A model generated the notes under the pieces. The model did not search any database and was not told the origin of the DNA. It was given only the letters and a program-made list of their open reading frames with translations. 64,000 nt of DNA from NCBI RefSeq assembly GCF_034092415.1, contig NZ_CP139304.1:310001-374000 (forward strand), given 5' to 3'. The position numbers were made by a program, and so were the translations under genes. This document shows positions 1 to 64,000 of this stretch, piece by piece (position 1 is the stretch's first letter; every line of letters begins with the position of its first letter). Source of the stretch: Prochlorococcus sp. MIT 1341. Its GTDB lineage: Bacteria; Cyanobacteriota; Cyanobacteriia; PCC-6307; Cyanobiaceae.

Positions 1-777
1 CTGTGTTTTATATGGGAGTGGAAGGTTAACTTTATTTCCAAAATCTGCAATTGAGGAGCCCGTTAAGATCATGGCCTCTCTTACCATTCTTCTAGAGAGA
101 CAATTCTCTATTATTTTCACTTTTAGATTTCCTTCATCATTCATGTAAAATTTTCCCTGATTTTGCTCCATAATTAAAGCTCCATTAGACAATCTCCAGT
201 TAAGTCTATTCTCTAGCAAACTAGAAATGATTCTAAGATCCTTATCACCAGGGGGATCTAAATCAATCAATTCATCTGCTTCGGAATAGGTCAAAGAATA
301 GTTAACTTTTACCCATGATCTACATATTTTTGTTTTGCTTACAGATCCGTCCTCTGCAAGCAAAATTGAAACACTTAGTGCAGCCCGTGTACGGCATGAT
401 TGTAGACTTATTAAATTATCCGTAAGTTTGAAAGGCAGCATTGGGATAACTCTATCGACTAGATAGAGACTTGTGACCCTTTTTTTAGCCTCCTTATCTA
501 AGGAGCTATCAGCCCTTACCACTCGACACGGGTCTGCGATATGAACCCACAAAATATCTCCTTCTCTTGTTCTCTCTAAAGATATAGCATCATCAATCTC
601 ATAGCTATTCTCGTCATCTATTGCGTAAGTTTTTAATTTAGTTAAATCCTCTCGACTGTTATCGCCATTGTTTATTTTATCTGAAATCTCTAGAAGTTCC
701 GATGTTTCCTTCAATGAGTCCTCTGAAAAAGAGTGATCCCAAACGGTCTTTGAACTTATAGAATTTGACAAATGCAT
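1..777 (-). CDS. rnb: RNase II/R-family exoribonuclease, 3' part cut off by window edge
   Basis: This is the N-terminal 259 residues of an RNB-domain 3'-5' exoribonuclease, which degrades RNA processively with Mg2+. The reading frame is open from an ATG at 777 to the window edge. The family metal-binding motif is visible near residues 51-66 (AIDDENSYEIDDAIS), although the first Asp of the usual DxDD is Glu here. Only about 50 residues precede the RNB core, so the cold-shock RNA-binding domains of E. coli RNase II/R are missing, as in other short cyanobacterial forms. It lies downstream of rpmG and rpsR on the same strand and is probably co-transcribed with them. The family is certain; the choice between rnb and vacB/rnr is only a naming matter. 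Confidence 0.85.
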   Translation of the reverse strand, partial: MHLSNSISSKTVWDHSFSEDSLKETSELLEISDKINNGDNSREDLTKLKTYAIDDENSYEIDDAISLERTREGDILWVHIADPCRVVRADSSLDKEAKKRVTSLYLVDRVIPMLPFKLTDNLISLQSCRTRAALSVSILLAEDGSVSKTKICRSWVKVNYSLTYSEADELIDLDPPGDKDLRIISSLLENRLNWRLSNGALIMEQNQGKFYMNDEGNLKVKIIENCLSRRMVREAMILTGSSIADFGNKVNLPLPYKTQ

Positions 778-886
778 CCAGATATTATTGAAGGATCTTT
801 TTTAACTTATTTGCTAATAATAAAAATTTAGGAAAAGTGAATATATTTATTATACTAGTTTTATATCTGAACAAAGTATAGAGAGG

Positions 887-1108
887 CTACCCTTCAGGGT
901 TAATAAAAGGTAATAGAGCTACTATCCTGGCTCGCTTAACTGCAGTTGTAAGATCTCTTTGTTGCTTTGCTGTTAAACCAGTCAATCGTCTTGGTAGGAT
1001 TTTTCCTCTATCAGTAATAAACTTTTTTAAAAGATCTACATCTTTATAATCAATAGGATCTCCTGGTTTAATTGGAGAAAGTCTCTTTTTAAAAAACGAG
1101 TTAGACAT
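887..1108 (-). CDS. rpsR: 30S ribosomal protein S18
   Basis: This 73-residue S18 is a small basic protein of the 30S platform that binds next to S6 and 16S rRNA. The diagnostic stretch [16 protein letters not shown] is present in the second half, and the length is normal for the family. It lies about 40 bp downstream of rpmG on the same strand, and the RNase II-type gene follows. This rpmG-rpsR pairing is common in cyanobacteria and plastids and suggests one ribosomal-protein operon. Nothing unusual is seen. Confidence 0.97.
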
Positions 1109-1148
1109 GTTTTGATGGATTAACGGTCAAATGGTTGTATTCAATTGA

Positions 1149-1343
1149 TCACTTTATCTCCTTATGGGGAGTAGATCGATTGCAGTGTGTGCAGAATTTT
1201 TTGATTTCCAGACGTTCTGTTGTGTTCCTTCGGTTTTTCTCTGTGGTGTAGCGAGAGACCCCAGGAGAACGCTTGGCGGTATTGGACCGGCATTCGGTGC
1301 ACTCAAGAGTGATCACGATCCGGACGCCCTTGTTTTTGGCCAT
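1149..1343 (-). CDS. rpmG: 50S ribosomal protein L33
   Basis: This 64-residue L33 of the large subunit is of the zinc-ribbon (C+) type, with cysteine pairs at residues 15/18 and 51/54. The N-terminal [18 protein letters not shown] is characteristic. It is the first gene of a minus-strand run with rpsR and an RNase gene. It is divergent from pheT, and the shared control region between 1344 and 1463 is short. An open frame on the opposite strand across this gene has no family resemblance and was dismissed. Confidence 0.97.
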
Positions 1344-1463
1344 AAAAGGACGTTTCGCCGCTTTTGCTAAGCGAAATAAATGAATCTATATCCTACAAGG
1401 GAAGGGGCCCTATCCGAATGGACTGATTTATTCGTAGTATCAATTACTAATCACATACAACCT

Positions 1464-3971
1464 ATGCGGGTTCCACTTTCCTGGATTAGGGAGTACGTCT
1501 CCATACAGGATTATTCAGCGAACCATATCGCTGAAAAGCTTTCTATGGCAGGCTTTGAGGTGGAAGCTGTTGATGATTCATCACAGAACGCAAAAGGTGT
1601 TGTAGTTGGCCGTATTCAAAGTGTAGATAGTCATCCGAATGCGGAAAAGCTCAATGTATGCAAGGTGGAAATTGGAAAAAACGAACCAATACAAATCGTA
1701 TGTGGAGCGTCTAATGTCAAGCCAGGGATCCATGTGCCAGTCGCTCTGGAAGGGGCTGAGCTGAAAAATATAGGAATGAAAATAAAAGAAAGTGAAATAA
1801 GAGGAGTAAAAAGCTATGGAATGATTTGTTCGCTAAAAGAACTGGGACTTGAAAATGAATCTGAAGGAATAGCAATACTTGATGAAATTACAGATGAAGT
1901 AAGGGCTTTAGGTACAAAGGTGGATACCTTGTTGGGTTTGAATGACCAGGTGCTAGATATAGCAATAACCGCTAATAGACCAGATGGAATGTCAATTATT
2001 GGGATAGCGAGAGAGATATCTGCAATATTATCGAAGAAGCCATTAAAAGAAGAGGAACATTTAGAAGTAACTGAAATACAGCAATGGGACCCAAATAGCA
2101 AACAAGAGGAACTTGGAAACACTAATCTATATTCATTGACATTTATTGATGATATTAACAATAAATTAAAAACACCTAACATCATAAGAGAACGCTTAGA
2201 TAAATGCAAGATTAATACAGTTAACCCTCTTGTAGATATAACTAACTACGTGATGCTTAAGGATGGCCAGCCATTACATGTTTTTGACATTGATGCTTTG
2301 GAAAAATTAACAGATAAAAAAGTAGACCAAGACAGTTTTTGTATAACCTATGCAAAGGAAAGCGAGTTGTTTGAAGGGTTAGATAATAACAAGATAACTC
2401 TGAATAATGATGTCCTTATGATCACGTGTAACGGTGTAAATGTAGCTATTGCTGGTGTAATGGGATCACGTCATAGCGGAGTTACGGACATGACAAAAAG
2501 AGTGGTATTGGAAGCGGCTGTATTTCCACAATCACTAATTCGTATAGGTGCTAGGTCAATTGGAATACGAACAGAATCAAGCAGTAGGTTTGAAAAAGGG
2601 GTGGCTGAAGATTTAACATTAGACAGCGCATTAGGTGCAGTAAGTATGATTAAAAAGGTCTGCGAGGCGAACCCAAAACAAACATGGTTCTACTCTGATA
2701 GTAAAATCAAAAAACGAAAACTAATACTAAGGCGTGAAGCTATAGAACGAATTTTAGGTCCTATAATTGATAAAAAAGAGGCTAAAGAACTTATTTATAC
2801 TGAGAGACAAAAGGAATCTAATCAGAGAAATTCTAATGTAGAATACATCACAGATGAAAATATCGAGGAAATACTTTATTCACTGAATTTAGATTTTATT
2901 GGAATAAAGCAGGGATGGCAAGTGGAAATACCTGCCTATAGAGTTAAGGATATAACCCGGGAAATTGATATAATTGAGGAAATAGCAAGAATGGTTGGTT
3001 ATGATAATTTTTCATATAATTTACCTGAGCCAATAAAGCCCGGCGTACTTAATGACGAACAAATTTTTGAAAGGACTATTAGAAATAGCCTTACATCTGT
3101 AGGTATTCAAGAGATCACTACAATGTCCTTAGTTGGCCGAGAGAAAAACAATCCAACCCAGGTTATAGTCAAAAACCCTTTCCTCTCAGAAGCTAGTTGT
3201 CTAAGAACAAATTTGTGGGAAGAGCATATTGAAATATGCAAACGAAATCTTAAGGCATCAAAATTAGGTTGCTGGATATTTGAAATAGGTAAAATATATC
3301 AGTTGGGAAGACAAAATGAAATCAATGAGAAAACCATATTATCTGGAATCATTTGCGGTGAGAAAGGAATGGAATTTTGGACAGATGAATCAAAAAAAAT
3401 AAAAAATAATTACTATCGTGCAAGGGGCTTAATAGAATTAGTTTTTAGATCCATGAAATTAGAATTAGTAGATAAACCAATAAAGGATGAAAGACTACAT
3501 CCTGGAAGAGCATCAGAACAGATACTGGAGGGCAAGCATTTAGGGTATTTTGGACAAATCCACCCTGCTATTTGTGAAAAAAATGATCTTCCTTATAATA
3601 CGTTCCTATTTGAATTCAATTACAATCAACTATCTGTTGCTGCGACAAGGTCTAACAAGTTAAGACCAACTTTGAAGTCATTTGCCACAGTTCCTCATGT
3701 AGAAAGAGATATATCATTAGTTGTTGATAAGAATGTGTTAGCAAGTGATATTATAAGTGTAATAAAAAAATCAGCAAGACCTCTTCTAGAAACAGTAGAG
3801 CTAATAGATAGGTATGAAGATAAAAACATAGAGCAATTAAAATGTAGTCAGGCTTTTAGACTAAGATATAGAAGCAAAGAAAGAACACTGACCGATGAAA
3901 TAATTGAACCAATTCACGAAAAAGTAAGAATTGCGTTAGTTAAACAACTAAACGCTGAACTTCGCAGTTAG
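1464..3971 (+). CDS. pheT: Phenylalanyl-tRNA synthetase beta subunit
   Basis: This is the beta chain of the alpha2beta2 enzyme that charges tRNA-Phe; the alpha subunit (pheS) is not in the window. The frame is open from 1380, but the family start MRVPLSWIREYV falls on the ATG at 1464, giving about 835 residues. Domains in order are an EMAP/OB-type tRNA-binding fold (about residues 40-150), the B3/B4 editing module, B5, the catalytic-like core, and a C-terminal ferredoxin-like anticodon-binding domain (motif PHVERDISLVVD). The 3' end overlaps the convergent methyltransferase gene by 24 bp. The identification is secure. Confidence 0.96.
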   Translation: MRVPLSWIREYVSIQDYSANHIAEKLSMAGFEVEAVDDSSQNAKGVVVGRIQSVDSHPNAEKLNVCKVEIGKNEPIQIVCGASNVKPGIHVPVALEGAELKNIGMKIKESEIRGVKSYGMICSLKELGLENESEGIAILDEITDEVRALGTKVDTLLGLNDQVLDIAITANRPDGMSIIGIAREISAILSKKPLKEEEHLEVTEIQQWDPNSKQEELGNTNLYSLTFIDDINNKLKTPNIIRERLDKCKINTVNPLVDITNYVMLKDGQPLHVFDIDALEKLTDKKVDQDSFCITYAKESELFEGLDNNKITLNNDVLMITCNGVNVAIAGVMGSRHSGVTDMTKRVVLEAAVFPQSLIRIGARSIGIRTESSSRFEKGVAEDLTLDSALGAVSMIKKVCEANPKQTWFYSDSKIKKRKLILRREAIERILGPIIDKKEAKELIYTERQKESNQRNSNVEYITDENIEEILYSLNLDFIGIKQGWQVEIPAYRVKDITREIDIIEEIARMVGYDNFSYNLPEPIKPGVLNDEQIFERTIRNSLTSVGIQEITTMSLVGREKNNPTQVIVKNPFLSEASCLRTNLWEEHIEICKRNLKASKLGCWIFEIGKIYQLGRQNEINEKTILSGIICGEKGMEFWTDESKKIKNNYYRARGLIELVFRSMKLELVDKPIKDERLHPGRASEQILEGKHLGYFGQIHPAICEKNDLPYNTFLFEFNYNQLSVAATRSNKLRPTLKSFATVPHVERDISLVVDKNVLASDIISVIKKSARPLLETVELIDRYEDKNIEQLKCSQAFRLRYRSKERTLTDEIIEPIHEKVRIALVKQLNAELRS

Positions 3972-5333
3972 AGAGGTTGACAATGTGAGAAATGTGATAA
4001 CTTCCACATGTGAAGTTTGTGGAAAAAAATCGTAGGGGTTTACAGATTCAATTACATATAAGTTATCTTCGCAAAACGCTTTTAAATCACGGGCGTGAGT
4101 TGAAACATTGCAACTCATATATGCTATATAACTAGGACGTGAATTAATTATAGTCTGTATAATATTGCTTGAAAGACCTTTGCGAGGGGGGTCTAAAACA
4201 ACAGCATTAAAATTGTTTATGTACTCAGAAATATGATTATCAACATCTTCAACAAGAAAATCTGCGTTATTCAGGTTATTAGCTCTTGCATTTAGTCTAG
4301 CCAAATTTATCGAATCACTATTTACTTCAATACCAAGAACATTTAAGCCCTTAAAGGCCAGTGGAAGGGAAATTGTTCCTATTCCACAATAACAATCAAG
4401 CACTGAATCTACATTTTTAGATGAAATCCAATCTACAATCTTAGTTACTGCTTGTTCGGCAATAGAGGTATTTAGTTGAAAAAAAGAGGTTGATGAAATT
4501 AGGAGACGCAGACCGCAGAAATATTCTTCTATGTAGGGTTTACCACAGACAAGAATAGTGTCATAACCAAGTATCGAGTTAGAGTAATTATCCTTTATAT
4601 TTAAGGTAACCCCAACTATATGACTATCAGATTTCAACCATTTAGTAGCTAATTGTTCAAGGCCTGGTAGATTAGTTGTATTAGAAACTAATGTTAGTAA
4701 TGTCTGATTAGTACGATTACTTGTACGAATGCCTAAAAACCGTAGGCCTGAAAATTTAACCTTGTCAGAATTCATTTGCCAACTTATATTATCAAGATCC
4801 GGTCTAATTAATTTTATCAAATAATTAATGTGTTCATTATGAACAGGGCAGGATGTCATATTAACGATGCTATGGGTGCCTCTTTGATAATATCCAATGT
4901 TTATTTCCCCACCTTTCTCTTTATTTAAAGGGATTAATGTGCGATTTCGATATCCAAAACTATTCCCACATGAATTAATTGGATTAAGCTTGAAATCCTT
5001 AATGTTGGAAATTCGAACTATAGAATCCAATACGTGTTTATTTTTTGATTGAAGCTGTTGATCATATTTTAAATGTTGAATAGTACAACCACCACACTGG
5101 GGAAAAACACTACATATTGGAGCCTCTCTATTCTTGGACAAAGAACGTATATCAAGTAATTCGGATAGCCAAATTGAGCCCTTTTTTCTCAAAAGGCGCA
5201 CTACTGCAATTTCGCCAGGTATTAATCCTGGTACTGATACAACTGTTTTACCGGAACGGGCAATCCCGAGACCGTGGCGATCAAGATCAACACACTCGAC
5301 TTCAATTTGCTTAGCCTCTAATTCCTGGAACAT
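3948..5333 (-). CDS. rumA: 23S rRNA (uracil-5-)-methyltransferase, RumA/TrmA family
   Basis: This 461-residue SAM-dependent enzyme methylates C5 of a uridine in rRNA or tRNA. It has an N-terminal TRAM RNA-binding domain (about residues 5-65), iron-sulfur-type cysteines (CSVFPQCGGC and an upstream region near residue 90), a SAM-binding motif CYCGIGTISLPLAF, and the catalytic cysteine in YMSCNVSTHARDL followed by the family C-terminus. The bound Fe-S cysteines point to the RumA/RlmD or RlmC branch rather than TrmA, but the exact target base cannot be assigned from sequence. It converges on pheT with a 24-bp overlap, and a repeat-bearing gap lies upstream. Confidence 0.88.
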   Translation of the reverse strand: MFQELEAKQIEVECVDLDRHGLGIARSGKTVVSVPGLIPGEIAVVRLLRKKGSIWLSELLDIRSLSKNREAPICSVFPQCGGCTIQHLKYDQQLQSKNKHVLDSIVRISNIKDFKLNPINSCGNSFGYRNRTLIPLNKEKGGEINIGYYQRGTHSIVNMTSCPVHNEHINYLIKLIRPDLDNISWQMNSDKVKFSGLRFLGIRTSNRTNQTLLTLVSNTTNLPGLEQLATKWLKSDSHIVGVTLNIKDNYSNSILGYDTILVCGKPYIEEYFCGLRLLISSTSFFQLNTSIAEQAVTKIVDWISSKNVDSVLDCYCGIGTISLPLAFKGLNVLGIEVNSDSINLARLNARANNLNNADFLVEDVDNHISEYINNFNAVVLDPPRKGLSSNIIQTIINSRPSYIAYMSCNVSTHARDLKAFCEDNLYVIESVNPYDFFPQTSHVEVITFLTLSTSLTAKFSV

Positions 5334-5393
5334 AATTGGCTATTTTCGATTAGTAATTTAATTGAGAAACCACTGTTCTTCCTAAACTCATAT

Positions 5394-5424
5394 GAGACTA
5401 TATTTAAGTCTTACCCTGAGTCTA
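5394..5424. repeat. Three AGWCT heptads with exact 12-bp spacing
   Basis: The heptads GAGACTA (5394-5400), AAGTCTT (5406-5412) and GAGTCTA (5418-5424) are separated by two 5-bp spacers, so their centres are 12 bp apart, just over one helical turn. The core AGWCT is self-complementary, so each unit is a small palindrome. The same geometry recurs at 5900-5930. Confidence 0.8.
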
Positions 5425-5502
5425 ATCATATACGTAGAAGATCTATTTTGTAGATATTGGATTTGTCGCTTCCGCCAGCTCCCAAATAAAGCATAAGATG
5501 TA

Positions 5503-5564
5503 TAGTCTAGTTAATCTATACTAAGACCTATCATGGGACTAATAACGAGTCTCATATTAGACTA
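5503..5564. repeat. AGWCT cluster with degenerate members in 12-bp phase
   Basis: Clear units are TAGTCTA at 5503-5509, GAGTCTC at 5547-5553 and TAGACTA at 5558-5564. One-mismatch copies AGACC (5524) and GGACT (5536) fall exactly 12 bp apart and 12 bp before the unit at 5548, so the phase continues through decayed copies. The last step is 11 bp. Confidence 0.65.
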
Positions 5565-5611
5565 AGAAGATTGCTTATTACTGGTGTTTTAAGTCCTGTG
5601 CGTTCTGAAAG

Positions 5612-5648
5612 TCATCGCGTAACTGTCTATATAGCAGTTACGCGATGA
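5612..5648. repeat. 14-bp perfect inverted repeat, 9-nt loop
   Basis: TCATCGCGTAACTG (5612-5625) and CAGTTACGCGATGA (5635-5648) are exact reverse complements around the loop TCTATATAG, which is itself nearly palindromic. No T-tract follows on either strand, so it is not a standard intrinsic terminator. It could be the core of a small RNA or a protein-binding palindrome. Confidence 0.85.
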
Positions 5649-5899
5649 GTGAAACCTTTTGCTGTAATTAGAATATGCTACATAAACTTTCTTTTTGGAC
5701 GGATACTGGACGCTGAAGACTACATTTTGATCGAATTCAATTTTACATTGTTTGAATAATTTGCTTTTTTAAATGCATACCAAATGTATTCCAGTTCAAA
5801 TCTCTCATTTGAAACTTAACCTTTTTCCGCAAAACAAGTCGAAAGTCAATTACGGAAACGAAACGTGAAACCCCAGTCAAGTGTCCATCTGTCCGATCT

Positions 5900-5950
5900 G
5901 AGACTCTTTTATAGACTAATCCTTAGTCTATAAATAGATGCATGAGACTA
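5900..5950. repeat. Second phased AGWCT array with perfect hairpin, next to RHH/J gene stop
   Basis: GAGACTC (5900-5906), TAGACTA (5912-5918) and TAGTCTA (5924-5930) repeat with 5-bp spacers (12-bp period). A fourth unit, GAGACTA (5944-5950), contains the stop codon of the RHH/J-domain gene. Units two and three form the 10-bp perfect hairpin TATAGACTAA / TTAGTCTATA (5910-5932) with a 3-nt loop. No poly-T follows on the minus strand, so a conventional terminator is unlikely. Confidence 0.8.
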
Positions 5951-7006
5951 ATTATTCTTTCTGTATAGCTCCTTTAGAAGTTGATATGCTTCATTAAGTC
6001 GCCTCATAGCTTCTGTAGATCCTCCTGCATCAGGATGATCCTCAACAGCCTTTTGCTTATATGCGTCTCTTATCCTACAAAGCGTTAAGGCAGAACCTGC
6101 TGTTGTAGGTAACGATAATAGTTTTAATGCACCATGTACGGTCATAGTTGATTCAAGAGTCTCAAATGAAGTTACATTTCTACTGCGTTTAAAACTATTA
6201 ACAAACCTCCTTATAAGAGTTGGCATTCGTTGAGGAAGAGTACTAGTAGCAAAAGGATCCTCAAGTACACCAGCAATAACCATAACCTTTTCAAATGAAG
6301 GCGTTTCTGACCTCCATTCCTTACAGTGCTTTTGCATATTTTGATTTGCGCGAGTCCATGTAAACAATCCGGAGTCAGCTCCTTCAGTATGTAACCAAAT
6401 ATCCCTCGCTAACCAAACCATTGCGGCTTCGACGACTGTTTCGCCAGGTCTTTTTCCATATAGTGATTTCCAGTGTTGTGTAGCACTTTCTAGACTTCTT
6501 TCAATATCGTCACTGCTAACAAAGGCTACAAAGGGTTCATTATCTTGGTTAACTGGTTTTGTATTAGGCCGTAAACTTTCTTTAATACGTTGTCCTCTTT
6601 TACTTACAAAACCTGGTAAATCTATACCATTAGGCTTAGTACTTGTTGATTCCGGGATTCCAAAATTAAGGTTATTTCCTGATAATTGTTGAAAAGTTGA
6701 AGCTGTAGGTTTGTTCTTATCACCAATTAGAACAAGAGCTGTATTTTCGTCATAAGGCGTATTTTGAGAATTAATTTCTTGGATTGTTGATAATTCATTT
6801 TTGGTATCAGAATTAAGGCTCTCGATATCTAAAGACTTTGTTATAGGCAATGAATCCTCAAGTAAAACTTCCTCTAACAATCTCTTAAGGACAGCGCCTC
6901 TTGCTCTTAAGCCCCACTCTTTTTTCAATTCGTCAAATCGAGACACTAACTCTTCAGGAAGATCAACGGATATACGCTTATTTTTTTTCTGGGGTGACTC
7001 CGTCAC
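5948..7006 (-). CDS. Ribbon-helix-helix plus J-domain protein, function unknown
   Basis: This 352-residue protein has an unusual domain pair. Residues 11-49 look like a CopG/Arc-type ribbon-helix-helix: strand RISVDLP, helix EELVSRFDELKKEW, turn, helix ARGAVLKRLLEEVL. The linker to about residue 160 is polar and low in complexity. Residues about 160-280 form an unrecognised globular, partly helical region. The C-terminus is a J-domain-like segment with an intact HPD at 324-326, so it could stimulate a DnaK. The only plausible start is GTG at 7006. Its 3' end lies in an AGWCT repeat array. A role as a DNA-binding co-chaperone or transcription factor is inference; the middle region was not matched to any family. 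Confidence 0.8.
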   Translation of the reverse strand: MTESPQKKNKRISVDLPEELVSRFDELKKEWGLRARGAVLKRLLEEVLLEDSLPITKSLDIESLNSDTKNELSTIQEINSQNTPYDENTALVLIGDKNKPTASTFQQLSGNNLNFGIPESTSTKPNGIDLPGFVSKRGQRIKESLRPNTKPVNQDNEPFVAFVSSDDIERSLESATQHWKSLYGKRPGETVVEAAMVWLARDIWLHTEGADSGLFTWTRANQNMQKHCKEWRSETPSFEKVMVIAGVLEDPFATSTLPQRMPTLIRRFVNSFKRSRNVTSFETLESTMTVHGALKLLSLPTTAGSALTLCRIRDAYKQKAVEDHPDAGGSTEAMRRLNEAYQLLKELYRKNN

Positions 7007-7319
7007 GTAATTGAAGGGAGTGTATTTACATTATATTATTTGAATTATGGAATGATGCTAATAATTTTGATTATTTGTTTTAGATATGAAATTGCACTTG
7101 CTTCAACAAGCTTAACTATTAGCACATATTCGTCTAACTAAAGAAATCGATAATAATTAAAATTTTTTATTCTATTCCTTCCAATAATATGGCTATTTTG
7201 ACTTCTATTAAAAAAGCTTAATAAAATATTCCTATGTAGAATTTCACTTAAAAACGTTACTAACCACAAATTTCAAAATTTCTACTAAAATAGAAATTGA
7301 TTAAAACCACCACCTAAAA
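7007..7319. other. 313-bp AT-rich gap between divergent genes
   Basis: This gap lies between the GTG start of the RHH/J gene and the start of a 59-residue ORF on the other strand, so it must carry both promoters. The only clear structure is the inverted repeat AATTTCTA / TAGAAATT at 7277-7298 with a 6-nt loop, just upstream of the small ORF. No AGWCT unit, tRNA or coding frame is seen. Confidence 0.6.
7277..7298. repeat. 8-bp inverted repeat upstream of small ORF
   Basis: AATTTCTA (7277-7284) and TAGAAATT (7291-7298) are perfect arms around CTAAAA, ending 21 bp before the start codon of the 59-residue ORF. It could be an operator or a leader hairpin. AT-rich palindromes of this size can arise by chance. 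Confidence 0.45.
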
Positions 7320-7499
7320 ATGGATTCCTGTTACTCGGAAGGGACAGTACTAAAGGCCAGGAGAAAATTTCAGGCCAGAAGATTAATGGCCCTGAAAGGT
7401 TGGAGAGATTCTCTAGAAAGACGTATTGCAGCTATAGACGCATCAATCTCAACACTAGAAAATCAAATTAATAGAGATAATGAATTAAATATAAATTAA
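7320..7499 (+). CDS. Small basic helical protein, 59 aa, unknown
   Basis: This short frame encodes 59 residues. The core has the patterned segment KARRKFQARRLMALKGWRD followed by a probable amphipathic helix (ERRIAAIDASISTLENQI). The Arg/Lys-rich N-terminal half and Leu/Ile-spaced C-terminal half look like a real small coiled-coil protein rather than random translation, and I recall similar short conserved hypotheticals in marine picocyanobacteria. Start ATG 7320; no strong Shine-Dalgarno is visible, which is common in this group. Its 3' end is tail-to-tail with the Ap4A phosphorylase gene. RNA or DNA binding is possible but unproven. Confidence 0.6.
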   Translation: MDSCYSEGTVLKARRKFQARRLMALKGWRDSLERRIAAIDASISTLENQINRDNELNIN

Positions 7500-7502
7500 T
7501 GA

Positions 7503-7545
7503 TAGTCTATGAATATTTAAGGAAAAATATACTTAAGTTAGACTA
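7503..7545. repeat. Inverted pair of AGWCT heptads 36 bp apart
   Basis: TAGTCTA (7503-7509) and TAGACTA (7539-7545) match the repeat units of 5394-5950. Their spacing is 36 bp, three times the 12-bp period. The second unit overlaps the stop codon of the Ap4A phosphorylase-like gene. The pair could also fold as the foot of an RNA hairpin in this convergent gap. Confidence 0.5.
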
Positions 7546-8386
7546 AGTCAACTACCCCTTCAACCAACCTATCTGGTCCATAATTATATAACCAATTTAT
7601 GTCTGATGATTCTGTAGCTAAAAGGTACCCAGCAAATCCCAGAGAATTAATACTAAAACCTTTATTAGATTCTTTTTTTCTCCTAATTAAACTCATCCAA
7701 TCCTTTGTAATTAGTAAATTATATGGTTTCAGGGGTCTATTATTTAGTTCTGGTGAACCAATCTTTAGTTGATTGCAAAGGTTTAGGTATAAGTCATACA
7801 TATCCTCAGGGGTCATTCTTTCAATACTTTTAATCGCTATAACTTTGCAGGAATTGAATAACAAACCCTTTCTTTCCTCTTTAAAATCTATAAGATCTTT
7901 AAACCAGTAGTCCCTTGGACAAAGCGCCTCATCAATTCGTCGAGGCAACAACTGTAAATGCCTATGAGGTTGGCTTGCCCCAGCAATTGGACCACTGTTA
8001 AAGAACCAAAGTCCTGTAGTGTCCTGATCTACCGTCAATAGAGCTTCCCAATCTTTATAAGTAAGCCAACCATTTTGAGGTGCCCACGTTTTAGTTATTA
8101 AAAGCATATGGCCTATTTGCACTGGATACTTGTTCAAAATCAGAGCATGATCCTGACCTATTTCTGCAATCTCTAGGTTTGTATCCCAAGGATTGAAAGC
8201 GTTCTCCTTTGGCCCATATATAGGGTTAGGAAATTTTGCTGTTTCTAAAAGGGTTCTTACTTCAAATAAATGTCCAAATTTATCATTTACAACTTCCATA
8301 TGGGTTTTCAATGGAATAAGACTATTCTTATTTATTGCATAGTTGGTTCTATTTATTGCCTTCTTCCAATAAACTTCTTTAATCAT
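7538..8386 (-). CDS. Ap4A phosphorylase / ATP adenylyltransferase-like protein
   Basis: This 282-residue HIT-superfamily nucleotidyltransferase of the APA1/APA2 type would phosphorolyse diadenosine tetraphosphate to ADP and ATP, or run the reverse adenylyl transfer. The signature is NSGPIAGASQPHRHLQLLP, with the catalytic-type histidines at 141 and 143 (His-x-His). The N-terminal and C-terminal halves match the two parts of the ATP_transf fold. The length is close to that of the yeast and bacterial family members. It stands alone, with long gaps on the upstream side. A CRP-like palindrome sits only 1-17 bp before the start codon. The family is clear; the in vivo substrate is not. Confidence 0.88.
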   Translation of the reverse strand: MIKEVYWKKAINRTNYAINKNSLIPLKTHMEVVNDKFGHLFEVRTLLETAKFPNPIYGPKENAFNPWDTNLEIAEIGQDHALILNKYPVQIGHMLLITKTWAPQNGWLTYKDWEALLTVDQDTTGLWFFNSGPIAGASQPHRHLQLLPRRIDEALCPRDYWFKDLIDFKEERKGLLFNSCKVIAIKSIERMTPEDMYDLYLNLCNQLKIGSPELNNRPLKPYNLLITKDWMSLIRRKKESNKGFSINSLGFAGYLLATESSDINWLYNYGPDRLVEGVVDLV

Positions 8387-8387
8387 T

Positions 8388-8403
8388 TGTGATCATAATC
8401 ACT
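8388..8403. promoter_or_regulatory. CRP-like palindrome overlapping the start region of the Ap4A gene
   Basis: TGTGATCATAATCACT matches the CRP-family pattern TGTGA-N6-TCACA except for the last base. It ends one base before the ATG (8386) of the gene it precedes on the minus strand. At this position a bound regulator would more likely block than activate transcription. No binding protein is known here. Confidence 0.35.
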
Positions 8404-8570
8404 TCGTATCAAGCTTATCGACACTTTTCCCATTAGCATGAACAAGTTTATGACAAAGTAACTTTTAAGTCAGAAAAGCTAGATACGGAGTTGCATTAAT
8501 ACAAGAAAACATCTCGGGCGAGATATGGTGACCTCAAATTTTTTTCAAATTAAGCCCAACTAAATTTCTC

Positions 8571-8740
8571 CCACTGGTTTAACGGTAGAAAAGGGTCTCC
8601 AGTGCTCTCTGCGGGGCGCCAAAGCGCATCGGATCACTAATTCATCACTGAAGCGTTTCGGAATGGCTTTCCATGCCCCCTAGCGGGGCTTAGGCCTCGC
8701 TAGGGGCTTAGGCCTCGCTAGGGGCTTAGGCCTCGCTAAA
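8571..8740. ncRNA. Putative structured RNA or DNA island, strand unknown
   Basis: This is a GC-rich stretch in otherwise AT-rich non-coding DNA. Several pairings are possible: CACTGG (8572-8577) with CCAGTG (8599-8604), ATGG-CTTT-CCAT near 8663-8674, GCCCC (8675-8679) with GGGGC (8685-8689), and alternatively CCTAGCG with CGCTAGG (8679-8704). The competing pairings and tandem repeat suggest a folded transcript. No Rfam family was recognised, and transcription is not shown by the sequence. Confidence 0.35.
8685..8738. repeat. Perfect tandem repeat, 3 x 18 bp
   Basis: The unit GGGGCTTAGGCCTCGCTA occurs three times head to tail without a mismatch (8685-8702, 8703-8720, 8721-8738). Each copy contains the palindrome AGGCCT. 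Two of three forward frames contain TAG stops, so it is not a coding repeat. Perfect identity suggests recent expansion or active homogenisation. Confidence 0.95.
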
Positions 8741-9005
8741 TCCTTTCGCAAGAAACCTGGTCACTGAAATGGGAAAGAATAAAAAGTAAAAGGTCTTTTC
8801 ACAAAGATGATTTTAGGTGGAGTCTCCTCAAGCTTTTTGGGAATGAATTGTTAATTACCCTAAAAATTTCTTATTTACCGATATTTGGTTCAAATTTGAT
8901 TCCACAACTCCTAAATCCCCTTATACCAATTGATCTCGGGCACTCTAGTGACCGAATTGATAGGGGTGGACTTAAAAATTACTGACACATTTTGTACATA
9001 GAAGG

Positions 9006-9040
9006 TTGACGTAGGCAGGGGGGAAGGCGTTAAACGTCAA
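9006..9040 (+). promoter_or_regulatory. Stem in the leader of the 76-aa gene
   Basis: TTGACGT (9006-9012) and ACGTCAA (9034-9040) are exact reverse complements enclosing a purine-rich loop, 17 bp before the ATG at 9058. It could be an untranslated-leader hairpin or an operator. TTGAC also resembles a -35 element, but no clear -10 lies at the right distance. Confidence 0.4.
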
Positions 9041-9057
9041 TCAGTTATTTCTCCTCA

Positions 9058-9288
9058 ATGGATTGGGAGTTCACAGAAGACGGCGCCTTCCTAGCTCTTT
9101 GCGACGCGTTTAGGGAAAGCGGCGAAACGTCAGCCATAGAGTTCCTCGCCAATGGTGAAGGGGCATTTCATTTTCAAGAACTCACACAGAATGCCGCCGG
9201 TGAGGGCATTGACCTCAGCGACTCGGATTCCTTAGATGATTTCCAGCAAAATGTGATAGATACTATGGAAAGCTTATGCCAGGATTGA
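9058..9288 (+). CDS. Small acidic protein, 76 aa, unknown
   Basis: This encodes a 76-residue, strongly acidic protein with two cysteines (near residues 15 and 74) and no membrane segment. It reads as a compact mixed helix/strand fold: WEFTEDGAFLALCDAF at the start, a FHFQELTQNAAGEGIDLSD middle and a short helix at the end. Codons are visibly GC-richer than those of the flanking genes, and it stands alone between long gaps. A stem lies in its leader and a short T-rich hairpin (CTTC-TTT-GAAG) about 50-60 bp after the stop. I do not recognise the family. Codon quality and composition make it a credible gene. Confidence 0.7.
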   Translation: MDWEFTEDGAFLALCDAFRESGETSAIEFLANGEGAFHFQELTQNAAGEGIDLSDSDSLDDFQQNVIDTMESLCQD

Positions 9289-9437
9289 AATCAAAGCAGA
9301 GTGCTAACAACAAATAATGTTTGATTGGTTCTTCTTTGAAGTTTTATTTTTTGATTTAGTTTGATTTCTAAAAGAAAAAGTTTAACCGTCACTTTCTTTC
9401 ATAGATATTAAGCTATTAATCAACAAACTAATCATAG

Positions 9438-12400
9438 TTAAGCACTAAAATACTTAGCCCTACTGTGTAACGCTACGATTGCAGTAGTGCTTTGCTCAGG
9501 ATGAATTTGCTCACTTTCATCCATAAATAGATTAATTTTCTTTGCCTCTAGCCATTCTAATTGCTTCATTGAGTCTGCCACATTCGGACATGCTGGATAG
9601 CCAAATGAATATCTAGCACCTCTATACCTCTGTCCAAGAATATCCTTCAAAAGATTTGGTTCCAGATGGGCAAATCCACATTCTTTTCGTATTATTGAAT
9701 GGACGTACTCTGCTAATGCCTCTGCTAATTGAACAGCTAAGCCATGAAAATACAGATAATCAGAATAATTATCTGTATCAAATAACTTTTTAGCAAACTC
9801 GCTTGCAAATGACCCCATGGTAACTGCCTGCATTGGCAAATAATCAACAGGTTTGTTTTCAATTAAATCGGCGAAATAATCAGATATGCAATAACGGTTG
9901 CCTGATCTCTGTCTAGGAAATTCAAAACATCCAATAGAGGAACAAGTGGAATCAAAAATTTCTAATCGATTTCCATCTCTCCCACAAGGGAAGTAACCAT
10001 ATACTGCTGAAGGTTGTAAAAGCTGATTTTCCTGGATCTCATTTAACCATTTTTTCAGTACAGGCTCTGCATTCTCCGAAATAAATGCGTTGTATTCATC
10101 CTGGGACATACCCTTAGTCTTTTTCATTTGCCATTGACTTGCATATAGTGCATTAAGGTCTAAATAAGGAAGAATAAATTTCAGTTCTAGATCATTTTCT
10201 GTCAAAACCTTTGGACCAAGAAATGGAGGTTTAACAGGGACTTCCTGACGGATCGTTTCAGAACGATGTGTACCTGATTTAAAACTAGCAGGTGATTCCG
10301 AATCATTTAAATTTTTTAAATTAATTTCTAATGACTTTTTCTGAGATAAACCTAGTTCGGTAATATTTATATTGTTGTTTAAAAATCCAGAACTATCATC
10401 CCACTCCTTGGTTTGTTTTGCCTTTATAAATGAATCCATAAATTTTAAATCAGTAAACGCATCCTTCCCATAAACAACTTGACCATTATAAACACTATTA
10501 CAATCATTATGAACAAATCGAGGCGTAAGTGCTGCTCCACCCAGAATGACCGGTACTGATATACCTTCTCTATTTAACGCCTCTAAATTGTCTTTCATAA
10601 AAGCAGTAGACTTAACAAGCAAACCACTCATAGCAATGCAGTCAGCATTATGACTTTTCTGGGCGTTAATGATAGCAGAAATTTCTTGCTTTATACCTAG
10701 ATTTATAACTTCATACCCATTATTTGATAAAATAATATCTACTAGGTTCTTTCCAATATCATGTACATCACCCTTTACAGTCGCAATGAGAAACTTACCC
10801 TTCGATACATTCTCAGCCCCGGATTTATCCATATAAGGTTCTAAATATTTTACGGCCGATTTCATTGTTTGTGCAGATTGAAGTACAAAGGGTAATTGCA
10901 TCTTTCCTGAACCAAATAATTCACCTACAACCTTCATTCCATCAAGAAGGAATTGATTAATAATTTCAAGAGGTTTATATTTTTTCAAGGCTTGGGAGAG
11001 ACATTTGTCTAAACCCTCCCTTTCACCATCAATAATGTGTTGTGGCAGCTGCTTCTCTATAGGAAGTGTAGAGATCTTTTCTTTTGAAGATCTGGCAGTT
11101 TTAGATGATATACCTTCAAAGATTGAAGTAAGGTTAGTTAGAGGGTCGTATGTACAAATTCCATTATTATATTTCCTAGAATCATGAATTAAATCATAAC
11201 AAGCTTGTGTATGTTCTAAACTAATTTTGTTAAGAGGGAGTATTTTTGATGGTGAAATAATAGCAGAATCCAAACCAGCCTTAACACATAAATCAAGAAA
11301 TACCGAATTCAATGTAATTCTCGTTGCTGGAGAAAGTCCGAAACTAATGTTAGATATACCCAGCACGATATGTACTCCTTTTAATTCTTGCTTGATAACT
11401 TTAATAGCATTTAATGTTTCAATTGCATTTCTTCTATCTTCCTCTATTCCAGTAGAGATGGGTAAAGCTAATGGATCATAAAAAATTTCATGCGGAGGCA
11501 TACCTAATTCAGTTGCTTGCTTATATGCCCTCTCTGCTATATAAAACTTTCTTTCAGTTGTTCTAGCCATCCCTTTCTCATCAATAGTCCCAATTACTAT
11601 TCCACATCCATATTTTCTTGCTAAATCTACGACTTCAAGAAACCTTCCTTCACCATCTTCATAATTAGTAGAGTTAATAATACTTTTACCTCCAGAAACT
11701 TTTAGACCACTTTCCATTTTTGTTGCCTCTGTTGAGTCGATCATCAAAGGCAAATTGATGTTTGTGACTAAACGAGAGACAAGTTCCTTCATATCAGATA
11801 TTCCATTTCTACCCACATAATCAACATTGACATCAATCACATGAGAATTCTCTTTTAATTGATTTTTTGCAATGCCAACTAATCCATCCCAGTCTTCTTT
11901 GTTTAGTAATTCACGTACCTTTTTAGAACCACTTGCATTTAACCTTTCTCCAATAATCAAAAAAGAACTATCTTGCTTATAGGGCGTAGTACTATATATA
12001 GAAGATAATGATGGCACATAATTATAAAGAGATGTTCTATATGCCCTACTGTGCGGATTTCTGCATGGTCTTGGCTTTATTGTCATTGACAAGGATAGTT
12101 CCCTTAATTTCTCAATATGTTCAGGGGTTGTACCACAACAACCGCCTATAACCCTTACCCCTAAATCTTCTATAAAATGCATTAATTGCATTTTTAATTC
12201 AAGAGGAGTTAGTTTATAATGAGCTCTTCCGCCTATATTCTCTGGTAGACCGGCATTGGGAATGCAGCTAATAATAAATGGTGAATTCTGATCAAGATAT
12301 TTTATATAAGATTTCATTTGCTCTGGACCCGTCGCGCAATTTAAACCTAATATATCTATTGGATATGGCTCAAGGATTGTTAATACTGCTGATATATCCG

Positions 12401-13052
12401 TACCAACAAGCATTGTTCCAGTAGTTTCTATAGTAACAGATACCATTATTGGGATATCACTTAATGCATGTTTTTTTGCATTCATTACTCCTTGAATTGC
12501 GGCCTTTATTTGTAAAACATCCTGACATGTCTCAATAATTATCATATCAACCTTGCCATCAATTAATCCACTAGCCTGCTGTTCATAAGATTGACGCATA
12601 GTATCAAAATCAATATGGCCTAAAGTTGGAAGTTTTGTTGTAGGTCCCATAGAGCCAGCTACAAAACGCTTTTGAGACTTTGTTGAATATTTTTCGGCTA
12701 TACATTTAGCTATAAGACCAGCAGCTTTGTTAATTTCAAAACTTTCTTTCTCTAATCCATATTCTGCTAAAACAATAGAATTGGCCCCAAAAGTATTTGT
12801 TTCTATTACATCGCACCCAGCTTCTAAAAATTGCTTATGAACATCTTCAACATAACCTGGTGATGTTTTGACTAATATTTCATTACAACCCTCATATTCT
12901 GCGCCACCAAAATCGTCTGGCCCTAATTCAAAATTTTGAAGTGACGTGCCTGTAGCACCATCAAAAACAAGCACTGAATTATTTTGGGAGTAGAGACGTT
13001 TACGTAACTCTGAATCCCCTTTAGAAAGGTTTGAGGCTTTTTTTCCTACCAA
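9438..13052 (-). CDS. metH: Cobalamin-dependent methionine synthase
   Basis: This 1204-residue MetH transfers a methyl group from methyltetrahydrofolate to homocysteine through B12. All four modules are visible. The homocysteine domain (about 25-335) carries the zinc cysteines ([10 protein letters not shown] and GGCCGT). The pterin-binding domain follows (about 365-620, [16 protein letters not shown]). The cobalamin domain has the His-on ligand motif [14 protein letters not shown]. The C-terminal AdoMet reactivation domain has the RxxxGY-type motif [13 protein letters not shown]. Length is normal. The upstream gap to ilvE is only 64 bp and contains no B12-riboswitch box. Dependence on B12 fits with cobN nearby. 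Confidence 0.97.
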
Positions 13053-13116
13053 TTCCTTAGGAAACCAACAATAGAGAAAAAATTACCATGTCATATCAAT
13101 TATTTTTATGCAGTCT

Positions 13117-14037
13117 TTAAATAGCATTAAGTTTAATTCGTGTTATCCAATGCCTATAGTCCTGATCGCGTCCTTCAGTAATCGCTACTAGCTTTTTCCT
13201 AAGTCTCGCCATAATAGGCCTATCAGAACCTAGCTTTGTTGATTCTATCTGCCTTATTGGAGTTATTTTTGCGGCCGTACCAGTAAGAAAGACCTCGTCT
13301 GCGATAAACAACTCAGTTTTGTCAACAGAACGTTCTACTACTCTGATTCCCATTTCCTGTGCAATCTCAATCACGCTAGCCCTGGTAATGCCTTCGAGAA
13401 TGTCTTGATCTACCCCTGGAGTAATTAGCTGGCCATCCCTAACCAGAAAAAGATTCATACCACTCGCTTCTGAAATCTTTCCTCGACTGTTCAGTAATAG
13501 GGCTTCATCAAAGCCACTTAGAACAGCCTCCGTTTTTGCTAAGGAGCTTGTTATGTATGCACCACTTATCTTTCCCCTTAAAGGCAAACACCTATCTTCT
13601 TGCCTAGTCCAGCTACTAATCCTGCAGGTCACACCCTCGGGAGAGAGGTAGTCTCCTAGTTCTAATCCATAGATTAGGAAATCAGTTTCTATATTATGGA
13701 GTCTTGGCGCAATTCCTAAATCACTAGTATAAACAAAAGGTCTTATATATATAGGATTAGTAGGTTTATTAATAACTAAAAAAGCCTTTAATGACTGGAC
13801 TATCTCATCTTCTTTCAACTCAGTTAATAAAAGGCGTGCACTTTGACTGAGTCGTCTTGCGTGTTTATCCAATCGAAATAGTAAAAGACTATCTGTGTCA
13901 TTTGGATCTGGTATTGCTCTCATGCCTCCAAAGGCTGCAGTTCCATAGTGAAGTGAGTGAGTAGCTATTGAGACTCTTGCATCTTCAAAGGGAACACACT
14001 TACCCTGAAACCATGCGTAAGGAAGGAACTTGTGCAT
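13117..14037 (-). CDS. ilvE: Branched-chain amino acid aminotransferase
   Basis: This is a PLP fold-type IV transaminase of about 306 residues that makes or degrades Leu, Ile and Val. The family start MHKFLPYAWFQGKCVPFEDA corresponds to the ATG at 14037; the frame is open slightly further upstream, to 14061. The Schiff-base lysine is in LRGKISGAYITSS (about residue 160), and the PLP-phosphate motif GKISEASGMNLFLV and the C-terminal FLTGTAAKITPI are present. It precedes metH on the same strand and is divergent from cobN across a gap of 75 bp. Secure. Confidence 0.93.
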   Translation of the reverse strand: MHKFLPYAWFQGKCVPFEDARVSIATHSLHYGTAAFGGMRAIPDPNDTDSLLLFRLDKHARRLSQSARLLLTELKEDEIVQSLKAFLVINKPTNPIYIRPFVYTSDLGIAPRLHNIETDFLIYGLELGDYLSPEGVTCRISSWTRQEDRCLPLRGKISGAYITSSLAKTEAVLSGFDEALLLNSRGKISEASGMNLFLVRDGQLITPGVDQDILEGITRASVIEIAQEMGIRVVERSVDKTELFIADEVFLTGTAAKITPIRQIESTKLGSDRPIMARLRKKLVAITEGRDQDYRHWITRIKLNAI

Positions 14038-14112
14038 CGAGGGGCTATCCCGTATAAACAAATCTTCTCACTTCAAGGTACAACTTGTAGCTTGAGGTAG
14101 CAGAATTGTTGA

Positions 14113-17100
14113 ATGCATCGTATCGTCAGCGTCCCAGGTTCAGAACCGCCAGAGAAATTCTCCTTGGTGGAACAGCCTAACGCCCCTGTGTTATTTCTAA
14201 CAAGTGCGAGCACAGATATAAATACACTTTCAAAAACACTTGAAGATCCTAATTTTAAAAAATGGGACGGAAAGATACGAGCACTTGAGCTCTCAGCATT
14301 AAATCATCCTGCCAAGGTAGACCACTACATTTCAAATACAGCTAATAAAACAGTAATAATAATTGTACGTCTTCTGGGGGGTAAAAGTCATTGGGGGTAT
14401 GGACTTGGAAAACTAAGTACGTGGCAAGGCTATAAATCAAATAGAAAACTTATAGTACTTTCTGGAACGAAAGATGATGAAAAGGAACTACATGATTTAA
14501 GTACAATCGCTGAAGAAGATGTGAACTATATGGCAAGTCTACTTAGAGAAGGAGGAAGCGAAAATATGAAAGTGTTCCTAAAGCTTTTGGATAGGGTCTA
14601 TAAATTACAAACAACAGGACATCAAGAGAGGAAGCTAACAAAAATTGCAGACCCCTACAAATGGGACTGGAGAAATGAAGAAGGACCTAGGGTTGGAATT
14701 ATATACTATAGAGCCTTATATAAGGCTGGTGATACTTATCTTCCAGAAACCTTAAACTCTAGTTTACGTAACCAAGGCATAGTTCCGAGAGCATTATGTG
14801 TCTCAAGCCTAAACTCTTCAAAAATTAAACGAGCGATTATAAACCTACTAAAAGAGGAAGAGATCCAGGCTATTTTAATGATGACAGCCTTTTCCTCTGT
14901 AAAAATTGAAAATGCATATCGTGGATCCGAATTGTGGGGAACATTAAACGTTCCATTACTTCAAATCCTGACAAGTAGTAATAGTAAATCCGATTGGGAG
15001 GAAAGCAGTATAGGGCTTACACCAATTGACTTATCTATTCAAATTGTCTTACCAGAGCTAGACGGAAGAATTATCACAAGACCTTGCGGTTTTAAAGAGG
15101 TACAAACATTAGATAAAAATTTGTGTACAGCTATTAATACCCTAAAACCTTATCAACCTTCAATTGAATGGGTGGTGAATCATACAAATGCAATTATAAA
15201 TCTAAGAAAAACCCACAACCGAAACAAGAAAATTGTATTGATTTTATCAAACTATCCTATTAAGGATGGACGAATAGCTAATGGTGTTGGGTTAGACACA
15301 CCTGAAAGTGTTGTTCAAATCCTCATTTGGCTTAAAGAGAATGACTATAATTTAGGGAAATTTGAAATCCCAAGGAATAGCAAGGAATTAATAAACTTAA
15401 TCCAGAGATCAAGAACAAACTCTCCAGAAAGTTCGCATAAACCACCATTAACATATTTAAATTATGACTTATATTTTAACTGGTGGAAAAAGCTTAACGA
15501 AAAAGCCAAAGGTCCAATTATTGATAGATGGGGTGAACCCAGAGAATCACAAGAATTGGAAAAAGATGGCTTCCCAATAAATGGTATTGTTTTTGGCAAT
15601 GTAGCCATATTGATTCAACCATCTAGAGGTTACGATGCTACAAGAATAGAAGATATCCATTCACCTGATCTACCTCCACCCCATCGATATCTGGCTCAAT
15701 ACTATTGGATAAATAATATTTTTAAGGCAGATGCTATTTCACATATAGGCAAGCATGGAACAGCAGAGTGGCTACCTGGAAAGGGTGTCGGAATGAGTGA
15801 AGTCTGTTATCCAAATCTTATACTTGGCACATCTCCTCATGTTTATCCCTTTATAGTAAATGATCCAGGTGAGGGATCACAAGCAAAACGAAGAGGCCAA
15901 TCTCTAATAATTGATCATTTAACACCACCATTAGGAAGAGCAGAACTTTATGGTGAACTCCTTAAACTTGATAGCCTTCTAGATGAATACTACACAGCGA
16001 GAGAATTGGGCTCAGAACGATCAGATATATTGGAAGATAAAATATTAGAAATTGTAAGGATCACTGAGATAGACAAAGTAATCTCCCGGACAAATGACAA
16101 AAGTGAAAATAATCAAGAGGATTTCTTTAGCTCTATAGATTCGTATTTATGTGAATTGAAAGAATCCCAAATTAAAAAAGGGCTTCACATATTTGGAACT
16201 TCACCAGCTAAATCTCAACTACTTGAACTTACATTATGCATTTGCAAGTCTCCAACCTTATACAAGAAGGGTATTACCCAAATCATCTCAGATAGATTAA
16301 ATTTAGATCTTGATCCCTGGTGTGATGAAGAAGAAAAAGCCCTTTCAGGTAATGATAAAAAGATTTTATCTAGGTATATTAATAAGCCTATTATTAAAAC
16401 TGGGGACACAATCGAATGGTTAGACCAAATAGCACTATCTCTAATAGAGTTAGTTATTGACCCCGACATTGAAACATCTAAGATAGTTCCCAAAGAAGTC
16501 CTTCATTTACTAAGTGATCCCGAAGCTCAAGCTATATTAGTGCCTGCAATTAAACAAAACTGGTCAAGATTGAATCGCAGCCCCACGAATGAAAAAGAAT
16601 CTTTTCTAAGAGCATTCGAAGGTGAATATATTCAGGCAGGGCCATCTGGTGCTCCTACAAAAGGTAGAGGAGATGTACTACCTACAGGTAGGAATTTCTT
16701 CTCTATTGATCTAAGAGGACTACCAACCGAATCAGCCTGGGACTTAGGAAGAAGAAGTGCTGAGCAAATACTTTCAATATATTTGCTAGATAATGGAGAT
16801 CATCTAAAGCATATGGCCCTCTCGGTATGGGGTACTGCCACAATGCGGAATGGGGGAGAAGACATCGCCCAGTTACTTGCCTTAATAGGTGTAAAACCAA
16901 TTTGGGATGGACCCACTAGAAGAATGATAGATATTGAAGTAATACCATTAAATATTCTTCAAAGACCAAGAGTAGATGTAACGTTACGAATTTCGGGATT
17001 ATTCCGAGACGCATTCCCTAACCTAATCAAAATTGTACACAGAGCCATACTAATTGTAGGTCAGTTAGACGAACCAAAAGATCAAAATCCCTACGCTCAG

Positions 17101-17847
17101 ATTTGTCGAGATAATGAATCAACAAATAGAATTTTTGGATCAGCACCTGGATCATATGGTGCTGGTCTTCAAGAATTAATTAACTCCGGACAGTGGGAAA
17201 CTAAAGATGATTTAGCAGAAGCTTATATCTCCTGGAGTAAATGGAGCTATGAGTCAGACTTAACAATAAAGGAGGATAATGTTGGGTTTAGAGATACTCT
17301 AGGTAGAGTTCAAGTTGTCATACATAATCAAGACAATAGAGAACATGACATACTTGACTCAGATGACTATTATCAATTTCAAGGTGGTTTATCAGCAGCG
17401 GTAGAAAAGATTTCGGGTAAAAGACCGAAATTATTATTTGGAGACCATTCAAGAATTGAGCGTCCAAAGGTTAGGCTATTAAGCCAGGAAGTTGATAAAG
17501 TTGTACGAAGTAGGGTATTAAATCCTAACTGGTTGAGAGGTGTTAAATCTCACTCATATAAGGGAGCCTTTGAGATGTCAGCAACACTTGACTACTTGTT
17601 TGCATACGATGCAACAACAAACATCGTTCCTGATTGGTGCTATAAGGCCATATATTCAAATTGGGTTCTAGACAAAAGCACAAGTGAATTCCTAAAATCA
17701 GAAAATCCATGGGCCTTTCGTGATATTGCAGAGCGTTTGCTTGAAGCATCAAACAGGGACTTGTGGCAAGATGCAACAGATGAGGAAATACAAGAAATAA
17801 AATCAATAATAAATGAAGCAGAAGGGATCATAGAGACTATGAATTGA
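14113..17847 (+). CDS. cobN: Aerobic cobaltochelatase subunit CobN
   Basis: This 1244-residue large subunit inserts Co2+ into hydrogenobyrinic acid a,c-diamide in the aerobic B12 pathway, working with AAA+ subunits that in cyanobacteria are shared with or resemble ChlI/ChlD. The N-terminus (VEQPNAPVLFLTSASTDINTL) is typical of cyanobacterial CobN and differs from the magnesium chelatase ChlH start. The conserved core has GKHGTAEWLPGKGVGMSE, GEGSQAKRRGQS, and FGSAPGSYGAGLQELI plus the C-terminal ALDYLFAYDATTN-like block. Confusion with chlH is possible in principle, but these motifs favour CobN. Confidence 0.92.
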   Translation: MHRIVSVPGSEPPEKFSLVEQPNAPVLFLTSASTDINTLSKTLEDPNFKKWDGKIRALELSALNHPAKVDHYISNTANKTVIIIVRLLGGKSHWGYGLGKLSTWQGYKSNRKLIVLSGTKDDEKELHDLSTIAEEDVNYMASLLREGGSENMKVFLKLLDRVYKLQTTGHQERKLTKIADPYKWDWRNEEGPRVGIIYYRALYKAGDTYLPETLNSSLRNQGIVPRALCVSSLNSSKIKRAIINLLKEEEIQAILMMTAFSSVKIENAYRGSELWGTLNVPLLQILTSSNSKSDWEESSIGLTPIDLSIQIVLPELDGRIITRPCGFKEVQTLDKNLCTAINTLKPYQPSIEWVVNHTNAIINLRKTHNRNKKIVLILSNYPIKDGRIANGVGLDTPESVVQILIWLKENDYNLGKFEIPRNSKELINLIQRSRTNSPESSHKPPLTYLNYDLYFNWWKKLNEKAKGPIIDRWGEPRESQELEKDGFPINGIVFGNVAILIQPSRGYDATRIEDIHSPDLPPPHRYLAQYYWINNIFKADAISHIGKHGTAEWLPGKGVGMSEVCYPNLILGTSPHVYPFIVNDPGEGSQAKRRGQSLIIDHLTPPLGRAELYGELLKLDSLLDEYYTARELGSERSDILEDKILEIVRITEIDKVISRTNDKSENNQEDFFSSIDSYLCELKESQIKKGLHIFGTSPAKSQLLELTLCICKSPTLYKKGITQIISDRLNLDLDPWCDEEEKALSGNDKKILSRYINKPIIKTGDTIEWLDQIALSLIELVIDPDIETSKIVPKEVLHLLSDPEAQAILVPAIKQNWSRLNRSPTNEKESFLRAFEGEYIQAGPSGAPTKGRGDVLPTGRNFFSIDLRGLPTESAWDLGRRSAEQILSIYLLDNGDHLKHMALSVWGTATMRNGGEDIAQLLALIGVKPIWDGPTRRMIDIEVIPLNILQRPRVDVTLRISGLFRDAFPNLIKIVHRAILIVGQLDEPKDQNPYAQICRDNESTNRIFGSAPGSYGAGLQELINSGQWETKDDLAEAYISWSKWSYESDLTIKEDNVGFRDTLGRVQVVIHNQDNREHDILDSDDYYQFQGGLSAAVEKISGKRPKLLFGDHSRIERPKVRLLSQEVDKVVRSRVLNPNWLRGVKSHSYKGAFEMSATLDYLFAYDATTNIVPDWCYKAIYSNWVLDKSTSEFLKSENPWAFRDIAERLLEASNRDLWQDATDEEIQEIKSIINEAEGIIETMN

Positions 17848-17867
17848 TCACCCTAAGATCACATTCT

Positions 17868-18530
17868 CTATCTACCTAAAAGACTCTTTCCATGTGAGTC
17901 AGTACCACAACTTGAAAGAAGGCCCAGGTTATTTAGTTGTGTACTTATTCGTTCACAGACAAAAGTACTGTATTGCCAGCTAGGGTTAAAATCGTAGTCA
18001 TACCATGCCTCGGCTCCATCAAATCCAATATCAGCAGCAGCAGAAATCAATGTAGAAAAACCAACTCGATAGCGTGCAGGATGAGCTAATAAGACAATTC
18101 CACCTGCATCATGGATTGACTCTGAAACCTTTCGTGCCTGTAAATATTCTCCGATTGGAGCTTGTTTATAAATATACGGTTGTAAGGCCTTATGATTTCT
18201 ATCAAATCCTAAACCTATAGCATGTATGAGACATTTATTTAAAAGACAAGAAATCTCTATACCAGTCCATAAAGTTGGTAAGTCCATAAATTGCTGATTA
18301 GTTTCAGCCAGCCATCTATCAATTAATGTGTATGCTTCTATTGAATGATGATCTGTTATGGAAATATGTTTTAGGCCAATTGATGTTGCCTGTTTGATTA
18401 GATCGACAGGATGCATACTGCCATCACTACATGTTGTATGTGTATGAAAGTTTACTAGATTAGGGCAACTTAATGGCGTTATTGTACTAAGTACAGAAGT
18501 AATTGTTGTTCTAGGTGAATCTAATTTCAT
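17868..18530 (-). CDS. PHP-domain metal-dependent phosphoesterase
   Basis: This 220-residue PHP-family hydrolase (TrpH/YciV-like) cleaves phosphate esters, perhaps 3',5'-nucleoside bisphosphates or short oligonucleotides. The metal motif is NFHTHTTCSDGS (His29, His31, Asp36), with later ISITDHHS, LLAHPARYR and a terminal SSCGTDSHGKS. All four PHP motifs are intact. Its ATG shares one base with the hemJ stop (TAATG), so the two genes are translationally coupled. Its 3' end faces cobN, 20 bp away. The substrate is not known. Confidence 0.87.
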   Translation of the reverse strand: MKLDSPRTTITSVLSTITPLSCPNLVNFHTHTTCSDGSMHPVDLIKQATSIGLKHISITDHHSIEAYTLIDRWLAETNQQFMDLPTLWTGIEISCLLNKCLIHAIGLGFDRNHKALQPYIYKQAPIGEYLQARKVSESIHDAGGIVLLAHPARYRVGFSTLISAAADIGFDGAEAWYDYDFNPSWQYSTFVCERISTQLNNLGLLSSCGTDSHGKSLLGR

Positions 18531-19099
18531 TATGAATTTTGATCACTTGATTTGAGTCGTCGCCAACGTGCATAAAACTGAATAGACGCTGCCATAAAGA
18601 CCACTAAAAATACTATAAGCCAAGTAACTGCATTTGTTGGAAACTGATTTTTAAAGACAACCAACATAACAACCGTAACCAATAAAAGAGTCGGCAGTTC
18701 ATTAAGGGCTCTAAGTTGCTGCCCAGTCCAATTACATTTACCAAGTTGTAACTGGCCCATTAAGCGGTAACAAAGGATATGGTATAAAACAAGAAAGGCA
18801 ACAAAAATAAGTTTGAATTGCATCCACCTTTCAGATAGCCATGAAGGTTGAACTATAAGGAGACCTATAGCCATACTGATAGTTAGTACCATACCTGGTG
18901 TGGTGATTATGTTTGCTAATCTTCTTTCCATAAGTGAATATTGCTTAGAGAATGCAATCTGAAGTTCCTCTTCAAATTGATTGGCTTCTACATGGTATAT
19001 AAATAACCTAACTAAATAAAAAAGTCCTGCAAACCAAACAACCACTCCTATTATATGTAGCGCCTTTAACCATAGGTAAGCCTCAGCGGGTATGCTCAT
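18530..19099 (-). CDS. hemJ: Protoporphyrinogen IX oxidase HemJ
   Basis: This 189-residue membrane protein has about four transmembrane helices and matches the HemJ/CopD-like family that oxidises protoporphyrinogen IX, a heme and chlorophyll precursor step in cyanobacteria lacking HemG/HemY. The conserved N-terminal block is YLWLKALHIIGVVVWFAGLFYLVRLFIYH, with a likely heme-binding His. Further segments have MERRLANIITTPGM, WMQFKLIFVAFLVLYHI and RALNELPTLLLVTVVMLVVFK. It is followed by the PHP gene with TAATG coupling. Annotations as a hypothetical CopD protein also exist, but the family fit is strong. Confidence 0.9.
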   Translation of the reverse strand: MSIPAEAYLWLKALHIIGVVVWFAGLFYLVRLFIYHVEANQFEEELQIAFSKQYSLMERRLANIITTPGMVLTISMAIGLLIVQPSWLSERWMQFKLIFVAFLVLYHILCYRLMGQLQLGKCNWTGQQLRALNELPTLLLVTVVMLVVFKNQFPTNAVTWLIVFLVVFMAASIQFYARWRRLKSSDQNS

Positions 19100-19245
19100 C
19101 AGAGAAAAATGCCCTAATTGAAACTTTTTTATTATAACATTTTTTCAATGCTTAAAATTGGAGCACAATCATTTATTAAGAGAGTTGTAGGTTGTTCAAA
19201 ATAAAACATCGAATAAAAGAATAATTATCTCAATAAACAAAAGTA

Positions 19246-21162
19246 TTATGAACTAGGGTGAAAGTAGTTATATATTTCTTTCGCAGTATTAGGACCTATA
19301 CCTTCAACTTCTTCTAATTCCCTAATTTTAGCCATTTTTATTGCATCTATGGAATGAAAATAGTTAAGTAAATCTTTTATTCTTTGCGTGCCAAGTCCTG
19401 ATATATCCCTAAGACTGCTTCGTCTCATTCGCTGACTTCGTTGCTGTCGGTGAAAAGTTAAAGCGAATCTGTGTGATTCATCTCTTACACGCCTAAGTAG
19501 TTTGATACCTATCTGATTCGGATCTGAAATAAGTGGAGTATTTAGACCTGGAATAAAGACTTCCTCCCTTTGTTTGGCTAACGAACAAATATTGATATCC
19601 TCAGAAAGCCCTAGCTCTTTTAGGACATTAAAAACGGCTGTTAGTTGTCCCTTGCCTCCATCTATCAGGATAAGGTCTGGCCAATCATTAGTAGAGGAAT
19701 TTGCTAGTAGTGAAGGTTTAGAAGATTTAGATTTCTGAAAATCTACTTGTGACCTTTTTAGCTTCGACCATTTCCTAAATCTTCTAGTTATTACTTCACC
19801 CAGAGATGCATAGTCATCATTATAGCCAGTAGTTAATTTAGGATTCTTAATCTTATATTTCCTATAATGTTGCTTAGCTGGTAATCCATCTATGAATACA
19901 ACTTGAGACCCAACGGGGTCTGACCCCTGTATATGACTGATGTCATAGCCTTCAATCCTACGAGGCAACTCTTCCATCTGCAATAATTGAGCCAGGTCTT
20001 CTGTTGCGAGTTCATTTTGCTCATAACCCCTCTTAAGATTTATCAGCTCATAATTAGCATTACGTTCTACTAATTTTACTAATTTTGCCTTGGTATGACG
20101 TAGAGGTAATTTAATACTAACTTTACTACCCTTTAATTCCGTTAACCAATTTTGAATTAGTGTATTTTGGGGTAAAACAAATTGAGTTATAATTTCAGAT
20201 GGTATGTCAAAACCTTCAGTATTTGCATAATGTTCCTCCATAATTCTCTGTAATATCAACGATTGGTCCTGATTATATCTATCAGTTTTATAACAGATGG
20301 TTCCGATAAGTTTCCCCAATCTCATTTGAAATATCTGTACCACTGCAACATTCTCATCATTTGAAAGCGCTATAGCATCAAGGGAAAGTCTTGAATCTGG
20401 GAATGCCATTTTTTGACTTGAAGTTAGCTGATCTAAACCTTTGATTTGATCTCTTATTAATGCTGCTGATTCATAATCCATACGTTCTGATAGTTTGTTC
20501 ATCTGTATTTTCAAAAGTTTCACCAACTCTTCATTTCGACCTTGAAATATCATGGCTACCTTTTTAACAGTAAGATGATAATCTTCTGGTGTGATATACT
20601 TCTGACAAACTCCAGGACAACGACCTATTGAGTAATTTAAACATACTCTATCGTGATATAAGGGTATAGGCCTTTGTCTTAATGGGAACATCTTTTTTAC
20701 TAACAATAGAGTTTTTCTAAGAAGTGACACGTCTACATATGGGCCATAGAACTTATCCAGATCATTTTTATTTCGTCGACGTCTAGTTATAAATATTCTT
20801 GGATACTCCTCACTCCATGTAATACACAAATATGGATATTTTTTATCATCTTTAAGTAAGATATTGAAATACGGTTGATGGTCTTTAATTAGATTCGACT
20901 CTAGAACTAAAGCTTCATCTTCAGAATCGGTAACTATGAAATCTATAGAATCTATCTGCTTAACCATTAATTTTATCCTGGGACTATGATTATTTGAGTG
21001 CCTAAAATAACTCCTAACTCTATTACGTAAGTTTTTAGATTTACCAATATATAAAATTTGATCTGCTACATCTCTCATTAAATAGCAACCAGGCTCAAGG
21101 GGAATTTCTTCAATTCTTCGCTCAAGCTTGGAGTGTATTCTTAGCAAATTATGTTTTGACAA
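19246..21162 (-). CDS. uvrC: Excinuclease ABC subunit C
   Basis: UvrC makes both incisions in nucleotide excision repair after UvrAB damage recognition. The protein has 638 residues with all expected parts. There is an N-terminal GIY-YIG nuclease (PGCYLMRDVADQILYIGKS). A cysteine cluster follows (CLNYSIGRCPGVCQKY). The UVR motif that contacts UvrB (MDYESAALIRDQI) is near residue 235. The RNase H-like 5' nuclease has DISHIQGSDPVGS and DLILIDGGKGQL. Tandem helix-hairpin-helix elements lie at the C-terminus. A 146-bp AT-rich gap separates its 3' end from hemJ. Length and motifs are normal. Confidence 0.97.
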   Translation of the reverse strand: MSKHNLLRIHSKLERRIEEIPLEPGCYLMRDVADQILYIGKSKNLRNRVRSYFRHSNNHSPRIKLMVKQIDSIDFIVTDSEDEALVLESNLIKDHQPYFNILLKDDKKYPYLCITWSEEYPRIFITRRRRNKNDLDKFYGPYVDVSLLRKTLLLVKKMFPLRQRPIPLYHDRVCLNYSIGRCPGVCQKYITPEDYHLTVKKVAMIFQGRNEELVKLLKIQMNKLSERMDYESAALIRDQIKGLDQLTSSQKMAFPDSRLSLDAIALSNDENVAVVQIFQMRLGKLIGTICYKTDRYNQDQSLILQRIMEEHYANTEGFDIPSEIITQFVLPQNTLIQNWLTELKGSKVSIKLPLRHTKAKLVKLVERNANYELINLKRGYEQNELATEDLAQLLQMEELPRRIEGYDISHIQGSDPVGSQVVFIDGLPAKQHYRKYKIKNPKLTTGYNDDYASLGEVITRRFRKWSKLKRSQVDFQKSKSSKPSLLANSSTNDWPDLILIDGGKGQLTAVFNVLKELGLSEDINICSLAKQREEVFIPGLNTPLISDPNQIGIKLLRRVRDESHRFALTFHRQQRSQRMRRSSLRDISGLGTQRIKDLLNYFHSIDAIKMAKIRELEEVEGIGPNTAKEIYNYFHPSS

Positions 21163-21183
21163 AATTAATTTTCTTGAGGTACA

Positions 21184-21666
21184 TCATCCGCCATATTCCC
21201 AACCTGTTGCTGACAAGATTAGTGGGTCAGTATCGTTGATTAATTTTGCTGCCTTAACCTCTCCAACAAAAACAGTGTGGTCTCCATGCCTAACGTCACC
21301 AACTAATTCACATTCAATTCCCCCTAGTGAATCATCAAGAATTGGCAATCCTAATTCGCCAAAACTAAACGGTGAGGCCTCAAAACGACCTCCAAGTGCT
21401 TCCTGAGGTTTGAAAAACACTGCTGCAAGTTCCTTTTGATCAGATCTCAGGACATTCAATGAAAACTTCCTGGTTCTTAGAATAATGTCATGACTAGTCC
21501 CTTCCGATCGAACAGCCATTACAACTAATGGAGGTTCGAAAGATCCCTGTGTCACCCAGCTGGCTGTAAAACCATTAACAACATCACCCTCGCGTACACC
21601 ACATATAAAAAGCCCATGTGGAATCTTACGAAGGAGTACTTTCTTTGCTTCAGCGTCAATCGGCAT
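21184..21666 (-). CDS. Flavin reductase-like FMN-binding protein
   Basis: This 160-residue split-barrel protein belongs to the flavin reductase-like family. It starts MPIDAEAKKVLLRKIPHGLFICGVREGDVVNGFTASWVTQGSFEPPLV, a pattern that binds FMN via the TASWVTQ and neighbouring residues. The length fits a single split-barrel domain, like the C-terminal reductase part of cyanobacterial flavodiiron proteins, but no metallo-beta-lactamase or flavodoxin domain is attached. It lies just upstream of uvrC on the same strand, with a 21-bp gap. The electron donor and partner are unknown. Confidence 0.8.
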   Translation of the reverse strand: MPIDAEAKKVLLRKIPHGLFICGVREGDVVNGFTASWVTQGSFEPPLVVMAVRSEGTSHDIILRTRKFSLNVLRSDQKELAAVFFKPQEALGGRFEASPFSFGELGLPILDDSLGGIECELVGDVRHGDHTVFVGEVKAAKLINDTDPLILSATGWEYGG

Positions 21667-21733
21667 TAATTTAATTGTAGTTGCTCCGACTTTAAGGCTA
21701 AACCTCTACCAGATCTATCTAAACTGATACCAA

Positions 21734-22210
21734 ATGAGAGTTCTTTATCCCGGAAGCTTTGATCCACTAACAAATGGTCATTTAGACCTAATAGAAAGAG
21801 GTGTTGAGCTCTTTGGAGAAGTTGTGGTTGCAGTATTGCACAATACGGATAAGGTCCCTACTTTTAGCCTAGAGAAAAGAGTTCATCAAATCCAACAATC
21901 TACAAAACATTTGAGAGGTGTTGAAATTGTAAGCTTTGAAGGTCTTACTGTTGATTGTGCTAAAGATGAAAAATGTACACTCATCCTAAGAGGACTTAGG
22001 GCTTTGAGTGACTTTGAATACGAACTACAATTGGCACATACAAACAGGTCATTGGCTTGCAATACAGAAACAGTATTCCTGGCCACTACAGCACATCACA
22101 GTTTCCTAAGTAGTTCGGTGGTTAAGGAGGTAGCTAAATTTGGTGGGAACATAAGCCATCTTGTACCAGAAATAGTGGCAAACGAACTAAAATTGCTTTT
22201 TAATAAATAA
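21734..22210 (+). CDS. coaD: Phosphopantetheine adenylyltransferase
   Basis: CoaD joins ATP to 4'-phosphopantetheine in the fourth step of CoA synthesis. It is a 158-residue Rossmann-type nucleotidyltransferase with the motif [19 protein letters not shown] (TxGH), a middle [20 protein letters not shown], and a C-terminal [13 protein letters not shown] corresponding to the ISSTxxR-type segment. It is divergent from the flavin reductase-like gene and is followed after 14 bp by the coiled-coil gene. Length and motifs are typical. Confidence 0.97.
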
Positions 22211-22224
22211 AAAGAATCTCAATC

Positions 22225-22911
22225 ATGACATCTGAAGGATTAACTTTAATCGATCAAATCAACGAACTCGAAAATCTATTTCTTGAATCGCTACGAGTTC
22301 CGTTTACCAGTCAGAGACTCGTAAATGAACAGGAGGCAACTTTGCTATTTGAGCAAATTCGAACCTCAGTACCAAGTCAAATCATAGAAGCTGAAGGGAT
22401 TATCTCATCAAAGGAAGAACTCCTTAGCAATGCGACAGAAAAGTCGGAGAAACTACTTCGGGATGCATGCCTAACCCGGAATAAAATACTAAATTCATCA
22501 AGCATTAATAAACTGGCGATAAAACAGGCAAACGAAATAAGAAAAAAGTCACAACATGCAGCTAATCTAATACTATTGAGAACTAAAAAAAAGAAAACAG
22601 AGTTGGAAGAAGAATTAATCAAGTCCCAAAAAATCCTACAAAAGAAGTTTAAGCTTATTTTGGGCAGACTCGAACATAATTTACTACAAAAGAAAGCCCT
22701 AATGATTAAAGACTACCAACATCAACAAACAAAATTATCAGCGGAAATTGAAAAACTCAAAAAACAACGGAAGCTTATTATCTCTTTGACAAAGAAGGAG
22801 AGCAGAAAGCTTGTAAGATCTTCTACTAGATATGGTCATGATATTATTACTGAAGGAATAAACATACAAAAAACTAACCTGGATAAAACTAGAGGGTCTC
22901 TTTATGGGTGA
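22225..22911 (+). CDS. Coiled-coil protein downstream of coaD, unknown
   Basis: This 228-residue, Lys/Glu-rich protein is almost entirely helical. Residues about 45-210 form long heptad-patterned coiled coil (KSEKLLRDACLTRNKIL, KKKTELEEELIKSQKILQKK, KLSAEIEKLKKQRKLI). There is no signal peptide or membrane segment. It resembles the stalk-like proteins of the ATP-synthase b/DivIVA type only in general form, so no family is assigned. It follows coaD at 14 bp and overlaps the convergent dacB gene by 23 bp at the 3' end. A structural role or membrane-associated scaffold is conceivable. Confidence 0.75.
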   Translation: MTSEGLTLIDQINELENLFLESLRVPFTSQRLVNEQEATLLFEQIRTSVPSQIIEAEGIISSKEELLSNATEKSEKLLRDACLTRNKILNSSSINKLAIKQANEIRKKSQHAANLILLRTKKKKTELEEELIKSQKILQKKFKLILGRLEHNLLQKKALMIKDYQHQQTKLSAEIEKLKKQRKLIISLTKKESRKLVRSSTRYGHDIITEGINIQKTNLDKTRGSLYG

Positions 22912-24190
22912 AATTACATAAACTATATTGATAAATTTTTTCTATGATTAATGGTAACTTTAGATCAGCTTCCATAGCACCATTTGAGATTATACTAAGA
23001 TAAAGATAGCCATTTGGACTCTCCATATACCCTGAAAGGGATCTAACACCATCTAACGTTCCAGTCTTACCATAGAATCTACCATTAATTGAGGTATTTG
23101 AAGTGAAATCAGCTAATGTGCCCCTTTGTCCAGCAACTGCAAGGGATGAAATATAATAGGGAAAGTTTGGCCTCGTAGACATATAGTAAAGGATACTTGT
23201 TAAGCTCCTCGTTGTAAGAAGGTTATTTCGAGATAAGCCACTACCATCATAAATTCTAATATTTTGAGTTGGAATTTTTTTATCTTTTAACCATCTCAGC
23301 AATTGTTGTGCAGCCTTTTTAGGGACCCAAGTTCTTGATGCATTTCTGAGAAGGACCTCAGCTGTAAAATTATGACTTTCTGCGTTAGAGAGGCTTAGTA
23401 AGGCAATCATTGGTGCAGAATACTCTCTGTGCAGCAATTGATTAGAAAATCGCGATTCTATTAATTTTTTGAATGGGCTAGTTTTAAATATTATACCCTT
23501 TTGCTTAATATCAGATAAAGAGCTAATTGTTAATTTAATAACACCTGTAGGATCTTTTAGGGATTCTGATGATGTATTGCTATGAATTGCTAATCGAGTA
23601 ATAGGTGCTCCATAGGACTCATTTTTATCTGTAGTCTTCCAACCATTTGGCCACCAATGATCAGAGGGCTCCTCCCTAATTGTAAGGGTTGGATTACTCT
23701 TAAAATAGGGAGTTTTTGGTAGATTAACCTTAAGTGAATCTACTATACGTTTAAGTTTTTCTTCATTCAGATCAGGATCTCCTTCCCCCAAAATTTCGTA
23801 TTGATCACCTTTTCTCTTATAAAGCGATGTACTTAGTAAAAAGTTTGGGCCTAATTTCTCAAGAGCAAATGCTGTGGATAATAATTTAAGATTAGAGGCG
23901 GGTATTCGGGGTGTAGATCCATTAACATCCGCTAATACATTCGAATTTCTATCAATAATCGTTAAACTCCATTTGCCTTGGTCCCTACCAATTACTTTTT
24001 TAACGGAATTTGAGATAGAAGCACAGGAAGATCCCTTTGATATAGAAGTTGATTTTTGATGTGAGAATCGATTGGAGTTAGAATAATTTGAGACCTGAGC
24101 ATTAAGTATTTGAGTGTCATTTAAAACATGAAAAATAAGTGGAGAAGCAATTGAACCCAAAATCAAATTGTGTAATAATGGCATTCTCAT
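22889..24190 (-). CDS. dacB: D-alanyl-D-alanine carboxypeptidase (PBP4-type, S13)
   Basis: This 433-residue peptidase family S13 enzyme trims or cleaves peptidoglycan cross-links in the periplasm. Active-site motifs are SNLK (Ser99-Lys102, SxxK), SRN within GSGLSRNN (SxN) and KTG in YGKTGTLDGVRS. A hydrophobic N-terminus (about residues 4-20) is a probable signal sequence or anchor. It is the last gene of the minus-strand run DUF1995-DUF4330-dacB and overlaps the coiled-coil gene by 23 bp tail-to-tail. Length is slightly shorter than in E. coli PBP4. Confidence 0.93.
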   Translation of the reverse strand: MRMPLLHNLILGSIASPLIFHVLNDTQILNAQVSNYSNSNRFSHQKSTSISKGSSCASISNSVKKVIGRDQGKWSLTIIDRNSNVLADVNGSTPRIPASNLKLLSTAFALEKLGPNFLLSTSLYKRKGDQYEILGEGDPDLNEEKLKRIVDSLKVNLPKTPYFKSNPTLTIREEPSDHWWPNGWKTTDKNESYGAPITRLAIHSNTSSESLKDPTGVIKLTISSLSDIKQKGIIFKTSPFKKLIESRFSNQLLHREYSAPMIALLSLSNAESHNFTAEVLLRNASRTWVPKKAAQQLLRWLKDKKIPTQNIRIYDGSGLSRNNLLTTRSLTSILYYMSTRPNFPYYISSLAVAGQRGTLADFTSNTSINGRFYGKTGTLDGVRSLSGYMESPNGYLYLSIISNGAMEADLKLPLIIEKIYQYSLCNFTHKETL

Positions 24191-24196
24191 GATAAA

Positions 24197-24676
24197 TTAT
24201 TTGTACCTTATATTGCTGACATTACCTTTAAACCTATAAGTGAGACCTTCCAGTAAAATTGGAACACCAATTTTGACTTTTGTTCCTGCAATTAATAGAC
24301 CATTCTTTGTAGAAATACCTGATCCAACTAGTATAAATCTAAGGTTAACTAAATTATCATCCGGTGTAATGGTCTTTAGTTTAGACAAATCATCAATGTT
24401 TACTATTTTCAACTTTCCTGTCGGTTGATTTCGAACGTATACCTCTAGCTCCTTCTCTTTGATTGCCTCACTTATGAACTCTGACTTGTTTTCAATAGAT
24501 AAACCTCTAACATCTACTGTTAAAATTAAAGAGGAAGAGTCCCCTTTTATTCTAGAATGTATTGTGTTGATTCTTGGTGACCAGAACACTGCTACCACAG
24601 CCAATATAGAAATAATCAACCCAAATAAGTCAATTGGGTTGAAAGTTAACTTTTTCCCAAACAAATACTTGTTCAT
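24197..24676 (-). CDS. DUF4330-family membrane-anchored protein
   Basis: This 159-residue protein has one N-terminal transmembrane helix (about residues 14-32: IDLFGLIISILAVVAVFW) and a soluble, strand-rich remainder. The opening KLTFNPIDLFGLIISILAV and the terminal RFKGNVSNIRYK fit the DUF4330 family of cyanobacteria. The Tudor/SH3-like pattern VKIGVPILLEGLTYRFKG resembles the MlaD-like or secretion-adaptor fold. It is six bases upstream of dacB on the same strand. The function is not known; an envelope role follows from the neighbourhood only. Confidence 0.75.
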   Translation of the reverse strand: MNKYLFGKKLTFNPIDLFGLIISILAVVAVFWSPRINTIHSRIKGDSSSLILTVDVRGLSIENKSEFISEAIKEKELEVYVRNQPTGKLKIVNIDDLSKLKTITPDDNLVNLRFILVGSGISTKNGLLIAGTKVKIGVPILLEGLTYRFKGNVSNIRYK

Positions 24677-24724
24677 ACTTTAGGAGTTTAGCTTATGGAA
24701 CTTATTTTAAAATCTACCATTAAA

Positions 24725-25345
24725 TTATAGAAGCTCATAAATTTCTTCAGATGTAGGTTTATCGGTAAATTTTGACTTATAAGAATAACCTTGGTCAGTT
24801 AACTGAAATAAGATCCAATCAGAGGGGAAGGCCTTCATTAGAGCACCAGCCTTTAATGGTTCTAGCCAGTAACTTACATTCCAGGATGACAGGAACCTTT
24901 TACGTCTATCCCTAGCAACGCTTCCTATACCAACAACAGAATCCTCTAAATTACCATTTATCATAACAATCGGACCGGAATACTTATTAGCTATATCTTC
25001 AAAAATCTCAAAATCAGGAGGGGTAGGCATAACAGCTAATAAAATATTAGGTTGTACTAATTGTTTAGTTTTAACTTCATTGAATGAAAAAATCTTTTCT
25101 GACATTTCTGGATATTCCCTTTTTGCTAGTGCTGTTGCTCCTGCATCCGGAAATGCTAAATAATGATTCTTGTGAGATTTGAGTAATTCACGGCTATATC
25201 TAATTACCAGTGGCAATAGTTTTAAACCTTCAAACTTTAAGGTGACAATCCACCTACCTAAAGGGTTTTTGCCTAAAGACGCAATAGAGGATTTGAATAA
25301 TCTGAACTCCGCTTCGCGTAAGTCCTTGGGTAAAACTTCATGCAT
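24725..25345 (-). CDS. DUF1995-family protein
   Basis: This 206-residue soluble protein is typical of the DUF1995 family found in cyanobacteria and plastids. Plant members such as LPA3 affect photosystem II assembly. Recognisable blocks are LPKDLREAEFR at the start, FPDAGATALAKREYP, and VMINGNLEDSVVGIGSVARDRRKRFLSSWNVSYWLEPL. It sits 16 bp downstream of a cysteine desulfurase gene. A role in photosystem biogenesis is inferred from plant data and not from this sequence. Confidence 0.78.
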   Translation of the reverse strand: MHEVLPKDLREAEFRLFKSSIASLGKNPLGRWIVTLKFEGLKLLPLVIRYSRELLKSHKNHYLAFPDAGATALAKREYPEMSEKIFSFNEVKTKQLVQPNILLAVMPTPPDFEIFEDIANKYSGPIVMINGNLEDSVVGIGSVARDRRKRFLSSWNVSYWLEPLKAGALMKAFPSDWILFQLTDQGYSYKSKFTDKPTSEEIYELL

Positions 25346-25361
25346 AGGGATGAGTTCGTAG

Positions 25362-26555
25362 TTAGCGTTGTGAATCTAAGGATTCGTGTATAGCTCTGGA
25401 GAGTATTGAAGGGATCAGGTCTATTTCTGTGTCTGTGGTCCAGGGTCCCAGACTAAACCTTAGACCTGATCTTAGATATCTATCTTCTATATTCATTGCT
25501 CGTAACACTAGGCTACTTTGGTTATTACCTGAGCTACAAGCAGTTCCGCTACTGGCGTATAAACCTAACTTTGAAAGGTTATAAACTAAAACTCGCGAGT
25601 TAATAGGATTGTCATTCTTGTCTGATACCAACATCGAAATATGGTTAGGTAGTCTAATTGTGGGGTGCCCGGTAAAATTAACCCCAACTATCTCCTTTAA
25701 TTTCTGCCTTAATAAAATAGTTTTTCTAAAAACATCTAAATTGCCCTTGATATTATTGGAATTGATCACATCAGTACTCTCCTTTACTAAATCAATGGAT
25801 TTGCTCAATCCAGAGACCAGAGGTACAGGGACTGTTCCAGCCCGTAAACCGTACTCAACGGTGTGAGAATTACTCGGTGTTGGTAAAACACATTTATGAC
25901 GTATTAAAAGGAAACCAACCCCCTTAGGACCTTGCAATTTGTGGGCTGATCCACTTAGAAAGTCAAAGTCTAATTTTTCCCAATTTATAAGACCATGAGG
26001 CAAAATCTGAGTAGCATCTGTATGAAATTTAATTCCTCTATTTCGACATTGCCGAGCTATATCAAAAACTGGCTGAAGAGTTCCTATTTCAGACTGTCCC
26101 CAAATAATAGAAACAATTTTTGTAGGTTCGCTTAAAAGTTCTTCAGAATAAGATAAATCTATACAGCCAAGGTCATCAACAGGCCATTCTACAATTTCCC
26201 AACCCAATTGTTCCAGATTTAAAGCGGCCTGGCGTCCTGCAGGGTGTTCTACAGAAGAAATTACTATACGTGCAGGGGTTAGATTTGTTATAGATAAACG
26301 TAAGGCTAAATCAATAGATTCGGTTGCCCCAGATGTAAATACAACATGTTCAGGAAGTGAACCAAGCGCCTTTGATATTGAAATTCGACATCTTTCAAGA
26401 TGTTTTAAAGCTCTAATGCCTTCATGATGAAGGGAGGAAGAGTTGCCCCAATAATGCAGTTGTGAATCATTGACCACAGATAAAACATCGTTCGATGGTT
26501 TGGCGGTTGCAGCTGCATCTAGATAAATTTGAGGAGCGTTATAGTTATCTTTCAT
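25362..26555 (-). CDS. Cysteine desulfurase (IscS/NifS-type)
   Basis: This 397-residue fold-type I PLP enzyme removes sulfur from cysteine for Fe-S clusters, thiamine and tRNA thiolation. The PLP lysine lies in DFLSGSAHKLQGPKGVGFL, and the mobile catalytic cysteine is in YASSGTACSSGNNQ, with one active-site Cys as in class I IscS/NifS. The N-terminus PQIYLDAAATAKP is the family start. Which of several paralogues (iscS, nifS, csd) it represents cannot be decided from the window, and no iscU or suf gene is adjacent. It is followed by the DUF1995 gene. Confidence 0.9.
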   Translation of the reverse strand: MKDNYNAPQIYLDAAATAKPSNDVLSVVNDSQLHYWGNSSSLHHEGIRALKHLERCRISISKALGSLPEHVVFTSGATESIDLALRLSITNLTPARIVISSVEHPAGRQAALNLEQLGWEIVEWPVDDLGCIDLSYSEELLSEPTKIVSIIWGQSEIGTLQPVFDIARQCRNRGIKFHTDATQILPHGLINWEKLDFDFLSGSAHKLQGPKGVGFLLIRHKCVLPTPSNSHTVEYGLRAGTVPVPLVSGLSKSIDLVKESTDVINSNNIKGNLDVFRKTILLRQKLKEIVGVNFTGHPTIRLPNHISMLVSDKNDNPINSRVLVYNLSKLGLYASSGTACSSGNNQSSLVLRAMNIEDRYLRSGLRFSLGPWTTDTEIDLIPSILSRAIHESLDSQR

Positions 26556-26636
26556 GGCATATATTCTAACATAAGTAATAATATGGCTCTAAGATCCAAT
26601 TACGGAATCTAGATTAGCTAAGGTGAAAAACATTGA

Positions 26637-27536
26637 TTAAGAATTTAAACTTGAATGAAAATGTTTTTCAAGATCACAGGGCAAAACACCTTCAAATACC
26701 AGTTCTGCACTTCCGGTCATAAAGACAGATGAGTCCCTATTAGGCCATGAAATATATAAACTTCCACCTGGTAAACTCACTTCTACGTTGGAATTATCTG
26801 CTAGACCAAGTAAATGAGCAGCTACAAGTGTCGCGCAGGCCCCAGTCCCACAGGCTAGCGTTTCGCCGCAACCTCTTTCCCAAACTTTAATTTGTAAATG
26901 CGTTTTACTGATTACTTTTAAAAAATGAACATTAGTCTTTAATGGAAAAAATTTATGAGACTCCAATTTAGGACCTACAGTATAAAGTTGAAGATTTTCC
27001 AAATCATCAAACCGCACAATCATATGAGGATTACCCATTCCAACTGAACAGACATTTAATTTCATGCCGTCTAAAGTTATTGAAGTTTTAGGCAATCCGA
27101 ACTCTGACATAGGCATTGTTGTAGGAATCGAATTTGGTTTAAGTAGAGGGCGTCCCATATCAACACTTACATCCTTATTCTTTGTTAGACTAACTTGAAT
27201 TGGGCCAGCCAATGTTGATATGGATAATTTGGGTTTGCTTGAAATAATTTCTTTATCAAATAGATACTTTGTAAGACATCGAATTCCATTGCCACACATC
27301 TCTGCCTCAGTGCCATCAGAATTGAAAATTCGCATCAATACATCATATTCGTTCTTTGAAGGTAAAGCAAAAATTACGCCATCTGCTCCTATTCCAAAGT
27401 TTCTACTACAAATTCTCATTATAAACTCCTTATTCAAAGAATAGTGTGTATCAGAAATACCCTCCTCCAGATAATCAAAAAGGATAAAATCATTACCCAG
27501 ACCATGGTATTTAAAAAATTTAATTAAAGATTTCAT
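26637..27536 (-). CDS. dapF: Diaminopimelate epimerase
   Basis: DapF converts LL- to meso-diaminopimelate for lysine and peptidoglycan. The two catalytic cysteines are seen in AEMCGNGIRCL and ETLACGTGACATL. The family start KFFKYHGLGNDF points to the ATG at 27536; the frame is open upstream to 27560. The protein is about 299 residues, slightly longer than the usual 275-285. It lies in the minus-strand series leading to the cysteine desulfurase gene, 81 bp upstream of it. Confidence 0.93.
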   Translation of the reverse strand: MKSLIKFFKYHGLGNDFILFDYLEEGISDTHYSLNKEFIMRICSRNFGIGADGVIFALPSKNEYDVLMRIFNSDGTEAEMCGNGIRCLTKYLFDKEIISSKPKLSISTLAGPIQVSLTKNKDVSVDMGRPLLKPNSIPTTMPMSEFGLPKTSITLDGMKLNVCSVGMGNPHMIVRFDDLENLQLYTVGPKLESHKFFPLKTNVHFLKVISKTHLQIKVWERGCGETLACGTGACATLVAAHLLGLADNSNVEVSLPGGSLYISWPNRDSSVFMTGSAELVFEGVLPCDLEKHFHSSLNS

Positions 27537-27638
27537 AAGGTAGTCAGAAGAATCATTCAACTGATTAGGAAAAGTATAATAGCATATTAATATATTTGAT
27601 ATCTAATAAGGGAAGAATTCAGTGTGTATCATATGTCA

Positions 27639-28172
27639 TTATTTATAGGTCTTATTTTTTGCGAATAAGAAAAGTGCACAAAAGATGATTATTATTAACG
27701 GCAAGAAATTTAGCAAGGCTAAAAAACCAATTATAAGAATGAAAATACTAGAAAGTATAATCATGCCCAAAGCTAATAAAAGAAATAGTTTTCTAAGTGG
27801 CCTTAAGAATATTGGTCCAGATGTAATAAATAGTTTGTACTGAAGAAAGAGTCGTAGCTTGACAAGGTTAAGTAATTCTTCAAAGTGCCATTTTATTGAT
27901 TTATGTGAGACAGATCTATAATAGGAATGGCTTATATTCTGAAATAAACCCCTTGGTTTAGCAAGCAAGGTATTAAGGTGAATAGACTGTGCCTGAATCA
28001 AACATTTGACAGTATAACTAATAGTGGAATCTATATCTTTGATTTGTTTCTTGATATTTGAATTATCATTTATGTTATTTTTGGTATAAGTTGTGATGCC
28101 TGTACTTTTTCTAAACAAAGTTTCAGAAATAGAACGACTAAGCTTTTTTCGTATTTTCCTGATGTCTATCAT
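27639..28172 (-). CDS. Membrane protein of unknown function
   Basis: This 177-residue protein has a basic N-terminal half rich in Lys, Arg and Ser, and two closely spaced hydrophobic helices near the C-terminus (about residues 130-172: LFLLLALGMIILSSIFILIIGF and LPLIIIIFCALFLF). It ends with a short basic tail. The cytoplasmic domain has a regular helix pattern (KQIKDIDSTISYTVKCLIQ) but no known motif. It is divergent from leuS across a 157-bp AT-rich gap and heads the dapF group. I do not recognise the family; it may be restricted to picocyanobacteria. Confidence 0.6.
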   Translation of the reverse strand: MIDIRKIRKKLSRSISETLFRKSTGITTYTKNNINDNSNIKKQIKDIDSTISYTVKCLIQAQSIHLNTLLAKPRGLFQNISHSYYRSVSHKSIKWHFEELLNLVKLRLFLQYKLFITSGPIFLRPLRKLFLLLALGMIILSSIFILIIGFLALLNFLPLIIIIFCALFLFAKNKTYK

Positions 28173-28329
28173 GGTTTGAGTTAATATAACATTTGGTTAA
28201 AATAAGCTCATCTATGAGAAGGGGCGTAAAAAAAAATCCTTTATAGGCTCATTATAGTTATTCTATTACTTAATCCAATATAGTGTAAAGTGGGAAGATA
28301 AGACCTTAGGAAAACTCAGTTACTAGATC

Positions 28330-30966
28330 GTGAATAAAGAAGTACCACAAGATTCATACTCCAAGCAGGAAGGACTGCACTACAACCACAAGGATTTAGA
28401 GATTAAATGGCAAAAGGTTTGGGAGAAGATGGGCATAGACAACACATCAGATCCAAAAACTGGTGAGAATACATACTACGCTCTATCAATGTTTCCTTAC
28501 CCATCTGGAACACTACATATGGGTCATGTTAGGAATTACGTGATAACAGATGTCCTGGCGCGATACCACAGAATGAAAGGTTATAAAGTTCTTCAACCTA
28601 TGGGGTGGGATGCATTTGGATTACCAGCTGAGAATGCGGCAATCGAAAGGGGAATAAACCCTGAGGAATGGACTAAAAAAAATATTAACCAAATGAGAAA
28701 GCAATTAAAACGACTGGGGCTGTCCATTGACTGGGACCGTGAATTTGCGACATGCGATGCTGACTATTACCAATGGACACAATATTTATTTCTTGAATTG
28801 TTTGAATCGAAACTTGCATATCAAAAGGAAGCAGAGGTAAATTGGGATCCAATAGATAAAACTGTTCTCGCAAATGAACAAGTAGATTCTAATGGTAAGT
28901 CATGGAGGTCTGGAGCAAAGGTTGAGAAAAGGCTTCTTAAACAATGGTTCCTTAAGATAACAGAATATGCTCCCAATCTCATAGCCGATTTAGATAGATT
29001 AACAGGTTGGCCTGAAAGCGTAAAAACCATGCAATCGAACTGGATTGGTAAATCAAAGGGTAGTTTTTTAAAATTCGAGTTATGTAATATTAATGATAGA
29101 TTTATCGAAGTATTCACAACCAGGCCAGACACTCTATTTGGAGCAACATACCTAGTAGTCGCTCCAGAGCATCCAATTATTGATTCAATTATAAGACCAA
29201 ATAATGAAAAGAGGATTAAACAATTTAAGCGTGATGTTAGCTTGATAAATGATCTAGAAAGAACATCTGAGCATCGCGATAAAAATGGAATTGACACAGG
29301 AATAGAAGTATTAAACCCCGCAACAAATCAAAAGATTCCTTTATGGGTAGGTGATTACGTTTTACCAAATTATGGTTCAGGTGCTGTTATGGGTGTTCCC
29401 GCACATGATGAACGGGACTACAAATTCTCGCAAAAGTATAAACTCCCAATCAAATTTGTCATTACTAAAAAGGATCTTGATAAAAATATCCCTACTGACA
29501 GAGCATATACAGATGAGGGGATACTTATTAACTCAAATGAATTTAATGGATTACAATCAGAAGTTGCTAGAGAAATGATTATTGGAAAGGCACAAAGAGA
29601 AGGCTGGGGCCAACCAAAGACAATATACAGATTAAGAGATTGGTTGATTTCGAGGCAAAGGTACTGGGGATGCCCGATACCAATTATTCATTGCAAAGAA
29701 TGTGGAGTAGTAGCAGTAGAGAAGAAGGATTTACCAGTTAAATTACCAAAATTATTAGAAATCTCTACAAAAGGAAAGTCAAAGTTAAAAACAAGTAATG
29801 AGTGGCTAATAACACCCTGCCCGAAGTGCGGAAAAGAATCAATTAGGGAGACAGATACCATGGACACCTTTATGTGCTCATCTTGGTATTTTCTTAGATT
29901 TACAGATTCAGCTAACAAAAATATGCCATTTTCACTAGAAAAAACAAATAAGTGGATGCCAGTAGATCAATATGTGGGTGGGGTAGAACATGCTATTCTT
30001 CATTTATTATATTCAAGATTTTTTACCAAAGCATTATCAAAAAAAGGATTGATTGATGTTAACGAGCCGTTTTCTAAATTGTTAACACAGGGAATGGTTC
30101 AAGGAATAACATACAAGAATCCATATACCTTTAAATATATAGCTCCAACTAGAGTAAAGGACAAGAGTAATCCTAAAGATCCTGTAACTGGCGATAAACT
30201 TGAAGTCTTCTATGAGAAGATGTCAAAATCAAAATATAACGGAATTGACCCAACAGAAGTAATAGATAAATATGGGGTAGACACCTCAAGGTTATTTGTT
30301 CTTTTTAAAGCTCCACCAGAAAAAGATCTGGAGTGGAATGACTCAGATGTAGAAGGACAGTATAGATTTATTTGCCGATTATGGAGGTTAATACAACGGT
30401 TATCAGAAAAACCGCTCAATGAAACAAGAAAAGGTATGAAATTTGAATACAAAATATATGATAAAGATGATCTGTCTGCAAGCGAAAAGGGTTTAAGAAG
30501 GTCTGTACATCAAGCTATAAGCTCAATAACTGAGGACCTAGAAGGTGAACCTCAGTTCAATACGGCAATCTCAGAGTTAATGAAATTATCTAATTCTATA
30601 AATGAAAATTTTGATCTAGTCTCAGAGGACGTTTTAGTTGAGGCATTATCAACACTTATTTTATTGATAGCTCCATTTGCCCCTCACGTTGCAGAAGAGT
30701 TCTGGAGCCAAGTTGGATTTACTGATAGTATTCATCTCATGACATGGCCAAAAGTTGATGAGACAGCCCTAATTAGAGAAGAGCTTAAAATCATTATTCA
30801 AGTGAATGGAAAGGTCAGAGGATCAATTATGGTCGAAGCAAACATTGGAAAAGAAGAAATCACGAATCTAGTTAAAGAAGGAGATGTGGCTCAAAAATGG
30901 CTACAAGGAGAAGAGGCAAAACGAATTATATATGTACCAGGAAAGTTAATAAATCTAGTCAAATAA
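28330..30966 (+). CDS. leuS: Leucyl-tRNA synthetase
   Basis: This class I synthetase charges tRNA-Leu and is 878 residues long. The signature motifs are [15 protein letters not shown] (HIGH-like) and [12 protein letters not shown] (KMSKS). The zinc-type cysteines CKECG and CPKCG lie in the insertion, and the CP1 editing domain ([20 protein letters not shown]) is intact. The start is GTG at 28330, followed by [20 protein letters not shown]; no in-frame ATG lies near. It is convergent with pgi, with a 9-bp gap, so the two share a very short 3' region. Confidence 0.96.
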
Positions 30967-30975
30967 TTAATAAGA

Positions 30976-32577
30976 TCACGAACACTTTAAAAATTTTAAT
31001 TCATTAGGATTATTAAATTCTCCTATAGTCTTATATTCTGGGCGATTATAAATTAAATGCCTTAGGATAATAAAAATAGATTCTATACTATTTTCTCCTA
31101 TTTCTTTATCAATTTGAGAAAGACTACGAGGTTTACAATCAGAAAGAAGGTTCTCAATCCTACCTTGTAATTTTAAAACATCAGCGGCAGCAGCCTTACC
31201 AGCCTCTACTCCTGGTTGATCGTAAGCATTTACATTAATCATCTCAGCATAAAAACCTACCGCTCGCTCAAAGAGAGCAATCAAAGCTCCCAATGTAAAA
31301 GGGTTAAGTTTGTCCATAGTGATGGTTATACTTTGCCTACCACTTTCAGTTAGTGCCTGCCTTGTACCTTGATAGAATCCAGAGAGATGGTCCCCAGAAT
31401 TTAATCCATTGACAAAATTAAATTCACCAATGTCATCAAGTATTTCGATAAAGGTGACGAAGAAGTTATCAACACCATCTCTAAGTTGTTGGACATATGC
31501 ATGCTGATCTGTGGAACCTTTATTTCCATATACAGCTAATCCTTGATGTACAACCTGACCTTGCCTATTATTTTTTTTACCTAGTGATTCCATAACTAGT
31601 TGTTGAAGATATCTGCTGAAAACTTCTAATCTATCTTTATAGGGTAAAACCACCATGTCCCTCTTACCTTTTCCTTCTCCAGCTAGATACCATGAGGTAG
31701 AAAGTAAGGCTGCAGGGTTATCCTTATATGAGGGATTTCTAGTGAGTTGATCCATGCTTGAAGCACCTTTTAAAAACTCATTAATGTCTAATCCTAAAAG
31801 AGAAGCAGGTAAAAGCCCTACTGAACTAGTAATGCTAGTTCTTCCACCAACCCAATCTTGCAATTCAAATGTTGCCAACCAGTCTTCAGCTTTTGCAAGT
31901 TTATCTAACTTACTATCTGGCATAGTTATTGCGATAGCATGCTTTGTCCAGTTACAACCTTTCGATAGTACATATTCCCTTACAGCTTCCATTGTAATCT
32001 TAGGCTCCGGGGTAGAGCCTGATTTACTAACAACTACAAATAAGGTAGAGTCAATTTTTGCTTCGATTCTTGAAAGTACCCTACACATTCCTTCAGGATC
32101 AATATTGTCCAAAAAGTGAAAGTCTAATTTTTGTTTAGAATTTCCTAAAGCGTTAATAAGCAAAGAAGGACCAAGACTACTGCCACCTATTCCTATCCAA
32201 ACAACATCCGAAAAGTTTTTATTATTAAAGGATTTAATTGTTCCTTCTAAAATCTTCTGAGAAAATTCCTTTATCGTACTTATCTGACCATTAATACTAT
32301 TCTTGATTTCGTCATTTGGTGCTATTGAAGCATTCCTAAGCCAATAATGACCAACTTGCCGCTGTTCATCAATATTGGAGATAGAGCCATTTTCAAGACT
32401 ATTCATTGAATCAAGTATCTTGGGAAAGTCTTCTTCGATGATTCCAAGTTTCCTATGATCTAAATGCATTCGACTTATATCTAGCCAAATTCCTAAATCG
32501 TCGTTAAACCAGTTTAATTGACAGTATCGTGTCCATTCTGAATTCGTTTCAGGATCATGGCTAGCGGAAAAGGCCAT
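30976..32577 (-). CDS. pgi: Glucose-6-phosphate isomerase
   Basis: PGI interconverts glucose-6-phosphate and fructose-6-phosphate in glycolysis, gluconeogenesis and sugar export to glycogen and solutes. This 533-residue protein has the SIS-domain signatures VWIGIGGSSLGPSLLINAL, VVSKSGSTPEPK and DQPGVEAGKAAAADVL. The catalytic Glu is probably in GLAVYGNKGSTDQHAYVQQL. Length and motifs are normal. It runs convergently with leuS and downstream of the M61 peptidase gene, 170 bp away, with a hairpin in between. Confidence 0.95.
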   Translation of the reverse strand: MAFSASHDPETNSEWTRYCQLNWFNDDLGIWLDISRMHLDHRKLGIIEEDFPKILDSMNSLENGSISNIDEQRQVGHYWLRNASIAPNDEIKNSINGQISTIKEFSQKILEGTIKSFNNKNFSDVVWIGIGGSSLGPSLLINALGNSKQKLDFHFLDNIDPEGMCRVLSRIEAKIDSTLFVVVSKSGSTPEPKITMEAVREYVLSKGCNWTKHAIAITMPDSKLDKLAKAEDWLATFELQDWVGGRTSITSSVGLLPASLLGLDINEFLKGASSMDQLTRNPSYKDNPAALLSTSWYLAGEGKGKRDMVVLPYKDRLEVFSRYLQQLVMESLGKKNNRQGQVVHQGLAVYGNKGSTDQHAYVQQLRDGVDNFFVTFIEILDDIGEFNFVNGLNSGDHLSGFYQGTRQALTESGRQSITITMDKLNPFTLGALIALFERAVGFYAEMINVNAYDQPGVEAGKAAAADVLKLQGRIENLLSDCKPRSLSQIDKEIGENSIESIFIILRHLIYNRPEYKTIGEFNNPNELKFLKCS

Positions 32578-32696
32578 TAGAGTTAGTGAATTCCCAAGGA
32601 AGTTATGTTCCTAAACTTTAATGCATGACGGAGAGCTGTAGCAGAATAATAAAAGATATAATGGAATATTAAATTTCAGGAAAATAGCATGTTCTT

Positions 32697-32727
32697 CAGG
32701 GATGACAAAAAAAATACTGTCACCCTG
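32697..32727. repeat. Imperfect 10-bp hairpin between M61 peptidase and pgi
   Basis: CAGGGATGACA (32697-32707) pairs with TGTCACCCTG (32718-32727) with one bulged A. A-rich loop on the plus strand, T-rich on the minus strand. Because the T-run is in the loop and not after the stem, it is a weak terminator candidate for the minus-strand peptidase gene and may instead be an mRNA-processing or stability stem. Confidence 0.55.
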
Positions 32728-32747
32728 GGCGGTTCTGCATAAAAATG

Positions 32748-34484
32748 TTAAACAAATTTCAGCCAGAGATTACGTAAATCCCCTTTTGTTTTATCAACTT
32801 TTGGTAATTGTTTAATTATAATATGATCTTGAAAGTTTTTGGAGCAATTAAGTTTTGTATACCTAATCGTACCTCTTCTACAATAAATAATTTCAACATC
32901 ATCATGACATGTTAAATATTTTACGAAAGAATCTAAATCGGCTAGTCTAAATCCATCAAAGGAGATTAATTCATCATTTTCTATAAATCCAGAAGACATC
33001 GCTGGACTATCCTTTAAAATACTTTTAACAGTAAATTTACCGTGAAGTTCAGAAACTTTAAAACCTGAAAAACATTTACTTTCTTTTCTTCGTACAATCT
33101 GATAGCCGATTTCCAAGAGGAGATCTTCTAAAGGTAAGGTGTTAGGTGTGTTTAACCACATAACAGCGTTTTCAGCTAGTTTATTATCAATGGAGGAAAT
33201 TAAACTAAAGACATCTGATGTTTTATACCCTTTAGCATTAATTGCAAAGTTATTCCACATGTACCTAAGAACAAACGATAAGCTGCTACCAAGTTTTCTT
33301 AGGGAGATGTCGAGACATAGACAGTATAAGGTCCCAACATTATAGTAACTTATTTGATAGTTTGAGCTTGAAGAATGAGATTTATATAATTTAACCCATG
33401 ACTCCCTAGAACTATCTAAAAGTGAATGTTCAAACCTAGCAGGAGTATTGAAAAATCTTGTAATTTCATTAGTAAGATCATCAAGGAGATCGTTAACAGA
33501 AGATAATCCTGCAATATATGGCAATGTCAGATCAAAATAACTTGTTAAACCCTCAACAAACCAAAGGGTATCTGTTGTTACTGGTAACTGATAATTATAT
33601 CTGTAGTAATCAGATGGTCTGAGGCGACGAATATTCCATTGGTGAAGGTATTCGTGACCAAAAAGCTGCAATAACTCTCTATAACCAGACTGTTTCACCA
33701 ATCTTTCATTAGAGAAATGTAAAACACAACTATTGTCATGTTCTAAGCCCCCATAGCCCTTATCTAAAAAGAGAACTATAAAAATGTAAGCATCTTCAGA
33801 TGGCGGGGGAGTTTTAAGAAGCCTACTTGTAGCCTCACAGATCAATTCAACATCTTGTACAAACGAATTAGGTAACGTTTCAGGGATTTTTCCTATTTGA
33901 ATTATTTTGTGTTTGAAAGTTGAAACATTCAATTCATTCTGAAACAAGTCTCCAGCATGTACTGGAGCATCTATCAATTTGTCATAGTCACTTGCAATGT
34001 AAATATTTTCTTCAGCCTGTAAAGGAATTGCTGCTTTCCATTCAGGTGGAAGCATTAGTGAAAGTTTATGACCTTTATAACGAAAGTCTTTAATTAACAA
34101 TACTAAAGCAGGTAAGCATAAAGAAGCAAATTCCTGATCTAAATAACAAGTTCTAACAGATAAGGTCCTTGCTTCGACTGTGTAATTAACATAAACTTTT
34201 TCTTCGGAGGTGACAATGAACTCCCAAGAGCTTGGTGAAGGGCGCTCAAATCTAAGAGTCTTGCCACATTGTTTTATGGATAAACAATGTAAAAACTGAA
34301 CATGATCTCTTACTGTATAAGAACCGGGAGTCCAAATAGGCAAGGACATTATGACGTGGCCCTTCTCAGGGGTAAAACTAATCTCTACTTCTATTAACTG
34401 TGTATTAGGCTTACTCAAATCTAAGCTAATATCAACAAAATCCTGACAACTGTAATTTTCACTAAGATGCTCTGATGTACTCAT
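32748..34484 (-). CDS. M61-family metallopeptidase with PDZ domain
   Basis: This 578-residue protein belongs to the M61 (glycyl aminopeptidase) family. The zinc site is HEYLH in LFGHEYLHQWNIRRLRP, with the downstream Glu in TLWFVEGLTSYFDL; YGGLEHDN upstream fits the family. An N-terminal beta-rich domain (about 20-165) precedes it, and a C-terminal PDZ-like domain (about 475-560: FKVSELHGKFTVKSILKDSPAMSSGFIENDELISFDG) could bind C-termini or substrates. No signal peptide is apparent. Physiological substrates are unknown. Confidence 0.87.
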   Translation of the reverse strand: MSTSEHLSENYSCQDFVDISLDLSKPNTQLIEVEISFTPEKGHVIMSLPIWTPGSYTVRDHVQFLHCLSIKQCGKTLRFERPSPSSWEFIVTSEEKVYVNYTVEARTLSVRTCYLDQEFASLCLPALVLLIKDFRYKGHKLSLMLPPEWKAAIPLQAEENIYIASDYDKLIDAPVHAGDLFQNELNVSTFKHKIIQIGKIPETLPNSFVQDVELICEATSRLLKTPPPSEDAYIFIVLFLDKGYGGLEHDNSCVLHFSNERLVKQSGYRELLQLFGHEYLHQWNIRRLRPSDYYRYNYQLPVTTDTLWFVEGLTSYFDLTLPYIAGLSSVNDLLDDLTNEITRFFNTPARFEHSLLDSSRESWVKLYKSHSSSSNYQISYYNVGTLYCLCLDISLRKLGSSLSFVLRYMWNNFAINAKGYKTSDVFSLISSIDNKLAENAVMWLNTPNTLPLEDLLLEIGYQIVRRKESKCFSGFKVSELHGKFTVKSILKDSPAMSSGFIENDELISFDGFRLADLDSFVKYLTCHDDVEIIYCRRGTIRYTKLNCSKNFQDHIIIKQLPKVDKTKGDLRNLWLKFV

Positions 34485-34698
34485 ACCCCTATCAAAAATA
34501 GATTCACAATAAATACTACATTCCTTCCAACAGAAGACACCAAAACCAAATATTATTTAACTAATAAAAGAGAATGAGCTTTTTATAATTAGCTATAAGA
34601 TTTATATTTCTTAAATAATGTATCTCCTTAACCACCGATTGAGGCAAAGAGGATAATATTAAATTATCAACATAATCCTAGATTATCTTAGGCACAGT

Positions 34699-35328
34699 AT
34701 GAACTCAATTATATATCCATCTGACTATGCTGGTTATCGATTTAATCCACCTCTAAGAATAGCAATCATGGCGTCAGGAAAAGGTAGTAATTTTGAAGCA
34801 ATAGCAGAATCGATATATAAAAATGAACTTAACGCATGTATAAAAGCATTGATTGTTAACAATCCAAATTGTCCAGCAGTGGAAAAAGCATACTCACATA
34901 ATGTTCCTATCATTACAATTGATCATAGAAATTACAATACCCGGGAGGAATTTGACGAAGAAATTATAAAGCATCTGAAAAATCTAGATATTGAACTAAT
35001 AGTAATGGCAGGGTGGATGAGAGTCGTCACTAAAAGACTTATTGATGCTTTTAACAAAAGATTAATTAATATACACCCATCCCTTTTACCAAGCTTTAAA
35101 GGACTAAAGGCTGTCCAACAAGCATTAGATAACTCTGTAAAGATTAGTGGCTGCACAGTTCATTATGTGTCAAATGAAGTTGATTCGGGTGAAATTATAG
35201 GCCAGGCAGCAGTGACTGTTAATGAGAATGACAATCATGATTCATTAACAGCTAAAATCCAAACTCAAGAGCACATTCTTCTTCCATATTCAATTTCATT
35301 GGCAGGTAGAAATCTTAGAAGCAAATAG
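34699..35328 (+). CDS. purN: Phosphoribosylglycinamide formyltransferase
   Basis: PurN transfers a formyl group from 10-formyl-THF to glycinamide ribotide in purine synthesis. The 209-residue protein has the formyltransferase core: IMASGKGSNFEAIAES (phosphate-binding), AGWMRVVTKRLID, and the active-site segment INIHPSLLPSFKGLKAVQQALD with its Asn/His/Asp triad, then SGCTVHYVSNEVDSGEII. A 20-residue N-terminal extension precedes the fold. It is tail-to-tail with argC (2-bp gap). Confidence 0.94.
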   Translation: MNSIIYPSDYAGYRFNPPLRIAIMASGKGSNFEAIAESIYKNELNACIKALIVNNPNCPAVEKAYSHNVPIITIDHRNYNTREEFDEEIIKHLKNLDIELIVMAGWMRVVTKRLIDAFNKRLINIHPSLLPSFKGLKAVQQALDNSVKISGCTVHYVSNEVDSGEIIGQAAVTVNENDNHDSLTAKIQTQEHILLPYSISLAGRNLRSK

Positions 35329-35330
35329 TT

Positions 35331-36437
35331 CTATGGATAAAAAGTAGTATTTGGAAGACCCATATTTGCCGGTAGTCCGTCCATAATATTCAAGCATTGC
35401 ACCCCCTGTCCAGCCTGACCTTTAACGAGGTTATCAACGACACACATAAGTATTAAACGGCTTGTACGTGGTTCAACCTGGACTGATAAAAATGCTTTGT
35501 TTGTATTTTTCACCCACTTTGTAGCTGGATATGTACCAACAGGTAGCACATTGATAGTTTTATGATCACGATAGATAGCTTCTAAAACAGTTGTACAGTC
35601 TTCAGCTGTTAAACCAGGATCTCTCAACCTTCCATAAACTGTTGCCAACAAGCCTCTGACCATAGGAACCAAGTGTGGTGTGAATTGAACTTGAATTGTA
35701 TGACCAGCAATCTCACTTGCTAATTGTTCTATTTCGGATGTGTGTCTATGCCCTACAACGCCGTAGGGTGAAATTGACTCTGAAGCTTCGGCTAGTAAAA
35801 AGGTTTCCTTTGGGGCCCTTCCACCACCGGAAGTGCCAGTTTTTGCATCAATAATGATTCCTTCCTCTTCAATCAATCCCTGTTTTAAAAAAGGGAGTAA
35901 AGGCAATAAACTTGCAGTAGGAAAACAGCCTGGTGCTGCAACAAGATTTGCATGTGATATTTCCTCTTCCTTCCATTCAGCTAAGCCATAAACAGCCTCT
36001 TTACAAAGAACAGGATCATTACGGTGCAGCCTCGAAGATTCATGAGCATAAACTTGTGACCATTGTTCTAGAGATCGGTAACGGAAATCTGCAGATAGAT
36101 CAACAACCCGTATTTTGTGTTCAAGAAGTTTTGGCACAAGTTGTGAGGATTCTCCGTTCGGAAGACTTAAAACTGCATAATCCGCAGCTTCAGCAATCTT
36201 TTGGGGATTAGGGTCTTGAATTGTTAAATGTTCATCCAAAGGCAGAAATGGAAAAAATTGATTCCAAGATTTTCCAGAACTACGCTTTCCACCCAAAAAA
36301 CTTACCCTAAACTTTGGATGATCCTGCAATAATCTTATTGTCTGGAGCCCTCCATATCCGGATGCCCCAATTACCGCTACTCGCTTCTGTGCTTTCATAT
36401 TTGATCCGGTTGCGGGTATAAGAGGTTTCTTATCCAT
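35331..36437 (-). CDS. argC: N-acetyl-gamma-glutamyl-phosphate reductase
   Basis: ArgC reduces N-acetylglutamyl phosphate to its semialdehyde in arginine synthesis. The 368-residue frame has the Rossmann motif [19 protein letters not shown] and the catalytic cysteine in [18 protein letters not shown]. The [10 protein letters not shown] active-site stretch and the NADP domain are also normal. The start is uncertain: an internal ATG at 36398 ([14 protein letters not shown]) is also compatible and would remove 13 residues. It is divergent from ribBA, with a 39-bp gap if the long start is correct. Confidence 0.92.
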
Positions 36438-36476
36438 AAGTGTTTTTATTACCAGTCAATCGTACTTGCAACGATA

Positions 36477-38204
36477 ATGATTGAAGAAAATCCCGCATCA
36501 ACAAGCCTGAACAATACTAAGCCTAGTCATCGAAGCGGAGAAATCCAATTTGACCCAATTTCTGATGGCTTAGCGGCCATTCGAAATGGCGAGTCTGTTG
36601 TTGTTGTAGATGATGAAAGAAGAGAAAATGAAGGTGATTTGATATGTGCAGCTCAGTTTGCCACTCCCGAACAGATAAATTTTATGGCAACTCAAGCGAG
36701 AGGCCTAATCTGTCTTTCAATGGAAGGGGAACGTCTTGATGCTCTAGACCTACCTCTTATGGTTGATAGGAATACAGACGCAAATGAAACAGCATTTACA
36801 GTAAGCATCGATGCAGGCCCAGAGAATGGAGTATCTACTGGAATATCTGCAGAAGATAGAGCTCGAACAATTCAAGTCGCTATCAACCCGGCAACGAATC
36901 CGAGAGATCTTAGAAGACCTGGGCATGTATTTCCATTAAAGGCACGTAAAGGTGGAGTATTAAAAAGGGCAGGGCATACAGAGGCCGCTGTGGATCTATC
37001 CCAAATGGCCGGTTTAGTTCCCGCGGGAGTTATCTGTGAAATACAGAATCAAGATGGTTCTATGGCAAGGCTCCCAGAACTTTATGATTACTCAAAAAAA
37101 TGGGGATTAAAATTAATTAGTATTGCTGATTTAATAAGGTATAGGTTAGAAAATGAAAGATTTGTGATTAGAAAAGCTAATGCTACATTACCAACATTGT
37201 TCGGTGGATTTCAAGCCATAGGTTACAAAAACAATCTTGATGGATCTGAACATGTTGCTTTAGTAAAAGGCAACCCAAGAAAATTAAAAGAACCAGTTCT
37301 TGTACGAATGCATTCTGAATGCCTAACTGGAGATGCATTTGGTTCATTACGATGCGATTGCAGACCTCAGTTAGAAGCTGCACTAGCAAGAATTGAACAA
37401 GAGGGTGAAGGTGTAGTTGTATACCTAAGGCAGGAAGGTAGAGGTATAGGTCTATTAAATAAGCTCAAAGCATATAGTCTTCAGGATGGTGGGCTAGACA
37501 CAGTAGAGGCAAATGAGAGGTTAGGCTTTCCAGCTGACTTAAGAAACTATGGTGTAGGTGCCCAGATACTTACTGATTTAGGTATTCACAGATTAAAGTT
37601 ATTAACAAATAATCCAAGAAAAATTGCTGGATTAGGAGGTTATGGATTACAAGTGGAAAAAAGAATTCCTCTTGTAATTTGCCCTGGGGATCATAACAAA
37701 GCTTATCTTGCCGTGAAAAGAGACAAGTTAGGTCACCTTATAGATAGTAACCAACAAGACAGAGTCGAAGAAGTTAATTATATTTATCTTGCATGGGATC
37801 TACTAAATGAACAGGAAAATATCATGTTATTTAGGTCAAAAGCTGAATCAAAATCTTTAAATCAGAACATCAACCTGATTACAGAGCATTCATCTAGGCT
37901 AGAAGCAATCCTTGAGAACCCTACCTTTCTATGGAGAGTCAAATGTAACCAAAGAAAGGCAACTGAGGATGATTCATGCGTGATAAGTACTATGAAGATT
38001 ATAAATTTCCTTGCAGACATTAAGGAAACAAATCGTATATCGCTTTTCCTTACAGATAATATAGATCAGGTTCTACACCCTTCTGTAAGTCTAGGGGGAA
38101 AAGCACTTAAGCTAAATACTATAAATAAAAGCAATGTGATTAACTTGTCACGAGAAATTGAATCAAAATCAAGGCCATTATTGATTAAGTGGGATAAAAA
38201 TTAA
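36477..38204 (+). CDS. ribBA: Bifunctional 3,4-DHBP synthase / GTP cyclohydrolase II
   Basis: This makes both branch precursors of riboflavin. N-terminal DHBP synthase: [16 protein letters not shown] and [17 protein letters not shown] cyclohydrolase II: the zinc cysteines in [37 protein letters not shown] and [10 protein letters not shown]. Both enzymes appear intact, ending around residue 425. About 150 further residues form an extra C-terminal domain with no recognised motif. Total length 575, against about 400 in B. subtilis. Divergent from argC. Confidence 0.95.
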
Positions 38205-38229
38205 ATTCAAGGTATTATTCAACTGTATT

Positions 38230-38670
38230 CTAACTTCTAACAGATGTCTTAATGATTCTAGTTCCATTCTTTAAAGAAAGAACAACTTCTAAATCCTTAG
38301 TTTCACCAAATACTGTATGTACTCCGTCAAGGTGTGGCTGTGATTGATGTACTAAAAAGAATTGACTTCCACCAGTATTCTTACCTGCATGAGCCATTGA
38401 AAGCGAGCCAGGTTGATGCTTGTGTGAGTTAATCTCGCAATCAATTGTATATCCAGGTCCACCAGTCCCTGGGGTGCCTTTTGCGCCGACCCTAGTATTT
38501 GGACAGCCTCCTTGTGCCATAAAACCATCAATTACACGATGGAAAGCTAAGCCATTGTAAAAACCTTCATTCACTAACTTAAGAAAATTAGCTACTGTTT
38601 TTGGAGCATCAGACTCAAACAAGTCTAATTCAATTACGCCAGCGTCCGTTTCCATAATAACAGTTGTCAC
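38230..38670 (-). CDS. Cyclophilin-type peptidyl-prolyl isomerase
   Basis: This 146-residue protein accelerates proline isomerisation in folding proteins. The cyclophilin core is [74 protein letters not shown]; the catalytic Arg is in FHRVI. No signal peptide, so it is probably cytoplasmic (PpiB-like). It is short but complete. It converges with ribBA, 25 bp away. Confidence 0.93.
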
Positions 38671-38787
38671 GTTTGAAAAAAGGCAGATTTATTTCACATT
38701 ATATTCTATAAGGAATAAAATGTGAAATAGAACTAAATATTTGCTTAATATGACAGTTGCATAAATAAGCTTATTGAGAAAAGGATT

Positions 38788-39750
38788 TTAATTTAGCTGA
38801 GGTAGTCCTAATGCAGCCAAGGTTTGTCGTAAGTTATTAGCATTTAATTTCAGCAAATTCCTACACTCCTCTACGGATAATTTTGAGGTGTGTACTAGTA
38901 AAGAGAGCTTTACAGAACCATCACATCTTTCCAACAATTGAAATGCATCTGCCCTCTCAAGTTGAACTAATTCTTTTAGTATTCTCAATGAACGATCAAG
39001 CAATTTAGTATTACTAATACTTAAATCAATCATTCTATTACCATAAACCTTGCCAAGCCTAATCATAACAGAGGTTGAAATAATATTCAGTGCCATTTTG
39101 GTTGCTGTTGCTGCCTTAAGCCTTGTTGAACCTGCTAACAACTCAGGTCCGGTAACTAAACGTATATCAACATCGCAAGGAATAAAAACAACATCCTTTG
39201 GTACACATGATATGGCAATTGTTAATGCTGAGATCTCCTTTCCAAAAGATAAAGCCCCATGAACATAGGGAGTTGTTCCACCGGCCATTATGCCAATCAA
39301 CGAATCTTTCTTAGAAAAACCGCGGGTTTGTAAATCAATTTGGCCAGCATTCAAATCATCTTCAATTCTTTCTGCACTAGAAAACAAGGCGTCATATCCT
39401 CCTGCTATAACACCTTGTACAAGTTCTGGAGGAGTACAAAAGGTTGGAGGACATTCAGCTGCATCTAAAACACCTAACCTTCCTGATGTTCCAGCTCCAA
39501 TATAAAAAATTTTGCCGCCTTTACTTATTCTGGGAATAATTTTATCAATGGCCTCTGAGATTTCGAATGATGCTCCTTTCACCGCAATTTGTGGTTTTTT
39601 ATCCTCCTCAGAAAAGAGGTTTACCAACTGGTTAGTAGAAAGCTGATCAATTCCACTACTTAATATATTAGTTTGTTCAGTTGGCAGGTAACCCCTATCA
39701 GTCAATGAGTCGTTAATATTAAAAGAAAGTCTTTTCTTGCTACGAGCCAT
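38788..39750 (-). CDS. murQ: N-acetylmuramic acid 6-phosphate etherase
   Basis: MurQ splits MurNAc-6-phosphate into GlcNAc-6-phosphate and D-lactate during cell-wall recycling. This 320-residue protein has the SIS sugar-binding domain. Signatures are FYIGAGTSGRLGVLDAAECPPTF, IGIMAGGTTPYVHGAL, PELLAGSTRLKAATATKMALN and a C-terminal three-helix segment. It is complete. It follows the DUF3110 gene with only one intervening base, so it is likely co-transcribed with dnaK3-dnaJ-DUF3110. Confidence 0.95.
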   Translation of the reverse strand: MARSKKRLSFNINDSLTDRGYLPTEQTNILSSGIDQLSTNQLVNLFSEEDKKPQIAVKGASFEISEAIDKIIPRISKGGKIFYIGAGTSGRLGVLDAAECPPTFCTPPELVQGVIAGGYDALFSSAERIEDDLNAGQIDLQTRGFSKKDSLIGIMAGGTTPYVHGALSFGKEISALTIAISCVPKDVVFIPCDVDIRLVTGPELLAGSTRLKAATATKMALNIISTSVMIRLGKVYGNRMIDLSISNTKLLDRSLRILKELVQLERADAFQLLERCDGSVKLSLLVHTSKLSVEECRNLLKLNANNLRQTLAALGLPQLN

Positions 39751-39751
39751 A

Positions 39752-40144
39752 CTATAAAAGACCTTCTAAACGTTGACGGATTGAATCAAGATTAGATTCA
39801 TTCTCAGATTCGCCATTATTACTAACTTTCTCTTGCCAATTAACAACATCCTTATTCTTAATAGGAGGGGATAATAATAATCTTTCTTCTTCAGTTTTTG
39901 GTACAAAGCCAGTTTCTACAAAACGAGTTTCGTATCCTGCTTTTACGCAAAAGGCCTCTATTTCTTCTCGGTCAATTTCCTCAACAGTAGGGGTTGGAAA
40001 ATCTTGCGCAGCTAAAAGGCCACTGTATCTTTCAGCATCCTCAGGATTCTCAAACATCAACACGATAACTTGACCTGAAAGTTCTAAAGAATGAATGCCC
40101 TCACTTTCTTTGCCTGAATCGTAAAGCAAAACATGTACACGCAT
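39752..40144 (-). CDS. DUF3110-family protein
   Basis: The frame is open from 40237, but the family start MRVHVLLYDSGKESEGIHSLEL gives an ATG at 40144, so the protein is about 130 residues. The remaining core is VIVLMFENPEDAERYSGLLAAQDFPTPTVEEIDREEIEAFCVKAGYE, a short alpha/beta protein family of cyanobacteria and plants with unknown role. It sits between dnaJ (50 bp upstream) and murQ (1 bp downstream). The longer start would overlap dnaJ by 44 bp and is unlikely. Confidence 0.85.
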   Translation of the reverse strand: MRVHVLLYDSGKESEGIHSLELSGQVIVLMFENPEDAERYSGLLAAQDFPTPTVEEIDREEIEAFCVKAGYETRFVETGFVPKTEEERLLLSPPIKNKDVVNWQEKVSNNGESENESNLDSIRQRLEGLL

Positions 40145-40193
40145 TGACTTGTTGAAGGGTTTAGTAATTCTGTCATCAATCAGGAGATATTTT

Positions 40194-41126
40194 TTAAAAT
40201 AGCTCCGGATCAACAGAAAGTTCCTGCAATCTTTCATAAAGAGCTCTTTCAGAGTCTCCTAATTCAGAAGGAATTACAACAACTATTTCAACAAGTTGAT
40301 CTCCCTTAAGCCCATCCATTTCAAGCCCTCGTCCACGAAGACGTAATAGACGTCCACTTGAAGAGCCTGGGGGGACCTGAAGTGTTACTTGACCGTGAAT
40401 CGTCGGCACCTCTGCTGCACATCCCAATACAGCGTCAGCAGGCAAAAGTTCTAAACGATAAAGAATTCTCAACCCATCAACACGAAGCCCTTCATCGGTC
40501 TGGATTCGAAGTTGTAAGAAATGATCACGACCACCAGGTGCAACTCCGGCGAGTCTCAATCTCCATCCATCACCAGCCATAGGGGGTGTATCTACTTCTA
40601 TCAAGGTTCCTTCGTCTAATTCGATTTGAACTGTTGTGCCATGAAGTCCTTGTTCAGGAGAAAGAGAGACTAAAGTTTCTAAGTCTTGGAAAGCCTGGAC
40701 TGGTGGCGGTGGAGGTGAAGCTTTAGCAGGCCAATCCCGAACATTTGAGACGTCGTCTTCTTGTTTAAAATCTTCTTCTTCTTCAATTATTTGGTATTCT
40801 TTATCTAAAGGGAATTGCTCTTCGGAGCCTAAAACTAATGATAAGTATTCCTCAAAAGTAGGGAATCCTTCAGTAAATGGACTCTCATTTTCTTCTCTTG
40901 TTTTATTGGAACCCTCCCAAGCTTTTCTTTTTCGAGGGTCACTTAAAACAGCATAAGCCTCATTTACTAACTTAAACCGTTCTTCAGCATTCCTATCATT
41001 CCCATTTAAATCAGGATGCCATTTTCTAGCCTCTCTCCTAAAAGCTAGCTTCAATTCTTTTTGGTCACTATCAGGAGATAAACCTAATAAAGCCCAATAA
41101 TCTGGGTTAGCGGTAGAAGTCATCAT
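40194..41126 (-). CDS. dnaJ: DnaJ-like co-chaperone partnered with DnaK3
   Basis: This 310-residue DnaJ has an N-terminal J-domain (residues about 8-72, YWALLGLSPDSDQKELK... HPD at 37-39), an acidic spacer (about 90-140), and a C-terminal substrate-binding domain (VTLQVPPGSSSGRLLRLRGRG). There is no zinc-finger region, so it is type B (CbpA-like). It begins inside the end of dnaK3 (17-20 bp overlap, ATG at 41126 or 41123), so the pair is translationally coupled. It should activate DnaK3. Confidence 0.9.
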   Translation of the reverse strand: MMTSTANPDYWALLGLSPDSDQKELKLAFRREARKWHPDLNGNDRNAEERFKLVNEAYAVLSDPRKRKAWEGSNKTREENESPFTEGFPTFEEYLSLVLGSEEQFPLDKEYQIIEEEEDFKQEDDVSNVRDWPAKASPPPPPVQAFQDLETLVSLSPEQGLHGTTVQIELDEGTLIEVDTPPMAGDGWRLRLAGVAPGGRDHFLQLRIQTDEGLRVDGLRILYRLELLPADAVLGCAAEVPTIHGQVTLQVPPGSSSGRLLRLRGRGLEMDGLKGDQLVEIVVVIPSELGDSERALYERLQELSVDPELF

Positions 41127-43107
41127 CCCATTGATCTACATTCCTTCTTCGAGGGTTTCGTCTCGACTCATTAAGTGATGATTGATTATCCCAAGGATCG
41201 TCGTCCCAATAATCATCTGAGAAAAGTTCATCTTTAAGTGAACCAAAAGTGTTGCGAATTCCCTGCAATGGATTCGAGTCATTACGTCTTTCGGCAGTCA
41301 AACGACGATTTAACCCAAAAAGAGCTTCTTGTAATCCAGCAACTAAAAACTCGAGTTCTTGTGGATCATCATTTTCTAGTTCATCTTGTACATCTCTTAA
41401 AGCCATTTCAACAGCTCGCTGCTGTCGCTCTGCTCCATAAGGACCAAGTTCTAGAGCTGAATCTCGAAGTCTACGTTCTGCTTGAGCAACAAGAGTGAGT
41501 GCACTATTTCTTCTATCAATACTAGCTCTACGCTTTCTATCTTCATCTGCCTTAGCAGAAGCATCCGCCAGAATTTGTTTTATCTCATCTTCATCAAGTG
41601 TGGAACCACCTTGGATACTAACTGATTGTTTTCTACCTGTTGTTCTGTCAGTGGCGCTAACTTCTAATAAACCATTTGAATCAATATCAAAAGCCACCTG
41701 TACTTGAGGAACGCCTCGGGGTGCTGGAGGAATGCCTGACAACTTAAATCTACCTAATGATTTGTTATCAGAGGCCAATTGTCTTTCACCCTGCCAAACA
41801 TGTATCTCAACAGAAGACTGATTGGCTTCTGATGTGCTAAAAACGTCAGCCTGTCGAACAGGTATTGGGGTATTTCTTGGTATAAGAACTTTCATTAAAC
41901 CTCCAACAGTTTCAAGCCCTAAAGAAAGTGGAGTTACGTCATTCAGCAGTAAATCACGTAATTCACCCGTTAAGATTCCTGCTTGAACAGCTGCCCCGAT
42001 TGCTACAACTTCATCTGGGTTAACTGTTTGGGAAGGTGTTTTAGGAATCATTGTTCTGACTAGTTGTTGAATCATTGGCATTCGTGTACACCCCCCTACT
42101 AGAACAACATCATCAACATCCCTGGGGTCCCAACCTGAGTCATTAATTGCTGTTTGGACTGGTAGTAGTAAACGATCTAACAAATCAGGGCAAAGTGATT
42201 CAAAAGTAGGCCTATCTAGAGTCGTTTCTATATGAAGAGGGCCCTCAGAGCCTGATCCCGTTGCAATAAAAGGTAGAGAAATTGGCGTGCTTTTTACTCC
42301 TGAGAGCTCTTGTTTGGCCTTTTCGGCAGCTTCTGTTAAACGTTGAAGTGCTTGTCTATCGCGTCGAAGGTCAATGGAATATTTTTTTTGGAAATCATCA
42401 GAAAGCCAATCAACAATTCTCTGATCAAAATCATTTCCTCCAAGCTGTGTGTCACCACAAGTTGCCTTTACATCAAAAACCCCATTTGCGATTGACATCA
42501 GGGAGACATCAAAGGTGCCTCCCCCAAGATCAAAGACTAAAACCTTTTTCTTTGCAGACCGATCAAAACCATATGCCAGTGCAGCCGCTGTGGGCTCATT
42601 AAGAATGCGTTCTACGGTTATTCCAGCTAATCGACCAGCATCTCGAGTGGCTTGCCTTTGTGAATCATTGAAGTAGGCAGGAACCGTAATCACAGCAGCC
42701 TCTACAGGCTCTCCTAAGAACGTTTCAGCATCATCTATAAGTTTTCTCAGAATGCAGGCCACTAATTCTTCAGGGGCGTATTCTCTTTCTGTAGAAGGAC
42801 ATGTAACCCTGACATTTCCATTCGCGTTAGCTCTTACGGTATAAGGAACATTCAGGCTATTTTCTTCTAGCTCATCCCATGAACGTCCGACAAAGCGTTT
42901 CAAATTCGAAAAAGTGTTTTTAGGGCTAAGCACCAACTGTCTACGAGCCAACTGTCCGACTAAAAGTTCTGAATCCTTGGTATAACCGACCACCGATGGT
43001 GTAGTTCTACAGCCTTCAGCATTAGCAATGACTTGAGGACGACCTGCCTCTAGAACTCCCAAAACGGAGTTAGTGGTTCCAAGATCAATTCCTACTATCC
43101 GCCCCAT
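41107..43107 (-). CDS. dnaK3: Hsp70-type chaperone DnaK3
   Basis: DnaK of 666 residues: ATPase domain with IVGIDLGTTNSVLGVLE, VFDLGGGTFDVSL and VLVGGCTRMPMIQQLV. Substrate domain motifs DVTPLSLGLETVGGLMKVLIPRNTPIP follow. The C-terminus is diverged, Asp/Arg-rich (DDYWDDDPWDNQ... NPRRRNVDQWDDDFYR) and lacks the EEVD-type or usual tail, which fits the cyanobacterial DnaK3 class. DnaK3 is thylakoid-associated in other cyanobacteria. It is the first gene of the dnaK3-dnaJ-DUF3110-murQ run and is divergent from pstC across a 142-bp gap. Confidence 0.93.
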   Translation of the reverse strand: MGRIVGIDLGTTNSVLGVLEAGRPQVIANAEGCRTTPSVVGYTKDSELLVGQLARRQLVLSPKNTFSNLKRFVGRSWDELEENSLNVPYTVRANANGNVRVTCPSTEREYAPEELVACILRKLIDDAETFLGEPVEAAVITVPAYFNDSQRQATRDAGRLAGITVERILNEPTAAALAYGFDRSAKKKVLVFDLGGGTFDVSLMSIANGVFDVKATCGDTQLGGNDFDQRIVDWLSDDFQKKYSIDLRRDRQALQRLTEAAEKAKQELSGVKSTPISLPFIATGSGSEGPLHIETTLDRPTFESLCPDLLDRLLLPVQTAINDSGWDPRDVDDVVLVGGCTRMPMIQQLVRTMIPKTPSQTVNPDEVVAIGAAVQAGILTGELRDLLLNDVTPLSLGLETVGGLMKVLIPRNTPIPVRQADVFSTSEANQSSVEIHVWQGERQLASDNKSLGRFKLSGIPPAPRGVPQVQVAFDIDSNGLLEVSATDRTTGRKQSVSIQGGSTLDEDEIKQILADASAKADEDRKRRASIDRRNSALTLVAQAERRLRDSALELGPYGAERQQRAVEMALRDVQDELENDDPQELEFLVAGLQEALFGLNRRLTAERRNDSNPLQGIRNTFGSLKDELFSDDYWDDDPWDNQSSLNESRRNPRRRNVDQWDDDFYR

Positions 43108-43249
43108 GGCTGTTTGAACTGAATTCCAACCCTAACTTGTTTAAATATATTCTCAAGTCATTGCCTAGTGTCGTTTTCCAAGCAAAAAGGCTATTAATGG
43201 TGACAAGGGTGTAATTAGGAATAACGTCTATGTAGTGACAGGTATCGCT

Positions 43250-44200
43250 ATGCCGGAATCTGTAGCTGAACTCTTCAGTCTTAGGCAAAGACCAACCTCG
43301 GAAAGGCTGAGAGACATAAGCTTTAGGAATCTGGCTATTTTTCTTGCTTCGTTGGTAGCAGTTTTACTTACTGGGATATTCATTGTTGTTTTTTGGGGGT
43401 CATTAGAATCGATAGGAAAGTACGGAATAGAGTTCCTATATACATCTGAATGGAATCCAGTTAGTGATAAGTATGGTGCCTTCACTGCAATCTATGGCAC
43501 CCTTGTAACCTCACTGCTTGCATTGTGTATAGCGGTACCATTAAGTATCAGCACTGCGATATTCATTACTGAAGACATAATTCCTCAAAAAATCAGATAT
43601 CTAATAGGACTAATGGTGGAATTATTAGCTGCAATTCCATCGGTTGTGCTTGGCTTATGGGCAATATTTGTTATGGAGCCATTTATAAGGCCATTACTTA
43701 TTTATCTAAACATCTACTTTTCTTGGTTACCTTTCTTTAGCACAGAGCCAATGGGTCCAGGAATCGCTCCAGCAATAATAATTCTAGTGATAATGATAAT
43801 GCCAATTATCACATCTATAGCGAGAGATTCACTAAACCAAGTTCCGAAGAATTTAAGAGAGGGTGCTTATGGTGTTGGCGCAACAAGATGGTCAGCAATA
43901 ATTAATATAATTCTTCCTGCAGCAATCTCTGGAATTGCCGGAGGGGTTTTACTTGCATTGGGAAGAGCAATGGGTGAGACAATGGCAGTAACAATGATAA
44001 TCGGAAATTCAAATAACTTTAACTGGTCTCTCTTCTCGCCAGGGAATACTATTGCAGCAATGCTTGCCAATCAATTTGGAGAAGCCGATGGTAGTCAAGT
44101 TTCATCTCTAATGTTTGCTGCTCTAATACTTATGATATTGACTCTAATAGTGAATATTTTAGCACAAATGATTGTAAGAAGACTAAGTCTTAAATACTAA
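43250..44200 (+). CDS. pstC: Phosphate ABC transporter permease PstC
   Basis: PstC is one of two inner-membrane permeases of the high-affinity phosphate importer. About 316 residues with six predicted membrane helices, beginning around FLASLVAVLLTGIFIVVFWGS. The ABC-coupling EAA-type loop is NLREGAYGVGATRWSAIINIILPAAISGIAGG. A GTG at 43235 is also in frame, but the ATG at 43250 (MPESVAELFSLRQRPTSE) is more natural. The neighbouring pstA starts 2 bp after its stop. No pstS gene is adjacent. Confidence 0.95.
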   Translation: MPESVAELFSLRQRPTSERLRDISFRNLAIFLASLVAVLLTGIFIVVFWGSLESIGKYGIEFLYTSEWNPVSDKYGAFTAIYGTLVTSLLALCIAVPLSISTAIFITEDIIPQKIRYLIGLMVELLAAIPSVVLGLWAIFVMEPFIRPLLIYLNIYFSWLPFFSTEPMGPGIAPAIIILVIMIMPIITSIARDSLNQVPKNLREGAYGVGATRWSAIINIILPAAISGIAGGVLLALGRAMGETMAVTMIIGNSNNFNWSLFSPGNTIAAMLANQFGEADGSQVSSLMFAALILMILTLIVNILAQMIVRRLSLKY

Positions 44201-44202
44201 AG

Positions 44203-45114
44203 ATGAACATAAAAACATCTACAAACCAAGATCCAATGTCCTTAACTTACAAGCATGGTAATTTAAGAAATATTATAAATAAATCTCTAACGATAACATC
44301 TGCCATCTCTGCACTATTAACCATATCTCCATTGATAATTATTTTAATTTATATTATGGTAAAAGGAGGCACACAGATAAGCATTGGGTTATTCACTCAA
44401 TTACCAGAGCCGCCAGGCGACGACATAACTTCTGGAGGCATTGGGAATGCAATAATTGGAACTTTAATAGTCACATTGATCGGGGCATCTATAGCCGTAC
44501 CTATAGGCATTGGTGGAGGGATATACCTTGCCGAGTACTCACAGAAAAGCAATTTTTCTAAGTTTATTAGGTTTGGGACAAATATACTTGCTGGTATTCC
44601 CTCTATAATTGCGGGTATATGTGTATATGGATCGATCGTATCGAGCAAGATTATCTTAGGGTCAAACTTTAGTGCACTTGCTGGTGGGTTATCTCTTTCA
44701 ATTTTAATGCTACCAACAATAATTAAAACTACTGAGGAAGGCCTGAAACTTGTTCCTGATGGGCTTAGAAAAGGTGCCTATGCTGTAGGAGCATGTCAAT
44801 TCACCACAATTACAAGGATAACCTTACCAGCTGCAATCACACCAATTGCAACTGGAATAGTTCTTGCAATTGCTCGAGCAGCTGGCGAAACAGCGCCATT
44901 AATTTTCACTGCTTTATTCTCTTTCTACTGGTCCTCCGGACCTTCAACACTTTTAGAGCCAATAGCATCTTTATCGGTTTTAATTTATAACTTTGCTTTG
45001 GAGCCTTACCAAGCTCAAAACGAACTTGCATGGGCCGCATCATTTGTACTTGTATTAATGCTTCTGACAATGAATATATTAGCAAGGTTATTAGGAAGAT
45101 TCACACCAAAATGA
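44203..45114 (+). CDS. pstA: Phosphate ABC transporter permease PstA
   Basis: Second permease of the Pst phosphate importer, 303 residues with about six membrane helices. The coupling motif is LRKGAYAVGACQFTTITRITLPAAITPIATGI. It begins 2 bp after the pstC stop and ends 41 bp before pstB, so the three genes form one transcript. Length and hydrophobic pattern match the family. Confidence 0.95.
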   Translation: MNIKTSTNQDPMSLTYKHGNLRNIINKSLTITSAISALLTISPLIIILIYIMVKGGTQISIGLFTQLPEPPGDDITSGGIGNAIIGTLIVTLIGASIAVPIGIGGGIYLAEYSQKSNFSKFIRFGTNILAGIPSIIAGICVYGSIVSSKIILGSNFSALAGGLSLSILMLPTIIKTTEEGLKLVPDGLRKGAYAVGACQFTTITRITLPAAITPIATGIVLAIARAAGETAPLIFTALFSFYWSSGPSTLLEPIASLSVLIYNFALEPYQAQNELAWAASFVLVLMLLTMNILARLLGRFTPK

Positions 45115-45155
45115 ACACCCTTAAAATACACCCTAAAACAACACTTTAAATAAAG

Positions 45156-45977
45156 ATGATTCCTACATCAAAGCCAGTGACAAAGACAAAAGAAGAAAAT
45201 TCTAATACTATTTCGTTAGAGAATGTTACTATAAGTTATGGTTCACTTGAAGCAGTTAAAAACATCTTTTTTCAGATACCAAAAGACAGAGTAACAGCCT
45301 TAATTGGGCCTTCAGGTTGTGGTAAATCAACTGTACTTAGATCACTTAACCGTATGAACGATCTAATAGATGGGTGTTCATTAAAAGGCAGAGTTCTCTT
45401 CAATGGTACAGATATCTACAAGCCAGGTATTGATCCTGTTGAGGTCAGAAGAAGAATAGGTATGGTTTTCCAACAACCAAATCCATTCCCAAAAAGTATT
45501 TTTGAGAATATAGCCTTTGGGGCCAGAATAAATGGCTACAAAGGTGACATGAATGAATTGGTTGAAACCTCACTAAAACAAGCAGCAGTTTGGGATGAAT
45601 GCAAGGACAAGTTAAATCAAAGTGGATATTCTTTGTCAGGAGGTCAACAACAAAGACTATGCATTGCAAGAACAATCGCAATCCAACCTGAGGTAATACT
45701 TATGGATGAGCCATGTTCTGCACTAGATCCTATCTCCACCCTAAAAATCGAAGAAACGATACATGAATTAAAAAAACGATATACCATCGTTATTGTCACT
45801 CATAATATGCAACAGGCATTACGAGTAAGCGACAAAACAGCTTTTTTTAATGCAGAGATGCAGAAAGGTGGTTCTGGGAAGGTTGGTTATCTTGTTGAGT
45901 TTAACGACACTGAAAAAATATTTAATTCACCTAATCAGAAAACAACAAAAGACTATGTTTCTGGTCATTTTGGATAA
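45156..45977 (+). CDS. pstB: Phosphate ABC transporter ATP-binding protein PstB
   Basis: ATPase of the Pst importer, 273 residues. Walker [10 protein letters not shown], the PstB-specific [15 protein letters not shown]-loop [20 protein letters not shown], signature [16 protein letters not shown] and Walker [14 protein letters not shown] with the H-loop [11 protein letters not shown]. Complete. It is last in the pstCAB unit. A hairpin with a T-run follows the stop at 46022-46047. Confidence 0.96.
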
Positions 45978-46021
45978 ATGCATAAGAAACATATGATAGA
46001 AAGATAAAAAAGATAAAATTG

Positions 46022-46047
46022 AAGCCGTTAAATTGGCTTAATTTTTT
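46022..46047. terminator. Likely intrinsic terminator after pstB
   Basis: AAGCC (46022-46026) pairs with GGCTT (46035-46039), followed by AATTTTTT on the plus strand. The stem is short (5 bp), so strength is moderate. It lies 45 bp after pstB. It also faces the 3' end of the minus-strand tRNA-Ser, so it may act from both sides. Confidence 0.5.
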
Positions 46048-46054
46048 AGATAAA

Positions 46055-46141
46055 CGGAGAGAGAGGGATTCGAACCCTCGATAGAGTTGCCCCTATACAG
46101 CATTTCCAGTGCTGCGCCTTCGACCACTCGGCCATCTCTCC
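46055..46141 (-). tRNA. tRNA-Ser (GGA anticodon)
   Basis: The 87-nt minus-strand sequence folds as a class II tRNA: acceptor GGAGAGA/TCTCTCC, anticodon stem CAGCA/TGCTG around loop CTGGAAA (anticodon GGA, reads UCC and UCU), a long variable arm, and T-arm GAGGG-TTCGAAT-CCCTC. G is the discriminator and CCA is not encoded. The gene lies between pstB and the inositol phosphatase gene. Confidence 0.96.
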
Positions 46142-46353
46142 AGGCATGGTGGTATCTTATTAGAACATAGCAGGCTATTGTCAATTTTACTCATCTTTAC
46201 AATAAAAAATCTTCTCGTTTATAATCTATTCTTTATAGCTGGTTGATAAATATAGATTCCTGAAACTATTCAAAAATATCCTAATATTAATACAAACAAA
46301 AGATCAGCTAAAAGCGCTATACTCAATGTAATGAGAAAATTAGCTGCATCTTG

Positions 46354-47229
46354 ATGAATCAATTACTTTGTGAAATAGCTTCAAAAGATGCCAACCTAGA
46401 TTCAAGTGATTTAAAAGAACTAGGAAAAGTCTCATTAGAGGCATCCAAAATAGGCAGTAAAGTTCTAATGAGTAAATATGGAAAGATTAGAGATGTTAAA
46501 AGTAAAGGCTCTGGGGGAAACCTTGTTACAAGTGCTGATCTAGAATCCGAGCAAGCTGTAATTCAATATCTCAGAAAAGAATGTCCTGAAATCTCAATCC
46601 TGGCCGAAGAAAGTGGATATATTGGAAATTCTGACTCATTAACATGGTGTATTGATCCACTCGACGGCACAACGAATTATGCACACGGTTATCCATTCTT
46701 TTCTACTTCAATTGGATTAGTTTGGAAAAAAGTTCCATTACTTGGAGCCATTTCTGCTCCTGCTCTACGAGAAAACTTTTGGGGTATACCTGGAGTCGGA
46801 GCGTTTTGTAATGGGGAGAAAATTTTTGCTTCTAAAACCAACTCACTTCAAGATTCGTTATTAGTTACAGGTTTCGCCTATGACAGAGTAAAGATCAAAG
46901 ACAATAATTATGCCGAATTCTGTTGGTTAACTCATAGAACGCAAGGCGTACGAAGAGCAGGCGCTGCGAGCGTTGACTTGGCATATGTTGCCTGCGGAAA
47001 AATAGACGGCTATTGGGAAAGAGGACTATCAGCATGGGATGTTGCAGCCGGAATACCTATAGCTGAATTGGCAGGTTGCAAAATATGTGACTATAAGGGC
47101 GGAGGTTTTGACCTAACAAACGGGAGGGTATTCGCTTGCACCCCTAGCTTAAAGGAACCACTATTAAATGAACTAAAGAAAGTACAACCCCTGCCCGAGG
47201 TAACATATGGCACAGCAAAATATAATTAA
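46354..47229 (+). CDS. Inositol monophosphatase-family phosphatase
   Basis: This Mg2+-dependent, Li+-sensitive-type sugar-phosphate phosphatase has about 291 residues. Motifs are LAEESG (metal Glu), WCIDPLDGTTNYAHGYPFF (the DPLDGT loop, near residue 105) and the C-terminal AWDVAAGIPIAELAG. The frame also opens at TTG 46351; the adjacent ATG at 46354 is the natural start. Possible substrates include inositol phosphate, fructose bisphosphate or histidinol phosphate; the sequence alone does not decide. hisZ follows after 33 bp. Confidence 0.87.
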   Translation: MNQLLCEIASKDANLDSSDLKELGKVSLEASKIGSKVLMSKYGKIRDVKSKGSGGNLVTSADLESEQAVIQYLRKECPEISILAEESGYIGNSDSLTWCIDPLDGTTNYAHGYPFFSTSIGLVWKKVPLLGAISAPALRENFWGIPGVGAFCNGEKIFASKTNSLQDSLLVTGFAYDRVKIKDNNYAEFCWLTHRTQGVRRAGAASVDLAYVACGKIDGYWERGLSAWDVAAGIPIAELAGCKICDYKGGGFDLTNGRVFACTPSLKEPLLNELKKVQPLPEVTYGTAKYN

Positions 47230-47262
47230 GCGGATTCCTTATAACCACCATTAACACACGGG

Positions 47263-48441
47263 ATGGCTCTTCAACCAGCAGCTGGAGCTAAGGATCTGAT
47301 TCCTCAGCAAGTAGAAAAAAATCAAGAAATCACTACTCTCCTTGCTGAGGTTTATCGCCTTTGGGGGTATGAAGAAGTTTCTCCTCCACGAATAGAAAGG
47401 CTTGATACCTTGACCGCTGGAGGTGGGATTTCAAGTGAAGAAATAGTCAAACTTGTAGCAGAAGTTCCTTTAGGCCTTAGACCTGAGATGACTGCATCAA
47501 TAGCCAGAGCGGCATGCACGAGGTTATCAAACAGGCCTAGGCCGCTTAGACTATGGGCTACTGGAACAATCTTTCAAAGTAAAGTAGGAGCAGAGGGTGG
47601 ATTATGCATTGAGGAGAATCTGCAAAGTGGTGTTGAATTATTTGGTGTCAAACATATTGAAGCTGAATTAGAATTGATTTCACTACTTATTGAATCGTTA
47701 TCAACACTGAAAATTAACGCGCACCACAAGACCACTCTCTTAATTGGGCATACAGGCCTTATGGAGTTAATTCTTAATCCTTACAGGGGTAAGCTTAAAG
47801 AGGAAATAAAAAACTATTTGATTGATTTCGATAGAGTTGGATTGGAACAACTTAATTTGCATTCCGCACATCAAGAAAAATTAATCAAAATCATTCAGAC
47901 TAGAGGTACCGCAAATAATGTGCTAACTCGACTAAAGGATATCTTTGGTGAAGAACCAATAATTAAAGATTTACTAAGGCTATTTAAACAGATGGAACCA
48001 ATCTCAAAATTACAAGGTATCGAGTTACAGCTAGATCCAACATTTCAGCCTCATTTTGAATTGTATAATGGACTAGTATTTCAATTAATTTGTCAAGGGA
48101 AGTCCTCACCAGTAGTAATAGCAAGGGGAGGAAGATATGATGCGCTTGTTGCTAACTGTGGAGGGAACAAAGAAGAGGCTGCTGGAGTAGGGTTTAGTTT
48201 TGCAATAGATGCGATAAGAGAACAAATAACAAGTTCTAAACAAAACCAGGTGAATAATTCAAGAACGTTGATCGCGTATGGTCCAAGAAAAAGTCTAGAA
48301 GACGCACTAATTCAACAAAGGGAATTGCATGGAAAAGGTATAACAGCTGTTCTCGAGCTTGAACGTTGTCCTGATCTTGATAGCGCCCAAAAACTCCTCT
48401 TATTAAGAGGATGTAAAAATTTAAACTGGTTAAATGGCTAG
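47263..48441 (+). CDS. hisZ: ATP phosphoribosyltransferase regulatory subunit
   Basis: HisZ resembles a class II histidyl-tRNA synthetase but lacks charging activity; it activates the short HisG enzyme in the first step of histidine synthesis. The 392-residue protein has the class II motifs GYEEVSPPRIERLD, RPEMTASIARAACTRL and ARGGRYDALVANCGG. The anticodon-binding domain is reduced, as expected for HisZ. It follows the inositol phosphatase gene and precedes a ferredoxin gene; no other his gene is near. Confidence 0.87.
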   Translation: MALQPAAGAKDLIPQQVEKNQEITTLLAEVYRLWGYEEVSPPRIERLDTLTAGGGISSEEIVKLVAEVPLGLRPEMTASIARAACTRLSNRPRPLRLWATGTIFQSKVGAEGGLCIEENLQSGVELFGVKHIEAELELISLLIESLSTLKINAHHKTTLLIGHTGLMELILNPYRGKLKEEIKNYLIDFDRVGLEQLNLHSAHQEKLIKIIQTRGTANNVLTRLKDIFGEEPIIKDLLRLFKQMEPISKLQGIELQLDPTFQPHFELYNGLVFQLICQGKSSPVVIARGGRYDALVANCGGNKEEAAGVGFSFAIDAIREQITSSKQNQVNNSRTLIAYGPRKSLEDALIQQRELHGKGITAVLELERCPDLDSAQKLLLLRGCKNLNWLNG

Positions 48442-48463
48442 TTTATAAATTCAAAACTTACAA

Positions 48464-48694
48464 ATGCCTCATACTATTGTTACCGACCAATGTGAAGGAG
48501 TTGCAGATTGCGCAACAGCATGTCCGGTTGCCTGCATTAAGCAGGGCGAAACAAAGAACGCTAAAGGTACCAACTATTGGTGGATAGATTTCGAAACCTG
48601 TATAGATTGCGGCATATGCTTGAAGGTTTGTCCGGTGGAAGGCGCTGTTATAGAGGAAGAGCGTTCAGAACTTCAAAGAACTCCCAGAGAGTAA
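48464..48694 (+). CDS. 7Fe-type bacterial ferredoxin
   Basis: A 76-residue, acidic electron carrier. First cluster region: VTDQCEGVADCATACPVAC, with Cys10, Cys16, Cys20 and Cys24. Compared with the Azotobacter FdI pattern, the second cysteine of the first motif is missing (EGV replaces xxC), so a 3Fe-4S centre there is likely. The second motif CIDCGICLKVCP (Cys46, 49, 52, 56) fits a standard 4Fe-4S. No plant-type loop is present, so this is not the photosynthetic petF. It lies between hisZ and htpG. Confidence 0.9.
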   Translation: MPHTIVTDQCEGVADCATACPVACIKQGETKNAKGTNYWWIDFETCIDCGICLKVCPVEGAVIEEERSELQRTPRE

Positions 48695-48778
48695 CGGTGG
48701 TACGGAGACCCCAACCATTTGGCCTTTAATAATTTCCCGAAGCAATACTAACCTTACAAAAATCACATCAATGGGTTC

Positions 48779-50665
48779 ATGGAAGAAGGAAAAATCGAAA
48801 TCCATACTGAAAATATTTTTCCCATAATTAAAAAGGCAGTTTATTCTGATCATGAAATTTTCCTAAGAGAGCTTGTTAGCAATAGCGTTGATGCAATTAG
48901 CAAGCGGCGAATGGCGTCTGTTTCCGGTGACTGCAGTGATGCCGACAAAGATCAAATAGCCATAAGCATTGATAGGGAAAGAAAAACTATAACTATTTCA
49001 GATAATGGTATTGGAATGACATCCGAAGAAGTAAAAAGATATATAAACCAGGTAGCATTCTCAAGTGCAGAAGAGTTCCTTCAGAAATATTCAAAAAATG
49101 AAGATAACATCATAGGACATTTTGGTCTTGGCTTTTATTCGTCTTTTATGGTCGCAAAAAAAGTAGAATTAGTATCATTATCAGCCATAGATAAAAGCAA
49201 AGCGGTAAAGTGGTCTTGTGATGGGACGCCAAACTTTACTTTAGAAGAAACTGATAAAGAAGAAATTGGCACAGAAGTTGTCCTTCACATAATGGAAGAT
49301 GAAACTGAATATCTAGAACCTACAAGAATAAAAACACTAATAAAAAAATATTGTGATTTCATGCCAGTCGAGATTTTATTAGAAGGTGAGATGATCAATA
49401 AAATGACTGCTCCTTGGCGGAAAAGCCCAAAAGAAATGAAAGATCAAGATTATATTGACCTATACAGGTATTTATATCCATATCAAGGTGATCCCCTACT
49501 TTGGGTACATCTAAAAACAGACTATCCGTATACTTTACAGGGTATTTTATTTTTTCCGAGAACAACAGGCAGAGCTGATTGGGAGTCTGGAGAAATAAAT
49601 CTTTATTGTAACCAAGTCTTTGTTAGCGACTCCATAAAAGAGGTAGTACCTCGTTACTTACTACCTTTAAGGGGAGTAATTGATTCACCAGATATTCCCC
49701 TTAATGTAAGCAGGAGTGCTCTACAGACAGATAGAAGGGTTAGGTCAATTGGAGGTTTTGTTGCTAAGAAAGTTTCGGATAAAATTAAATCAATAAAAGA
49801 TAGTGAACCAGAGTTTTACGCCGAAGCCTGGGAAACAATAGGTCCATTTATAAAAATAGGGATAATGGAAGATGAAAAATTTGCAGAACAGATTAGTGAA
49901 TATGTTTTATTCGGAACAACATCTTCCGATAAGGAAGATGTTACACTTATTTCAAAAAATGGTAAGTCATACACAACACTTTCAGGTTACCTAGATCGCA
50001 TAAAGGAAGGGAACGAAAAGAAAGTTATATACTGCACTGATGAGATTTCACAGAGAAATGCTATAAGTCTTTGGAAAGAACAAGGAATTGAAGTTTTAAA
50101 AGCAGAGACAGTAATTGATGCTCAATATATTCCTTGGCTAGAGACAAAAAATAATGACGTCAAGTTCGAAAGAGTTGACTCTGGTTTATCAGGAGAACTA
50201 ACCGAAGACAAATCCGAACTGGCCGATAAAGATGGAGAAACTGAATCTGAAAAGATTAAGACACTCGTAAAAGATGCTTTGAGCGATGAAAAAATCACTG
50301 TTCAAGTCCAGGCCCTTAGAGGAGAAGAAGCACCACCAGCAATGATTCTCCTACCAGAACAAATGAGAAGAATAAATGACATGGGAGCCCTTATTGAACA
50401 ACGCCTTCCTGGATTGCCTGAACATCACGTGCTGTTGATCAATCAAAATCATTCTCTAGTAAAAGGCTTAATGAAGCTACATTCTGGAGGGGTTCTTGTC
50501 GGAACAGGAGAATCGTCCCCTACGACTTCTATTTCCAGGGATATTGCTATCCATTTATACGATATGGCCAAATTAAGTGTCGGAGGGCTTGAGCCAGAGG
50601 AACTAGCAGGATTCCAAAACAGATCAGCCCAGCTTATGGGGCAATTGGTTGATAAGGCACAATAA
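48779..50665 (+). CDS. htpG: Hsp90-family chaperone HtpG
   Basis: HtpG of 628 residues is a stress chaperone. The N-terminal ATPase (GHKL) fold has LRELVSNSVDAI, ISDNGIGMTSEEV and NIIGHFGLGFYSSFMV. The middle domain has the signature DSPDIPLNVSRSALQTDRRVR. The C-terminal dimer domain is present, ending in the short cyanobacterial tail with no MEEVD. Start ATG 48779. rpmB follows after 45 bp on the same strand. Confidence 0.96.
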   Translation: MEEGKIEIHTENIFPIIKKAVYSDHEIFLRELVSNSVDAISKRRMASVSGDCSDADKDQIAISIDRERKTITISDNGIGMTSEEVKRYINQVAFSSAEEFLQKYSKNEDNIIGHFGLGFYSSFMVAKKVELVSLSAIDKSKAVKWSCDGTPNFTLEETDKEEIGTEVVLHIMEDETEYLEPTRIKTLIKKYCDFMPVEILLEGEMINKMTAPWRKSPKEMKDQDYIDLYRYLYPYQGDPLLWVHLKTDYPYTLQGILFFPRTTGRADWESGEINLYCNQVFVSDSIKEVVPRYLLPLRGVIDSPDIPLNVSRSALQTDRRVRSIGGFVAKKVSDKIKSIKDSEPEFYAEAWETIGPFIKIGIMEDEKFAEQISEYVLFGTTSSDKEDVTLISKNGKSYTTLSGYLDRIKEGNEKKVIYCTDEISQRNAISLWKEQGIEVLKAETVIDAQYIPWLETKNNDVKFERVDSGLSGELTEDKSELADKDGETESEKIKTLVKDALSDEKITVQVQALRGEEAPPAMILLPEQMRRINDMGALIEQRLPGLPEHHVLLINQNHSLVKGLMKLHSGGVLVGTGESSPTTSISRDIAIHLYDMAKLSVGGLEPEELAGFQNRSAQLMGQLVDKAQ

Positions 50666-50710
50666 CCATGATGTACTACTCTGGTAAGAGATACCTGAAG
50701 GAATTTGAAT

Positions 50711-50947
50711 ATGTCTAGGGTTTGCCAACTAACAGGAACACGCGCTAACAATGGTATGGCAGTGAGCCATTCTCATATCAGAACAAAGAAACTTCAACAA
50801 GCAAATCTTCAACAGAGACGACTTTGGTGGGCAGAAGGTAATAAGTGGGTAAAGCTAAGAGTAACTACAAGAGCCCTAAAAACCATCCAGAAAAAAGGCC
50901 TGGGCCCTTATGCCAAAACTTTAGGAATTGACCTAAGTAAATTCTAG
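50711..50947 (+). CDS. rpmB: 50S ribosomal protein L28
   Basis: L28 binds 23S rRNA near the E site. The 78-residue protein begins [22 protein letters not shown], with the ATG at 50711; a TTG at 50705 is also open but is not needed. [17 protein letters not shown] and the C-terminal [11 protein letters not shown] are typical. An AT-only hairpin (50969-50991) follows the stop. Codon use is normal for the window. Confidence 0.96.
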
Positions 50948-51145
50948 TCAAAGCCCTTCACAAAACATTTTTATTAATTTCTTTAATAAAATCAACGCAA
51001 AGCATTTAGTTTCTACAAGATCTTCGCAATATTAAAATTCTAATTTTAATATGTTAATTTTAACTGAGCAAAACAATATTACATGCATTATCATCAACTA
51101 AAATGTTAATGTTATTATATCCGGATTAACAAAAGAGCCTTATAT

Positions 51146-52636
51146 ATGAATACTCTTGGTAAAAGTAATTTTGTTCTGTTATATCATCGAACACCTTTCG
51201 AAGAAGGGAAAGATGCTAATGGTAAAAGGGTCTGGTTAGATCAAAAGAGCCCAAATGGAATCATTCCAACCCTAAGAAATTTATTCAGAAATAGAGATGA
51301 TGGTACATGGATAGCCTGGAGAGAAGTTTTGTCTACTGAGCTAGAAGAGGATGAACGTTTAGAGATGAAATCACCCTCAAATTTCATTTTGAGAAGAATA
51401 CCACTAGCAAAAAATGAAGTATCAAGTTTTTATCATGTAACTTCAAAGGAATGTTTCTGGCCCATACTACATACCTTTCCAACCTATTTTGACGTAAATA
51501 ACGCTGACTGGAAAATATTTGAAGAGGTAAATCAGAGGTTTGCAAATGCTGCTTGTTTAGAAGCATCTAAGGGGGCAAAGGTATGGATTCATGACTACAA
51601 CTTATGGCTTGCACCGGGTCTAATTAGATCAATGAGACCAGACCTTAATATCGCATTTTTTCACCATACTCCATTTCCTGGAAACGACGTCTTTGCAATC
51701 CTTCCATGGAGAAGACAAATAATTGAGAGTTTACTTTCTTGTGACATGGTTGGGTTTCATATCCCAAGGTATGCTGAGAATTTCGCAAGAGCAGCAAACT
51801 GTCTGGTAGGAGCAAAGCGTGGTCCCAAAGTAGCTGTAAATGAAAAATTCATTGCCGTAGGTAGTGCTCTTACTGAACCATCGGTAACACCATGGCTAGA
51901 ACATGCAGGAAGAAGAATTCAATTGTTATCATCTCCGGTAGGAACATCTCCTGATGTAATCGAAGATATTATTAAAGGCAAAGAGCTTAAAGTTCATACA
52001 GACAAGATAAAGCAAGGGACAAAAAAGCGTCGTAAGTTAATACTTTCTGCCAGTAGGGTTGATTATACGAAAGGAAATGAAGAACTTTTACTTGCCTATG
52101 AAAGACTTCTAACAAGGCGACAAGATTTGCATGGGAAAGTGGTTCTGATGTTGGCATGCGTTTCAGCAGCAAGTGGCATGAAAATCTATGAGGAAACTCA
52201 AAGATCAATCGAAGAAATGGCTGGCAGAATAAATGGTAAGTTTAGTTTGATCGATTGGGTTCCAATCCGACTTTCAACTCTCAGAATTCCATATGAGGAA
52301 ATGGTTGCATGGTTCACTCAAGCTGATATCTGCTGGATAACACCATTAAGAGATGGGCTAAATCTTGTAGCAAAAGAATATGCTGCTGCTCGCAAAGGTC
52401 AAGACGGGGTATTAGTTCTTTCAGAATTCACTGGCGCATCAGTTCTTTTAAACGGTGCAGTTCTAACAAACCCCTATTCACATAGAAGAATGGATGAAGC
52501 TATTGAAGAAGCTATTAATATGAAAGACAATGAGCAGCGGGAAAGAATGGAGACCATGGTGAAGGCAGTCTATTCATACACAGTAAATGACTGGGCAAAA
52601 GAACAGTTGGAATCAATAGGCGGAGACACAAATTAA
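51146..52636 (+). CDS. ggpS: Glucosylglycerol-phosphate synthase (GT20)
   Basis: GgpS joins ADP-glucose and glycerol-3-phosphate to make glucosylglycerol phosphate, a compatible-solute precursor. This 496-residue protein has the GT20 (OtsA-like) fold: HHTPFPGNDVFAILPWRRQII, the sugar-donor region SRVDYTKGNEELLLAYERLL and DGLNLVAKEYAAARKGQDGVLVLSEFTG. The early sequence LYHRTPFEEGKDANGKRVWLDQKSPNGIIPTL is typical of GgpS and not of trehalose-phosphate synthases. A 198-bp AT-rich leader, with a hairpin at 51031-51050, precedes it. The ggt transporter genes follow after 8 bp. Confidence 0.9.
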   Translation: MNTLGKSNFVLLYHRTPFEEGKDANGKRVWLDQKSPNGIIPTLRNLFRNRDDGTWIAWREVLSTELEEDERLEMKSPSNFILRRIPLAKNEVSSFYHVTSKECFWPILHTFPTYFDVNNADWKIFEEVNQRFANAACLEASKGAKVWIHDYNLWLAPGLIRSMRPDLNIAFFHHTPFPGNDVFAILPWRRQIIESLLSCDMVGFHIPRYAENFARAANCLVGAKRGPKVAVNEKFIAVGSALTEPSVTPWLEHAGRRIQLLSSPVGTSPDVIEDIIKGKELKVHTDKIKQGTKKRRKLILSASRVDYTKGNEELLLAYERLLTRRQDLHGKVVLMLACVSAASGMKIYEETQRSIEEMAGRINGKFSLIDWVPIRLSTLRIPYEEMVAWFTQADICWITPLRDGLNLVAKEYAAARKGQDGVLVLSEFTGASVLLNGAVLTNPYSHRRMDEAIEEAINMKDNEQRERMETMVKAVYSYTVNDWAKEQLESIGGDTN

Positions 52637-52644
52637 AGAGATAA

Positions 52645-53916
52645 ATGACAAAAAAAAGCAGCATATGGAGATTAATTAGCTCGATTTTGATATTGCCATT
52701 TACATATTCCTGTTCAGACACTAAAGAATTAAACAAAACATACTTGAATGTGCTTATGCCAGCACCATTTGAAGACTCTACAAGAGAGCTTATCAAACAG
52801 TTTAATACTATTAATAAGGATTCTATAAAGGTAGTTGTTACAAGGGGGCCTAGAGAGACTGAATCTGTTTCAGACTTGGCAATTAGCAGTTTATTACTTG
52901 AAAAAAGTCCATATGATGCTCTTTTAATAGATGTGACATGGTTACCTAAGTATGCAGAAGCAGGTTGGCTAGAAAACCTAGCACCATGGTTTGATAAAAC
53001 TCAATTTGATAAACTCGAAAAGGGAGCGGAGCAAGGCAATATTTATAAAGGTAATTTGTATAGATGGCCATTTGTTGCAGATATTGGCTTGTTATATTGG
53101 AGAAAAGATTTAATGAGCAAACCACCTAAAACTCCACTTGACTTAACTAACATTAGTAAGAGACTTAAAGTGAATAAACAAATAAAGTATGGATACGTAT
53201 GGCAAGGTAGGCAATACGAAGGACTAAGTTGCGTCTTTTTAGAAATTGCAAAAGGTTTTGGTGGTGATTGGATATCCAAGGAGGGTGTTGTAGCTCTAAA
53301 TAATAAAAACACAATATCATCAATAAAATGGTTAAAAAGCCTTCTTAAGGAGGGTTTATCCCCTAAGGCAGTAACAAACTTCTCCGAACCCGAAGCCCTT
53401 CAAGTTTTCAAGAATGGTGACGCGGCATTTATGCGTAACTGGCCATATGCATGGAAGGAATTACAAAAAGACACAAGCAAGGTTAAAGGAAAGGTAGGTA
53501 TAACAACTATGGTTTCATTAAATAATTATCAACCATCTCCAACATTGGGAAGTTGGGGATTCTCAATTATCTCATCGAGTCCAAATAAGGACAAAGCAGC
53601 ACAACTTATCAAATTCTTATCATCAAATTCTTCACAGAAATATTTATTTTTAAACTATGGTTATACTCCTACTACTAAAGAAGTTTTTGAAGACAAACAA
53701 CTTCTTGCAATTAAGCCAATACTAGTCAAATTAAGACAAGCTTTACGAAATAGTAAACCTAGGCCAATGACCCCTGTTTATGCGCAGATAAGTGATGTCT
53801 TACAAAGGCATCTTAGTTCTATAATAACTGAAGAGGTAGATATTGAATCAGAGATGAGTGAAGCAACAAAAAGTACAGAAAGGATACTCTCATCTGCAGG
53901 AATTAGAATAGAATGA
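52645..53916 (+). CDS. ggtB: Glucosylglycerol ABC transporter substrate-binding lipoprotein
   Basis: Periplasmic solute-binding protein of the ggt importer, 423 residues. An N-terminal signal ends in FTYSC with the lipid-anchoring Cys23. The mature part is a type 2 extracellular sugar-binding fold (PYDALLIDVTWLPKYAEAGWLENLAPWFDKTQF). Starts 8 bp after ggpS, and its stop overlaps the ggtC start by ATGA. Identity as GgtB is from context and family, and a related sugar such as sucrose or trehalose could also be bound. Confidence 0.85.
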   Translation: MTKKSSIWRLISSILILPFTYSCSDTKELNKTYLNVLMPAPFEDSTRELIKQFNTINKDSIKVVVTRGPRETESVSDLAISSLLLEKSPYDALLIDVTWLPKYAEAGWLENLAPWFDKTQFDKLEKGAEQGNIYKGNLYRWPFVADIGLLYWRKDLMSKPPKTPLDLTNISKRLKVNKQIKYGYVWQGRQYEGLSCVFLEIAKGFGGDWISKEGVVALNNKNTISSIKWLKSLLKEGLSPKAVTNFSEPEALQVFKNGDAAFMRNWPYAWKELQKDTSKVKGKVGITTMVSLNNYQPSPTLGSWGFSIISSSPNKDKAAQLIKFLSSNSSQKYLFLNYGYTPTTKEVFEDKQLLAIKPILVKLRQALRNSKPRPMTPVYAQISDVLQRHLSSIITEEVDIESEMSEATKSTERILSSAGIRIE

Positions 53917-54776
53917 TATTCCTAGTCTTGCCAGCTTTTATATTAATATTTCTAGTATATTGGTTGCCAATAATACGCTATAGCTGGATGAGTATGCATT
54001 CAGCCTCAGTCGTAACTTCTTTAATACCTGTTAGCAATAATGGAGCCAATTGGGTACGTCTCATAAATGACCAACGGTTTTGGCAAGATGCTATACAAAC
54101 AACAAGATTTGCATTTATATCAGTCACTATTGAAGTACTACTTGCACTGGCCATTGCGCTATTGATTAATCAAGAATGGAAAGGTAGGGGAGTTGTAAGA
54201 TCATTAACTATTTTACCTTGGGCACTTCCTACAACAGTAATGGCACTTGGCTGGAGGTGGATTTTCAATACACCTTATGGGCCAATTGATCAAATAACAG
54301 GACTTTTATCACTTGGGGAATCTAACATTCTTTCAAACCCATCGTTTTCTTGGATTTCTACAGTAATTGCAGACTGTTGGAAAACAACACCATTTGTTGC
54401 TTTGATAATTTTAGCAGGTTTGCAAACTATACCAAAAGATCTCTACGAGGCTTTTTACATAGAAGGTGGGAAACCAATTAACGCTTTGTTCAACATTACT
54501 ATACCTTTATTAAAACCATATATTCTAATAAGCATTATTTTTCGAATGGCACAAGCATATGGTGTATTTGAGTTGATTCAAGTAATGACGGGAGGTGGCC
54601 CAGCCGGAACTACAGAAAGTTTAGCATTATATGCATATCTCAATGCCATGCGTTTCTTAGATTTTGGTTATAGCTCTACAATTATGCTTGCAAGCTTTTT
54701 ACTTCTAATAATCTCATGTTTATTATCTTGGCTATTACTTAGAAATATAAATATTTTACTAAGGTATAATTCATGA
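53913..54776 (+). CDS. ggtC: Glucosylglycerol ABC transporter permease
   Basis: First permease of the ggt importer (MalF/UgpA-type), 287 residues with about six membrane helices. The coupling loop is ALINALFNITIPLLKPYILISIIF, the EAA-like motif near residue 190. Both ends overlap the flanking genes by ATGA, so translation of the four genes is coupled. Family certain, substrate by cluster context. Confidence 0.87.
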   Translation: MIFLVLPAFILIFLVYWLPIIRYSWMSMHSASVVTSLIPVSNNGANWVRLINDQRFWQDAIQTTRFAFISVTIEVLLALAIALLINQEWKGRGVVRSLTILPWALPTTVMALGWRWIFNTPYGPIDQITGLLSLGESNILSNPSFSWISTVIADCWKTTPFVALIILAGLQTIPKDLYEAFYIEGGKPINALFNITIPLLKPYILISIIFRMAQAYGVFELIQVMTGGGPAGTTESLALYAYLNAMRFLDFGYSSTIMLASFLLLIISCLLSWLLLRNINILLRYNS

Positions 54777-55591
54777 AAAGACCCAAAAATATATTTATCT
54801 TTATGCTGTTGACATGGACCTTATTACCTCTTCTATGGCAATTTTACACTTCATTCTGTACACCAGAAATTTTAGTAGCACCATTCTCGACTAACATCCA
54901 TAGGTGGACTCTAGAGAATTATAAGCAAATACTAACCAATGACATCCCATTCACAAAGTACATCTTCAATAGTACTATTCTTGGCATATTAACTACACTT
55001 TTAACAATCTCAATAGCAATACCAGCCTCGTATTCATTAAGTAGATTACCTAAAAGGATAGGTAGTCTATCAAAGTTATTCGTATTAATTGCGGCTCTAT
55101 TTCCGTATGTTCTGCTATTCCTTGCGTTACTCGAATTTGCAAGAGGCATGAATATAGGAAATAATCTTTACCTACTTAGTCTTCCATACAGCGCATTGTC
55201 TATGCCTTTGGCAATTTTACTTTTATCCTCAGCATTTAAAGATATTCCAAAGGAACTAGAAGAAGCATCAGTTATAGAAGGTTTATCTCGATTTCAAATA
55301 ATAAAATATGTTTTATTACCTCTTATAAAACCTGCCTTATCGAGCACATCAATTCTTGTCTTTATATTTTCATGGAATGAATACCCAATAGCATTAACTT
55401 GGCTTAGTAACCAAGATTCAATAACTCTTCCGGTAGCAATAGCCAGATTAGCCGGCTCATCTCTATACTCTGTTCCCTATGGTGCCTTTGCAGCAGCAAC
55501 TGTACTTGGTTCAATTCCATTATTAATTATAGTAATGATTTTTCAAAGCCAAATAGTAAATGGCCTAACGCAAGGAGCTGTAAAGGGATGA
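54773..55591 (+). CDS. ggtD: Glucosylglycerol ABC transporter permease
   Basis: Second permease of the importer (MalG-type), 272 residues with about six membrane helices. The coupling loop is ELEEASVIEGLSRFQIIKYVLLPLIKPALSSTS. Overlaps ggtC by ATGA at its start and ggtA by ATGA at its stop. Complete for the family. Confidence 0.88.
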   Translation: MKRPKNIFIFMLLTWTLLPLLWQFYTSFCTPEILVAPFSTNIHRWTLENYKQILTNDIPFTKYIFNSTILGILTTLLTISIAIPASYSLSRLPKRIGSLSKLFVLIAALFPYVLLFLALLEFARGMNIGNNLYLLSLPYSALSMPLAILLLSSAFKDIPKELEEASVIEGLSRFQIIKYVLLPLIKPALSSTSILVFIFSWNEYPIALTWLSNQDSITLPVAIARLAGSSLYSVPYGAFAAATVLGSIPLLIIVMIFQSQIVNGLTQGAVKG

Positions 55592-56562
55592 CACTACATC
55601 TTAATAATGTTGGAGAAAAACTGAACAACAAATGGATTCTTAGGAATGTCTGCCTAAGTGTTAATGATGGTGAGATTATGGCACTTCTAGGACCCAGCGG
55701 ATGCGGCAAAAGCAGTACACTAAGAGTTATAGCTGGACTAGATAAGCCCAACGAAGGCGATATTTATATTGACAATAAAAATGTAACTATGGAACCTCCT
55801 GTGAATAGAGGGGTTGCAATGGTATTTCAAAGTTATGCTTTATTTCCCCACCTATCAGTCAAAGAAAATTTATCACTTGGTCTTCGAATCCGTGGAATAA
55901 GCAGGAAACAGATTCAGACAAGGGTTTCGACAATGCTTTCTATTATGAAATTAGAAGAACATGTAGAACAACTTCCATCAAAATTATCTGGCGGGCAACG
56001 TCAGAGAGTTGCACTGGCAAGAGCCCTTTTAAGAGATCCTTCTGTGTACCTACTTGATGAACCAATGAGTAACTTAGACGCACAGCTCCGTGAAGATCTC
56101 AGACCTGAGCTAAGAAGTCTTATGCAAAATAGAAATAAGCCTGTTGTTTATGTAACCCACGACCAACATGAGGCAATGGCTTTAGCCAACAGGATTTCGA
56201 TACTAAATAATGGATCCATTGAACAAACAGGGACTCCAAAAGAAATCTACACAAAACCATCTACATTATTTGTAGCATCATTCATTGGCAGTCCAAAGAT
56301 AAACACGATAAATAGCACTAACAATATTGTTAGTGCTATTCGACCAGAAGACATATTCTTTTCAAAAACAGGAATTCCGTGCAAAATTATTGCTAATGAA
56401 TGGCACGGTAAAAATCAGATTCTACTTTTGAAATCACCTAAGGGCATAATTAGAATGTTATGTGAAAAAGATGAATCCATCCCAGAAAATATACAAATAA
56501 CATGGGATAAAGATAAAGAACATCATTTTGACATTTCTACAGGTAAAAGTGTTGAACAATAA
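55588..56562 (+). CDS. ggtA: Glucosylglycerol ABC transporter ATP-binding protein
   Basis: ATPase of the importer, 324 residues. Walker [14 protein letters not shown]-loop MVFQSYALFPHLSVKENL, signature LSGGQRQRVALARALLRDPSVYLLDEPMSNLD, H-loop VVYVTHDQHEAMAL. The C-terminal TOBE-type part (about 235-324) is shorter than in MalK, which may lack the regulatory domain. It closes the ggpS-ggtBCDA unit and converges with csaB, 26 bp away. Confidence 0.9.
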   Translation: MTLHLNNVGEKLNNKWILRNVCLSVNDGEIMALLGPSGCGKSSTLRVIAGLDKPNEGDIYIDNKNVTMEPPVNRGVAMVFQSYALFPHLSVKENLSLGLRIRGISRKQIQTRVSTMLSIMKLEEHVEQLPSKLSGGQRQRVALARALLRDPSVYLLDEPMSNLDAQLREDLRPELRSLMQNRNKPVVYVTHDQHEAMALANRISILNNGSIEQTGTPKEIYTKPSTLFVASFIGSPKINTINSTNNIVSAIRPEDIFFSKTGIPCKIIANEWHGKNQILLLKSPKGIIRMLCEKDESIPENIQITWDKDKEHHFDISTGKSVEQ

Positions 56563-56588
56563 TTTAAATTTTTCCATAATATTAGCAT

Positions 56589-57695
56589 CTATATACTAGA
56601 AAAAAGCTTATCTTCTAAAAAATAATTATGTGATAAAGACTTCAATGCTAAGTGATTTACTCCTTCTATATCAGTTGGAATTGAAAGAGTCTCATGCCAA
56701 ACCTTGATGAGTTGATCAACATCAAAAGAAGCTTCTAAATCTATGCAGTTTGAATTTAAATATGCAGAGGCAGCTGAAACCTTAGGATCATAGCTTAAAG
56801 CACATGTTGGAGCTCCGCAAAGTTTTGCTAAAATGTATGCATGTAATCTCATTGGCAAAACAATAGTAGCCTTCTGAAAACAACATGTTGCTTTATCGAA
56901 TGAAGTAGCATTTAAAGTAATAGTCTTAGTAAAAAGTCTTTTTGGAATTAATTCATGTTGACATAGATAGTTAAAGAATGGCTCATCCATTTTCCTATCA
57001 AAGGACATCCATACGACAGGTCTATTAAGATGAGTTTGAAAATAGTCAAGTGCTATAAATAATTTTTTCCATTTATAATTATCTATTACATTTGTTGGAC
57101 GCCAACATATAACTATTGACTCGCCACCTATCCACTCCTTTCTAGGCAATTGCCAAGTAGGATCTGGTGCACAAATAACAGGTATATTTATATTCCATGA
57201 TTTATATAATTCAAAGGATTTTTGATCGCGCAAGCTTATACTAGAGGCACAACAAATCGCCTTTTGGACTAGGAAAACACTTATTCTCCTTTGCAAGGGT
57301 CCAAGACCCTGTGCCCATAGGATTATCTTAACTCCCCTAAATTTTGCATAGAATATAACTGCTAGATAGTATAGAAGACTCCTATAACTAGTTTTGTCCT
57401 GTAAGAGATTGCCACCACCAAGTATTAATGTATCAACATTATTTATACTATTAAAAACAGCAATTGGATTTCTTCGATTGACATATTTGACATTCCTTGA
57501 AAGATCAACAGGCATAAAGTGTTGATTTGTAGTAATTAATAAATTCACACGATTGTCTATCGAATTTATCAAAATCTCCAATAACAAATCATCACCTAAA
57601 TTCCGCTCTCCGTAATATCCGCATAAAAGTACCGATGAAGGCCTAGCCTTTAATGGCAACAAAAAGGTTTGGGGTTCAGGAATGTTTTGCACCAT
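56589..57695 (-). CDS. csaB: Polysaccharide pyruvyl transferase CsaB-like
   Basis: This 368-residue family adds pyruvate to cell-surface polysaccharide, typically to anchor S-layer proteins. The N-terminus CGYYGERNLGDDLLLEILINSID and the central LILGGGNLLQDKTSYRSLLYYLA are characteristic; the C-terminal MRLHAYILAKLCGAPTCALSYDPKV is the conserved active-site region. It is divergent from the DUF2499 gene and convergent with ggtA. A cell-wall modification role is from the family. Confidence 0.85.
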   Translation of the reverse strand: MVQNIPEPQTFLLPLKARPSSVLLCGYYGERNLGDDLLLEILINSIDNRVNLLITTNQHFMPVDLSRNVKYVNRRNPIAVFNSINNVDTLILGGGNLLQDKTSYRSLLYYLAVIFYAKFRGVKIILWAQGLGPLQRRISVFLVQKAICCASSISLRDQKSFELYKSWNINIPVICAPDPTWQLPRKEWIGGESIVICWRPTNVIDNYKWKKLFIALDYFQTHLNRPVVWMSFDRKMDEPFFNYLCQHELIPKRLFTKTITLNATSFDKATCCFQKATIVLPMRLHAYILAKLCGAPTCALSYDPKVSAASAYLNSNCIDLEASFDVDQLIKVWHETLSIPTDIEGVNHLALKSLSHNYFLEDKLFSSI

Positions 57696-57731
57696 TACGA
57701 CTCCCTAAGCTATAGCTATCGATCTAATCAC

Positions 57732-58043
57732 TTGCACGCTCTCTCTCTTGGCACGTGGTGGATACACGTCACGACCTTATTCGAATGGATTCTTGCGATC
57801 GTACTAATTTTGCGATGGAGCATTCAAAACAACAAGCCCAACATGAAGTGGTTAGCACTAGCCATGTTGCCAAACCTAGCCAGTGCGATGGCCGCTATTA
57901 CCTGGCACATTTATGACAATGCATCTTCCTTAAAAGGTTTAGTAGTTCTCCAATCTGGATTAACAGTTGTAGGAAACTTTTGCCTTGCAGCAGCAGCTTG
58001 GAATCTTGTCAGGACAAAAAACAAACAAAGTCAACCATCATGA
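57732..58043 (+). CDS. DUF2499-family membrane protein (TTG start)
   Basis: A small integral membrane protein of about 103 residues with three hydrophobic stretches. The family begins MHALSLGTWWIHV, which matches the codons from TTG 57732, so the start is probably TTG; the reading frame is open further upstream without an ATG. The rest is TTLFEWILAIVLILRW and AITWHIYDNASSLKGLVVLQS. It overlaps the DUF3593 gene by ATGA. DUF2499 (Ycf49-like) is found in cyanobacteria and plastid-bearing organisms; function unknown. Confidence 0.8.
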   Translation: MHALSLGTWWIHVTTLFEWILAIVLILRWSIQNNKPNMKWLALAMLPNLASAMAAITWHIYDNASSLKGLVVLQSGLTVVGNFCLAAAAWNLVRTKNKQSQPS

Positions 58044-58378
58044 AACTCCCTGATTTTGACGCATTACTTGCCTATCTAGGAGGCGTTGACCCAAGCCCCT
58101 TTTTTGTCCTTTCATTAATCCCCTACCTCGGATTCCTTTACTGGGCTGCAAAAAGCAAAGAAATCCCTCCAATCTCACTCTGGGGATTCCGGTTGACGCT
58201 TTTATTTGTTGCCATGACAATAGTTTTTGCAATTATTGCGAGCGTTAGCTATGGGGAAGAGCTGACAAACATTGACCCGCTGCATGGAGCTGCTGAAGCA
58301 TTCTTAACATTAAGCGATGCGTTGATAGCACTTGGCTTTTTGGGAATTGGCAAAAAAAATCTGGTGAATAACTCTTAA
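58040..58378 (+). CDS. DUF3593-family membrane protein
   Basis: 112 residues with about three hydrophobic helices, starting at ATG 58040 (MKLPDFDALLAYLGGVDPSPFFVLSLIPYLGFLYWAAK) that overlaps the previous stop. Middle LWGFRLTLLFVAMTIVFAIIASVSYGEELTNIDPLHGAAEAFLTLSDAL fits the DUF3593 family of cyanobacteria and plants. The DUF2499-DUF3593 pair is coupled here, which suggests a joint membrane role. psaK follows. Confidence 0.8.
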   Translation: MKLPDFDALLAYLGGVDPSPFFVLSLIPYLGFLYWAAKSKEIPPISLWGFRLTLLFVAMTIVFAIIASVSYGEELTNIDPLHGAAEAFLTLSDALIALGFLGIGKKNLVNNS

Positions 58379-58392
58379 GAGGAATGATAAAA

Positions 58393-58409
58393 GTTCCCAA
58401 AAAGGGAAC
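58393..58409 (+). promoter_or_regulatory. Hairpin in the psaK leader
   Basis: GTTCCC (58393-58398) and GGGAAC (58404-58409) form a perfect 6-bp stem with an AAAAA loop, 14 bp after the DUF3593 stop. No T-run follows, so it is not an intrinsic terminator. It might protect the psaK mRNA 5' end or attenuate read-through. Confidence 0.45.
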
Positions 58410-58445
58410 AATCAAGGAAAATAATATGGTGCTTACATGGTCTAC

Positions 58446-58712
58446 ATGATGACAAACCTATTAGCTGCTGCAGCAGCTGCCCCTGCCACATTTTCATGGT
58501 CTCCCAAAGTGGCGGTGGTTATGATCGCCTGCAACGTGCTTGCTTATGCCATCGCAAGGGCCAACATCGCTCAACCAAATGAAGGCTTTCAAATCCCTAA
58601 TTCACAGTATTTTGGTGGTATGAGTCACGCATCAGTAGTTGCGGCTAACTGCCTAGGACATGTTTTAGGAATAGGAACCATATTGGGTCTTGCATCAAGA
58701 GGAGTTCTCTAA
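58446..58712 (+). CDS. psaK: Photosystem I subunit PsaK
   Basis: PsaK is a small two-helix peripheral subunit of photosystem I. The core FSWSPKVAVVMIACNVLAYAIARANI and the C-terminal FGGMSHASVVAANCLGHVLGIGTILGLAS match PsaK. Alternative in-frame starts are ATG 58437, 58446 and 58449; the Ala-rich leader MMTNLLAAAAAAPATFSW fits 58446 or 58449. A short Shine-Dalgarno-like AAGGA is at 58414-58418. A strong terminator lies about 95 bp after the stop. Confidence 0.94.
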   Translation: MMTNLLAAAAAAPATFSWSPKVAVVMIACNVLAYAIARANIAQPNEGFQIPNSQYFGGMSHASVVAANCLGHVLGIGTILGLASRGVL

Positions 58713-58804
58713 GGGACTAAAAGCTAATTTCGCTTACCCCTTCTATTAGTAAGGGTCCAGCAAAATCAGCCAAGAGGTATCCCTTATCGTCTACCTCAAT
58801 GGTC

Positions 58805-58847
58805 AAAACAGTAGAGAGCTGGCAAAAGCAGCTCTCTACTGTTTTTG
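58805..58847 (+). terminator. Strong intrinsic terminator after psaK
   Basis: ACAGTAGAGAGCTG (58808-58821) pairs perfectly with CAGCTCTCTACTGT (58829-58842) around a GCAAAAG loop, and flanking A and T runs extend the stem. A T-run ends the right arm. The position, between psaK and the minus-strand dxs, suits termination from both sides. Confidence 0.9.
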
Positions 58848-58893
58848 TGTGAAAAATCTTTAGCTTTCTTTCAAGATCCTATTATTCAGAAAT

Positions 58894-60840
58894 TTAATTT
58901 ATATTCTTTTCAAATTGCTCTTTTATACTTTCATTCTTGATTAACTCTGGGCCAGGGTTTAAATCAAAAAAGCTCATGATCTTCTCACACATTTGTGTTG
59001 GAGTTAGGCCTAGATCTTCTTTGCTTTGCTGAGGGCTGGCATGATCAACAAGCTTATCTGGAATAGCAATTCTCAAAGTGGGTATAAGTATATTTTGATC
59101 GACAAGGGACTCAACAACTGCTGCACCGAATCCGCCAGCAATTGCACCCTCTTCAATGGTGACTAATTTCCCGATTCTTCTTGCAATTGGATGGATCAAC
59201 GATTGATCTAATGGCCTCAAAAACCTTGCATTAATTAAAGTGGAAGAAAAGCCTTCTTTAAGAAGAAGTTCTGCAGTTTTAGTTGCAGGAGAAACCATTG
59301 AACCATATGCCACTATTAATATATTTTCACCTTTCGATAAGACTTCTCCCTTGCCAATTTGTAAGGGTTCAATTCCCTCTTCCATAATAGGTACACCTTC
59401 TCCTGATCCACGCGGAATACGTAAAGCAGATGGTCCTTTATGCTGAATACAAGTAACTAACATTCTTTGTAATTCGGCTTCATCCTTAGGTGCCATAACG
59501 GTAAAGTTAGGGACAGCTCTTAAATAACTAATATCATATTGACCTTGGTGAGTTGGACCATCTGCACCTACAATTCCTGCTCTATCTAATACAAACGTTA
59601 CCGGCAAATTTTGAATGCCAATATCATGAATCAACTGATCATATGCTCGTTGCAAAAAAGTACTGTAGATAGCAACTACTGGCTTTAATCCCTCACATGC
59701 CATCCCTCCAGCAAGAGTGACAGCATGTTGCTCTGCAATTCCAACATCCAAATATTGATCAGGTACAGCCTTTTGAAGAAGATCTAACCCTGTCCCAGTT
59801 GCCATAGCTGCTGTAATCCCAACAATAGTTGGGTCTGCTTGGCAAAGTTTCACAAGAGTCTGTCCAAAGACCTTGCTATAGCTTGGGGGTTTAGGAGTCT
59901 TAGAAGGAACTGACTTACCAGTTGTCAAGTCAAAAGCTGATTGAGCGTGATAACCAACTTGATCAGCTTCGGCATATGGATAGCCCTTCCCTTTAGTAGT
60001 GCAAACATGAACCAATACAGGCCCACCTACCTTATGGGCAGCATCAAACGTTCGAATCATGAGACTAATGTCATGACCGTCAATTGGACCCATATAAGTG
60101 AAACCTAACTCTTCAAAAACAGCTCCCATCTTTGGAACTGCCAACCTTCTCATGCTGCCTTTTAGGGATTTGAGATCTTCCGGAAGTTCACCACCCATAA
60201 AAGGAAGGTTTTTAACACTTTCCTCAACACTGTCAGTGAGAAATTGCAGAGGAGGACTATGTCTGATGCGATTTAAATAAGTTGACAAAGCTCCCACAGG
60301 GGGAGATATAGACATGTCATTATCGTTTAAAACAACTAAAAAGGGTGTCTTAGGTAAGTGGCCAGCGTGATTTATCGCCTCAAGAGCCATTCCCCCAGTC
60401 AAAGCACCATCACCAATCACTGCTACACATTTAAAAGACTCCCCCCTTCTTTCCCTAGCTAGAGCCATCCCTAGGGCTGCTGAGATTGAAGTGCTGGCAT
60501 GACCCGCCCCAAAATGGTCAAAGCTACTTTCAGTTCTTTTAAGATATCCCGCAACACCATGCTGTTGACGTAGAGAATCAAATCGTTCAAAACGACCTGT
60601 AAGAAGTTTATGGGGATAAGCCTGATGACCAACATCCCAAACAACTTTGTCCTTATCGAGGTCAAGTGTTTGATACAACGCAATTGTTAATTCAACAACA
60701 CCCAGGCCTGGACCTAAATGGCCACCACTGGTAGACACGACTTGTAAATGTCGTTCTCGAATCTGACAAGCAACATCTTCAAGCTCAGCTGTGCTGAGTC
60801 CATGTAATTGATTTGGATGTGTTAACTCGCTAAGACGCAT
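58894..60840 (-). CDS. dxs: 1-deoxy-D-xylulose-5-phosphate synthase
   Basis: DXS is the first step of the MEP isoprenoid pathway, needed for carotenoids and chlorophyll phytol. The 648-residue protein has the thiamine diphosphate motif [41 protein letters not shown] and [14 protein letters not shown], and a transketolase C-domain ([16 protein letters not shown]). Complete. It is divergent from ilvA across a 120-bp gap and faces psaK with a strong terminator. Confidence 0.96.
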
Positions 60841-60960
60841 GCCGAACTAACAATCAACCTATTCAATCTAAAGCCTCCTGTTCATGAATGATCAAAAAAC
60901 TGGCCTTAGTCCATGGAACGTTGTTAATGAAAAGACCGAAAACTTGCCAAAATAGAGCTT

Positions 60961-62499
60961 ATGGAAGATTACTTAAAAAAAATTCTGCGTGCTCGCGTAT
61001 ATGACGTAGCAAAGGAAACCCCCTTGGACTTTGCCAAAAATCTCAGCACCCGCCTAAAAAATCAAATTTGGTTCAAGCGTGAAGACCTCCAACCAGTCTT
61101 TTCTTTCAAACTTCGTGGCGCCTATAACAAAATGGCACAGTTAAGTGCTGAAGAATTAAAGATAGGTGTAATTGCCTCTAGTGCAGGAAACCATGCACAA
61201 GGAGTAGCCCTGAGCGCTTCAAAGCTTAAATGTAGAGCTGTAATAGTTATGCCCATAACCACGCCTGCAGTAAAGGTCCAAGCCGTTGAGTTGCTAAATG
61301 CAGAGGTGATTTTGCATGGAGAAACATATGACGAAGCCTATAAAGAAGCTCTTCGAAGGAGCATCAAAGATGGTCTTACATTTATCCATCCCTTTGATGA
61401 TCCAGAAGTCATAGCAGGACAAGGAACCATTGCTATGGAGATTCTTAGACAATGCCACATACCACCTGATGCAATTTACGTTGCAGTTGGAGGAGGAGGA
61501 CTAATAGGTGGAATCTCAGCTTATGTAAAAAGACTCTGGCCTCAAGTTGAAGTGATAGGAGTTGAACCAATAGATGCTAATGCTATGACCCAATCCCTAA
61601 AACAAAACAAACGAGTGGAGCTAAATACAGTCGGTTTATTTGCTGATGGTGTGGCTGTTAAAAAAGTAGGGGAACAAACCTTCGCTCTCGCACAAAAATA
61701 TGTCGACAGAATGGTGACAGTTTCAACAGATGAAATTTGTGCTGCGATTAAGGATGTCTTTGAAGACACACGTTCAATCCTCGAGCCTGCAGGTGCATTA
61801 GCAATTGCAGGTTTAAAGGCTGATGTGAACAATCGCAATATGCAGGAGAAAACCCTTATAGCAGTGGCCTGTGGGGCCAATATGAATTTTGATCGTCTGA
61901 GATTTGTTGCGGAGAGAGCTGAATTAGGAGAAGAAAGGGAAGCAATGTTTGCTGTTGAAATCCCGGAAAAAGCAGGAAGCCTAAAAAACCTTTGTGAAAC
62001 TCTTGGGGAAAGAAGTCTCACAGAATTCAGCTACAGAATGTCTGATGGAGCAAAAGCACAAATATTTATAGGAATAGAAGTCCTTGGGACTGAAGACAGG
62101 GTCGAATTGGTCAACAAACTAGAGGTGGGAGGGTTCCCTTGCCTTGATCTCACAAAAGACGAGCTCTCAAAATCACACCTTCGGCACATGGTCGGAGGCC
62201 GACTACCATCTTCAGCGAAAAAATTATCTGAAGATGGTTTTAAGGAGCTCTTGTACAGATTTGAATTTCCAGAACGTCCTGGCGCATTGATGAAGTTTGT
62301 TAGCAACCTTCACAAGGGATGGAGTATTAGCATTTTTCACTATAGAAATCATGGAGCAGACGTTGGGAGAATAGTTGTTGGAGTCCTTGTTAGAGAAAAA
62401 GAAATAAAGTATTGGTTTGATTTCGTTGATTCGCTGGGTTATCCAAGTTTCGAAGAAACAAACAATTCTGCATATCGCCTCTTTCTAGGTGCACAGTAG
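60961..62499 (+). CDS. ilvA: Threonine deaminase (biosynthetic)
   Basis: IlvA makes 2-oxobutyrate for isoleucine. 512 residues: PLP fold-type II with PVFSFKLRGAYNKM (PLP lysine), SSAGNHAQGVALSA and GGGGLIGGISAYVK. Two ACT-like regulatory domains follow (about 335-510: AVEIPEKAGSLKNLCETLG, and FEFPERPGALMKFVSNL), which respond to isoleucine and valine in other bacteria. Complete. A 43-bp gap separates it from scpB. Confidence 0.95.
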   Translation: MEDYLKKILRARVYDVAKETPLDFAKNLSTRLKNQIWFKREDLQPVFSFKLRGAYNKMAQLSAEELKIGVIASSAGNHAQGVALSASKLKCRAVIVMPITTPAVKVQAVELLNAEVILHGETYDEAYKEALRRSIKDGLTFIHPFDDPEVIAGQGTIAMEILRQCHIPPDAIYVAVGGGGLIGGISAYVKRLWPQVEVIGVEPIDANAMTQSLKQNKRVELNTVGLFADGVAVKKVGEQTFALAQKYVDRMVTVSTDEICAAIKDVFEDTRSILEPAGALAIAGLKADVNNRNMQEKTLIAVACGANMNFDRLRFVAERAELGEEREAMFAVEIPEKAGSLKNLCETLGERSLTEFSYRMSDGAKAQIFIGIEVLGTEDRVELVNKLEVGGFPCLDLTKDELSKSHLRHMVGGRLPSSAKKLSEDGFKELLYRFEFPERPGALMKFVSNLHKGWSISIFHYRNHGADVGRIVVGVLVREKEIKYWFDFVDSLGYPSFEETNNSAYRLFLGAQ

Positions 62500-62542
62500 T
62501 TGTTATCGCGGTAACTTGATATATCGCTAATTTGGCCCAAAT

Positions 62543-63073
62543 ATGGCCAACCAACCAACCACCACCTTTAGTGAAGACGCAAGAGTCTCACTTCAAGCTC
62601 GTATAGAAGCGATCCTTTACTTAAAAGGAAAGCCAACTAGCGCTAAAGAATTAGCTGAACTATCTGGTGAAACAGAAAGTTCCGTAGAAGAAGCATTGCT
62701 AACACTAATGGCATGCTATGCACAAAGAGATACAGCGCTTGAAATCCTAGAAACTAATAGAAGTTATAGCCTTCAGTTACGTCCAGGACTAGGTGGTCTA
62801 GTTCAAAATCTTTTGCCTGTTGATCTTTCAACTGCCACCCTTAGAACTCTTGCAACCATCGCACTAAAGAAAAGAATTCTTCAATCTGACCTGGTTGAAT
62901 TAAGAGGTTCAGGAGCCTATGACCATATAAAAGAATTACGTGAACAAAATTTCATTGAGCGAAAACGACAAAGTGAGGGTAGGTCTTATTGGATAACCCT
63001 TTCAGAAAAATTTCATAGAACCTTTTCTGTCATTCCAGAATTAAATGCAGCAGAATCCCAAAAAGCAGCATAG
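62543..63073 (+). CDS. scpB: Segregation and condensation protein B
   Basis: ScpB partners ScpA and SMC in chromosome compaction; scpA is not in the window. 176 residues with two winged-helix units. RIEAILYLKGKPTSAKELAELSG is the first, and the second includes IKELREQNFIERKRQSEGRSYWITLSEKFHRTF. Length is normal. It lies between ilvA and the YggT gene on the same strand. Confidence 0.9.
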   Translation: MANQPTTTFSEDARVSLQARIEAILYLKGKPTSAKELAELSGETESSVEEALLTLMACYAQRDTALEILETNRSYSLQLRPGLGGLVQNLLPVDLSTATLRTLATIALKKRILQSDLVELRGSGAYDHIKELREQNFIERKRQSEGRSYWITLSEKFHRTFSVIPELNAAESQKAA

Positions 63074-63098
63074 AGTTCAACCCTAACCGACTTTTACA

Positions 63099-63398
63099 AT
63101 GGAAATCATTGCTACATTTCTTCAGGTACTTGCCCAAACACTTGAGATTTACTCTTTAGTTCTAATCGTTCGTGTTCTTCTTAGTTGGTTCCCAAACCTA
63201 GATTGGAGCAACCCTGTATTAAGTACAGTAAGCTCGATTACGGATCCATATTTAAATTCCTTTAGAGGAATTATCCCACCAATAGGAGGTCTCGACTTAT
63301 CTGCAATACTTGCATTTATTGCTTTAAGTCTGATGCAACGTCTTTTATTCAGTGCAAGTATTGCTTTCCTAAGTGGAACAAATGGTTATTTTGGATAA
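63099..63398 (+). CDS. YggT-family membrane protein
   Basis: A 99-residue integral membrane protein with two helices. YggT signatures are VRVLLSWFPNLDWSNPVLSTVSSITDPYLNSFRGIIPPIGGLDLSAILAFIAL. The family is linked to osmotic stress, cell division or plastid nucleoid distribution (YLMG) in various organisms; the role here is unknown. It lies 26 bp after scpB and converges with the MazG-like gene. Confidence 0.9.
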   Translation: MEIIATFLQVLAQTLEIYSLVLIVRVLLSWFPNLDWSNPVLSTVSSITDPYLNSFRGIIPPIGGLDLSAILAFIALSLMQRLLFSASIAFLSGTNGYFG

Positions 63399-63488
63399 CA
63401 GAAATATTGTTAATTAACCATCTAGAATTCTAAAAATTGATTAATTAATTTATAAAATCAATTAGCAATATCTCGAAATTTATAAATT

Positions 63489-63818
63489 TCACCTCTTGTC
63501 GCCTTCACCTCCTAAACGTCCCCTATCTGCCCTACTGGCTAATTTAGCTAAATTAGCTTTTGCAACATGCTCGAGGGAAAACCCTAACTCACTTGAAAGT
63601 TGTGCCACATACCAAAGCACATCACCTAGCTCTAGCATGATAGCTTCAGAAGAACTCTCATCAAAAACTCCCCCTTTATCTCGAATCACCTTCTTAACCT
63701 TGTCAGCGACCTCACCTGATTCACCAGTTAGACCAAGCGTTGGATAAATGGGGTTTTCTCCAACATTTGGATAAAGCGCTGTTGTCCTGGCCTGCTCCTG
63801 ATAATGATTTAGTTCCAT
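63489..63818 (-). CDS. MazG-like nucleotide pyrophosphohydrolase
   Basis: A single-domain, 109-residue all-helical enzyme that may hydrolyse nucleoside triphosphates to monophosphates. The metal motif is LTGESGEVADKVKKVI with a later ELGDVLWYVAQLSSELG (E-x-x-E ... E-x-x-D). The short form resembles the phage/bacterial MazG-like subfamily rather than full MazG. It converges with YggT across an AT-rich gap (63399-63488) and is divergent from pyk. Confidence 0.88.
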   Translation of the reverse strand: MELNHYQEQARTTALYPNVGENPIYPTLGLTGESGEVADKVKKVIRDKGGVFDESSSEAIMLELGDVLWYVAQLSSELGFSLEHVAKANLAKLASRADRGRLGGEGDKR

Positions 63819-63884
63819 GTCGCTGATAGAAGAGAATAATGATGAGGCTTAGATAGTATTTTCGAGGTGAAACATTTACCCACA

Positions 63885-64000
63885 ATGGCAAATTTCGATC
63901 TAGCTCGCAGAACTAAGATTGTTGCCACAATTGGTCCAGCGACTGAGGAGCCAGAACGGATAAAGGAATTAATACGAGCTGGTGCAACAACATTTCGTCT
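63885..64000 (+). CDS. pyk: Pyruvate kinase, N-terminal start (cut by window edge)
   Basis: The first 38 residues read MANFDLARRTKIVATIGPATEE and continue PERIKELIRAGATTFR, the start of the pyruvate kinase TIM barrel with the family motif TKIVATIGPAT. Pyruvate kinase makes ATP and pyruvate from phosphoenolpyruvate. The rest lies outside. It is divergent from the MazG-like gene, with a 66-bp gap. Confidence 0.92.
   Translation, partial: MANFDLARRTKIVATIGPATEEPERIKELIRAGATTFR

Follow-up and report, generated by a model that had tools for sequence, protein, structure and literature searches.

The closest described counterparts of the locus presented here are the single-recombinase forms of Xer/dif, namely XerS/difSL, XerH/difH and archaeal XerA/dif. 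These systems combine one tyrosine recombinase with a palindromic core of about 27-31 bp that has a short central region, and usually there is one such site per chromosome, located at the terminus. The xerS and xerH genes adjoin their dif sites (PMC5357621). In cyanobacteria, dif was predicted in none of five cases (Kono et al., PMC3025954), and a genome paper from 2019 likewise states that no dif has been predicted for the phylum (PMC6416890).

Phased short repeats with a pitch of about 11-12 bp beside a ribbon-helix-helix (RHH) gene characterize the ParR/parC and ParG-type centromeres. The MatP/matS system pairs an RHH-domain protein with palindromic sites that lie in the terminus. Features of all three kinds of system are found together in Prochlorococcus sp. 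MIT 1341, in a 617-bp gap within the 64,000-nucleotide stretch of DNA that was analysed (contig NZ_CP139304.1, positions 310,001 to 374,000; hereafter the window). The gap, the parts of which are summarized in Table 1, is likely a replication-terminus resolution locus with a dif site, arm-type sites and an array bound by a reader protein.

Table 1. Features of the gap and its flanking genes in MIT 1341 (positions within the window) and variant cores of genus g9 (positions within the named stretch).
Feature	Position	Strand	Description
RlmD/TrmA-like RNA uracil-5 methyltransferase	3948-5333	-	flanking gene
Array cluster C	5387-5432		CTCATATG-AGACT-N7-AGTCT-N7-AGTCT-AATCATAT; sites at 5395, 5407 and 5419; 12-bp pitch; RGWCY triple
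Array cluster B	5502-5570		AGTCT 5504, decayed AGACC 5524 and GGACT 5536, AGTCT 5548, AGACT 5559
Candidate dif core	5617-5643		27-bp palindrome GCGTAACTG-TCTATATAG-CAGTTACGC; perfect 14-bp arms 5612-5625 and 5635-5648
Near arm-type direct repeat GTCCA	5696-5700	-	57 bp from core start
Far arm-type direct repeat GTCCA	5707-5711	-	68 bp from core start, 11 bp from near repeat
Isolated AGACT	5717-5721		between arm repeats and cluster A
Array cluster A	5896-5950		AGACT 5901, AGACT 5913, AGTCT 5925, AGACT 5945
RHH and J-domain-like protein (RHH/J)	5948-7006	-	352 aa; candidate array reader
Variant core, g9 stretch L275	4357-4383		
Variant core, g9 stretch L277	5520-5546		
Variant core, g9 stretch L278	5595-5621		

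The palindrome alone matches the pattern GYRTAMCTG-N(6-11)-CAGKTAYRC in this genome, and relatives that match it usually carry one copy, with two copies in a few of them. It is accompanied, on the RHH-gene side only, by the direct repeat unit GTCCA-N6-GTCCA, and both elements form a module within the gap that was absent from the first-pass annotation of this DNA. Palindrome and repeats look like a candidate dif of picocyanobacteria with arm-type sites for the one tyrosine recombinase of the genome. The palindromic organization of the core (GCGTAACTG-N9-CAGTTACGC) is shared with Xer/dif systems. Differences are seen in the one-sided GTCCA direct repeats, which are spaced about 11 (or 21-23) bp apart and are arm-type in look, and in the phased array that flanks the core.

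The palindrome also folds well as RNA (z -5.45), and the same palindrome is present in viral contigs, as might be expected of an RNA hairpin, a terminator or a mobile-element attachment site to which the array would be unrelated. This account is very improbable. Neither a terminator-like T run nor an intrinsic terminator was found at the palindrome, and the terminator reading was rejected on these grounds. An Rfam search over positions 5000-6300 with E values up to 5 yielded two sub-threshold matches only, and with no family at threshold the reading as a member of a known RNA family was discarded as well. In addition, the core letters are conserved, a repeat lies at a fixed distance that would be needless for an RNA hairpin, and most genomes have a single copy at the terminus together with a near-universal recombinase.

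Analysis of related genomes revealed that core and repeats are conserved as a unit. A match to RHH/J is present in 262 of 300 genomes of the family Cyanobiaceae, and relatives of this protein are encoded in 347 stretches of the genome collection. The downstream gaps were compared for 83 distinct loci, all of them found via the RHH/J gene, and a CTG-N9-CAG core was accompanied by a complete GTCCA at the near offset in 77 of these 83 gaps. The same combination was found in none of 81 upstream regions, once with the repeat on the opposite side of the core and never after shuffling. The motifs were refined on the same loci that were later counted, with controls run under identical rules, and the best core per gap was chosen before counting in gaps and controls alike; as the loci are related by descent, the counts are not independent. 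The alignment displays conserved core letters and repeats at a fixed distance, and the side of the core that faces away from the repeats lacks comparable conservation. An extra conserved stretch, roughly TTG..AT.A.....TTT, is located between repeats and core. In GC-rich relatives, the core is kept, the repeats frequently lie 21-23 bp from each other or go unrecognised and the array is more degenerate, while the high-light Prochlorococcus type exhibits altered outer core letters and holds the repeat offset. The use of TGTCCANNNNNTGTCC as a lone locus marker in genomes without RHH/J was abandoned, as its scattered matches did not include any that adjoined a convincing core. In one genome (G170), the assembly is interrupted between RHH gene and core. 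Of the two contigs concerned (C84 and C34; L261 and L262), one stops 375 bp past the gene and the other at a distance of 1.3 kb from the core; the array region may pose difficulties for assembly.

A single match to PF00589 was obtained in MIT 1341, and the corresponding protein of 388 aa (G000:C1:1897107-1898270), encoded near genes that read as cobO- and hemH-like, is the only tyrosine recombinase found in this genome. A homologue was matched in 195 of 197 good genomes, though a few of these matches are weak. The residues R240, K267, R332, H355 and Y364 are invariant in 11 homologues, and the HxxR box carries Y in place of H. A weak match to Arm-DNA-bind_2 was detected in two of the 11 homologues and stays below threshold (best E 0.015). 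The recombinase scores far below the NCBIfam cut-offs for XerA, XerS and XerD, so that no known Xer model is reached at its cut-off and the protein lies outside the curated Xer families. It is therefore "Xer-like" by its proposed role and not a member of XerC/D. Its gene is situated about 355 kb from the palindrome, in contrast to the adjoining genes of the XerS and XerH systems. Strong matches for RHH/J, the core pattern and the recombinase are missing together in the good genomes G028 and G051 and in G266, which hints at joint loss; assembly gaps may also account for it.

The AGWCT array was the subject of the first-pass annotation, which reported eleven pentamers in about 560 bp, two runs of three with exact 12-bp spacing and decayed copies that keep the phase. 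Every start position was confirmed, the eleven sites falling within 556 bp, and so was the 12-bp pitch of the three sites in cluster C and the first three sites of cluster A, as well as the phase that the two decayed copies in cluster B carry into the site at 5548 (Table 1). In 5000 dinucleotide-preserving shuffles of the gap, AGWCT occurred 1.96 times on average with a maximum of 8, and 12-bp pairs 0.008 times on average; the observed eleven sites and four 12-bp pairs were reached in none of them. The first-pass annotation noted no such cluster in the other two large gaps; the densest 560-bp stretch outside the locus contains five AGWCT, and RGWCY-N7-RGWCY-N7-RGWCY triples occur three times in 464 kb of the MIT 1341 genome, all three in the gap. 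A genome-wide count of AGWCT-N7-AGWCT revealed 12 pairs, four of them in the gap, and 18 for a backwards control pattern. A window-wide excess of AGWCT was rejected, as 128 sites were found and 138 expected. Clusters B and C constitute an inverted repeat, and the core is flanked by the array, with clusters C and B on one side and cluster A on the other, where the last site overlaps the TAG stop codon of the RHH/J gene.

The array recurs in the gaps of the relatives, which exhibit 3.78 12-bp RGWCY pairs per 800 bp as compared to 0.02 in upstream coding DNA, with the higher value in the gap at all 83 loci. The histogram of AGWCT spacings peaks at 12, 24, 23 and 11 bp, followed by 35 and 44, and in the family consensus of the aligned clusters about four sites are arranged symmetrically between outer CTYATAT/ATATRAG half-sites. 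A degenerate triple search in 50 genomes placed 26 of the 34 matches in RHH/J-bearing genomes within about 2 kb of the RHH/J gene. The array is probably a terminus-organising one made up of putative binding sites. It shares with MatP/matS the presence of an RHH-domain protein and of palindromic terminus sites, but it is compact rather than dispersed (there is no other triple in the 464 kb), its 5-bp palindromes follow a 12-bp pitch and the candidate reader carries a J-like C-terminus. The MatP family was not matched in a Pfam scan of the RHH/J protein, which returned only RHH_1 and DnaJ, both sub-threshold.

The position of the locus on the chromosome was derived from the distance to dnaN and from nucleotide skew, the latter calculated on sampled stretches of MIT 1341 and a second genome, G073, which also supplied the background. 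In MIT 1341, whose chromosome has 1,937,096 nt, dnaN is located at 1,247,113 and the palindrome lies at 315,617, a separation of 48% of the chromosome. Among 52 complete relatives, the distance between locus and dnaN has a median of 0.487 of the genome and exceeds 0.40 in 50 of them (sizes rounded to 0.1 Mb). The AT skew of MIT 1341 switches sign near the locus, with the cumulative minimum at 299 kb (290-394 kb examined), which is 14-16 kb off the locus and not on it. In G073, a local minimum of the AT skew is found at 787 kb and the sign change at about 787-800 kb, next to the locus at 801-803 kb, even though 1.2 Mb is the position opposite dnaN in this genome. The region from 450 to 650 kb of G073:C1 (L177-L182) shows an AT skew opposite in sign to that of its neighbours and may represent a recent inversion.

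In genome G151, which we take to be MED4, the core is situated at 829,201-829,227. MED4 vesicle DNA is reported to be enriched in a ter interval spanning 826-832 kb, and its highest peak is assigned to "the dif site", for which literature is cited (PMC10913375). The MED4 core falls inside this interval. The centre of the interval is almost exactly at half the genome, and the match is therefore an agreement and not proof. The sequence behind the published "dif site" was not found, and a candidate dif may already be in the literature.

Near the skew switch replication forks would meet, and the array could for this reason be a trap that blocks forks at the terminus in the manner of Tus/Ter or RTP. 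AGWCT is palindromic, however, and the polarity expected of such traps is missing; moreover, the clusters lie within 600 bp around a recombination-like core, which leaves the fork trap a most improbable account. The terminus position also bears on the earlier proposal of centromere-like sites, which pointed the right way in that the locus lies at the replication terminus. No ParM/ParA-type ATPase was recognised beside the RHH gene among the listed ORFs of window positions 1-10000. A parS- or parC-like centromere would serve active segregation independently of recombination, and the palindrome would only be a part of it. The phased short palindromes beside an RHH gene do resemble the ParR/parC and ParG-type layout. 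Nevertheless, this alternative is unlikely, given that the large ORFs in the first 10 kb of the window include no recognisable partner ATPase or filament protein, that the site is at the chromosome terminus and not near the origin, and that the locus is centred on a core-repeat unit laid out like a tyrosine-recombinase site.

The neighbouring gene was annotated early on as coding for an RHH protein, and a weak match to PF01402 (RHH_1; E 0.0038) was obtained; like the match of the C-terminus to PF00226 (DnaJ; E 8.6e-5), it remains below the curated cut-off. The HPD motif is invariant in 34 RHH/J homologues, and J-domain chains are the best structure matches to the AlphaFold2 model, with Z up to 10.6 at a sub-threshold Pfam score. 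The listed fold matches cover essentially the J-like end and give no ground to regard the conserved middle domain as a new fold. A class-wide search yielded no full-length match to RHH/J outside the Cyanobiaceae. Elsewhere in MIT 1341 (L004 1480-1677; G000:C1 at about 561.7-561.9 kb), a DnaB-like helicase segment lies next to the gene for a 65-aa protein whose RHH domain resembles the one in the window protein.

RHH/J neighbours the array in nearly all genera, and the adjacency noted at the outset is found in 83 of 83 distinct loci, all of which were located via the gene. It was not seen in genus g9, a 60%-GC genus, where arrays persist and no RHH/J match was detected in seven genomes of 95-99% completeness. 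Five g9 stretches, obtained from the triple search, all contain phased arrays in which motif and 12-bp phase are retained. Three of them (L275, L277 and L278) carry a variant core, either of the GCCACACTG or of the GCAACACTG type, together with GTCC repeats at an offset of 58 bp; no core was found within the scanned stretches L276 and L279. In L275, L277 and L279, the array is bordered by mnmE, as read from translations and sequence. Thus, the outer core letters of g9 are changed while the core layout, the repeats and the array are kept, and recombinase match scores are lower too; it looks like core and recombinase co-diverge. The presence of arrays and variant dif sites without a detected RHH/J indicates that the array belongs with the dif-like module and not with the gene. 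Either another protein reads the arrays in g9 or a diverged RHH/J homologue was missed.

These observations also bear on the operator role that was initially considered. As an operator, the array would let RHH/J control either its own gene or the rlmD-like gene downstream. Autoregulation from phased palindromes is common among RHH proteins, and cluster C is located just upstream of the rlmD-like start. However, the RHH gene has the array at its 3' end, away from its promoter, and the array occupies both sides of the candidate dif; of 76 relative loci, some of which have short downstream sequence, only 36 show an rlmD homologue after the gap, though phased pairs are present in every gap; and g9 retains its arrays with RHH/J undetected. 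An operator is therefore quite improbable, and the rlmD-like gene is not thought to be part of the mechanism. As a reader of the array within a resolution locus, RHH/J is the best candidate, and its assignment to this role is plausible, with the chances about evenly balanced.

In the model favoured here, the palindrome would serve as dif for the single chromosomal tyrosine recombinase, whose N-terminus would probably recognise the GTCCA direct repeats as its arm-type sites. In the AGWCT clusters, sites 12 bp apart in symmetric groups of up to four would offer cooperative binding to a dimeric protein that builds a nucleoprotein patch on the terminus. Such a patch might keep sister termini together, or keep them at the septum, until recombination at dif occurs, or it might set the direction of recombination. 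With RHH/J as the reader, the J-like end could possibly recruit DnaK for the loading or removal of the protein.

Copies of the core are not confined to cellular genomes. Two exact palindromes were identified in 3 and 50 viral contigs, respectively (53 in total, L281-L333), and 14 of the 53 have a repeat pair at a similar distance, as compared to 0.6% of random positions. With regard to the 12-bp array, nothing beyond a single pair was found in the 53 contigs. A looser search pattern for viral copies, with 14 specified bases, proved too permissive for interpretation and was dropped. One contig (L330) encodes T7-like proteins according to its translations, and another (L328) resembles cyanopodoviruses. 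In phage P-SCSP1b of MED4 (L337 1350-1376), the core reads GCGGAACTGTCATAAGGACAGTACTAC, with GTCC at -69, -58 and -47; its right half matches the MED4 core, and 17 P-SCSP1-type phages share this segment with an identity of at least 90%. These phages possibly exploit the host recombinase. Phage-borne copies of a host dif-like core, as seen in the cyanopodovirus-like contigs and P-SCSP1, are likewise a feature of Xer-exploiting phages such as CTXphi, with the difference that the cases described here are known from sequence alone.

It is possible, though we would stop short of calling it probable, that the locus belongs to a terminus-management system restricted to this family, in which a single recombinase with arm-type sites acts at a dif unlike the published ones, a phased array is read by RHH/J or another protein, and host-type dif copies are carried by abundant cyanophages. 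With a candidate dif for the most abundant photosynthetic cells on Earth, the resolution of chromosome dimers and the handling of the terminus become open to direct tests in cyanobacteria. Furthermore, the candidate site could give a sequence-level location for the enrichment of terminus DNA in Prochlorococcus vesicles, and the phage copies suggest that lytic cyanophages carry the resolution site of their host.
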